Below the pieces are notes generated by a model. It had not been told where the DNA came from. It did not search any database and saw nothing but the letters and a program-made list of their open reading frames with translations. Made by a program: the position numbers and the translations under genes. From contig RECH01000330.1 of NCBI GenBank assembly GCA_007694125.1, positions 1 through 36,347 of the forward strand: 36,347 nucleotides of DNA, in the 5' to 3' direction. This document shows, in pieces, positions 1 through 36,347 of this stretch. Position 1 is the stretch's first letter, and every line of letters begins with the position of its first letter. This DNA is from Leptolyngbya sp. DLM2.Bin15 (GTDB lineage Bacteria; Cyanobacteriota; Cyanobacteriia; RECH01).

Positions 1-62
1 CCCACAGAGCAAGGGACTTTGAGGCATCTTAAAGTATGTAGCGACATTTTGAAGGATTGATC

Positions 63-1946
63 TTAGACCACATATTGAGTGGGCGGACGGTAGGAGACGG
101 AATCTTGCTGCATTTGCTGTTTGAGCTGGGCGATCGATCGCAGCCGTCCATCTCGGGCAGACTCAAATTCGGCATTGATGCGCAGGGCTTGGTCATAGGC
201 GGCGATCGCCGATTCGTACTGCTGCATCTGCTCTAGCGATCGCCCTCGGTCATGCCAGGCCCATTGGTTGTGGGGCTGCAGTTGAGATACTTTGGCGTAG
301 GCGGCGGCGGCTTCTTTATGTTTTTTGAGCCGCTCCAGCAGTGCTGCTAGCTTGAACCAGGCAATATGGTCATCGGCCTGCAGCTTCACCACCTTGCTGT
401 AGGAGGAGGCTGCTTCCCGATAGCGCTGCAAATTTTCCAAGGCCATGCCCTGCATCAGCCAAGCATTGGCATCGGTTGGATCATCGCGCAGGGTACGGGC
501 ACAGGCAGCGATCGCCTCTTGGTAATGCTGGAGATGGTAAAGCTGATCGACCTTCCGCTGGGTCATCAACACCTGCTTACGGCTCTCCACGGCCAGGTGG
601 AAATCGGGCTTGAGGTTAACGGCGCGATCGTAGGCTGCTACCGCCTCATCAAACTGTCCAGAATGCTCCAGCACCTGCCCCCGATCATGCCAGGCCCAAT
701 AGTTGCCCGGTTGAATCTGGATCACCTTGTCGTAGGCGGCCAGCGCTTCTGGGTAGCGTTTTAGATGTTCTAGCGCCTTGCCGCGCTTAAACCAGGCCAG
801 ATAGTCATTGGGCTGAACTTCGATCACCCGCTGGTAGGAACTGGCTGCATCTTCGTAGTGGTGCAGGTTTTCAAAGGCAATGCCGCGCTTAAACCAAGCC
901 AGGTAGTCATTAGGGGCGATCTGAATCACCTTGTCGTAGCATTCAATGGCTTTGAGGTAGCGCTGCTGTTGAAAGAGTTCATCGGCGCGTTCAAACCAGA
1001 CGAAGTGGGCGTCGGAATATTTGGCGGGGGGGACGGTGCGATCGCCGAGGGAAAGCTGATCTCGCTGGGCAGATTTCACCGCCGAATTGACCGTCGGCAA
1101 GATCACCGTATCGTGTTTGGGGGATGCGAGCACTTGCAGCGCCTCCATGGCTTCCACGGCGGATTGGTAGCGCTGGCGATAGTCGTAGCGCACCATCAAG
1201 TCGAGAATGTCGGCCAGTTCTGGGCTGATGGTCTGGACGCGATCGCGCCAGAGCAGTTCACCGGTGCGGGCATCGTAGCGGAGCTTAGACGGTGATAAAC
1301 CCGTGAGCATTTGAATGCCCACAATCCCCAACGAGTACACATCACTGCAGTAGCGAGGGCGTCCAGCCAACTGCTCATTGGGCATATACCCCGACGACCC
1401 GACGGCAATGGTAAAGGTTGATTCTTCTTCGATGTTGATGGTTTGAGAGCCAATTTGCTTAACGGCACCAAAGTCAATCAGCACCACTTTTTGATCATGC
1501 TGGCGGCGAATCAAATTGGAGGGCTTGATGTCGCGATGGATCACCTGCTGTTCATGGACAAAGGCTAGGGTAGACAAGACGTCCTGCAAAAAGTCGATGA
1601 CCTCATCTTCTGGGAAGCGGACATTTTTTTTGATGGATTTGTTGAGCACCCGTCCTTCTACAAATTCTTGCACCAGATAAAATTCTCGATGCTCTTCAAA
1701 ATGGGCAAAGAGCCGCGGAATTTGATCATGGTTGCCCAGTTGGTATAAAACCTCCGCTTCTCGGTCAAACAGGCGCGTTGCCGCTTGCCAGGCCGCCTGA
1801 CCGTCTACTTGAGGCTTCAACTGCTTGACTACACAAGTGGGTTTGCCTGGTAGATGGCGATCGATGGCCAAGAACGTTTGCCCAAAGCCCCCACCACCGA
1901 GGTGTTCCGTGATTTGATAACGTCCGCCGATTGTTGTTCCTAGCAT
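63..1946 (-). CDS. Serine/threonine protein kinase with C-terminal TPR repeats
   Basis: Soluble kinase-TPR fusion of 627 aa, a common cyanobacterial architecture, expected to phosphorylate Ser/Thr on protein targets in the cytoplasm. The kinase domain spans about residues 9-270. It has the Gly-rich loop GGGGFGQT (17-24), the ATP lysine K41 in VVKQL, the catalytic loop HRDIKPSNL with D139, DFG at 158-160 and an activation-segment end GSSGYMPNEQ. Residues about 315-605 are at least seven TPR-like 34-residue units with recurring NDYLAWFKRG and AWHDRG helices, probably a partner-binding scaffold. I see no membrane segment between the two parts, unlike PknB-type kinases. The start ATG directly precedes LGTTIGGRY, the usual beginning of this family. 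It reads away from the CBS genes, with a spacer of about 700 bp between. The substrate is unknown. The domain call is very secure. Confidence 0.95.
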   Translation of the reverse strand: MLGTTIGGRYQITEHLGGGGFGQTFLAIDRHLPGKPTCVVKQLKPQVDGQAAWQAATRLFDREAEVLYQLGNHDQIPRLFAHFEEHREFYLVQEFVEGRVLNKSIKKNVRFPEDEVIDFLQDVLSTLAFVHEQQVIHRDIKPSNLIRRQHDQKVVLIDFGAVKQIGSQTINIEEESTFTIAVGSSGYMPNEQLAGRPRYCSDVYSLGIVGIQMLTGLSPSKLRYDARTGELLWRDRVQTISPELADILDLMVRYDYRQRYQSAVEAMEALQVLASPKHDTVILPTVNSAVKSAQRDQLSLGDRTVPPAKYSDAHFVWFERADELFQQQRYLKAIECYDKVIQIAPNDYLAWFKRGIAFENLHHYEDAASSYQRVIEVQPNDYLAWFKRGKALEHLKRYPEALAAYDKVIQIQPGNYWAWHDRGQVLEHSGQFDEAVAAYDRAVNLKPDFHLAVESRKQVLMTQRKVDQLYHLQHYQEAIAACARTLRDDPTDANAWLMQGMALENLQRYREAASSYSKVVKLQADDHIAWFKLAALLERLKKHKEAAAAYAKVSQLQPHNQWAWHDRGRSLEQMQQYESAIAAYDQALRINAEFESARDGRLRSIAQLKQQMQQDSVSYRPPTQYVV

Positions 1947-2125
1947 GGGTAGATGCGGCTTCCAAAATACTGTATGGTGTCGGGTCAGCTCGAAATGATG
2001 CCCCTCAGGTGATGAAGATGGATACCCTGCTCATGGTGCGCAACCACTACACAACAGACTGCGGTTAAGCTTAGGACAAAACGGGTAACTTTCTTCGTGG
2101 TGGAACAGCTCAAGATAGCTCAATA

Positions 2126-2155
2126 GTTTAACGACAAAACGTTTAACGACAAAAC
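2126..2155. repeat. Perfect 15-bp tandem duplication
   Basis: The unit GTTTAACGACAAAAC occurs twice back to back (2126-2140 and 2141-2155). It lies in the spacer of about 700 bp (1947-2657) between the divergently oriented kinase and first CBS gene. I saw no gene in that spacer. It could be a tandem binding site or simple slippage. Confidence 0.8.
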
Positions 2156-2657
2156 ATGGATACCAAATGATGCACAGGTGGTTACCAAACTCGGTGAAGC
2201 TACCAAGGAGTCTCAAACGCGATCGCCCTGTCTGCTATAACAACGCTTGCCCTAGTATCTAGCAAATCACTAAAGTCCCGACTCCGTGATATAAACGAAT
2301 TCGAGAAGAGAACTCGATAAGATTGTGATTTCTACCTCTCAGTATTCCCTACAAAATGACGAACGATGCAAACGGGAAATCAAGATTAAGTGAATTTTCT
2401 GTGTGTATTTTCAGGTTGATCCGGAAAACTGGATCGATCGTTCGAGCAAAACGGCAGGCTGATGTCTAGCAACTCTCCCTAATGGTGCGGAGGGCGATCG
2501 CCAATTTTCCTCGGTATGATTCGCAACTATCCGCAACATTACGGGATAGGTTGCTCTTTCTTCCCTGAGACTACCCACCTTGGGGCACAATTTTAACAAG
2601 CACAAATCCGTGGATTTGCTCGGTTCAACTCATGTTCTGTTAGTTTGGAGGCCCGCC

Positions 2658-3113
2658 ATGATGAAAGCTAAAGACATAATGACCCAAGCGGTTGCAACGA
2701 TCAGTGGCTCAGCTACCGTAGCCGAGGCCGTTGCCAGCCTAAAAGAAAACCAGGTTCGAACCTTGGTGGTTGAGCGCCGCCATCCGGATGATCCCTACGG
2801 CATCCTGTCTGAAACCGACATCATTTATAAAGTAGCTGCCTACGGCAAAGATCCCAAGCAGGTGCGGGTGTACGAAATTATGACTAAACCCTGTGTTGTG
2901 GTGAACCCTGACCTAGGGGTGGAATATGTGGCTCGTCTGTTTGCCCAGACCGGCGTGCATCAAGCTCCGGTGGTGAGTGGTGACCTGCTGGGCACCATTT
3001 CGATTCACGATATTTTGACCAAAAGCGATTTTGTGGAAAAACCCAAAACCTATTTTGAACTGTACTGCGAAGAGTTTCCAGACGCCCCGGAAGCTCGGAT
3101 GTACGACGCCTAG
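2658..3113 (+). CDS. CBS-pair protein with a CP12 C-terminal-half-like tail
   Basis: Two CBS motifs (about residues 8-57 and 72-122) form a Bateman module, which in this superfamily commonly binds adenine nucleotides. After them the protein ends in a tail of about 22 residues, YFELYCEEFPDAPEARMYDA. This matches the C-terminal end of CP12 (consensus like YC-x-x-NPEA-x-ECR-x-YDD), the part that engages GAPDH. The first cysteine of the CP12 pair is kept (C137) and the second is Ala (A146). The AWD-VEEL core and N-terminal cysteine pair are absent. The start at 2658 is chosen because GGAGG at 2647-2651 is correctly spaced and the paralogue begins at the same point; an upstream in-frame TTG at 2580 is less likely. 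The next gene is a tandem paralogue carrying the other CP12 half. The CBS call is secure; the CP12 reading rests on motif match. Confidence 0.9.
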   Translation: MMKAKDIMTQAVATISGSATVAEAVASLKENQVRTLVVERRHPDDPYGILSETDIIYKVAAYGKDPKQVRVYEIMTKPCVVVNPDLGVEYVARLFAQTGVHQAPVVSGDLLGTISIHDILTKSDFVEKPKTYFELYCEEFPDAPEARMYDA

Positions 3114-3220
3114 AGGGCGGGTGCTCGGGGGCTCAATGGCGATCGCCCCCTTGATCGTGCTTCCGTTTACCAAAGGGCAGAACGGAGACTACGGTAGTCT
3201 TGGGTCTAAAATCAGGATGA

Positions 3221-3250
3221 AACGGTAAGTAGATCTTCCTACTTGCCGTT
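3221..3250 (+). terminator. 12-bp hairpin between the two CBS genes
   Basis: AACGGTAAGTAG (3221-3232) and CTACTTGCCGTT (3239-3250) form a 12-bp stem with one G-U pair and a 6-nt loop. No U-run follows, and the stem ends 28 nt before the start codon of the second CBS gene. It may be an attenuator, a partial terminator or an RNA-stability element separating expression of the two paralogues. The structure is certain; the role is inferred. Confidence 0.55.
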
Positions 3251-3278
3251 AACCCATGCAGTTATCTGGAGAACGGGG

Positions 3279-3830
3279 ATGCTAAAAGCACAAGACATCA
3301 TGACCACTGACGTGGTGACCATTAGTGGCTCAGCGACGGTAGCCGAGGCTGTGGCTCTGATGACCGAGAAGGGATTGCGATCGCTGATTGTCGATCGCCG
3401 CTACAGCGAAGATCCCTACGGTATCGTCACGGAAACCGACATTGTCTACAAAGTGGTTGCCTATGGTCACGATCCAAAAACCATGCGGGTTTATGAAATC
3501 ATGACTAAGCCCTGCATTGTGGTGCCGCCAGAGTTGGGGGTGGAATATGTAGCTCGGCTATTTGCCAACACGGGCATTCGTCGCGCCCCGGTGATCAAAG
3601 GGGAGTTGCTCGGGGTTGTCTCGGTGAGCGATATCTTGGCCAAGGGGAATTTTGTCAACCAACCCCAGCGTCCTTATATTGAAGACGAAATTGACGCAGC
3701 TCGGGACGAAGCGCGGCGCATCTGTGCAGAGCAGGGAGCCACCTCCCAAGCCTGTGCTGCTGCTTGGGATATTGTAGAAGAGCTGCAGGCGACGGCGTCC
3801 CATAACCGGGCTGACCGGGCGCTGTCGTAA
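3279..3830 (+). CDS. CBS-pair protein with a CP12 N-terminal-half-like tail
   Basis: 183-aa tandem paralogue of the preceding gene. The two share GSATVAEAV, DPYGI-x-x-ETDI-x-YKV, RVYEIMTKPC and LGVEYVARLF. The CBS motifs lie at about 8-57 and 72-122. The C-terminal extension (about 133-183) matches the N-terminal half of CP12: a cysteine pair at C149 and C159 in ARRICAEQGATSQAC, directly followed by AAAWDIVEELQA, the AWD-VEEL signature that contacts phosphoribulokinase. The C-terminal CP12 cysteine pair is absent; a similar tail sits on the upstream gene. CBS-CP12 fusions are known in cyanobacteria and are thought to couple adenylate state to Calvin-cycle control. The start ATG at 3279 has GGAG at 3268-3271; an upstream in-frame TTG (3243) lies inside the hairpin and is unlikely. 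Confidence 0.92.
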   Translation: MLKAQDIMTTDVVTISGSATVAEAVALMTEKGLRSLIVDRRYSEDPYGIVTETDIVYKVVAYGHDPKTMRVYEIMTKPCIVVPPELGVEYVARLFANTGIRRAPVIKGELLGVVSVSDILAKGNFVNQPQRPYIEDEIDAARDEARRICAEQGATSQACAAAWDIVEELQATASHNRADRALS

Positions 3831-3870
3831 TTCGATCATCCTTCGATCGTCGTCGTTTTGTCGGTCATCT

Positions 3871-4470
3871 ATGGAAGCTATGGTGCAAAAACTGGTAGTA
3901 GCAACGGGCAATCCTGGCAAGCTACGGGAGATGCAGGCCTATTTAACGGATCTAGATTGTGAACTGGTGCTGAAGCCAGCGGATCTAGATGTGGAGGAAA
4001 CCGGGACGACCTTTGCGGAAAATGCTTGTCTCAAAGCATCCCAGGTGGCCAAGGCCCTCGGTCAATGGGCGATCGCCGATGATTCAGGCTTGGCCATTGA
4101 TGCCCTAGACGGTGCGCCGGGGCTCTACTCGGCGCGCTATGGGCCGACAGAGGCGGCCTGCATCGATCGCGTTTTGGCGGAATTGGGAGATAGCAGCGAT
4201 CGCCAAGCGGCCTTTATCTGCGTGGTGGCGATCGCTCGTCCTGATGGCAGCATTGCTACTCAGGCCGAGGGCATCTGTCCAGGCGAGATCCTGCACGCGC
4301 CTCGGGGTGTTGGTGGATTTGGCTATGATCCAATTTTTTACCTGCCCGAGCATCAGATGTCCTTTGCAGAAATGCCCGCTGAGCTGAAGCACCGGATCAG
4401 CCATCGTGGGCTGGCCTTTGACCAGCTTTTGCCCCACCTGCCAGCTCTCTGGTCAAACGCCAACGACTAA
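3871..4470 (+). CDS. rdgB: RdgB/HAM1-type non-canonical purine NTP pyrophosphatase
   Basis: Hydrolyses dITP, XTP and related aberrant purine nucleotides to monophosphates, keeping them out of DNA and RNA. The 199-aa length is normal. Family motifs are clear: VVATGNPGKLREMQ near the N terminus (substrate-binding loop), ADDSGLAIDALDGAPG (catalytic and metal-binding acidic region), SARYG, and GFGYDPIFYLPE followed by KHRISHRG near the C terminus. A second ATG at 3880 (MVQKLVVATG) gives a protein 3 residues shorter that fits the family N terminus equally well. Neither start has a convincing ribosome-binding site. It follows the second CBS gene by 40 bp on the same strand, so co-transcription is possible. 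Confidence 0.95.
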   Translation: MEAMVQKLVVATGNPGKLREMQAYLTDLDCELVLKPADLDVEETGTTFAENACLKASQVAKALGQWAIADDSGLAIDALDGAPGLYSARYGPTEAACIDRVLAELGDSSDRQAAFICVVAIARPDGSIATQAEGICPGEILHAPRGVGGFGYDPIFYLPEHQMSFAEMPAELKHRISHRGLAFDQLLPHLPALWSNAND

Positions 4471-4530
4471 TCGTGGGAGCCTACGAGTCTCGGTGATGTT
4501 CGGAAAGCGCTAAAGCCCGACCTCCCAGAT

Positions 4531-4555
4531 TCCTGCTAGCTTGGAACTAGCAGGA
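4531..4555 (+). terminator. Hairpin downstream of rdgB
   Basis: TCCTGCTAG (4531-4539) pairs with CTAGCAGGA (4547-4555), a perfect 9-bp stem with a 7-nt loop. It is followed by the T-rich stretch GTATTGTTTT. It lies 60 bp after the rdgB stop and 20 bp before the PRC-barrel gene, consistent with a factor-independent terminator. Confidence 0.65.
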
Positions 4556-4574
4556 GTATTGTTTTGCCCACCTG

Positions 4575-5756
4575 ATGTCCCGAGCTGACCCTGACCCTAT
4601 GTCCACCTCAAAGCCCAAGCTAATTCACCAAAGCATCGTTCTGCACCGACCGATTTTGCATCGAGATACCACCGAAGAGCTAGGTCGTGTGGAGGTGGTG
4701 TGGATGTACCCCGATGCCCATCGGGTGTTGGGATTTGTGTCTAAACAGGGGTTCGTCGGTTCCAAGCGCCTAGCCTTCACGTTGAACCAAATCCACACCC
4801 TTGGCCCTGAGAGCATTGTGGTAACGGCTACCCCCACGGAAACCGAAGCCCAGAAGGTGCGTCAGCTTGAAACTCTCTTAGGTCTGGAGGTGTGGAGTGA
4901 GTCGGGCAGCAAGCTGGGCAAGATTGTAGACTATGCCTTTGATATCCGAACAGGGGCGATCGCTTACTATCTGTTTACCTCCGATGGCTGGCTGGGGTTT
5001 GCCCAAGGGCTCTATCGTCTACCGCCCCGCTACCTGCTCAGTTCCGGTCGGCAGCGGGTGCTGGTGGCCGAAGCGGCTAGCCGAAAGCTGACGGTGGAAC
5101 GGGAGGGCATTCAAGAACGGCTCACCCACATTCGCGATCGCCTGCGGAAAAACTACAGCGATGCCACGGACGAGCTGCAAGACTGGACAACCCAAGCGCA
5201 GACCACGGCCCAGCAGGTGACCGGACGAGTGCGCCAGTGGAGCAGTCAGTGGGGCAGTCAGTGGGGTAGCCAGGCCAAGCAATGGACGGAGACCTTGCGG
5301 CAGCGGGCCCAGACCCAGGTCGAGGATACGCGCCACCAAGCCCAAACCTGGAATGAACGGCTGCGGGATGAGGGGCAAACCTTCACCCAGCAGGCCAAGG
5401 AAACCGGGCGATCGCTCCTCGACCGGGTGAAGCAACAGGCGGCGGTGCTCACCGATCGGATTGAGGAGTTTGACTTTTTCCATGTTCCGGAGGAGTTTGA
5501 GGGCGATCGCCCCCTCACCCCTGACCATCATGGGGATGAAGACGAGTTTGAAATTCTCTTTGATGATTGGAGTGCGGAGGAGGATGCCAGGGGCGATCGC
5601 TCGGAGCAGCCAAGGGCGAATCCGGAGAAGCCCCCTGCTGCAGGATCGGCGTTGACCAAGCAGGCACCTGGTTCCCTCAGCACCGAGGATCAGCGCCCCA
5701 TTCAGCCGGATCTAATTCCGGGCCCCGATCTTGAGGATGATGATCCTTGGGTCTAG
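4575..5756 (+). CDS. PRC-barrel domain protein with a long helical and acidic tail
   Basis: 393 aa. The N-terminal half (about residues 20-165) contains two PRC-barrel-like beta modules. The second is recognisable in LETLLGLEVWSESGSKLGKI followed by DYAFDIRTGAIAYYLF. PRC barrels occur in photosynthetic reaction centre H subunits, RimM and many cyanobacterial proteins of unknown role. Residues about 180-300 form a Gln/Thr-rich amphipathic helical region with repeated WSSQWGSQWGSQ, WTETLRQRAQTQ and WNERLRDEGQTF segments, resembling apolipoprotein or LEA-type helices. The last 90 residues are acidic and probably disordered. There is no signal peptide or membrane segment. A second possible start is ATG 4599 (MSTSKPKLIHQ). 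It is convergent with dapF. The precise function is unknown. Confidence 0.85.
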   Translation: MSRADPDPMSTSKPKLIHQSIVLHRPILHRDTTEELGRVEVVWMYPDAHRVLGFVSKQGFVGSKRLAFTLNQIHTLGPESIVVTATPTETEAQKVRQLETLLGLEVWSESGSKLGKIVDYAFDIRTGAIAYYLFTSDGWLGFAQGLYRLPPRYLLSSGRQRVLVAEAASRKLTVEREGIQERLTHIRDRLRKNYSDATDELQDWTTQAQTTAQQVTGRVRQWSSQWGSQWGSQAKQWTETLRQRAQTQVEDTRHQAQTWNERLRDEGQTFTQQAKETGRSLLDRVKQQAAVLTDRIEEFDFFHVPEEFEGDRPLTPDHHGDEDEFEILFDDWSAEEDARGDRSEQPRANPEKPPAAGSALTKQAPGSLSTEDQRPIQPDLIPGPDLEDDDPWV

Positions 5757-5772
5757 CCTGGTGGAACAGATT

Positions 5773-5803
5773 TGCCTGAGGAACCTGGAATGGCGCTCAG
5801 GCA
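5773..5803. terminator. Inverted repeat in the PRC-barrel/dapF convergent spacer
   Basis: TGCCTGAG (5773-5780) and CTCAGGCA (5796-5803) form an 8-bp stem with a 15-nt loop, 17 bp after the PRC-barrel stop and in the spacer shared with convergent dapF. It is a plausible but weak terminator; no clear U-tract follows. Confidence 0.4.
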
Positions 5804-5946
5804 GGATCTGGGCGATCGCCGGATCTCTGCCCCAGTCAACTAGTACTCTGAGACGACAGTAACCCGCCTAGTTGCTAAGGTGGGAACCCTTGTGTGTCCT
5901 GGGATTCCTTTTCGTTTTTCTGTCTTCGTTCTTCTGTCTTGCGGTA

Positions 5947-6792
5947 CTAGCGACTACCGGTGAACACCTGTTCGGCGGGCCCGGTCATATAAAGATGGTT
6001 GTCCTCTGCCCAGGTAATCAGCAGCGAACCGCCGGGTAATTCCACCGTGGCTTGGCGATCGCTGAGATTGTTCAGCACGCTAGCCACTAGGGCCGCACAG
6101 GCTCCGGTGCCGCAGGCCAGGGTAATACCCGCACCCCGCTCCCACACCCGCATTTTTAGATAATCCGATCGCACCACTTGGATGAACTCGGTATTAATCC
6201 GCTTGGGGAAGGCGGGATGATGCTCAAACTGTGGGCCAATCTGCTCTAGGGCGATCGCATCCACATCCTCTACAAAGGTGATGCAGTGGGGATTGCCCAT
6301 GCTCACGCAGGTGACCGCCCAATCTTGATCGGCCACGGAGAGCGAAGTTCCCACCACCTTGTCATCCGCCGCGCCGAGACTGGTGGGAATCTCACTCGCT
6401 AACAGGCGTGGGAGACCCATGTCTACGGTCACTTGTCCATCGGTTTCTAGCTTCGGTGAAATTAAGCCCGCAAGGGTATGGATACGATAGGTTTTCTCCG
6501 TCGTATCGACACCATCTGCCGCTTCGAGCTGAGCCACAAACCGCGCCATGCAGCGAATGCCATTGCCGCACATCTCGGGCTCCGAGCCATCGGAGTTGAA
6601 AATCCGCATGGTGTAGTCAGTGTCTGCCTGCCCCGGCAGGGCAAAAATCACGCCATCTGCCCCAATGCCAAAATGGCGATCGCACCAAGCGATCGCCTCG
6701 TCTGGCGTGAGCAGTGGCTCGTCCTGCTGACGATTGTCAATCAAAATAAAGTCGTTACCAATGCCGTGATATTTCGTGAAGTTGATAGCCAT
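5947..6792 (-). CDS. dapF: Diaminopimelate epimerase
   Basis: Converts LL- to meso-diaminopimelate for lysine and peptidoglycan synthesis in the cytoplasm. The protein is 281 aa, the usual length. It starts [15 protein letters not shown] with the substrate-contact motif [10 protein letters not shown]. The two active-site cysteines are visible in [12 protein letters not shown] and in [13 protein letters not shown], the two catalytic halves of the symmetric fold. The TEFIQV and WERGAGIT segments are also typical. The reading frame is open for 31 more codons upstream to an ATG at 6885, but family alignment favours ATG 6792, and the extension would overlap the decayed sequence upstream. No good Shine-Dalgarno is seen. 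The call is very secure. Confidence 0.97.
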
Positions 6793-6859
6793 AGGCGTGA
6801 ACGAGTTGAGGGTGAAGCTCTCTATGGATTTAGCATACGTCCAAACTGATGCGAGCAGG

Positions 6860-7103
6860 CTACCATTCGCTGATCTCTGAGCCACTCCCCACGTCCTCTA
6901 GATCAAATCCATCCCCATCAGCATTGGTACTGAGAACGGCCGCCGCAATATTTGCAGTGACGCGATAGTGAGACACCAGCTTGGATGTTACTGTTTCTGT
7001 GCGCCTTGCCGCACCCTCTCCATTGGAGACTAACGTTTTTGATGGATGCGACCCTCAACTACTCGTTGCTGGTAAGCGGCCTGAGCCGTGGCTAAATTGG
7101 TGA
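6860..7103 (-). pseudogene. Unrecognised ORF remnant with a homopolymer frameshift
   Basis: Read on the minus strand, one frame gives NQFTNLATAQAAYQQRVVEG then RIHQK and stops. The frame one base away then continues TLVSNGEGAARRTETVTSK and KLVSHYRVTANIAAAVLS and ends in [17 protein letters not shown] with a stop at 6860-6862. The switch falls in a run of five A residues (plus strand CGTTTTTG near 7030); one extra A would join both parts into one reading frame. The residue composition looks protein-like, but I do not recognise the family. It lies between dapF and the DUF1348 pseudogene and may be part of the same decayed locus. Confidence 0.4.
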
Positions 7104-7109
7104 ATTGAT

Positions 7110-7400
7110 TAGACCCAGATGGCCTTGGGGGCGCAGGGCAGTGGTATCCCAGAAGAAGCGACGATCGCTCTCGATAATGGGGCGATTGTTAATGCTGGCT
7201 TCCCGACGGCGCATCAGACCATGCAAATTCTCAGGTTTTGTCGCTGTAGGCACGATACCACTGTCCGGTACCATCGTGCCATTCCTACTAAAAGCGCACG
7301 GCAATCCGGTTACCGCGAAAGGTTCACATTTCTTTTGCTCGGCAATAGTCCAGCTCTTTATCCCACTGACGACGCAGAAAACCGCGCCTCTAGATAGTTC
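7110..7400 (-). pseudogene. Decayed DUF1348 (NTF2/SnoaL-like) gene
   Basis: Minus-strand translation across frames reproduces the DUF1348 family pattern in order: FLRRQWDKELDYCRAKEM, stop, TFRGNRIAVRF, two stops, EWHDGTGQWYRAYSDKT, stop, EF, a frameshift, then GLMRRREASINNRPI, ESDRRFFW and RPQGHLGL. Intact family members read approximately KELW-x-F, NRIAVRF-x-YEWHD, QW-x-RSYGNENWEF, GLM-x-RR-x-ASIND and ES-x-R-x-FHW. Two of the stops are TGA where the family has Trp. There are at least four in-frame stops and one frameshift over about 95 codons, and the N terminus is missing, so this is a dead gene. The family has a cone-shaped NTF2 fold and no established reaction. Confidence 0.72.
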
Positions 7401-7500
7401 ACTTAACTTAGGGGCAGGCCCCTGTCCCGATGCAGGGTAAGGACTGTAAGCGATTGGGTCAGCCCAGCAGTAGGAGAACAAACCACCTTGAACCGGATGA

Positions 7501-7541
7501 CTTAACTCAAACTTAATACTAACTTAGCCATAATTCAATCT
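7501..7541 (+). promoter_or_regulatory. Pho box (SphR/PhoB-type tandem octamers) upstream of phnD
   Basis: Four octamers recur with an exact 11-bp period: CTTAACTC (7501-7508), CTTAATAC (7512-7519), CTTAGCCA (7523-7530) and TTCAATCT (7534-7541), separated by AAA, TAA and TAA. The cyanobacterial Pho box is described as three PyTTAAPyPy(T/A) octamers with 3-bp spacers, so the layout fits, with the last unit weakest. A candidate -10 hexamer TATTAA lies at 7555-7560, 13 bp downstream; another, TATAAA, is at 7576-7581. The next gene is phnD, so induction under phosphate limitation is inferred. Confidence 0.72.
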
Positions 7542-7700
7542 TTTGTTAATCCCGTATTAATTCTGGCTTTGTAAATATAAACCGGGCATAGCTAGGCTAT
7601 GGTGCCTTCGGAGTTTGTCTTCAAGGCAAACTAGCGTCGATTTTGTCGCTGTTCACTAGCTTACGCGCCCCATTAGTAACTCTGAGAGGATTGGTTAGAC

Positions 7701-8600
7701 ATGAGTACAAAACTACAACTGGGTATACGGCGCTTGGCGTCCGTCACGTCCGCATTAGCTCTGCTGGTGGCCGCCTGTGCGCCCAATGTCGGGGAAGGTG
7801 GCGGTGAAATGACCGGGGCCGGTGGTGTGTGTCCCGCCACCTTGAGATTCGCTGATACGGGCACCGAAGGCTTGGAAGAACTGCAGCGAGATTTCGCCGC
7901 CTTTAAGGAAGTTTTAGAAGATGTTCTAGACGTTGATGTTGAGTTCTTCGCCGTAACTGACCGCACTGTGGCGGCAGCAGCGGTGGATTCAGACCAGGTT
8001 GATATTATTCTGGCAGGGCCGTCGGAGTACCTGGCAATTCGCTCCAATGTCGGCATGGAACCTGTGGTCTCCATCGATCGCCCGGGCTACAACGCCAACA
8101 TCGTGGTGCTGGCCGACAGTGACATCCAAAACCCTGAAGATCTGCGTGGTAAGTCCATTGCCCTCAAGAGTGCCGGGTCCACCAGTGGCCACATTGGTCC
8201 TTTGGCCCTGCTGCAGGATCTGGGCTTTGATCCCAACACCGATGTGGATACCCAATTGCTAGAAGATGCCCGCATCGAAGCCTTTGCCGCCGGGGATGTG
8301 GATGCCTTTGGGGCCGGCACTAGTGACATTCGCCGTTTGAACGAACGCTATGGCGAAGACTTCTATCGAGTCCTGGTGGAAGGCCCAGAACTGCCGCGGG
8401 ATGTGATTGGCGCTAATCCCAACATTCCTGCAGAATGCATCGAAGCTATCAAGGAGCGGCTGCTGGCGAACCAAGAACGGGTGCTGGATGCCCTGCTTGA
8501 GTCTAGCCCCAAGTACGGTGAATCCAGCCTACATGAGGTTAGCGATAGCGAATATGACGGTATGCGAAAGGCCCACGAAGCTGCTGGTGTGCCCTTCTAA
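7701..8600 (+). CDS. phnD: PhnD-type phosphonate/phosphite ABC transporter substrate-binding lipoprotein
   Basis: Periplasmic binding component of a PhnCDE importer, 299 aa. The N terminus MSTKLQLGIRR plus a hydrophobic stretch ends in the lipobox LVAAC, so the mature protein should be lipid-anchored at Cys. PhnD-family features include LRFADTGTEG near the start, AVTDRTVAAAA, VDIILAGPSEYLAI and the oxyanion-contact stretch SAGSTSGHIGPL. The ATG has GAGAGGA about 10 bp upstream. It is first in a D-C-E gene order behind a Pho box. PhnD homologues bind phosphonates, phosphite or related oxyanions; the ligand cannot be read from the sequence. The family call is secure. Confidence 0.93.
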   Translation: MSTKLQLGIRRLASVTSALALLVAACAPNVGEGGGEMTGAGGVCPATLRFADTGTEGLEELQRDFAAFKEVLEDVLDVDVEFFAVTDRTVAAAAVDSDQVDIILAGPSEYLAIRSNVGMEPVVSIDRPGYNANIVVLADSDIQNPEDLRGKSIALKSAGSTSGHIGPLALLQDLGFDPNTDVDTQLLEDARIEAFAAGDVDAFGAGTSDIRRLNERYGEDFYRVLVEGPELPRDVIGANPNIPAECIEAIKERLLANQERVLDALLESSPKYGESSLHEVSDSEYDGMRKAHEAAGVPF

Positions 8601-8649
8601 CATCGATTCCCTACTGTTATTGGAAGCTGTTATTGGAAATGGATAATCC

Positions 8650-9450
8650 GTGATTCCCCTCTCAATCAACGAAGTTTGTAAAGAGTTTCCCGATGGTACG
8701 CGCGCCTTAAATGGGGTGAGCTTTACCATCAACCCGGGTGAAGGTACGGTGCTGCTGGGCTCTAACGGTTCTGGCAAAACCACCCTGCTGCGTTGCATCA
8801 ATGGCTTAGAAACAGCAACTTCCGGGCAAATCTATGTGGATCACATTGATGTGATCGAGGCCAAGCGCCGCCATGCCCGTAAAGCCCTGAAGCGGGTGCG
8901 ACTGCAAACGGGCATGGTCTTCCAAAAGTTTCACCTGATTAATAATCTGGGCGTTCTGCAAAACGTGCTGTTTGGCTCCTTAGGCCGCACCCAAAACCCG
9001 ATGAAAATGTTCTCCATCGGGGCCGCCAAAGAAGAGCGGATGCGGGCTATGGCTTGTCTGGATCGGGTGGGCCTGGCCGATTTGGCCAAGCGCCGGGCTG
9101 ATACGCTCTCTGGTGGACAGCGGCAACGAGTTGCGATCGCACGCGTGCTTATGCAAGACCCTCAAATTGTCCTAGCCGATGAGCCCATCGCCAGCCTCGA
9201 CCCCAAATCTGGCCGCGAGGTGATGGATTTACTCTGGGAAATCGTCCGGGAGCGCAACCTTACCGTCGTCTGTGCCCTGCACCAGCTCAAAATCGCCCAG
9301 GAATATGGCGATCGCCTGATCGGGCTGCGCTGCGGCAACGTGGTGATGGACACCCCCGCCGATCGCATTGATGCAGACCAGCTCAGCCATCTCTACGACG
9401 ACGACCAGTCCCAATCCGTCCCAGCAGTCCCCCTAGAGGTTACCCCATGA
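8650..9450 (+). CDS. phnC: PhnC-type ABC transporter ATP-binding protein
   Basis: Cytoplasmic ATPase that powers the PhnDCE importer, 266 aa. It has Walker A GSNGSGKTTL, a Q-loop MVFQKFHLINN, the ABC signature LSGGQRQRVAIARVL, Walker B IVLADEPIASLDP and the H-loop histidine in CALHQLKIA. Insert segments such as LGRTQNPMKMFS are characteristic of the PhnC subfamily. Translation begins at GTG 8650, 49 bp after phnD; it precedes the family-typical start IPLSINEVCKEFPDGTRALN. Its stop TGA overlaps an ATG (ATGA at 9447-9450), a sign of translational coupling to phnE. Confidence 0.94.
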   Translation: MIPLSINEVCKEFPDGTRALNGVSFTINPGEGTVLLGSNGSGKTTLLRCINGLETATSGQIYVDHIDVIEAKRRHARKALKRVRLQTGMVFQKFHLINNLGVLQNVLFGSLGRTQNPMKMFSIGAAKEERMRAMACLDRVGLADLAKRRADTLSGGQRQRVAIARVLMQDPQIVLADEPIASLDPKSGREVMDLLWEIVRERNLTVVCALHQLKIAQEYGDRLIGLRCGNVVMDTPADRIDADQLSHLYDDDQSQSVPAVPLEVTP

Positions 9451-9482
9451 GAACCTACGAACCCCCAGCCAATGGCGGGTAG

Positions 9483-10268
9483 GTGGGGGAGCAGCTCCGC
9501 CGGCGGGGGGGGGGGGCCTCCGGGTGGGGGGGGGGGGGGGGTCTCATTATCTTGGGTCTGTTCCTCCACGGCGTTTACATTGCTCAACTGACCCCCGAAC
9601 GGCTGCTGAGCGGTATGGGGCGGCTAGGGGGCTTCTTGTCCCAGGCAATCCCCCCCGACCTGACCCGGGCCTCCAACTTTTTCTGGGCAATTCTGGTCAC
9701 CTTTGAAATGGCGTTAGTGGGCACCGTCATTGGGGTGCTGCTGAGCCTGCCGGTGGCACTGCTAGCCTCAGATAACACCAGCCCCAACCGACTGGTGCGT
9801 AATATTACCCGCAACACCGTAGCCGCTGTGCGCACGATCCCCGATCTGGTGTGGGCATTGATTTTCGTCGTTGCCATTGGTCTAGGGCCAGCGGCCGGCA
9901 TTCTCACCATCGCTGTAGACAACCTCGGGTTTTGCGGACGCTTCTTCTCAGAGCGGATTGAGGAATTGGAACCAGGCCCGGTGGAAGCCCTGTCTTCCAC
10001 CGGGGCCTCCCAACTCGGGATTATTCTAGGGGCTATCTTTCCCTGTGCCTTTCCCTCCTTCGTCGCGACTAGCCTCTATGCCGTCGAGAAGTCCATCCGC
10101 TCAGCGGTGGTGCTGGGTCTCGTGGGCGCAGGTGGTATCGGAGTAGAGTTGAGCACCTCCATGCGGCTGTTCCGCTATGACCAAGCCCTGACCATCATTG
10201 TGATGATCTGGCTGGTGGTCACCGCATCCGAACAGGTGTCCACCCAGATCCGCCGCCGGGTCATTTGA
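9483..10268 (+). CDS. phnE: PhnE-type ABC transporter permease with a disrupted N terminus
   Basis: Inner-membrane permease of the PhnDCE importer. From LIILGLFLHG onward the protein looks intact, with several hydrophobic segments and the EAA-loop region EALSSTGASQLGIIL that contacts the ATPase, ending EQVSTQIRRRVI. The expected start is ATG 9447, overlapping the phnC stop and encoding MRTYEPPANGG. That frame meets TAG at 9480-9482, in phase with the rest of phnE. The coordinates given start at the next in-frame GTG (9483), which has no evident ribosome-binding site. Two G tracts, G12 at 9505-9516 and G16 at 9526-9541, fill the disrupted region and encode improbable Gly/Arg-rich sequence. Sequencing or assembly error, slippage-mediated phase variation, or genuine inactivation are all possible. 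Confidence 0.8.
   Translation: MGEQLRRRGGGASGWGGGGGLIILGLFLHGVYIAQLTPERLLSGMGRLGGFLSQAIPPDLTRASNFFWAILVTFEMALVGTVIGVLLSLPVALLASDNTSPNRLVRNITRNTVAAVRTIPDLVWALIFVVAIGLGPAAGILTIAVDNLGFCGRFFSERIEELEPGPVEALSSTGASQLGIILGAIFPCAFPSFVATSLYAVEKSIRSAVVLGLVGAGGIGVELSTSMRLFRYDQALTIIVMIWLVVTASEQVSTQIRRRVI
9505..9541. repeat. Two long poly-G tracts in the phnE start region
   Basis: G12 at 9505-9516 and G16 at 9526-9541 are separated by CCTCCGGGT. A G5 run at 9484-9489 lies just upstream. Nothing else in the window has homopolymers this long. Either tract changing by one base alters the phnE frame. Such runs are also a known artefact of two-colour sequencing chemistry. Confidence 0.9.
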
Positions 10269-10304
10269 GCAGCTCAGGTAGAGACTTGCACTCAGAAACG
10301 TCAT

Positions 10305-11639
10305 ATGGCCTCCCTACCCGAAAAAGTGCGTCAGCAGTTCGACTTTGGGCCCTACCCCCGCATTCCCATCGACTCGGATCCGTGCCCTGAAACCCAGTTG
10401 CTGTTTCGCCACAACTGGGTGACCCCCTATTACCTCCACTATCACCACGTTGCCAACCCCGCTACAGCCACGATCCTTGATGCTGGCTGTGGCACCGGCT
10501 ATCGCACCCTAGCCCTGGCGTTGGCCAATCCTGGTGCCCAGGTATTTGGCGTGGACCTCTCGGAGCGTTCGGTGGCACTGGCGCGATCCCGTCTCGACTA
10601 CCACGGTCGCCGGGATGTTCAGGTTCATGCTCTCGACATCCAGGATCTGCCCACCCTCGGCCTGCAATTTGACTACATCAACTGCGACGACACCCTCTAT
10701 CTGTTTCAGGATCCGGCGGCAGGGCTGACTCTGCTCAAGCGGGTGCTCAAACCCGGTGGTATCATCCGCGCCAACCTCCACAGCGCCCTGCAGCGGGAAG
10801 CTGCCTACCGGGGCCAGGCTGTCTTTCGGCAATTGGGGCTGTTCAATGAGAATCCCGAAACTGACGCCGTTGAAACGGTTCAGTCCCTGATCGGAGGGCT
10901 CAAGCCCTGGGTCAACCTCAAGCGCCAGACCTGGAAACCCCAATTTGCCCAGGCCGATGCCACCGCAGATATTTTGATGAACTACTTGTTCCAAGGAGAC
11001 CAGGGTTACACCATCCCCCAAATGTTTGCTGCCCTCGATGCCGCCGATCTGCAGTTCATCCGCATGGTCAACTGGCAGCAGTGGCGACTCCCAGATCTCT
11101 TCGATCAACTGCCCCCGCCCCTGCACCAGCGGTTGATGGAGTTGCCCCAGTCCCAGCAGCTGCAACTCTTTGAGTTAATGCACCCTGTTCACCGGCTGCT
11201 GGACTTCTGGTGCGTCAATGCCCAAGTCAATGCCCCCACTTCCGCCGTGGCCCAGTGGGATGCACTCACTTGGGCTAAGCAGTGGTCTCAAGTGAGCGTC
11301 TACCTTCATCCCCAGCTACGGACCAAGATCTTTCGCCAGGCCTGTCTCAATAGCTGGCGCACCCACAAACCCCTGATCCTCACTGCCCATCTCGATCCTG
11401 GCGTCAACACCCCCGTTGCCCTCGATAGCCGCGTCGCCATCATCTTGCTGATGCTGGTCGACACCAGTCCCCAACCCCTCCTGAACTTGATCAAACGCTC
11501 CATGGATCTATTTCCCCGAGATCCAGACACCTTAGAGACCGTTACCCCCGAAGCTGTACTGGCAGAATTGAAGCATGTGCTAGTTGCTTTAGAGGCGGGG
11601 GTGTTTGTGATGTTTGAAACCAGAAGCTTTGATAGCTAA
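10305..11639 (+). CDS. Class I SAM-dependent methyltransferase, fourth gene of the phn unit
   Basis: 444 aa. The N-terminal Rossmann methyltransferase domain covers about residues 35-180. Motif I is ILDAGCGTGYRTLALA (57-72), followed by the acidic loop VFGVDLSERSV, ALDIQDLP and the post-motif VLKPGGIIRANLHS. An FGPYPRIPID segment precedes it, as in a group of cyanobacterial methyltransferases of unknown substrate. The C-terminal 200 residues, after DALDAADL-type sequence, are a separate helical domain I cannot assign. The gene starts 36 bp after phnE on the same strand, so it probably shares the Pho-box promoter. The substrate is unknown; a role tied to phosphorus scavenging is only inferred from position. 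Confidence 0.85.
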   Translation: MASLPEKVRQQFDFGPYPRIPIDSDPCPETQLLFRHNWVTPYYLHYHHVANPATATILDAGCGTGYRTLALALANPGAQVFGVDLSERSVALARSRLDYHGRRDVQVHALDIQDLPTLGLQFDYINCDDTLYLFQDPAAGLTLLKRVLKPGGIIRANLHSALQREAAYRGQAVFRQLGLFNENPETDAVETVQSLIGGLKPWVNLKRQTWKPQFAQADATADILMNYLFQGDQGYTIPQMFAALDAADLQFIRMVNWQQWRLPDLFDQLPPPLHQRLMELPQSQQLQLFELMHPVHRLLDFWCVNAQVNAPTSAVAQWDALTWAKQWSQVSVYLHPQLRTKIFRQACLNSWRTHKPLILTAHLDPGVNTPVALDSRVAIILLMLVDTSPQPLLNLIKRSMDLFPRDPDTLETVTPEAVLAELKHVLVALEAGVFVMFETRSFDS

Positions 11640-11920
11640 TCGACAGCTCTAGTCCAGTGCTTTCATCCACTGTTTTAGTGGTAGAGAAGGGTTCGGAAAT
11701 ACGGGGTTCGGAAGGAAATCCAGTTGGCAAAGCTCTGCCAGAGGTAAGGGTCGAAGCCGATGCGATCAGGCTTGCTGAGGCGGTTGCCCTAGCCGTCTTC
11801 AAAGTCTCCTGTGAGGACGGCTTCTCCCAACCTGAGTTCGACAACAGTCTAATCCTCTGACCCTAGTCCTGCGGTGCAATCCTAAACGCACTGCCCATAC
11901 TGCCCACTCCCAGATTCGGG

Positions 11921-11963
11921 CGATGGGGTTGGAGATGCCCCGGCACCATCTCCAACCCCATCG
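11921..11963 (+). terminator. Perfect 17-bp hairpin after the phn-methyltransferase unit
   Basis: CGATGGGGTTGGAGATG (11921-11937) pairs perfectly with CATCTCCAACCCCATCG (11947-11963) across a 9-nt loop. The spacer 11640-12321 has no convincing gene; short open frames exist on both strands but none looks protein-like. The hairpin sits about 280 bp beyond the methyltransferase stop, with a T-rich stretch (TCTTTATTTTG) some 16 bp further on. It is the strongest hairpin in the window and could be a terminator, an sRNA stem or a repeat copy. Confidence 0.55.
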
Positions 11964-12208
11964 GCTGGAGCCAGTTACGAGTCTTTATTTTGTCGGGCTA
12001 TCGGGAGTCCTTGAGCTCTTCAAGTCTAAAACCCTTGTTTTCCGATCGGTGATTCGTAGATTGAACGCCGGTGTTGCCTCAGATGTGATCAGTACATCTG
12101 TTCTGTGTGAATAAGCAATAGCTTTAAGTTCAGCAAAAACTCTTAGATTGTTCCGTGAACTTTATCATTCGTTCATCCGGATACCCAGGTATAATCCCGT
12201 ATAGTTCG

Positions 12209-12214
12209 TATAAT
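12209..12214 (+). promoter_or_regulatory. Candidate -10 element TATAAT upstream of a small gene
   Basis: A consensus TATAAT at 12209-12214 lies in an AT-rich stretch 108 bp before the ATG at 12322. No good -35 hexamer is visible at 16-18 bp spacing. The A8 run at 12241-12248 and TTAATTAATT upstream give an unusually AT-rich leader for this genome. Confidence 0.35.
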
Positions 12215-12321
12215 GAGAGACACCAGCTTAATTAATTCTTAAAAAAAACTGACTGATTAAAAGTGCTATCAAGTGTTTTTACGGATAGGTGCTTATCCTT
12301 CTATCTCTTCCTGATGTCGAT

Positions 12322-12531
12322 ATGTCACTACAAACCCATAGCAACGATCTAAACCACGAATTAGAGCAACTCATCCAAGGAGTGCTCTCCACTGGACGCA
12401 TTACCTACAGCGACAAACAGCGATTCCTAGGCTTTTTGATGGCAGGTGAAACCTTGACGAGTCGCCAACTGGCCCAGGTGCGGTCTGTGAGCGATCGCCT
12501 GCAAATGGGCCTACTGAAAGTGGTTGATTAA
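12322..12531 (+). CDS. Small uncharacterised protein (69 aa)
   Basis: The 69-residue product MSLQTHSNDLNHELEQLIQG and following is charged, Leu/Gln-rich and helical, without a signal peptide or membrane segment. The middle (STGRITYSDKQRFLGFL) and the end (LTSRQLAQVRSVSDRLQMGL) resemble small cyanobacterial hypothetical proteins, but I cannot name a family. The frame is open 11 codons further upstream to TTG-like starts; the ATG at 12322 is preferred. It stands alone between the phn unit and gap1, with an AT-rich leader carrying TATAAT. Confidence that it is a real gene comes from its compact helical composition and normal codon use including a HIP1 site. Confidence 0.62.
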   Translation: MSLQTHSNDLNHELEQLIQGVLSTGRITYSDKQRFLGFLMAGETLTSRQLAQVRSVSDRLQMGLLKVVD

Positions 12532-12774
12532 CCCCAGCACTTGCGATAGATGCCCAGGAATCCATCGAGCCTAGTCTATGGTGCGATCGCTTCCTCTGGC
12601 AGGATTGGGAAAATTGGATTAATAAATCTAGGCGATCGCCAATTCGTTGCTACTATCTCAGCGTAGGGAACGGATCGGATTGTCTAATGCTGATCTCCAT
12701 CGGCGCTCCGTTGATGTAGCTTTTCGGTGACATGAGCCCCGCAGTGGCATCAACGACCTATTGAGTCCCCATGA

Positions 12775-13962
<1,188 letters not shown>

Positions 13963-13994
13963 CCTTGAGCCTACTTGTTCATAGATGAACCTTT

Positions 13995-14030
13995 GGGAAT
14001 ACTCAGGGGCGATCGCTCTTGGGTATTCCC
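13995..14030 (+). terminator. Hairpin downstream of gap1
   Basis: GGGAATAC (13995-14002) pairs with GTATTCCC (14023-14030), enclosing a loop that contains a HIP1 palindrome. It lies 33 bp after the gap1 stop. No strong U-tract follows, so this is a moderate terminator candidate. Confidence 0.5.
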
Positions 14031-14077
14031 CTAAGTATCCGGTTCATGGTAGGATACCTAAACCATGGGTTACCTGT

Positions 14078-14148
14078 GCGGGTGTAGTTTAGTGGTAAAA
14101 CCTTAGCCTTCCAAGCTAATGATGGGGGTTCGATTCCCCCCACCCGCT
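14078..14148 (+). tRNA. trnG-TCC: tRNA-Gly, anticodon TCC
   Basis: A full cloverleaf can be drawn by hand. The acceptor stem GCGGGTG/CACCCGC has 7 perfect pairs, the D stem GTTT/AAAC has loop AGTGGTA, and the anticodon stem TTAGC/GCTAA has loop CTTCCAA and anticodon TCC (14110-14112). The T stem GGGGG/CCCCC has loop TTCGATT, and the discriminator is T. CCA is not encoded. It reads GGA and probably GGG glycine codons. Confidence 0.97.
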
Positions 14149-14236
14149 TCGAACACTATCAATAATCTGGGAAGTGTACCTGACTAAGACGTTGGGCAGA
14201 CCGCGCTGTATCCATAGGGTCAGCGTCGGGAGCATG

Positions 14237-15037
14237 TCAATCGGTTGCTCGAAAGAGTACCGTCCAGGTTGCAGGGCCGACGATGCCATCTGGATCCAGG
14301 CGATTGCGGCGCTGGATGTCTTGCACGGCCGCTTGGGTGGCAGGCCCGAAGATACCATCAATGGGGGCGCTGTATACGCCCAGAACTCGCAGCCGTTCTT
14401 GAAGTCTCTCCACAGCAGATCCCTGCATTCCCATGCGCAACACGGGTAGATCTGTGGGACTGGGATCTGCGGGACTGGGGGCGATCGCCTCTTCAGAAGC
14501 CGTTTCTGCAGACGATGTTGCTTCAGAAGGCGCTGCTGATTCGCTAGGCGACGTTTCCGGGGATGGTGTGGGGCTGGGGAAGGGGACGGCAGGCGTCGGC
14601 GTCTCGGTAGGCTCGGCGGGAACTGGTTCGGCTGCCACCGGTTGTCCATCGGGGGCCGGCAGAAGGGCGGCCCAGGTATTGGGGCCCATAACGCCATCGA
14701 CCATGAGTCCGGCAGCTTGCTGAAACGTGGCCACGGCGATCGCTGTACTGTCTTGATATTGCCCATCCACGGGGCCGGTGTAGTATCCCAGCAGCGTTAG
14801 CATGGCCTGCACCTGGGCCACTGCGGCACCTTGGCTCCCGAGTTGGAGGGTAGGCCGCTGGGGCGATCGCTCCGTCTGCGTGGTCGGTGCCTCGGAGGGG
14901 GGAGTTTGGGCGATCGCTGGCCTGCCGAGTAGTCCTACACCCAGCCCTAACCCGAGCGCCAGCCAACCTAGCCCTGTCTGCCAACAGCCTTCCGGACGAT
15001 CAGAAGGTAAACCGTGAGTGATCCTGCCGTTCATCAT
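14237..15037 (-). CDS. Exported protein with two peptidoglycan-binding (PG_binding_1) domains
   Basis: 266 aa. The N-terminal region includes a hydrophobic stretch WLALGLGLGVGLLG ending in RPAIAQ, consistent with a Sec signal peptide cleaved after AIA or AQ. Two PG_binding_1 three-helix domains follow. The first (about 68-130) contains LGSQGAAVAQVQAMLTLLGY and DGVMGPNTWAAL; the second (about 200-263) contains MGMQGSAVERLQERLRVLGV and DGIVGPATWTVLF. A Pro/Ser/Thr/Glu-rich linker of about 70 residues joins them. No catalytic hydrolase domain is present, so it probably acts as a cell-wall-binding adaptor in the periplasm. It is convergent with the tRNA. Confidence 0.9.
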   Translation of the reverse strand: MMNGRITHGLPSDRPEGCWQTGLGWLALGLGLGVGLLGRPAIAQTPPSEAPTTQTERSPQRPTLQLGSQGAAVAQVQAMLTLLGYYTGPVDGQYQDSTAIAVATFQQAAGLMVDGVMGPNTWAALLPAPDGQPVAAEPVPAEPTETPTPAVPFPSPTPSPETSPSESAAPSEATSSAETASEEAIAPSPADPSPTDLPVLRMGMQGSAVERLQERLRVLGVYSAPIDGIFGPATQAAVQDIQRRNRLDPDGIVGPATWTVLFRATD

Positions 15038-15155
15038 TGTTTGCTATGGTTATGTCCAGAGTTCACAATTGCATTTTATTAACCTGGTTGACTGACAAAT
15101 CTTTTGGCCTAGGCTGGGTTGAGCAACCTAAAACCCAGTACCAGCTTAGATTCCG

Positions 15156-15180
15156 TTGGGTTACGCTGACGCTAACCCAA
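15156..15180. repeat. TTGGGTTA...TAACCCAA palindromic intergenic repeat
   Basis: TTGGGTTA (15156-15163) and TAACCCAA (15173-15180) flank CGCTGACGC. It resembles a dispersed cyanobacterial intergenic palindrome of the type GTTGGGTTTCG...CAACCCAACCTACG. Only one copy was noticed here. Confidence 0.5.
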
Positions 15181-15228
15181 GCTACGAGAGAATCAAGATC
15201 GCAGGAGTTTTGTCCGTCAATCAGCTGC

Positions 15229-15282
15229 ATTAACTGCACTGTCTTAATTACACTGTATTAACTGCACTGTATTAACAGTGCC
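15229..15282. repeat. 14-bp tandem repeat with embedded hairpin
   Basis: ATTAACTGCACTGT (15229-15242), CTTAATTACACTGT (15243-15256) and ATTAACTGCACTGT (15257-15270) are followed by a partial ATTAACAGTGCC. The junction of the last units forms GCACTGT/ACAGTGC with a 4-nt loop (15264-15281). It lies 80-130 bp upstream of the ATG at 15360 and could be an operator or just slippage. Confidence 0.7.
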
Positions 15283-15359
15283 ATGAGTGTACTGCACATC
15301 GACGATCGCTCCACTCGTCTATCCGGATTAATTTTCTAGAGTTTTAACATCTACTGCCT

Positions 15360-16247
15360 ATGCCGTTGATCTACCCGCTTGCTCATGTTCCATCACTTTT
15401 GGATCAATGGCTGGGCATCTATTGGGGCGTTCTCTTTGGTGATTTAATGGCTGCGGGATGGACAACTCGGCGCTCACCGGAGCGATCGCTTGTCTATTCG
15501 TTATATCAACCTAATTTCCTGGCGGCCGCCACCTTGCCTGCTTGGGGACGACACAGTCTAGCCCTAGCCCATCAGCTTCAAGCCCAGGCACCTATCCCTA
15601 GGGTAGATGTTGGGGTAGATGTGGTCATGGATCAGCGATCGCTGGCCCAAGCGATCAGCTACGCTTTGCCGTTGATGCTGTTCTACCACGATGATCTACC
15701 TCAGTTTGATCAACAGGTGTGCCAAGTTCTGGGGGTGTCGGCTTCAGACAAGGTTTCCCAAGATGAACGAGTTGTCAGGGTCTGCGACCTAGCCCAACAC
15801 CTGGCCCGAGCGCTGCGACATCGGGGTTACTCGATGGAACCATGGACGATGTCGGGGGCCGACGCTGGGGATGCTGGGGCGATCGCAGCGGCGGCCTTGC
15901 AGACGACGCCCTACAATCCCGCCCTAGCTCTAGTGCGATCGCTCTATACCTGCGACCAGCAAGGCATTCAGGATCTAGATACCTATCGCAGTGTAGGCAT
16001 GATGGTGGGGATGCTGGGCGGTGCTTACCATGGGCAGTCGGCATGGCCCTCGTCTTGGTATCGAGGCATTGAGGGAACGAGCGATCGCCCCTCTAGCTTG
16101 CGCCAACTGTGGGGAATCTCGTCTAGGTCAGATCTGGAGGATGGGGTACAGCGTCTAGCCGCGGCATGGATAGGGGCGATCGCGCCCAATCCGTCCTTTG
16201 AGTCTAGCTGGGCGATCGCAGCGGCCCAGACCTTGCAGCCGCGTTAA
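15360..16247 (+). CDS. ADP-ribosylglycohydrolase-like protein, probably degenerate
   Basis: 295 aa, no signal peptide. The N terminus LGIYWGVLFGDLMAAGW resembles the GALLGLAIGDALGA opening of ADP-ribosylglycohydrolase (ARH/DraG) folds. Near residue 220 VGMMVGMLGGAYHGQSAWP resembles the family's late AGAI-x-GA-x-YG-x-x-AIP-x-x-W segment, and the spacing fits. The metal-binding acidic motifs expected after the first segment (T-D/E-D-D/T) and near the C terminus (D-D/N-D-T) are not evident. It is probably a non-catalytic member or one with altered chemistry. The gene is flanked by a repeat-rich upstream region and a TnpB remnant. The fold assignment is moderate; any function is unknown. Confidence 0.68.
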   Translation: MPLIYPLAHVPSLLDQWLGIYWGVLFGDLMAAGWTTRRSPERSLVYSLYQPNFLAAATLPAWGRHSLALAHQLQAQAPIPRVDVGVDVVMDQRSLAQAISYALPLMLFYHDDLPQFDQQVCQVLGVSASDKVSQDERVVRVCDLAQHLARALRHRGYSMEPWTMSGADAGDAGAIAAAALQTTPYNPALALVRSLYTCDQQGIQDLDTYRSVGMMVGMLGGAYHGQSAWPSSWYRGIEGTSDRPSSLRQLWGISSRSDLEDGVQRLAAAWIGAIAPNPSFESSWAIAAAQTLQPR

Positions 16248-16289
16248 GTTTACGCACCGTCTGGAAATGGCTTCGATATACTATTACTT

Positions 16290-16472
16290 AAGGCTTGTCC
16301 TGAATGTGGACTAACGTTAGATCGCAACCGCAACGCAGCCATCACCATCGAGTCTTTGGCCGCAGGGCATTCCGTCCATCAAGCTCAGGTCACGTCCGTT
16401 CGCGTAGCGTCTCCGCCGGAGATGGCAGGAGCAGGAGTCACTGAGCAGCCCGTGCTCTATGCATCTGCATGA
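16290..16472 (+). pseudogene. 3' remnant of an IS200/IS605-family TnpB (OrfB) gene
   Basis: An open stretch of 61 codons without an N-terminal part reads KACPECGLTLDRNRNAAITI, followed by ESLAAGHSV and ending VLYASA-stop. TnpB proteins end with a zinc-finger CPxCG and the last RuvC motif LDRDxNAAxNI, so this is the extreme C terminus only. The upstream two-thirds of TnpB, including the first two RuvC motifs, is gone; there is no tnpA. Downstream to 16680 there is no gene. A weak palindrome AACCAA...TTGGGTT follows at about 16525-16550, possibly the old right end. Confidence 0.8.
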
Positions 16473-16680
16473 GCGTTGGGAGTATGTCACGATGCGGAGT
16501 ACGCGCTTGATGTAGTCATGTTAAACCAACCGCTACGAGCCCTTGGGTTGAAGACGTTGCAAGCTATTGGAGGTATCAATCCTTGCCTTTCCAGTGGAGT
16601 TCCCATAATCGCAAGATACAATCCTGTAGGTAGATGGCGATTTTGACCATAATTGTTCACACTAGGGTGACCTGAACATC

Positions 16681-16836
16681 ATGGATCTACACGGATACCT
16701 CTACGGATACCTCTACGGATACCTCTGTGGACTTGTACCCTATCGTCTTCATTTCTCTGTTCTGTTGAGTGTGGTGCTTCTTCCGTCTCTTCCCCAATAC
16801 GGTTTTGATCAAGACATTGACCCCGGTCTTGTTTGA
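16681..16836 (+). CDS. Possible 51-aa small ORF with GYLY repeats
   Basis: ATG at 16681 opens a 51-codon frame beginning MDLHGYLYGYLYGYLCGL and continuing LHFSVLLSVVLLPSLP, ending at TGA 16834-16836. The repeat comes from a 12-bp tandem unit (CTACGGATACCT, about three copies, 16692-16727) whose period keeps the frame. The product would be hydrophobic with one likely membrane segment. It ends 59 bp before the start of the 7TM-HD gene on the same strand, so it could be a leader peptide. There is no clear Shine-Dalgarno and no recognised homologue, so it may be chance. Confidence 0.3.
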   Translation: MDLHGYLYGYLYGYLCGLVPYRLHFSVLLSVVLLPSLPQYGFDQDIDPGLV

Positions 16837-16895
16837 CTAGAGCTAATCGCCGCGCGCTGTTCTATTGCTCTCCCACTCGAATTCTTGGTACAGAG

Positions 16896-19505
16896 ATGAA
16901 ATCGTTTCGACGTCTTACTCAGCAGTTAGATCGATGGCGACAGTCCTATCTGAGTGTTTCCCCTTATAGCTTTGGGTCTCGGATGCAGCGGCTGGGCGAT
17001 CGCCTCGGACGGCTTCATCATCCTTCCGTCTCAGCCTCGACTCGACCTCCATCGCTGCAGACCATGACAACAACTCAACGTTCTACTCGGACGTTTCGCC
17101 AAGATGTTTCCCAGCAGCGCCCCATGGTGGTGCGCGGGTTGCTCACGAGTGTGGCGATTCTTTCCCTGACCAGTGTTATTGGGTATCGGTTTTATAACGA
17201 ACCCCAGCTTGCGGTGGATACAACGGCTCCGGAAACGCTCACTGCTCCGGATAATGCGCGCATCGAAGACACGAAAACCACTGAAGAAGCGCGTCAAGCG
17301 GCTCGCACCGGTTCAATTCCGGTGTTGATGATTGACGAAACCGCCAACCAGACGATTTATCAATCCTTTGATCGCTTGCTGCAGCGGGGCAATGACGTGC
17401 GGCGTCAGCTTGGGGGCTTTCCCTACATGTCCACCAGTCATCTCTCCCCCGTGAGTCAGCGCTATCTTCAGCGCACGACTGAATGGGAATGGCGGGGTAT
17501 TTGGTCTGACGCGCGGCAAGGCTCCACGCGATCGCGATCTGCTGCGCCAAGTTCCACGGCGGCCAACCTCCAGCCACCTCCACCGCGTCCGGCGGCTCCA
17601 ATGCCGGCGAATAGTGCCAGTACGACGCGTGTGCCTTCCTCGGCGAACGCTCTGGAAGGTTCTCAACACCTAGCGATGTTAGAGCTGCGTACTGCCCTGC
17701 GCGATAAGTCTGAGGATGAAGTCCAGCATATGGAGAGCACGATCAACCGAGCCCGCGATCGCTACAGGACGGTTGTGGATCAGCTTGAGAATGACCCCGA
17801 TGAGTTGGATAAACCTTTTGGGGCTTACCTTCTTGATTTAACAGATGAGGAATGGACTCAAGCTCAAGGGGCGATGCGCCAGGTGCTAGAACGCATGTTG
17901 CTTCAGGGCATTCCCCCAGGGCTGCCTAGCAGTATTCGTCGCCAAGCCATTCAGGCTCAGGTTGCGGTGAGTATGCCAGACTCCGTAAGATCCTTGGCTG
18001 TTGAGTTGCTCGACGTTGTGGTGCGCCCCAACCTCACCCAAGATCCAGAGCAGACCCGGATTCGGGCTGAGCAGGCTGCTGAAGCGATTGATCCGGAGAT
18101 GGTGACCATTCGCCGAGGGGAGACCATTGTAGAAGCGGGGGACACGATTACCCAGGCTGATTTTGTGCTGCTGGATCATTTTGGCATGAGTCGCCGCCGC
18201 CTCAATTACTTGGCATTGGCAGGCTTTGCCGCGCTGATCAGTGGGGCGATCGCCATTTTCTGGCTCTCTGAACGCATCTTCTATGCCCGGCTGCGGCTGC
18301 GAGATCATATTCTGATTTTGCTGTTGGTGTTAACAGCTCCCTTGGCGATCGCTCTCGGCTTGCCTGGCAGCAGTTTGCCGGCCATTGGTCTCCTAATCGG
18401 CAGCTTCTATGGCTCTCCCCTGAGCATGACGGTGATTGCGCTGCTTGGCCTCGTGTTGCCCATTGGCATGGAAGTCGTGCTCAATTCCCTCTTGGCGAGT
18501 GCGGCTGGTAGCACTGTGGGAGCTATACTATCCGGTCGGCTGCGATCGCGAGAAGAGCTGGCGTTGCTGGGATTAGGCGTAGGCTTGACCCAGGGGGTCG
18601 TCTATTTGATTCTCAGCCTCATGTTGACGGCGGCGACTAGTCCTGTCTGGTATGCCGTGCTCACGGCTGCGGGCATTCAGACTCTGCTGGGCATAGCCTG
18701 GAGCGTTGTCGCCCTGGGTGTGAGTCCCTACCTAGAGCATGGGTTTGACTTGGTCACACCTACCCGCTTGGTCGAACTTGCCAATCCCAACCGTCCCCTG
18801 CTGAAGCGCTTGGTGTCGGAAGCACCGGGCACCTTCCAACACACCCTGTTTGTGGCGACCCTAGCGGAGGCCGCTGCCCGGGCCTTGGGTTGTAATGTGG
18901 AACTGATTCGCACCGGCACCCTGTATCACGACATTGGTAAAATGCACGATGCCATGGGCTTTATCGAAAATCAAATGGGTGGGCCGAACAAGCATGATTT
19001 GATCGACGACCCTTGGAAGAGTGCCGCCATTATCAAAAAACACGTCACCGAAGGGTTGGTCATGGCCCGCAAGTGCCGCCTGCCCCGGGCCGTGCGCTCG
19101 TTCATTCCAGAGCACCAGGGCACCATGCTGATTACCTATTTCTACTACCAAGCCCAAGAGCGAGCCAAGGAAAATCCAAATTTGGTGGTGAATGAGGCCG
19201 ACTTCCGCTACGACGGGCCCATTCCCCAGTCGCGGGAGACGGGCATTGTCATGCTGGCAGATTCCTGCGAAGCAGCCCTGCGATCGCTCAAAGATGCCAC
19301 GCCTCAGGAAGCGCTGTCAACCGTCAACAAGATTATGCGTCATCGTTGGCAGGATAATCAGTTGGTCGATTCTGGGCTCAGCCGCGCCGATTTGGCAAAA
19401 GTGGCGGAAATTTTCGTTCAGGTGTGGCAGCAGTTCAACCATAAGCGAATTCCCTATCCTAAGGCGGCTTTGAATCCAACTCCATCGGCAACGATCCAGG
19501 CTTAA
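16896..19505 (+). CDS. PgpH-type 7TM-HD phosphodiesterase (HDIG domain membrane protein)
   Basis: 869 aa. A short cytoplasmic N terminus is followed by one membrane segment (GLLTSVAILSLTSVIGY, about 78-97). Next come a large extracytoplasmic 7TMR-HDED-like region (about 100-430) containing a Pro/Ser/Ala-rich linker, then about seven membrane helices (about 435-610) and a cytoplasmic HD domain (about 640-835). HD-domain motifs are GTFQHTLFVATLAEAAA, LYHDIGKMHD (H678, D679), KKHVTEGLVMA, IPEHQGT and MLADSCEAA. In Listeria the PgpH family hydrolyses c-di-AMP, so that substrate is the leading hypothesis. ATG 16896 (MKSFRRLTQQL) is chosen over an upstream in-frame TTG at 16833, which overlaps the small ORF. 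The family call is secure; the substrate is inferred. Confidence 0.92.
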   Translation: MKSFRRLTQQLDRWRQSYLSVSPYSFGSRMQRLGDRLGRLHHPSVSASTRPPSLQTMTTTQRSTRTFRQDVSQQRPMVVRGLLTSVAILSLTSVIGYRFYNEPQLAVDTTAPETLTAPDNARIEDTKTTEEARQAARTGSIPVLMIDETANQTIYQSFDRLLQRGNDVRRQLGGFPYMSTSHLSPVSQRYLQRTTEWEWRGIWSDARQGSTRSRSAAPSSTAANLQPPPPRPAAPMPANSASTTRVPSSANALEGSQHLAMLELRTALRDKSEDEVQHMESTINRARDRYRTVVDQLENDPDELDKPFGAYLLDLTDEEWTQAQGAMRQVLERMLLQGIPPGLPSSIRRQAIQAQVAVSMPDSVRSLAVELLDVVVRPNLTQDPEQTRIRAEQAAEAIDPEMVTIRRGETIVEAGDTITQADFVLLDHFGMSRRRLNYLALAGFAALISGAIAIFWLSERIFYARLRLRDHILILLLVLTAPLAIALGLPGSSLPAIGLLIGSFYGSPLSMTVIALLGLVLPIGMEVVLNSLLASAAGSTVGAILSGRLRSREELALLGLGVGLTQGVVYLILSLMLTAATSPVWYAVLTAAGIQTLLGIAWSVVALGVSPYLEHGFDLVTPTRLVELANPNRPLLKRLVSEAPGTFQHTLFVATLAEAAARALGCNVELIRTGTLYHDIGKMHDAMGFIENQMGGPNKHDLIDDPWKSAAIIKKHVTEGLVMARKCRLPRAVRSFIPEHQGTMLITYFYYQAQERAKENPNLVVNEADFRYDGPIPQSRETGIVMLADSCEAALRSLKDATPQEALSTVNKIMRHRWQDNQLVDSGLSRADLAKVAEIFVQVWQQFNHKRIPYPKAALNPTPSATIQA

Positions 19506-20067
19506 TGCTTTTTGTAGAGAAGCTTCCTGGATGGGTATCCTAGGTAAGCGGTTTGAGAACAGCCGTTTTACATCGGGTCAGGCTGGGCTTTATCCTGAGA
19601 ACAGGAGCAACCGTGGGCTAAGTCTCTTGATGTTTTCACGGGCTTGCACGATGCCGTTGCGATCGCGTGATGCCTCCTACGGGTGAAGGACGGCTTTGCC
19701 CAGCATCTCTATATCGACGGCGATCGGCTCAGTCCTCGCTGTGCAAGCTTCACCTCGATCACTGGGCAGATCGGAGCCGTGATGAGCGCGGCGGCTTATC
19801 CTTGGTTTTTTCCCTGCTGCAGCGGATCCTAGCGTCTGGACTAGGACGTCGATCCGGTTACCATCAGACGCATTGCTTTGGAATCACGAACCTCTGTTGT
19901 CTAGCTTCTGCCTATAGAAGACGGCGGTAGGTGCATCGAGCCGACCTAGGCGATCGCTTTCCTGGTGACGTGATGGAAGCGATCGCCCTCGTGTCGAGGT
20001 TCATCCTAGAGATGTTTTCATTCCCTGTGTTTCGTGTTCGTTCGCTTCCAACTCCCTGGGTTCGCTT
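19506..20067. other. 562-bp spacer without a supported gene
   Basis: Short open frames exist on both strands (the longest is 87 codons on +, 19667-19930, Arg/Cys-rich), but none has protein-like composition or a recognisable motif. HIP1 sites occur at several positions. I see no clear promoter, tRNA or repeat. Confidence 0.5.
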
Positions 20068-21210
20068 ATGGATAGTACGGTGATTCTGCTTTTTATTGTG
20101 GGATGTGCGCTGCTGATTGTTGGGGCGGAGATGCTAGTCAATCATGCCTCCTTCCTGGCTTTGGCGTTTGGCATTTCTCCCTTGGTGATTGGGTTGACGA
20201 TTGTGGCCTATGGCACCAGCGCCCCGGAATTAGTGGTGTCGGTGCAATCGAGCTACAACGGTTTGGGAGATTTAGCCGTCGGTAATTTGGTTGGCAGCAA
20301 CATTGCCAATGTGCTGCTGATTTTAGGTGTTTCGTCGGTGGTGACGCCCTTGGTGGTGTCGAGAAAAATCATTCGTCTGGAAGTACCGCTGTTGATTGGT
20401 ATCTCCATCACCACCTTGGCCATGGCCTGGAATGGCAATATTGGCCGTTTAGAAGGGGCGATCCTGTTCCTAGGCGCGCTTATCTACACCGGATTTATCA
20501 TCTACCAAAGCCGTCGCGAGGAGTCGGAGGATGCCCGGATTGCGGCGCTGGATCTCGATGCACCCCAAGCGATCGCTCCGGAACGCCCGCGCAAGGGTCA
20601 GATTGCGATTCGTCTAGGCTGGATCGCCGTGAGTTTTGCCATGCTGGTGCTGGGGTCGCGCTCCTTGGTCTACAGTGCCTCGTCGATCGCCCGTTCCTTG
20701 GGCTTCAGTGAGCTGATTATTGGTCTGACGATTGTGGCAGTGGGCACGTCGCTGCCGGAGCTAGCCACCTCGGTGATGGCCAGCATCAAGGGAGAGAAGG
20801 ATATCGCCATCGGTAATGTGATTGGCAGCAATATTTTCAATATTCTGTTCGTCATGGGGGTGTGCAGCATGATTTCCCCCGAGGGCTTACCCATTGCCCT
20901 GCCGGCCCTGCGGTTTGATATTCCTGTGATGGTGGCGGTGGCGATCGCCTGTTTGCCCATTTTCTTCACCGGGGGCATTGTCGATCGCTGGGAAGGGCTG
21001 CTCTTTTTGGGCTACTACCTGGCCTACACTAGCTACTTGGTGTTCAACGCCACCCAGCATGACAGCATTGAACTGTTTAGCACGCTGGTGCTAGCCCTGG
21101 TGGCGCTGCTGACGCTGGTGGCGTTGATGGATTGGATTATGCGGATGCTGCGGGCATCTAAGCTGGCCCGACGGCGTCAGCGGCGCAAGGAACTGGATGA
21201 GATGGAATAG
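20068..21210 (+). CDS. Calcium/sodium antiporter of the CaCA superfamily (YrbG-like)
   Basis: 380-aa integral membrane cation antiporter, expected to export Ca2+ in exchange for Na+ (or H+) across the inner membrane. The two signature alpha repeats, inverted relative to each other, are visible: GTSAPELVVSVQSS with GNLVGSNIANVLLILG in the N-terminal half, and GTSLPELATSVMAS with GNVIGSNIFNILFVMG in the C-terminal half. The Glu residues in the APEL and LPEL motifs bind cation. About ten hydrophobic segments are present, with a cytoplasmic loop at about 150-175 rich in charged residues. Length and arrangement match YrbG/ChaA-related exchangers. It is convergent with tyrA, whose coding end is 2 bp away. 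Confidence 0.93.
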   Translation: MDSTVILLFIVGCALLIVGAEMLVNHASFLALAFGISPLVIGLTIVAYGTSAPELVVSVQSSYNGLGDLAVGNLVGSNIANVLLILGVSSVVTPLVVSRKIIRLEVPLLIGISITTLAMAWNGNIGRLEGAILFLGALIYTGFIIYQSRREESEDARIAALDLDAPQAIAPERPRKGQIAIRLGWIAVSFAMLVLGSRSLVYSASSIARSLGFSELIIGLTIVAVGTSLPELATSVMASIKGEKDIAIGNVIGSNIFNILFVMGVCSMISPEGLPIALPALRFDIPVMVAVAIACLPIFFTGGIVDRWEGLLFLGYYLAYTSYLVFNATQHDSIELFSTLVLALVALLTLVALMDWIMRMLRASKLARRRQRRKELDEME

Positions 21211-21212
21211 GG

Positions 21213-22058
21213 CTAGGCTGGATCGACAAAGGCGGGGCGATCGCGCTGGGTTTGCCCAAGCAGCGTCTCTAGGTTGTCCCAGTCGGAGGCTTCGATGGTT
21301 TGGAGGATGGCATCCAACTGCTGACGATAGCCCTGCAGCGATCGCACCACAGCGGCTTGGTTATACCGAGCCATCATCACCCCCAGTTCGGGATTGCCGC
21401 CGCCCACCCGGCTTGTATCTCGAAAGCCAGAGCTAGCCAGGGTTTGGGCAAGCGATCGCACCGTGGCGCTTTCTTCGTCCATGCAGCTAGCAATCAAACT
21501 AGCGCTGACCATCACCGGCAGGTGGGAAATCCAAGCGACGGCGCGATCATGGTCTTGTGGGTCACACTTGTAAACTTGGGCTTGCAGCGATCGCGCGAGC
21601 TGGGTGACCACCTCCACGGCCCGGCTCGGCGTGTGGGCAGTGGGCGTGATCGCATAAATGCAGTTTTGGAAGAGACCCGTCAGGGCCGCATCAAGACCAC
21701 TCTCCGCCGTGCCCGCCATGGGATGCCCGCCCACAAAATTCTCCCAGCGTGGGGCGATCGCCTCCACCACCCAACCCTTCACCGAACCCACATCGGTGAC
21801 AATCGTCTCCGGCGACAGATGGGGTAAGAGTTGATCCACCGTGGGCAAGAAGGCCCCGAGGGGCGTACAGAGCACCACCACCTCCGCCTCGGCCATCAGA
21901 GCCAGGTCGCAGCTTGCTCGATCTACGATGCCGCGAGCGATCGCCGCCTCACAGGTGCTAGGGCGACGGCTTACCCCCAAAATAGTGTGGCCTAGCGATC
22001 GCCAGTCAATGGCCAGCGATCCGCCAATCAGCCCCAGTCCCACAATGCCAATCTTCAT
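21213..22058 (-). CDS. tyrA: Prephenate/arogenate dehydrogenase
   Basis: Catalyses the oxidative decarboxylation that yields tyrosine (from arogenate, the common cyanobacterial substrate) or 4-hydroxyphenylpyruvate. 281 aa, starting MKIGIVGLGLIGGSLAID with the GxGxxG dinucleotide motif (G7, G9, G12). Other family features are VVLCTPLGA, DVGSVKG, the catalytic His segment GGHPMAGTAESG, SHLPVMVSASL and FRDTSRVGGGNPELG. The frame is open 18 codons further to an ATG at 22112, but homologues start at the nucleotide-binding strand. It lacks a fused chorismate mutase or ACT domain, so it is the short TyrA form. Cofactor preference (NADP is usual in cyanobacteria) is not decided here. Confidence 0.94.
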   Translation of the reverse strand: MKIGIVGLGLIGGSLAIDWRSLGHTILGVSRRPSTCEAAIARGIVDRASCDLALMAEAEVVVLCTPLGAFLPTVDQLLPHLSPETIVTDVGSVKGWVVEAIAPRWENFVGGHPMAGTAESGLDAALTGLFQNCIYAITPTAHTPSRAVEVVTQLARSLQAQVYKCDPQDHDRAVAWISHLPVMVSASLIASCMDEESATVRSLAQTLASSGFRDTSRVGGGNPELGVMMARYNQAAVVRSLQGYRQQLDAILQTIEASDWDNLETLLGQTQRDRPAFVDPA

Positions 22059-22115
22059 CGTTGTTGCTCCACGGCTTGGCAGCCCATTATCCTTCAACAT
22101 CATGCCACGCAAGCT

Positions 22116-22331
22116 TCATCCTACAGAACTATCGGGGGCAAGGCCTCTCACGTTCTGGGCAACAATGGTATCGAGGGGGTGTAGATCGTCGAGGATGGAG
22201 GGTAGTAGGGGGCGATCGCTGATCAAGTCAGCCTTTGCGCCGCCGCCTAACATTTGAAGTAAGGGCTGAGTGGGATTTCGTTGACGCAGAACGTTAAGAT
22301 ATTTAGGGGTAGGGATAGGGCAGCCGTGCAT
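22116..22331 (-). CDS. Possible 71-aa small ORF upstream of tyrA
   Basis: The frame from ATG 22331 reads MHGCPIPTPKYLNVLRQRNP, followed by LLQMLGGGAKADLI and ILDDLHPLDTIVAQNVRGL, ending 57 bp before tyrA on the same strand. Codon third positions are C-rich like real genes here, and a HIP1 site lies in frame. There is no recognised family, no visible ribosome-binding site, and it could be chance. It would be divergent from cysE, whose GTG is 112 bp away. Confidence 0.3.
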   Translation of the reverse strand: MHGCPIPTPKYLNVLRQRNPTQPLLQMLGGGAKADLISDRPLLPSILDDLHPLDTIVAQNVRGLAPDSSVG

Positions 22332-22442
22332 TGTAGGATTCTAGAGAAGTAACCTACGGCGCTGAGCCTGTTTGCTGAACTGCGGCGTCCGTTCCAGCCT
22401 TTCGAACGTTGTCCAACTATTGCACACCGAGGTTAGAGACTC

Positions 22443-23201
22443 GTGCTGTCTACCCTAACGGCCGACTTCCGCATCATTTTTGACCGCGATCCGGCAGCCC
22501 GCAACTGGCTTGAAGTCATTCTGTGCTACCCCGGGCTGCAAGCGTTAGTACTCCATCGCATTGCCCATCAACTCTATCGCTGGCGACTCCCTCTGATTCC
22601 CCGCGTGATTTCCCATCTGGCACGCTTCATCACCGGCATCGAAATTCACCCTGGCGCGGCCATTGGTCATGGGGTTTTCATTGACCATGGCATGGGCGTC
22701 GTAATTGGTGAAACGGCCATCATCGGTGACTATGTCCTGATCTACCAAGGGGTGACCTTGGGCGGAACCGGCAAGGAAAGCGGTAAGCGCCACCCAACCC
22801 TAGGCAATAATGTGGTGGTGGGCGCTGGCGCTAAGGTGCTGGGTAACCTAGAAATTGGCGACAATGTACGGATCGGAGCTGGTTCTGTCGTGCTTCGAGA
22901 CGTGCCTTCAGACTGCACGGTGGTGGGCGTTCCCGGACGGATCGTCTATCGCTCCGGTGAGCGGGTAGAACCCTTGGAGCACGGTCGCCTGCCCGACTCG
23001 GAAGCCCAGGTAATTCGAGCCCTCCTCGATCGCATTGAGGCCCTAGAAAAGCAAGTGGAACAATGGCAGCAAACGGCTCCTCCCCAGCGGGTGTTGGTGA
23101 CCATGGGTGCGCCATCGGAACAAGGCGTTGAGCCAGATTCTGACTCTTGCCGCTTGAATGATCGGGCTATTGAAGAATTTCTCAACGGCACGGGAATTTA
23201 G
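22443..23201 (+). CDS. cysE: Serine O-acetyltransferase
   Basis: Transfers acetyl from acetyl-CoA to L-serine, the first committed step to cysteine. 252 aa. The N-terminal helical domain (about 1-60, with [20 protein letters not shown]) precedes a left-handed beta-helix of hexapeptide repeats (about 65-175). This includes [50 protein letters not shown] and [11 protein letters not shown]. Catalytic histidines lie in IDHGMG and KRHPTLG. After the trimer core there is a coiled-coil-like segment ([18 protein letters not shown]) and an acidic tail of about 40 residues. GTG at 22443 is the start, with CGAGG-like purines about 10 bp upstream. It ends 12 bp from the convergent flavoprotein gene. Confidence 0.95.
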
Positions 23202-23213
23202 AGGTCTGTACCC

Positions 23214-23801
23214 TTAAGGATTGACGGCCTGACTCATCCAGGTGTCTCCTTGGCGTTCATACAGGCAGCGATGCTGGGGTTCTCCCCGCAGGTCTAGATG
23301 ATCAACGCTATCTGGCTCCAGCAGCAGCAGGCAGAAGGTATCCAACGGCTGATCTAGGTCTAGGTTGGCGATCGCTTCTGGGCTGAGGTCTAGACTTTCG
23401 TCTATCCGTGGCGCACCGGGATTGGGCCAGGCAAACTGGCTGCGGGCGGCTGGGGAGAGGGCGTGCCAGAGCGATCGCCGCGCAAGTTGGAGCAGCGGCT
23501 CTGGTTCCGTATGGGTGACCACGGTTAAGGAGCCTGCCAGACGAAACTGCTCGCGGGTTTTGGGGAAGTACCAACAGAGTTCACCGTAGGCCTGATGCTG
23601 AATCTGGTCAATTTTTTGGCTGCGGATGTCGGTTGCCATCTGTAGCTGATTGCTTTTATCTAAAAATCCACGAAACACTACTGTACGGTTCGTGGGCCGT
23701 CCATCCGGTCGCACGGTGGCCAACTGTAGGTAGCGGGCATAGGCTAGGGAACGATTGCGATGGAGAGCCCGGGCCAAGGGCGATCGCCAGGGAGCAAGCA
23801 T
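23214..23801 (-). CDS. PPOX-type FMN-binding protein (Alr4036/pyridoxamine-oxidase-like)
   Basis: 195 aa, close in type to the cyanobacterial Alr4036-family flavoproteins with a pyridoxamine-5'-phosphate oxidase split-barrel fold. Characteristic stretches are YLQLATVRPDGRPTNRTVVF (FMN-binding strand pair), ATDIRSQKIDQI, CWYFPKTREQFRLAG and the LWHALSPAARSQFAWPNPG segment shared by this subfamily. The C terminus ends in HRCLYERQGDTWMSQAVNP, comparable to the PNPOx tail. ATG 23801 (MLAPWRSPLARALHRNRS) fits the family start. The substrate is unknown; it need not act in vitamin B6 synthesis. It is convergent with cysE. Confidence 0.9.
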   Translation of the reverse strand: MLAPWRSPLARALHRNRSLAYARYLQLATVRPDGRPTNRTVVFRGFLDKSNQLQMATDIRSQKIDQIQHQAYGELCWYFPKTREQFRLAGSLTVVTHTEPEPLLQLARRSLWHALSPAARSQFAWPNPGAPRIDESLDLSPEAIANLDLDQPLDTFCLLLLEPDSVDHLDLRGEPQHRCLYERQGDTWMSQAVNP

Positions 23802-24069
23802 GATTCATGTCTCCTTTCTAGACTGTCTTGAAGATTGAACTGCCCGTGGCTAGCAGAGTTGACATCCTCTCCAACCCATTGCTAAAAGATATAGCGCTGG
23901 GATCGCCATCCATGTTGCTGCTAAGAGGCTGGAACTCCATCCACTGCCGCAGATTTTGAGTCGCCATTCAGACCGAGCCTACCACCGATCCCAGAAATCT
24001 GATCCTAGACCCCAGACCTCCCTCAAGACAGCTTATGATCAAGGTCAGATTTGATGGATACAGCCTGTC

Positions 24070-25875
24070 ATGGATTCCCGTTCTACTCCTCTCTCCCTAG
24101 TCTTCCAATCGTGGGATAAGCGCCCTGGGCTCTGTTGGGCATTATCTGCCCTTGGGTTGACGCTGCTCTGCGGTGGAGCCTTTTTTTGGCATCTGGGCAG
24201 CGTAGGTCTGATTGACGAAACCGAACCTCTGTTCGCTGAAGCCGCCCGCCAGATGACCATTACGGGAGATTGGATCACGCCCTACTTTAACGGGGATACC
24301 CGGTTTGATAAGCCTCCCCTCATCTATTGGCTGATGGCGATCGCCTATCAGACCCTGGGGGTGAACGAATGGGCAGTGCGCCTGCCGTCGGCCCTCTCCG
24401 CCACCGCGCTGACGGTGATGGGATTCTACGTGTTGCGCCGTTTTGGGTTTCCATCCCCCGCCCAGGCCCATGATCCCCAGTCTGCTTCAGACCAGCGATG
24501 GGCGGCCGCTTGGATTGGAGCTGCTCTGATGGCGCTGAATGCCCATACGTTAATCTGGGCCCGCACGGGCGTGTCGGATATGTTGCTGAGCGGCTGCATG
24601 GGAACAGCCCTCCTGTCCTTTTTCTGCGGCTATACGGAACGCGATCGCCCCCGAGTGCAGCAGGGGTGGTATTTTGCGTTTTATACCCTCACGGCCTTAG
24701 CCGTGCTGGCGAAGGGGCCGGTGGGTCTGGTGATTCCCGGCTTGACCATTATTTGCTTTTTGGCATACACCGGTAACCTCTGGACGGTGTTGTGGAAGGA
24801 AATGCGTCTGGCGCTGGGGATCCTCTGGTTTGTGATCCTCACACTGCCCTGGTATGTGCTGGTCATTTTGGAAAATGGAGCTGCCTACACCGATAGCTTT
24901 TTTGGCTACCACAACTTTGAGCGCTTCACCCAGGTGGTCAACAACCACGGTGCGCCTTGGTACTTTTATTTCATCGTTGTCCTGGCGGGCTTCTTTCCCG
25001 GCTCAGTCTATCTGCCGGTGGCGATCGCTCGTCTGCGGGTTTGGCGGCGATCGCACTGGGTCGAACAACCCCGATCGGGGCAACTGAGTTTGTTTGCCCT
25101 GACCTGGTTTGGAGTGATTTTTGGATTCTTCACCGTGGCGGTCACCAAGCTCCCCAGCTATGTGCTGCCCTTGATGCCGGCGGCGGCAATTCTCGTGGGC
25201 TTGTTTTGGAGTGATCAACTGCTGCGATCGCCGTCTCAGGGCTGGGCGATTCGCCTCAGTCATGGCGTCACCGTGGTGCTGTCTGTGGCTCTGGGGATTG
25301 CCCTGCTCTATAGCCCTGCGGTGATGGACAATGATCCGGCGATGCCCACATTGCCGGAGGTGATTCAGCAAACATCGCTGCTGCAGGCTGGGACGGTCGT
25401 GTGGCTGCTGATGGCGATCGCCATGGTCACCTTATTGCTGAAGAGTCAGGGGCGCTGGTTCTGGGCTGTGCATATCGTCGGTTTTTCAGCCTTTTTGATG
25501 GTGACGGTGATGCCCATGGGCTTTATCGTCGATGAGTTGCGTCAGGCTCCCCTACGTCATCTGTCTCAGGTGGCGGTTGATCAACAGCGCCCCAATGAAC
25601 TAATTGCCATGGTGGGGTTTGGGAAGCCTAGTCTGGTGTTTTATACCCAGCGGCCGATTCTGTACCTAAGCGATCCGGGTATGGTGATCCAGCGTTTGCA
25701 GCGCTTGGGCGATCGCTCGGATGCTCCCGACTCCCTGCTGCTGCTGGGCTATCCGGGGCGGCTGCGGCGCACGGGCCTACCCCTAGATCAAGCTGAAAAA
25801 CTAGAGGAAACCGAAGCGTTTCAGCTCTTTCGCGTCACCTTGCCCCTGCCCGATGATCTGTCGCCGCCTGAGTAG
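24070..25875 (+). CDS. GT39/ArnT-like membrane glycosyltransferase
   Basis: 601-aa polytopic membrane protein. About ten or more hydrophobic segments follow a short N-terminal cytoplasmic part. The first periplasmic loop has DETEPLFAEAARQM (acidic catalytic or metal-binding motif of ArnT/PMT-type GT-C enzymes) and GDTRFDKPPLIYWLMA, typical of the ArnT family in which lipid-linked sugars are transferred to lipid A or other acceptors. Later, VLAKGPVGLVIPG and TKLPSYVLPLMPA are family-like; the C-terminal domain (about 480-600) is soluble. The acceptor in this organism is unknown, and other GT39 relatives glycosylate proteins. The spacer 23802-24069 holds no gene. It is convergent with the histidine kinase. 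Confidence 0.88.
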   Translation: MDSRSTPLSLVFQSWDKRPGLCWALSALGLTLLCGGAFFWHLGSVGLIDETEPLFAEAARQMTITGDWITPYFNGDTRFDKPPLIYWLMAIAYQTLGVNEWAVRLPSALSATALTVMGFYVLRRFGFPSPAQAHDPQSASDQRWAAAWIGAALMALNAHTLIWARTGVSDMLLSGCMGTALLSFFCGYTERDRPRVQQGWYFAFYTLTALAVLAKGPVGLVIPGLTIICFLAYTGNLWTVLWKEMRLALGILWFVILTLPWYVLVILENGAAYTDSFFGYHNFERFTQVVNNHGAPWYFYFIVVLAGFFPGSVYLPVAIARLRVWRRSHWVEQPRSGQLSLFALTWFGVIFGFFTVAVTKLPSYVLPLMPAAAILVGLFWSDQLLRSPSQGWAIRLSHGVTVVLSVALGIALLYSPAVMDNDPAMPTLPEVIQQTSLLQAGTVVWLLMAIAMVTLLLKSQGRWFWAVHIVGFSAFLMVTVMPMGFIVDELRQAPLRHLSQVAVDQQRPNELIAMVGFGKPSLVFYTQRPILYLSDPGMVIQRLQRLGDRSDAPDSLLLLGYPGRLRRTGLPLDQAEKLEETEAFQLFRVTLPLPDDLSPPE

Positions 25876-25917
25876 GCCGTCCTGGAATCGTGCCTTAGAA
25901 TCGCTGGTTGGGCTTGC

Positions 25918-28900
25918 TCACTGGGATTGGGAATATTTTTGCCCTAAGGTGGTTTGAATCCGTGAAATGACGTCTTCCACCAAAATATCCAAGGGCAACA
26001 TTTGGGCAGCGATCGCATCCAAACGCTGGCGCAGAGTCTGGGTTTCTGACCAAAACTCAGGGCTGGCCGATCGCTGTCCTTGCCGTCCTGCCTGCTGCCA
26101 CACCAAGACCGGTGGGCGAATAGGAGCCTGCTCTAAGATTTGAATCACCTGCACCAAGGCTGGATTAAAGGCCAGGGTATCGGTGCAGAGCAACAGCAAA
26201 TCTCCTGACTGTTGCTGGAGTGCTTGGGCCATCTCCGTGGGAGATTGGGCAATAACACTGGCTAGTCCTGACTGCTGCAGGTATTGGAGCGGTGGCTGCA
26301 GCAGAGGCGTTTCTCCTGTTGAGGTGACATCGACCACCAAAACATGGGGCGTCCAATAGGTGCCGGTGGCCACCCGAATCACCTCCAGTAGGGTTGGAAT
26401 GCCAGCATCTCGACTCATGGGTGAAACCGGTGCTGCAGGGTCGAGACAGGGGAACACCGTGAGCTCAGGGTATTGATTGGCCGCCTGGGTCAGTTCTGCG
26501 GTGAGGGTGATCATCGGCAGGGTGCTTAGGTAGGAGCAATCCTGAATTTGCTGGAAATAAGCGACGGGATCCGCTGCGCGATCGCTGAGGAGCACCACAT
26601 CCGGCCGCCACACCCGCGATAGCACATCGGCCTGATCGATATCGTCAACTTCCAAGACTCGGCAATGGTAGGGATGCAGCAAATGATTGAGGTCTACAGC
26701 CGAAGAGCGATCGCTGCCGTCAGGCGAGGGCACCCAGTCTGGATCCGCCAAGGCCATCTCAGTCCATGGGCTCGGTTGGCCAAGGTGCAACACCGTTAAG
26801 TTTGGATACTGGTCGGCTGGGGTGGCGATCGCTAGCTGTTGATCCATCAAGTGTTCGAGGGCATCCCCATCGATGGGTAAGCTGAGCACACCATCCACCC
26901 CGGCAGCCTCGGCCCGCTGGCTTTCGGCTTGGGTGGTCATGGCAATAATGGGAATATGGCTGGTGTCGTCATCGGACTTGAGCAGCGTCAGCACATCCCA
27001 TCCCGAAAGCTGCGGTAGGACGGGGTCGAGGAACACCATGGCCGGCTGAAGCTGCCGGGTTTTTTCCAGGGCTTCTGTCCCTGAGCGAGCGATCGCCACC
27101 TGATAGCCCAGTTTGCCGAGGTGGTAGGTCACATCGTCGAGCAACTGGGGAACAGACTCCATCACCAGCATCAGTCGATTATTAGACGATCGCTTATGGG
27201 GCAAGATCACCGCCGCCTCTGCCGGATCGAGGGTTCGCTCGGCCTGGGGCGGTACGACCGGGAGAAGAATCGTAAACCGGCTCCCCTCCCCTTCTTTGGA
27301 CGTGAACGTCACCTCACCCCCGTGCAGACGAGCCAGCCGCTGGGTGATCACTAACCCGAGCCCTGTTCCTTCAAAACTGCGTGTTAGGGGCTGCTCAAGC
27401 TGCTGGAATTTCTGGAAAATCAGATGTTGCTTATCGGCGGGAATGCCCATGCCCGTATCCCATACGGTGAAGGCTAGCCAATGCCCCCAGTCTTCCACGT
27501 CCAGCCCCACGGCTCCAGATGCCGTGGTGAATTTCATGGCATTCGACAGTAAGTTGGCCAGCATTTGGCGCAGGCGCAGTTCATCGGCTAAGAGGCAAGC
27601 TTGAGCTGTGCGGATTGTCACTTGAATGGAGGGGCACGATGCTGTCGGATCATCCTCCCCTTCTTGGTGTAGGGGATTGGATGGGCCGCCATGGCCCTGG
27701 GTCACCTGTTCATAGGCGCGGTGGCAAACGACCTCTAGGTTCACGGGCTCTAGGATCAGCTCCATTTGCCCCGTTTCAATGCGCGTCAGATCGAGAATAT
27801 CGTTGACAATCAGCATCAAATGCCGACTGCTTTGGTAGATCAGTTGCGCGTAGCGGGCTTGGCGATCGCTCATGGCTCCAATCGCCTGATCTTTCAGCAA
27901 GCTCGATAGGCCCAAAATGGATGTGAGCGGCGTTTTTAGCTCGTGGCTGATGCAGGCCAAGAACTCATCCTTGAGACGATTGAGCTGAATGAGGTCGGCA
28001 TTTTTGGCCGCCAACTCTTGCCCCACCCGCTGCTGTTCGGTGTAATCCTGGGCTAAGACGAGCCATAGGGAATCATAGGCGGCATCGTAGTCTGGCGATC
28101 GCACGTCTCCTAGGGAGACGGTGGTGAACTGCCAGAGCCGATTGCTGCCATCGGAGGTTGGACAAACGCAAATGCAGGTATTGGTATCTGGATCAATGCG
28201 GCATTGATTGGCGCTCAAGACGTCGCCACCCTTGGTGACTTGGTATCCCTGGGCGATGGAGGCGAGGGAGAGGGAGGGTTGTCGGAGGCTGGAAAACTGT
28301 TCGCCTTCCCAGGGATGGTCAAGGATCGACGGATCGGTGGCGACCTGTTTGACTGTTTGGAGATTGGTGCGCAGGTGGGGCACTTCGCCAATCTGCCGCT
28401 GCCAAATTTGATTTTGGGCGATGACTGTGCCGCTGCTAGTTTGCAGCATGAGGGGAAGCGGTAGGTGATCCAGCACCTGTACGAGCAGGGCGGTGGGGGA
28501 TGGGTCAACCGGGATGGGCCAGGCGGGGGGCTCGGGGGGCTTGGTGCTAGCGGAGGGCTGAAGGGCGATAAACCGCCAAAATTCCGTTTGGTTTAATAAT
28601 CCCAAGTAGCGTCCCTCAGGATCGACAATGGCGATGGTGTCTGGCAGGGGCGCAGCCATGCCCTGTCGTCCTAGTTCTAGGGCTAGCTCGCTATTGGTGA
28701 CTGAGGGTAGCGATCGCAGCAGATCCGGGGGAATGCCATAATCTTCTGTATGGTTTGATGAAGGGGATGCACCGTGTCGCCAAGCTACGGTCAGCACCTC
28801 TAGCGATCGCACCCACCCTATGGGCCGCTGGTGTTCGTTGAGCACCACCACCTGCTCACAGGGATGGTCAGCTAGCCAAGTCGCCACGGTGGAGAGAGAT

Positions 28901-28959
28901 TCCGTGGCGAGAATGGTAGGCGCTGATATTAAAAAGTTGAGAACGGTGGCGGTTGGCAT
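25918..28959 (-). CDS. Hybrid sensor histidine kinase with N-terminal CBS pair and degenerate receivers
   Basis: 1013 aa, no membrane segment, so cytoplasmic. The N terminus (about 5-145) holds two CBS-like modules (ATESLSTVATWLADHPC; AIVDPEGRYLGLLNQTEFW), then a PAS-like region (about 160-310). The HisKA box is DEFLACISHELKTPLTSILG, with phospho-accepting H339. The HATPase domain shows N (LSNAMKFT), G1 (VWDTGMGIP) and G2 (GTGLGLVITQRLARLHGG) boxes. A receiver follows with acceptor D645 in VFLDPVLPQ, but the acidic pocket reads VMESV and the usual Lys before Pro is Leu (LSLPID). Two further receiver-like segments near the C terminus look degenerate. ATG 28959 is preferred; GTG 28977 is in frame 6 codons upstream. 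Confidence 0.9.
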   Translation of the reverse strand: MPTATVLNFLISAPTILATESLSTVATWLADHPCEQVVVLNEHQRPIGWVRSLEVLTVAWRHGASPSSNHTEDYGIPPDLLRSLPSVTNSELALELGRQGMAAPLPDTIAIVDPEGRYLGLLNQTEFWRFIALQPSASTKPPEPPAWPIPVDPSPTALLVQVLDHLPLPLMLQTSSGTVIAQNQIWQRQIGEVPHLRTNLQTVKQVATDPSILDHPWEGEQFSSLRQPSLSLASIAQGYQVTKGGDVLSANQCRIDPDTNTCICVCPTSDGSNRLWQFTTVSLGDVRSPDYDAAYDSLWLVLAQDYTEQQRVGQELAAKNADLIQLNRLKDEFLACISHELKTPLTSILGLSSLLKDQAIGAMSDRQARYAQLIYQSSRHLMLIVNDILDLTRIETGQMELILEPVNLEVVCHRAYEQVTQGHGGPSNPLHQEGEDDPTASCPSIQVTIRTAQACLLADELRLRQMLANLLSNAMKFTTASGAVGLDVEDWGHWLAFTVWDTGMGIPADKQHLIFQKFQQLEQPLTRSFEGTGLGLVITQRLARLHGGEVTFTSKEGEGSRFTILLPVVPPQAERTLDPAEAAVILPHKRSSNNRLMLVMESVPQLLDDVTYHLGKLGYQVAIARSGTEALEKTRQLQPAMVFLDPVLPQLSGWDVLTLLKSDDDTSHIPIIAMTTQAESQRAEAAGVDGVLSLPIDGDALEHLMDQQLAIATPADQYPNLTVLHLGQPSPWTEMALADPDWVPSPDGSDRSSAVDLNHLLHPYHCRVLEVDDIDQADVLSRVWRPDVVLLSDRAADPVAYFQQIQDCSYLSTLPMITLTAELTQAANQYPELTVFPCLDPAAPVSPMSRDAGIPTLLEVIRVATGTYWTPHVLVVDVTSTGETPLLQPPLQYLQQSGLASVIAQSPTEMAQALQQQSGDLLLLCTDTLAFNPALVQVIQILEQAPIRPPVLVWQQAGRQGQRSASPEFWSETQTLRQRLDAIAAQMLPLDILVEDVISRIQTTLGQKYSQSQ

Positions 28960-29063
28960 AGGGATAAAACCGAGCACTCCGAGTTAAGAACTGAGCGGAG
29001 AGCTACGTGGGTAATAGGATAGTGCGATATTCCCAGCAAAACTCCTACCCACAGGACTATGGC

Positions 29064-29109
29064 GGTAGGTGTAGAACCTATGAAGCAGACGACCGTAGCT
29101 ACACCTGCC
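29064..29109. repeat. 11-bp inverted repeat upstream of the hybrid kinase
   Basis: GGTAGGTGTAG (29064-29074) and CTACACCTGCC (29099-29109) pair over 11 bp with one wobble and a 24-nt loop, about 105 bp upstream of the kinase start. It could be a regulatory or structural RNA element, or a decayed repeat. Confidence 0.4.
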
Positions 29110-29401
29110 TATGAGACAGTGCCGGTTGCCTTCTACTTGCTTCTACTTTATAGACTAACGCGATAGGCACAATAGCCCGCTAGACAGAAGGATCGTTTTA
29201 GAATCTCATCCAACCTTTCGACTCAATCTGTCTTAACACACTTGACGGTTACTGGCGCTGAGACAAAAAAATTAGCATTGAAAATGACGAGCTTAGACCT
29301 CATGGTACAAGCTAGCCATTACCCGACTTTTTTAATTGTGTCTTATTCATTCTGAAACGCAACACTCTTTCTCTAAATTGCAGCTATAACTTTATATTTC
29401 C

Positions 29402-29439
29402 CCCCTTGCCCCTTGTCTGATGGGGCAAGGGGCAAGGGG
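29402..29439. repeat. 14-bp G/C-rich inverted repeat
   Basis: CCCCTTGCCCCTTG (29402-29415) and CAAGGGGCAAGGGG (29426-29439) are a perfect 14-bp inverted repeat with a 10-nt loop. Each arm is itself a duplicated CCCCTTG. Simple-sequence palindromes of this kind are common in cyanobacterial spacers. The spacer 28960-29800 holds no gene. Confidence 0.65.
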
Positions 29440-29544
29440 TGGCCGGGGGCAAAAGACTTATGGGTAGAGCGTTTGAGACAGATGAATGCTAGATTTGGGA
29501 GCCAGAAACGCCATAGCTTGGACGCTTGGATAGACGATTAGCCT

Positions 29545-29679
29545 GGGAGCATCCCAGTTTCGCAAGTTGACCCTCATCCCCCAACCCCCAAAAAAGGGAG
29601 AAGGGGAGCTGGATTCAAAGTCCCTCGCCCGACTTGGGGGAGGGATTTAGGGTGAGGGTTACAAAAGTGGGATGCACCC
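29545..29679. mobile_element. MITE-like element with terminal inverted repeats and flanking direct repeats
   Basis: Outer ends are GGAGCATCCCAGTTT (29546-29560) and, as the reverse complement of the right end (29664-29678), GGTGCATCCCACTTT, matching at 13 of 15 positions. CGATTAGC occurs at 29535-29542 and again at 29679-29686, directly outside the ends, consistent with a target-site duplication. The interior has a second palindrome (CCCTCA at 29571, TGAGGG at 29653) and purine/pyrimidine-rich tracts similar to a widespread cyanobacterial intergenic repeat. There is no coding capacity, so it would be moved in trans. Confidence 0.68.
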
Positions 29680-29800
29680 GATTAGCATCTCGAAGGGGGG
29701 AAATCCGATGGTTTTAGGTTCTGGGCAAGCCTAGCTAATGGATAGATCGATGTCCAAGTCCCTCGCCCATCGTCTCTTGTGCCCACCGTCTCTCATGTCC

Positions 29801-30439
29801 CTAGGTGCGGACATACAAGGCGCGATAAACGGGTTTTCCTTGAGATAAGGTAACGGTTTCCCGCTCCGTTTGGACTGGGAATGGGCTTTCGTTCAGCCAG
29901 TCTGGGCTAGAACGAACAAACCCTCCATGCTCAGAAAAGCGATCGCCCATGGCCACAGCGACGCTCTCGATGTCCGATTGGAGAAACACCTGTCCATGGG
30001 CGGGCAAGACCTCTGCTAGGACATGAACCAACTCGGGCTGCACGACCCGTCGCTTTTGATGGCGTTTTTTGAACCATGGATCAGGAAACTGAATCGAGGC
30101 ACTGCGCAGCACCCCCGGCGGCAGTGCCGTCAGCAGGCCGCGCAGGGAGTTGTTGGCATTGCCAAACAAGAAGTGGGCATTGGTCAAGGCTTGGGCTTGG
30201 CGCTGAGCAGCTTCCACCAAGGGTTCCCGAATTTCTAGCCCCAGAAAATTCCAGTCGGGCCACTGCTGGGCCATGGCGATCGCAAACTGCCCCCTAGCCG
30301 AGCCGATGTCGAGGTGGAGGGGGTGGGAGGGGTCGGCAAAAATCTCTGCCCAATTAGGCGGTGGCAAGGGCGTGCCATATTTCGCGCTTAGGGGATTGAC
30401 ATGCTGTCTCACCCGTTTTTTCGTGGAGGCTGGGAGCAT
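29801..30439 (-). CDS. trmB: tRNA (guanine-N7-)-methyltransferase
   Basis: Methylates G46 in the variable loop of tRNAs using SAM, in the cytoplasm. 212 aa from ATG 30439 (MLPASTKKRVRQHVNPLSAK), the normal length for TrmB. The SAM-binding motif LHLDIGSARGQFAIAMA and FLGLEIREPLVEAA are present, and the family signature SIQFPDPWFKKRHQKRR is clear and essentially diagnostic. DIESVAVAM and NESPFPVQTERE near the end also match. The frame stays open upstream to ATG 30577, but those 46 residues do not resemble the family. It is divergent from the metallophosphoesterase across a spacer of about 260 bp that should hold both promoters. Confidence 0.96.
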   Translation of the reverse strand: MLPASTKKRVRQHVNPLSAKYGTPLPPPNWAEIFADPSHPLHLDIGSARGQFAIAMAQQWPDWNFLGLEIREPLVEAAQRQAQALTNAHFLFGNANNSLRGLLTALPPGVLRSASIQFPDPWFKKRHQKRRVVQPELVHVLAEVLPAHGQVFLQSDIESVAVAMGDRFSEHGGFVRSSPDWLNESPFPVQTERETVTLSQGKPVYRALYVRT

Positions 30440-30697
30440 AGGTTTGCTTCGAGGACTATATTGCCGGTTTTTGATCCTAGCATTCTGCTTGAGGGGATGG
30501 CTCAAGAAAGCGATCGCTCTCCCCAGGGATAGCCAGGCTTCGGCATTCAGCGATATGCTCAGAAAGAACCGTCTCACCTGTCTAATGGATGCCTGGGTGC
30601 CTTGTTCTCAGCAAGGCAGGATCAGATGTCGAACGCTCGGGGCTAGATGGCGGGAGCATGAGACGGGTTTAAGGTTAACTGTTCCTGGATTGAAGCT

Positions 30698-31828
30698 ATG
30701 CGCCTGTCCGTTCGATTTGCCATCGCCAGCGATTTACACATTGGGTTGCCCCACACCATTCTGGATCATCCCAATCGCTTCCATCTGGTTGAGGTGAGCA
30801 TTCCGTCCCTAGAGGTGGTGTTAGACCATTTTTCCAGCCTCGATCTGGATTTCTTGCTCCTGCCTGGAGACCTGACCCAACATGGGGAACCGGAAAACCA
30901 TGCCTGGCTGGCCCAGCGCCTCGCTCAATTGCCCTACCCGGTGTATGTCATTCCTGGCAATCACGACCTGATCGCCACCCAGAGAAGCGATCGCGCCATT
31001 GCCGCCAGCGATTTCCCCAAGATTTACCGCCAATTTGGCTATCAAACGACCGACAAGCTCTACTACAGTCACCTTCTCGCACCGGGTCTGCGGCTCATCG
31101 GCCTCAATTCCATTGCCTTTGATGAGGATGGACAGCAGCGATCGCTGGGAGCCCTTGATGATCAGCAACTCCACTGGCTGGAGACGACCCTTGCCCAGAC
31201 CCACGATGAGCTGGTGATGGTGATGATTCATCACAATGTGGTGGAGCATTTACCCGGCCAGCGCCACCATGTGTTGGGACAACGCTACATGCTGGATCAA
31301 GCGCCCCGCCTCCAAGAGATCTTGCGGGCAGCCGGGGTGCAACTGGTGTTCACAGGGCATCTCCATGTGCAAGATATTGCCCAGCAGGATGGTCTATACG
31401 ACATCACCACCGGCTCCTTGGTCAGCTATCCCCATCCCTACCGCATTCTAGAACTGCAGCAAGAGGCTCAGGGCTATAGGCTGCATATCCAATCGCACAA
31501 GGTGCAAGCTGTTCCTGGCTATCCCAATTTGCAGCAGATGTCGCGGGAATGGATGGGCGATCGCGCCTTTGCGTTCATGATGAAACTGCTCACCCATCCG
31601 CCCCTCAACCTGCCGGTCAACCAAGCTCAAGCCCTCGCCCCCCACCTGCGCTATTTCTGGGCCGATATTGCCCAAGGGGATGCCCATATCCAGCTTTCGA
31701 TGTTGGAAGAGCCCCTGCGCCAGCATTTTGAGCAGTTTAGTGCTTTAGATGCCCAAGGCAACTACGCCCCCATCGACAACCATACGACCCTACTGCTGCA
31801 AGAGCGCCTAGCCTCGGTGGGTCGTTAG
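30698..31828 (+). CDS. Calcineurin-like metallophosphoesterase (Icc/CpdA-like)
   Basis: 376 aa. The binuclear-metal phosphoesterase motifs appear in order: ASDLHIG (D12, H14), LLPGDLTQHG, VIPGNHDLIA, MIHHNVVE and FTGHLHVQD. The first approximately 270 residues form the catalytic domain, as in CpdA/Icc-type phosphodiesterases. The C-terminal approximately 100 residues (from about LQQMSREWMGD) are an extra helical region not in minimal CpdA. The ATG lies directly before RLSVRFAIASDLH, and no strong Shine-Dalgarno is seen. The substrate may be a cyclic nucleotide or another phosphoester; it cannot be decided from the sequence. It is divergent from trmB. Confidence 0.9.
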   Translation: MRLSVRFAIASDLHIGLPHTILDHPNRFHLVEVSIPSLEVVLDHFSSLDLDFLLLPGDLTQHGEPENHAWLAQRLAQLPYPVYVIPGNHDLIATQRSDRAIAASDFPKIYRQFGYQTTDKLYYSHLLAPGLRLIGLNSIAFDEDGQQRSLGALDDQQLHWLETTLAQTHDELVMVMIHHNVVEHLPGQRHHVLGQRYMLDQAPRLQEILRAAGVQLVFTGHLHVQDIAQQDGLYDITTGSLVSYPHPYRILELQQEAQGYRLHIQSHKVQAVPGYPNLQQMSREWMGDRAFAFMMKLLTHPPLNLPVNQAQALAPHLRYFWADIAQGDAHIQLSMLEEPLRQHFEQFSALDAQGNYAPIDNHTTLLLQERLASVGR

Positions 31829-31849
31829 CCTTGGGCGGCGGTGTATCTA

Positions 31850-31882
31850 CCTTGGTTTGACCTTGGTTTGACCTTGGTTTGA
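31850..31882. repeat. 11-bp tandem repeat, three copies
   Basis: CCTTGGTTTGA is repeated three times without gaps (31850-31860, 31861-31871, 31872-31882), starting 21 bp after the metallophosphoesterase stop. The 11-bp period puts copies on one helix face, but slippage is the simplest explanation. Confidence 0.85.
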
Positions 31883-32861
31883 ATTGGTGTCTCCGTAGAA
31901 TCTCCGTTAAATCTTCATCAGAGTTTTATGTTGTCTCAGCATATCTCACAGCATTCCTCCCAGGGAGTTGTGTATAATTTGAGCCATGGGTATAATTCAC
32001 GACTACCAACTACATAGCTTCAGTAGAATTCATGATGTGATACAGACCGGGTGCCCCCACATACTACTTCTAGACAAGTTTCAATCCCATGGGTCGGCCT
32101 CACACCTATCCGGCTCATGCCATCGTTGAAACCACAGGTTGGGTGACATCAGCGATCGCGTTCGTACAGGGGATCTACAAGTCGGTCGTTCAGCTTCATT
32201 AACGTTCGCCGGCATATCCTTGCCTGCTTGCCCCTCAGCTATCAGCTAGACATCAGCGACGAGATCTGGTCAGGGTTGGATCGTTGCCCCTGTTGGATGG
32301 CCAACACAATAAATTTCGATGCATTCTACCGCTTCATGACGTCTATCCAAGCCTGCCTGCATCCAAGCTCCTTAGGGAAAACCTGATGTTGAGATGTTCA
32401 ATCAGGGCTTTTGCGGAGCCGAGTTCTTCGCTGGATGCAAAATATCCGTAGTCTACCGCTGTCCCGCCTATGGGCAGATCGATATAGTCATGGGTACCCC
32501 CAAGGTAAGAGATGTTAGGTCATAGATCACACCCATACGTCGCCAACACCTCCGTTGTTCTACGGTCTCTTGTTCTACAGCCTCTCTAAGCTCGCGGGCG
32601 ATCGCTGCTCGTGGTTCCTGAGACAGGGCTGCTAGGGTAACGTTGTGCTGCCGGCCCTCACTCTAGAGGCGCTGTTCGTCAGCACAGGGCTGGTGATTTC
32701 CGACTCTCTCTAATCATCTAGATTAGGGGGTGGTTTTGGATGGGGCGATCGCTCATGACGCTGATGAATCTTGCTTGTCTATCTATGGATTCATATCGTC
32801 CTGATTCTGTTCCTGATACGTTCCTGAATTAGTTACACCGTCACCACTACTAGGTTTTAAG
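31883..32861. other. Approximately 980-bp spacer with no supported gene
   Basis: No open frame of useful length is present on either strand. Two TATAAT hexamers, at 31973-31978 and 31991-31996, are 18 bp apart on the plus strand, without obvious -35 partners. Further on there is a single GTTTCAA...TTGAAAC pair (32078-32132) and one HIP1 site near 32152. The spacer could hold an RNA gene, long 5' leader or decayed DNA. I found no recognisable rnpB, tmRNA, 6S or SRP RNA signature by eye. Confidence 0.5.
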
Positions 32862-33185
32862 ATGTCCACCCACACCGTTTTAGTTCCCACTACTCGTATT
32901 TTGAGCGCTACCAGCACCACGGATATTCTTTGCTGGGTCAATCAAAGTCTCGATAATGGCGCTACGGAACTCTTGCTCGACCTCCGCAACGTTATGTTCA
33001 TGGATAGCTGCGGTTTGGGTACGTTAGTCGTTGCCTTAACGAGAGTGCAAGCCATGGGAGGCACCTTCGCCCTATGTTCTTTGGGTGGACAGGCCCGCAT
33101 GTTGCTGGAAGAAACCGATACAGAACAGATGTTTACGATCTATAGCGATCGCCAGATGTTTGAACAACGGTTGGCGGTCGCTTAG
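32862..33185 (+). CDS. STAS-domain anti-sigma-factor antagonist-like protein
   Basis: 107 aa, a single STAS domain of SpoIIAA type. The conserved region LLLDLRNVMFMDSCGLGTLV contains the Ser (in MDSCGLG) that is phosphorylated in SpoIIAA homologues by a partner anti-sigma kinase. AMGGTFALCSLGGQARMLLE follows, as in the family's second half. No RsbW-type kinase or SpoIIE-type phosphatase lies in the window, so its partners must be elsewhere. It is preceded by a spacer of about 1 kb and followed by a strong hairpin terminator. Confidence 0.92.
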   Translation: MSTHTVLVPTTRILSATSTTDILCWVNQSLDNGATELLLDLRNVMFMDSCGLGTLVVALTRVQAMGGTFALCSLGGQARMLLEETDTEQMFTIYSDRQMFEQRLAVA

Positions 33186-33219
33186 TGGGGGGAATCGATT
33201 GGCTGGGGTGATGTGCTAG

Positions 33220-33245
33220 ACGGGTTTAGTGATGGCTAAACCCGT
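33220..33245 (+). terminator. Perfect 10-bp hairpin after the STAS gene
   Basis: ACGGGTTTAG (33220-33229) pairs perfectly with CTAAACCCGT (33236-33245) across a 6-nt loop, 35 bp after the STAS stop. No long U-run follows. It sits in the spacer shared with the convergent pentapeptide-repeat gene and may serve both. Confidence 0.6.
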
Positions 33246-33411
33246 GGGTAATATCGTGCCGGTTTGATCCAGCTCAAGACAGATTGCCCAGACTACGGTG
33301 CTAGGGACGCGATCGCTGCCTGGGGGTATGATTACTTCCTTGCTTGAGGCTGTCTGGATCCTGGATTGCTGAGAACCATGGGTGTTGGGGTTCTGGCTCG
33401 ATACGTCGTGC

Positions 33412-34008
33412 TCAGCAGTCACTGGTGTTCACAGAGCCATTGGGTAGCGTGGCTCCACAGAGGTCTGCATTAGATAAGTCAGCACTCTCTAAGCTGGCTC
33501 CCGTGAAATCAACCCCGCGTAAGTTGGCACCTCGGAGGTTTGCACCAGCTAAGTTAGCTCGGCGCAAAACTGCCCGTTCTAGATTGGCGCGGCGGAGATT
33601 GGCACCGGCTAAATTTGCCTCAATTAGGAGGGTATCGCCCAAGTAGGCTTGCTCTAAACTTGCGCCATCTAAGCTGGCTCCTTCAAGATTGGCGTTGCCG
33701 AGGTAGGCATAGTCTAAAAAGGCGCGGCGGAGGTTGGCACCACGCAGATCAGCTTCTTCCAGGTTCGTTGCCCCTAGGTTGGATTGCTCTAGGTCTGCAC
33801 CACGCAGCATGGCTCGGAAAAGGTTAGAACCCAGGAGGTGCGACTCTCGGAGGTTGGCTCCGCTAAGGTAGGCGGCAACCAGGTCACAGTTGACGCAGTT
33901 ATTAGCCCGCTGGAGTCGAGTCAGGTGGTCGGGCTGGAAGGCGATCGCTGCTTGTCCGGTGAACAAGGGAACAGTCAGCAACAGCAGTGCAAAAAGTGAT
34001 CGCTTCAT
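33412..34008 (-). CDS. Exported pentapeptide-repeat protein
   Basis: 198 aa. The signal peptide is [20 protein letters not shown] ending near AIA, placing the protein in the periplasm or thylakoid lumen. A short CVNCDL segment (two cysteines) precedes about 20 consecutive A(N/D)Lxx pentapeptides such as GANLR, ANLEGA, ADLEQ and ANLRR, which build a right-handed quadrilateral beta-helix. The final segment [20 protein letters not shown] carries two more cysteines that could form disulphides after export. The molecular function of such cyanobacterial luminal pentapeptide proteins is mostly unknown. It lies downstream of the TPR gene on the same strand, 176 bp apart. Confidence 0.93.
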
Positions 34009-34184
34009 GGGTGTTCAGGGGAAGGAGCATGGAACCGACGGTTTCGCCAACGCGGCCCCGGAGCCTCCGAACGGAGAATCGAGGACGCAGGGATTCAGTC
34101 ATAGTTATCTGTTCAGGCTGTCCTCGGATGATCCGGGCAGTTTCTAGCAGGTTGCTTGCTTGCCCCATGTCTGAAGCATATTGG

Positions 34185-36347
34185 CTAGAGCTGGGGTAGG
34201 AGTTCTGGTAAGAGGTGGCCTGGCACTTTTGAGAGGGCTAGATTTTGCCCGCTGATGCCGCCTTGGGTGTAGGCGGTGCGGATGGCTTGCAGAACACATT
34301 TGAGGGTAGCGTCTCGTAGATCAGACCGATGCTCCCAGCCGGCTAGCGCCTCTAGGTGATACTCCAGGGCTGATTCCATATGGGTTTGCCGGTGGTTGGT
34401 ATCTAGTTGAATCTGGCTATCGCTGCCCAGTTGGTAATGGGCTAATCCTAGATTGTTGTAGGTGGCGAAGATATCAAAGTTGAGGGGGGGATGGCTGGGG
34501 CCGGCTTCTTTGAGGTGGTGGGCGATCGCCACGGCGGATTTATAGGCGGCGATCGCTTGCTGTAGATAATCAAGGCGGGCATCGGGGGAGTCTTTGGCAT
34601 GGTTGGCCAAGTGCCAGTAGGCGGTACCGAGATTGTTCTGCGTAGCCGCGTAGGCAACTGGAGCTGTTTGGCGGGTGCGGTAGCGCAGGGCGGTGCGATA
34701 GGCCGCTAGGGCCAACATCAACCATTCCCTCGGACGCTCATGCTGCGCCAGGTTCCAGTAGGCGGTGCCCAGGTTGTTTTGAATCATGGCGTGGTTCATC
34801 GGCTCAGATTCTGGACTGTAGTAGCGCAGGGCTTCTGAATAGGCAGCGATCGCTTGCTTGAGGTAAATTTTGGGTTGCTGATGCTGCGCTAGATTCCAGT
34901 AGGTGGTGCCGAGGTTATTTTGGGTGAGGGCATAGCGTTGGGGTTCATCATCCGGTTTGCGATAGCGCAGGGCTTGCTGATAGGCCTGGATGGAGCGCTG
35001 GAGGTTATCCGCCGTATCTTGATACCGAGCTAGATCGCCGTAGGCCGCCCCCAGGTTGCTCTGCACCATGGTGTAGCTGGCGACCTGGGTTTGGATGTTG
35101 ATTTTGTTGAGAGCGAGTTGATAGGCCTGAATGCCCTGCTGGAGGTTGGACAGTACCTCATCAAGACCGGCAGACTGGCGCGACAGCATCCAGTAGAGAT
35201 TGCCCAGGTCGTTGAGTACATCAGCCCAGAGGGGGGAGGTTTCATGCAGCCAGACAAGAACTTGCTCATAGGCTTGAATCGCTGATTTTAGATCCTCGGC
35301 CGAGGCGAGACCCTGCTCAATGCGATCGCGATACACATTACCTAAGGTGCGATAGGCATTGGCAAGTAGGGCTGGCGGAGCATGTTGTTTATGCAGGCGC
35401 TCGATTTGTTCATGCAGCGTGGAGGGATCCAGATCCTGCACCGGCAAGGGCATCCCAACGGCTACGGCGGGGGCTTCTGCGGCGGCGGATTCCTCAACGG
35501 GAGCGGTCACCTGGTCTGCCACCTGACTCGCTACCCGATTTGCCACCCGATCCACCACTGAAACGGCGGCATCGTCTCGCTGGGTGGGCGGTGTGTAGCT
35601 GTCGTGGGTGGCTTGAGACTGGCGGAGGGTTTTACGCACAGCTTGCAGCACGGTCACCGGTTGGCGGGCCGCGGGTCTGCTGGCGGGGCGGTAGGGGGTC
35701 AGCGTTTTGCGGGGGATGGACTGAGTGACCACGGCGTGCTTTTCCTCCACCCGATCGCCTACCCGATCGCCTACCCGATCGCCCCCTCGATCATCGGGGT
35801 CTCGCTTAGAACGATCGAGGGAATCTAGGAGTAGGCGGGGCGATCGCCCATTCTCGTCCTCTGCACGGCTGGAGTTGTCAGGCTGATCAGCATCGGGCAT
35901 GGCTGGAGCCTCTGTCCAGCCCATATCGAGAGGGCGATCGCCTTCTGCTGGGGAAGGTTCACGGGTTTCTTCAGAACCTTTCGACTCAGGCTCAGTGCTG
36001 CTATCCTCACGACGTTCCTCACCGCGTTCCTCAACGATGGGGGCAGGCATGTCCATCTGCTGGCTGAGGTCATGGTGCAGAATCGTCCACAGTTCTTCCT
36101 GGGACAGGGGAAGGGGAATACCTCCGGTGGGCGGTGGCGGCAAGATTGGTGGCGTCATGGCTGGGGTGGCCATGGGCGGCTGGTCGTCTGCTAGGGGTTC
36201 CTCCTGTTGAACGTCTTGGGTCGTTTCCTGGACGTTTTCTTGGGTGATCTCTTGAGCAATGGCTGGCGGAACAGTTGGAGGATTCTCTTGGAGACGTTCC
36301 TGGGGCTCTTCGTGGGGATAGGCCTGGGGTTCCTCGTAGGATTCCTC
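34185..36347 (-). CDS. TPR protein with disordered N-terminal region, partial (5' end beyond the window)
   Basis: At least 720 aa. An ATG occurs at 36173, but the same frame stays open for the 58 codons to the window edge (reading EESYEEPQAYP at the edge, then QEEPLADDQPPMATP), so the start is outside. The first 300 residues are Pro/Glu/Ser-rich and charged, with repeated VGDRVGDRV and VADQV-type segments (DNA repeat ACCCGATCGCCT, three copies at 35749-35784) and no globular domain. Residues beyond about 330 form about seven TPR-like units with the recurring QNNLGTAYWNLAQH helix and QAIAAYxxALRY, in a tandem arrangement typical of protein-interaction scaffolds. Partner and function are unknown. 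Confidence 0.88.
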   Translation of the reverse strand, partial: EESYEEPQAYPHEEPQERLQENPPTVPPAIAQEITQENVQETTQDVQQEEPLADDQPPMATPAMTPPILPPPPTGGIPLPLSQEELWTILHHDLSQQMDMPAPIVEERGEERREDSSTEPESKGSEETREPSPAEGDRPLDMGWTEAPAMPDADQPDNSSRAEDENGRSPRLLLDSLDRSKRDPDDRGGDRVGDRVGDRVEEKHAVVTQSIPRKTLTPYRPASRPAARQPVTVLQAVRKTLRQSQATHDSYTPPTQRDDAAVSVVDRVANRVASQVADQVTAPVEESAAAEAPAVAVGMPLPVQDLDPSTLHEQIERLHKQHAPPALLANAYRTLGNVYRDRIEQGLASAEDLKSAIQAYEQVLVWLHETSPLWADVLNDLGNLYWMLSRQSAGLDEVLSNLQQGIQAYQLALNKINIQTQVASYTMVQSNLGAAYGDLARYQDTADNLQRSIQAYQQALRYRKPDDEPQRYALTQNNLGTTYWNLAQHQQPKIYLKQAIAAYSEALRYYSPESEPMNHAMIQNNLGTAYWNLAQHERPREWLMLALAAYRTALRYRTRQTAPVAYAATQNNLGTAYWHLANHAKDSPDARLDYLQQAIAAYKSAVAIAHHLKEAGPSHPPLNFDIFATYNNLGLAHYQLGSDSQIQLDTNHRQTHMESALEYHLEALAGWEHRSDLRDATLKCVLQAIRTAYTQGGISGQNLALSKVPGHLLPELLPQL
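35749..35784. repeat. 12-bp tandem repeat inside the TPR gene
   Basis: ACCCGATCGCCT is repeated three times (35749-35760, 35761-35772, then 35773-35784 with the last base changed to C). The period is a multiple of 3, so the coding frame is kept and encodes VGDR repeats on the minus strand. It contains a CGATCG core related to HIP1. Confidence 0.85.

Follow-up and report, generated by a model that had tools for sequence, protein, structure and literature searches.

Two adjacent genes of a Leptolyngbya sp. carry complementary parts of CP12 on separate CBS proteins, an arrangement that is kept in a sister species and recurs in other cyanobacteria. CP12 switches the Calvin cycle off in the dark. 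It is a small protein, disordered over much of its length, and its two ends presumably bind different enzymes; the AWD_VEEL hairpin is the PRK-facing part in CP12 complexes. The two genes lie on one strand of the window (the whole stretch of DNA analysed, 36,347 nucleotides), with 165 bp between them, and their features are as follows.

2658..3113, + strand: C-half gene (gene 1, 151 aa), a CBS pair (Bateman module) with the CP12 C-terminal tail only
2658..3035, + strand: CBS pair of the C-half, residues 1-126 (PF00571; Foldseek of the predicted model)
3045..3110, + strand: CP12 C-terminal tail KTYFELYCEEFPDAPEARMYDA (PF02672 match), with C137 as its one Cys and A146 at the second Cys position
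3223..3248, + strand: intergenic hairpin with a 10-bp stem, CGGTAAGTAG-ATCTTC-CTACTTGCCG, with the same sequence in the sister species G002
3279..3830, + strand: N-half gene (gene 2, 183 aa), a CBS pair with the CP12 N-terminal hairpin only
3279..3656, + strand: CBS pair of the N-half, residues 1-126 (PF00571)
3675..3827, + strand: CP12 N-terminal part with Cys149, Cys159 and AWDIVEEL, ending after ATASHNRADRALS (PF02672 and model)

The gene 1 start is the ATG at 2658 or at 2661. Hmmscan located two CBS stretches (PF00571) in each gene, and the match to the CP12 profile PF02672 (cut-off 22.7 bits) covers positions 47-70 alone in gene 1 (31.4 bits, E 3.3e-7) and positions 1-45 alone in gene 2 (55.7 bits, E 8.4e-15). 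The sequence-only reading, which had assigned the C-terminal CP12 end to the first protein and the N-terminal Cys pair with the AWD-VEEL core to the second, is thus borne out by significant profile matches to both tails, and its coordinates (2658-3830) and residue numbers (C149, C159, A146) are correct. A genome-wide search of the host assembly (G000) returned the same complementary pair, with CP12 positions 47-70 and 1-49. Neither window protein has a complete CP12 (profile 1-70) on a single chain; both are CBS fusions with partial CP12 coverage, not small stand-alone CP12 proteins. The AWD_VEEL core is absent from the gene 1 protein, and its CxxxPxxxxC pair is incomplete, C137 being kept and the second Cys replaced by A146, as had been proposed; in gene 2 the AWD is at residue 162, and C149 and C159 form the N-terminal Cys pair.

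The predicted model of the C-half displays a confident CBS pair and a tail of two short helices with lower confidence, and its best Foldseek match is the Microcystis CBS-CP12 5NMU. In the N-half a helical hairpin is predicted at residues 134-152 and 157-182 (pLDDT about 90 over 141-170). The hairpin folds on its own in this model, a single-sequence AlphaFold prediction with a pLDDT of 51 overall, of which the hairpin alone is usable, the CBS part being unreliable.

An artefact or frameshift of one intact CBS-CP12 is ruled out by the full CBS pairs in both genes and by the repetition of the arrangement in G002. No remnant of a C-tail could be read downstream of the N-half stop, the match up to position 52 in G002 being a read-through of the stop. 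The 26-nt spacer hairpin (3223-3248), which is without a T run, is unchanged in G002 although the flanking spacer has diverged; Rfam gave no match at the locus, this hairpin included. The neighbours of the pair in the window are a Ser/Thr kinase-TPR gene, RdgB/Ham1 and a PRC-barrel gene, and trxA is not adjacent. On other contigs, the host genome also encodes a canonical 77-aa CP12 (C27) and, next to trxA, an intact CBS-CP12 (C74).

Conservation within the genus confirms that the division is a maintained feature. In the congener G002 both genes recur in unchanged order, again next to the RdgB/Ham1 gene, and a genome search found no other CBS-CP12 in it; the split pair there is hence without an intact back-up copy. 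A third congener (G003) has the C-half, running up to the contig end. A comparison of G000 with G002 gives 7 synonymous codon differences and no nonsynonymous one for the 25-residue gene 1 tail, and 4 and 0, respectively, for the CP12 part of gene 2; the C-half tail of two Acaryochloris likewise differs by 12 silent and 0 replacement codons. Both tails are therefore shown to be under purifying selection, and the silent-only changes in the gene 1 tail indicate a selected protein feature rather than read-through noise.

When a 44-aa junction peptide was used as a query against 390 Cyanobacteriia genomes, a C-half CBS protein was recovered in 27, several with a degenerate tail (L124, L128, L130, L133) and one cut by a contig end; the tail occurs in at least seven of the sampled families. 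A scan of the genomes of 84,980 species, a set whose C-halves overlap in part with those of the first, gave about 42 named loci with a contiguous C-half junction, among them Sphaerospermopsis, Anabaenopsis, Dolichospermum, Nostoc, Calothrix, Mastigocoleus, Pleurocapsa, Xenococcus, Acaryochloris, Snowella and Moorena. The junction, FVE[KNR]PK[ST]xFExYCEE, is nearly uniform across the loci, and the second C-terminal Cys is missing from all 53 distinct C-half tails (53/53). In a Leptolyngbya-type group (L124, L128, L130, L131, L133, L142) the tail is devoid of Cys and takes a YMDxPEVLQxREYDV-like form, conserved within the group.

The partner of the C-half was surveyed at 43 named loci (the 42 and Leptolyngbya sp. 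Heron Island J). A truncated N-half adjoins the C-half in 15 of them, one with a decayed C-tail being counted, and an intact CBS-CP12 in 19, i.e. 19 of the 34 having a partner; no partner was present in the fetched stretch at the other 9, some of which are ended by contig ends, and the Acaryochloris C-halves are without an adjacent partner. The claim that the CP12 halves reside on separate adjacent CBS genes thus holds, the split being real, conserved and recurrent, but the notion of one divided protein applies in part only: an intact partner at about half of the partnered loci indicates that the C-half is not always part of a divided protein, and together with the partnerless Acaryochloris copies suggests that it can work without a split partner. 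In the other genomes no case was found in which the first gene's tail was unrelated, or absent beside an intact CBS-CP12. All adjacent pairs examined lie on one strand, in either gene order, and the N-halves stop 11-21 residues past VEEL and keep both N-terminal Cys in 32/32 cases. L027 (G182) has a fragment of a third CBS reading frame (857-1114) between its N-half and C-half genes.

To lessen selection bias, CBS-CP12-N genes were also taken from the 390-genome search, with about 5.5 kb around 140 places. The C-tail is absent from 16/19 such genes beside a C-half, as compared to 7/81 without one on a strict reading (13 by a looser automatic rule). This association of truncation with the C-half is significant by Fisher tests that leave relatedness in (p 1e-10 by row; 3e-6 by genus, on approximate counts). 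A tree-aware test, with 3 usable pairs, was underpowered. N-truncated CBS-CP12 without a C-half was seen in L140, L141, L145, L151, L147, L176, L196 and L199. The first four of these, all of genus g84, have an N-half with no detectable C-half, while their genus mates G288 and G364 keep the pair; a recent loss of the C-half in them is possible.

In a tree of the CBS regions only, pair members often cluster by lineage and not by half. Several cases of this grouping are explained by the mosaic DNA identity of the CBS regions, which falls from 100% to 73% pairwise in Snowella, rises from 75% to 98% in Nostocales, and runs 68-97-70% in Pleurocapsales. The CBS platform thus looks to have been gene-converted in several lineages while the tails stayed distinct, a pattern that fits selection for compatible CBS interfaces, although heteromers are not proved by it. 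No such conversion tract was detected between the CBS regions of the window pair (69% nt identity overall).

At 38/43 C-half loci of the named set trxA lies nearby, with a ferredoxin gene at 22 and an adenylate kinase at 13. At about 20 loci a small Cys-containing gene without a Pfam match separates trxA from the CBS genes. Two divergently oriented neighbours recur upstream of the CBS genes in the trxA/CBS-CP12 cluster (L043-L084): the product of one is short and matches a Recombinase domain, and that of the other consists of CBS domains alone. In the window's family, a CBS-CP12 variant that terminates in DAWCSG (L009:1081-1728, G001) directly follows HoxU-/HoxY-like bidirectional hydrogenase genes; the -WCSG end is also present on divergent CBS-CP12 at L207, L214, L216, L219, L220, L221, L239, L247, L257, L260 and L262, as well as on a short CBS protein that lacks CP12 (L235).

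The window C-half does not cluster with the other C-halves in the tree, and the window pair, which lies outside the TrxA cluster, may have arisen separately. An AU test did not reject the window genes joining the TrxA-cluster clade (p 0.82), the free search having missed a better tree. A recent duplication in the window lineage is unlikely, as the CBS domains of the two genes are merely 68% identical. It is conceivable, if doubtful, that CP12 was split over two CBS-scaffolded proteins on more than one occasion: ancestrally in the TrxA cluster, where CBS gene conversion would have kept the two compatible while the partner was repeatedly trimmed, and a second time, at an unrelated locus, in the window genus. 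The AMP-responsive heteromer would then bear a PRK arm under redox control on one subunit and a GAPDH-type arm without such control on the other.

The closest solved relative of both window proteins is the hexameric Microcystis aeruginosa CBS-CP12 (5NMU). That family (PDB 5NMU/5NPL/5NVD) has the same CBS pair, with 276 bits for the N-half and 199 bits for the C-half, and shares the CP12 sequence blocks, but in the window CP12 is divided over two adjacent proteins. Together the halves span nearly the whole CP12 profile, whereas canonical CP12, which the host has too, is one chain of about 77 aa with two Cys pairs. Most other C-halves lie among genes for ferredoxin, adenylate kinase, TrxA and CBS-CP12, unlike the window pair. 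The CP12-C-like tails of GapB, Chlamydomonas ADK3 and argininosuccinate lyase also carry the C-terminal CP12 block alone, on an unrelated domain (PMC9406205); these read CxxxPxxxxC, in contrast to the CxxxPxxxxA of the C-half, which is borne by a CBS regulator that has an N-half protein as its partner. CBS-fused CP12 has been classed by Stanley 2013 into CP12-N/C-CBS, CP12-N-CBS and CP12-0-CBS, the C-terminal CxxxPxxxxC pair being limited to the N/C-CBS class, and a C-only CBS class appears to be missing from the three CBS classes as named in PMC3906501. Neither a CBS protein with the C-tail alone nor its pairing in tandem is described in the literature examined, and an earlier notice in Stanley 2013 or Hackenberg 2018 is possible.

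The reading preferred here is that the two genes constitute a divided CBS-CP12, descended from a family member once present as two tandem copies, one of which would have lost the CP12 N-terminal hairpin to become the C-half and the other the C-terminal tail to become the N-half. Their products may co-assemble via the shared CBS fold into an adenine-nucleotide-responsive mixed oligomer, like the Microcystis CBS-CP12 hexamer, in which the N-half would give a redox-switchable AWD-VEEL hairpin on the putative PRK side and the C-half a CP12 C-tail on the putative GAPDH-type side, its disulfide no longer closable. Such an oligomer, with presumed hetero-assembly, nucleotide gating and PRK/GAPDH binding, is given a little less than an even chance. 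The CxxxPxxxxC end is the element that binds GAPDH, and GapB and ADK3 carry it as well (PMC9406205); the loss of the second Cys in the C-half argues against redox-controlled GAPDH binding. The Microcystis CBS-CP12 bound AMP and inhibited PRK activation and formed no GAPDH-PRK complex (PMC9406205, PMC9514657), and the C-terminal Cys pair of canonical Synechocystis CP12 is needed in vivo. As the tested CBS-CP12 forms no GAPDH-CP12-PRK complex and canonical CP12 depends on its C-terminal Cys pair, the rebuilding of one CP12 function by the two proteins, as suggested by the sequence-only reading, is not the default expectation.

That the C-half occurs beside an intact partner no less often than beside a truncated one would also suit a capping subunit, which joins CBS dimers of an N-half or of an intact CBS-CP12 but is unable to form the hexamer-building CP12 contacts, thereby tuning size and PRK inhibition, with C-tail loss by the partner as a side event. 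The CP12 domain is reportedly required for hexamerisation of the Microcystis CBS-CP12; absence of the hairpin is the invariant feature of the C-half, and the shared CBS platform is kept alike by gene conversion, both in line with capping. The strong purifying selection on the C-half tail, however, implies a role beyond lacking the hairpin, and the Acaryochloris C-half has no adjacent partner to cap; this explanation is held to be possible but unlikely. The partnerless Acaryochloris copy would be accommodated, as would the only 68% identical CBS domains of the window and the existence of CP12-C-like tails alone on other proteins (PMC9406205), if the two are ordinary diverged paralogues forming no joint complex, with the N-half acting on PRK and the C-half tail docking on another target, in the manner of the tails on GapB, ADK3 and argininosuccinate lyase. 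Yet the same-strand tandem persists across families, and the partner C-tail has repeatedly been lost next to the C-half, which makes such independence improbable.

Neutral decay, which would make the tails leftovers of a CBS-CP12 rendered redundant by duplication, might be read from the degenerate tails of L124, L128, L130 and L133 and from the canonical CP12 and intact TrxA-linked CBS-CP12 retained by G000. It is strongly disfavoured by the near-zero nonsynonymous against many synonymous tail changes, by the conservation of the C-half across at least seven sampled families and by the pair of G002, beside which no other CBS-CP12 was found. The mixed CBS oligomer accordingly remains the preferred reading. 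A natural split that places the ends of CP12 on separate tandem nucleotide-sensing subunits offers a ready test of each end, and suggests that adenylate (energy) control partly replaces redox control.
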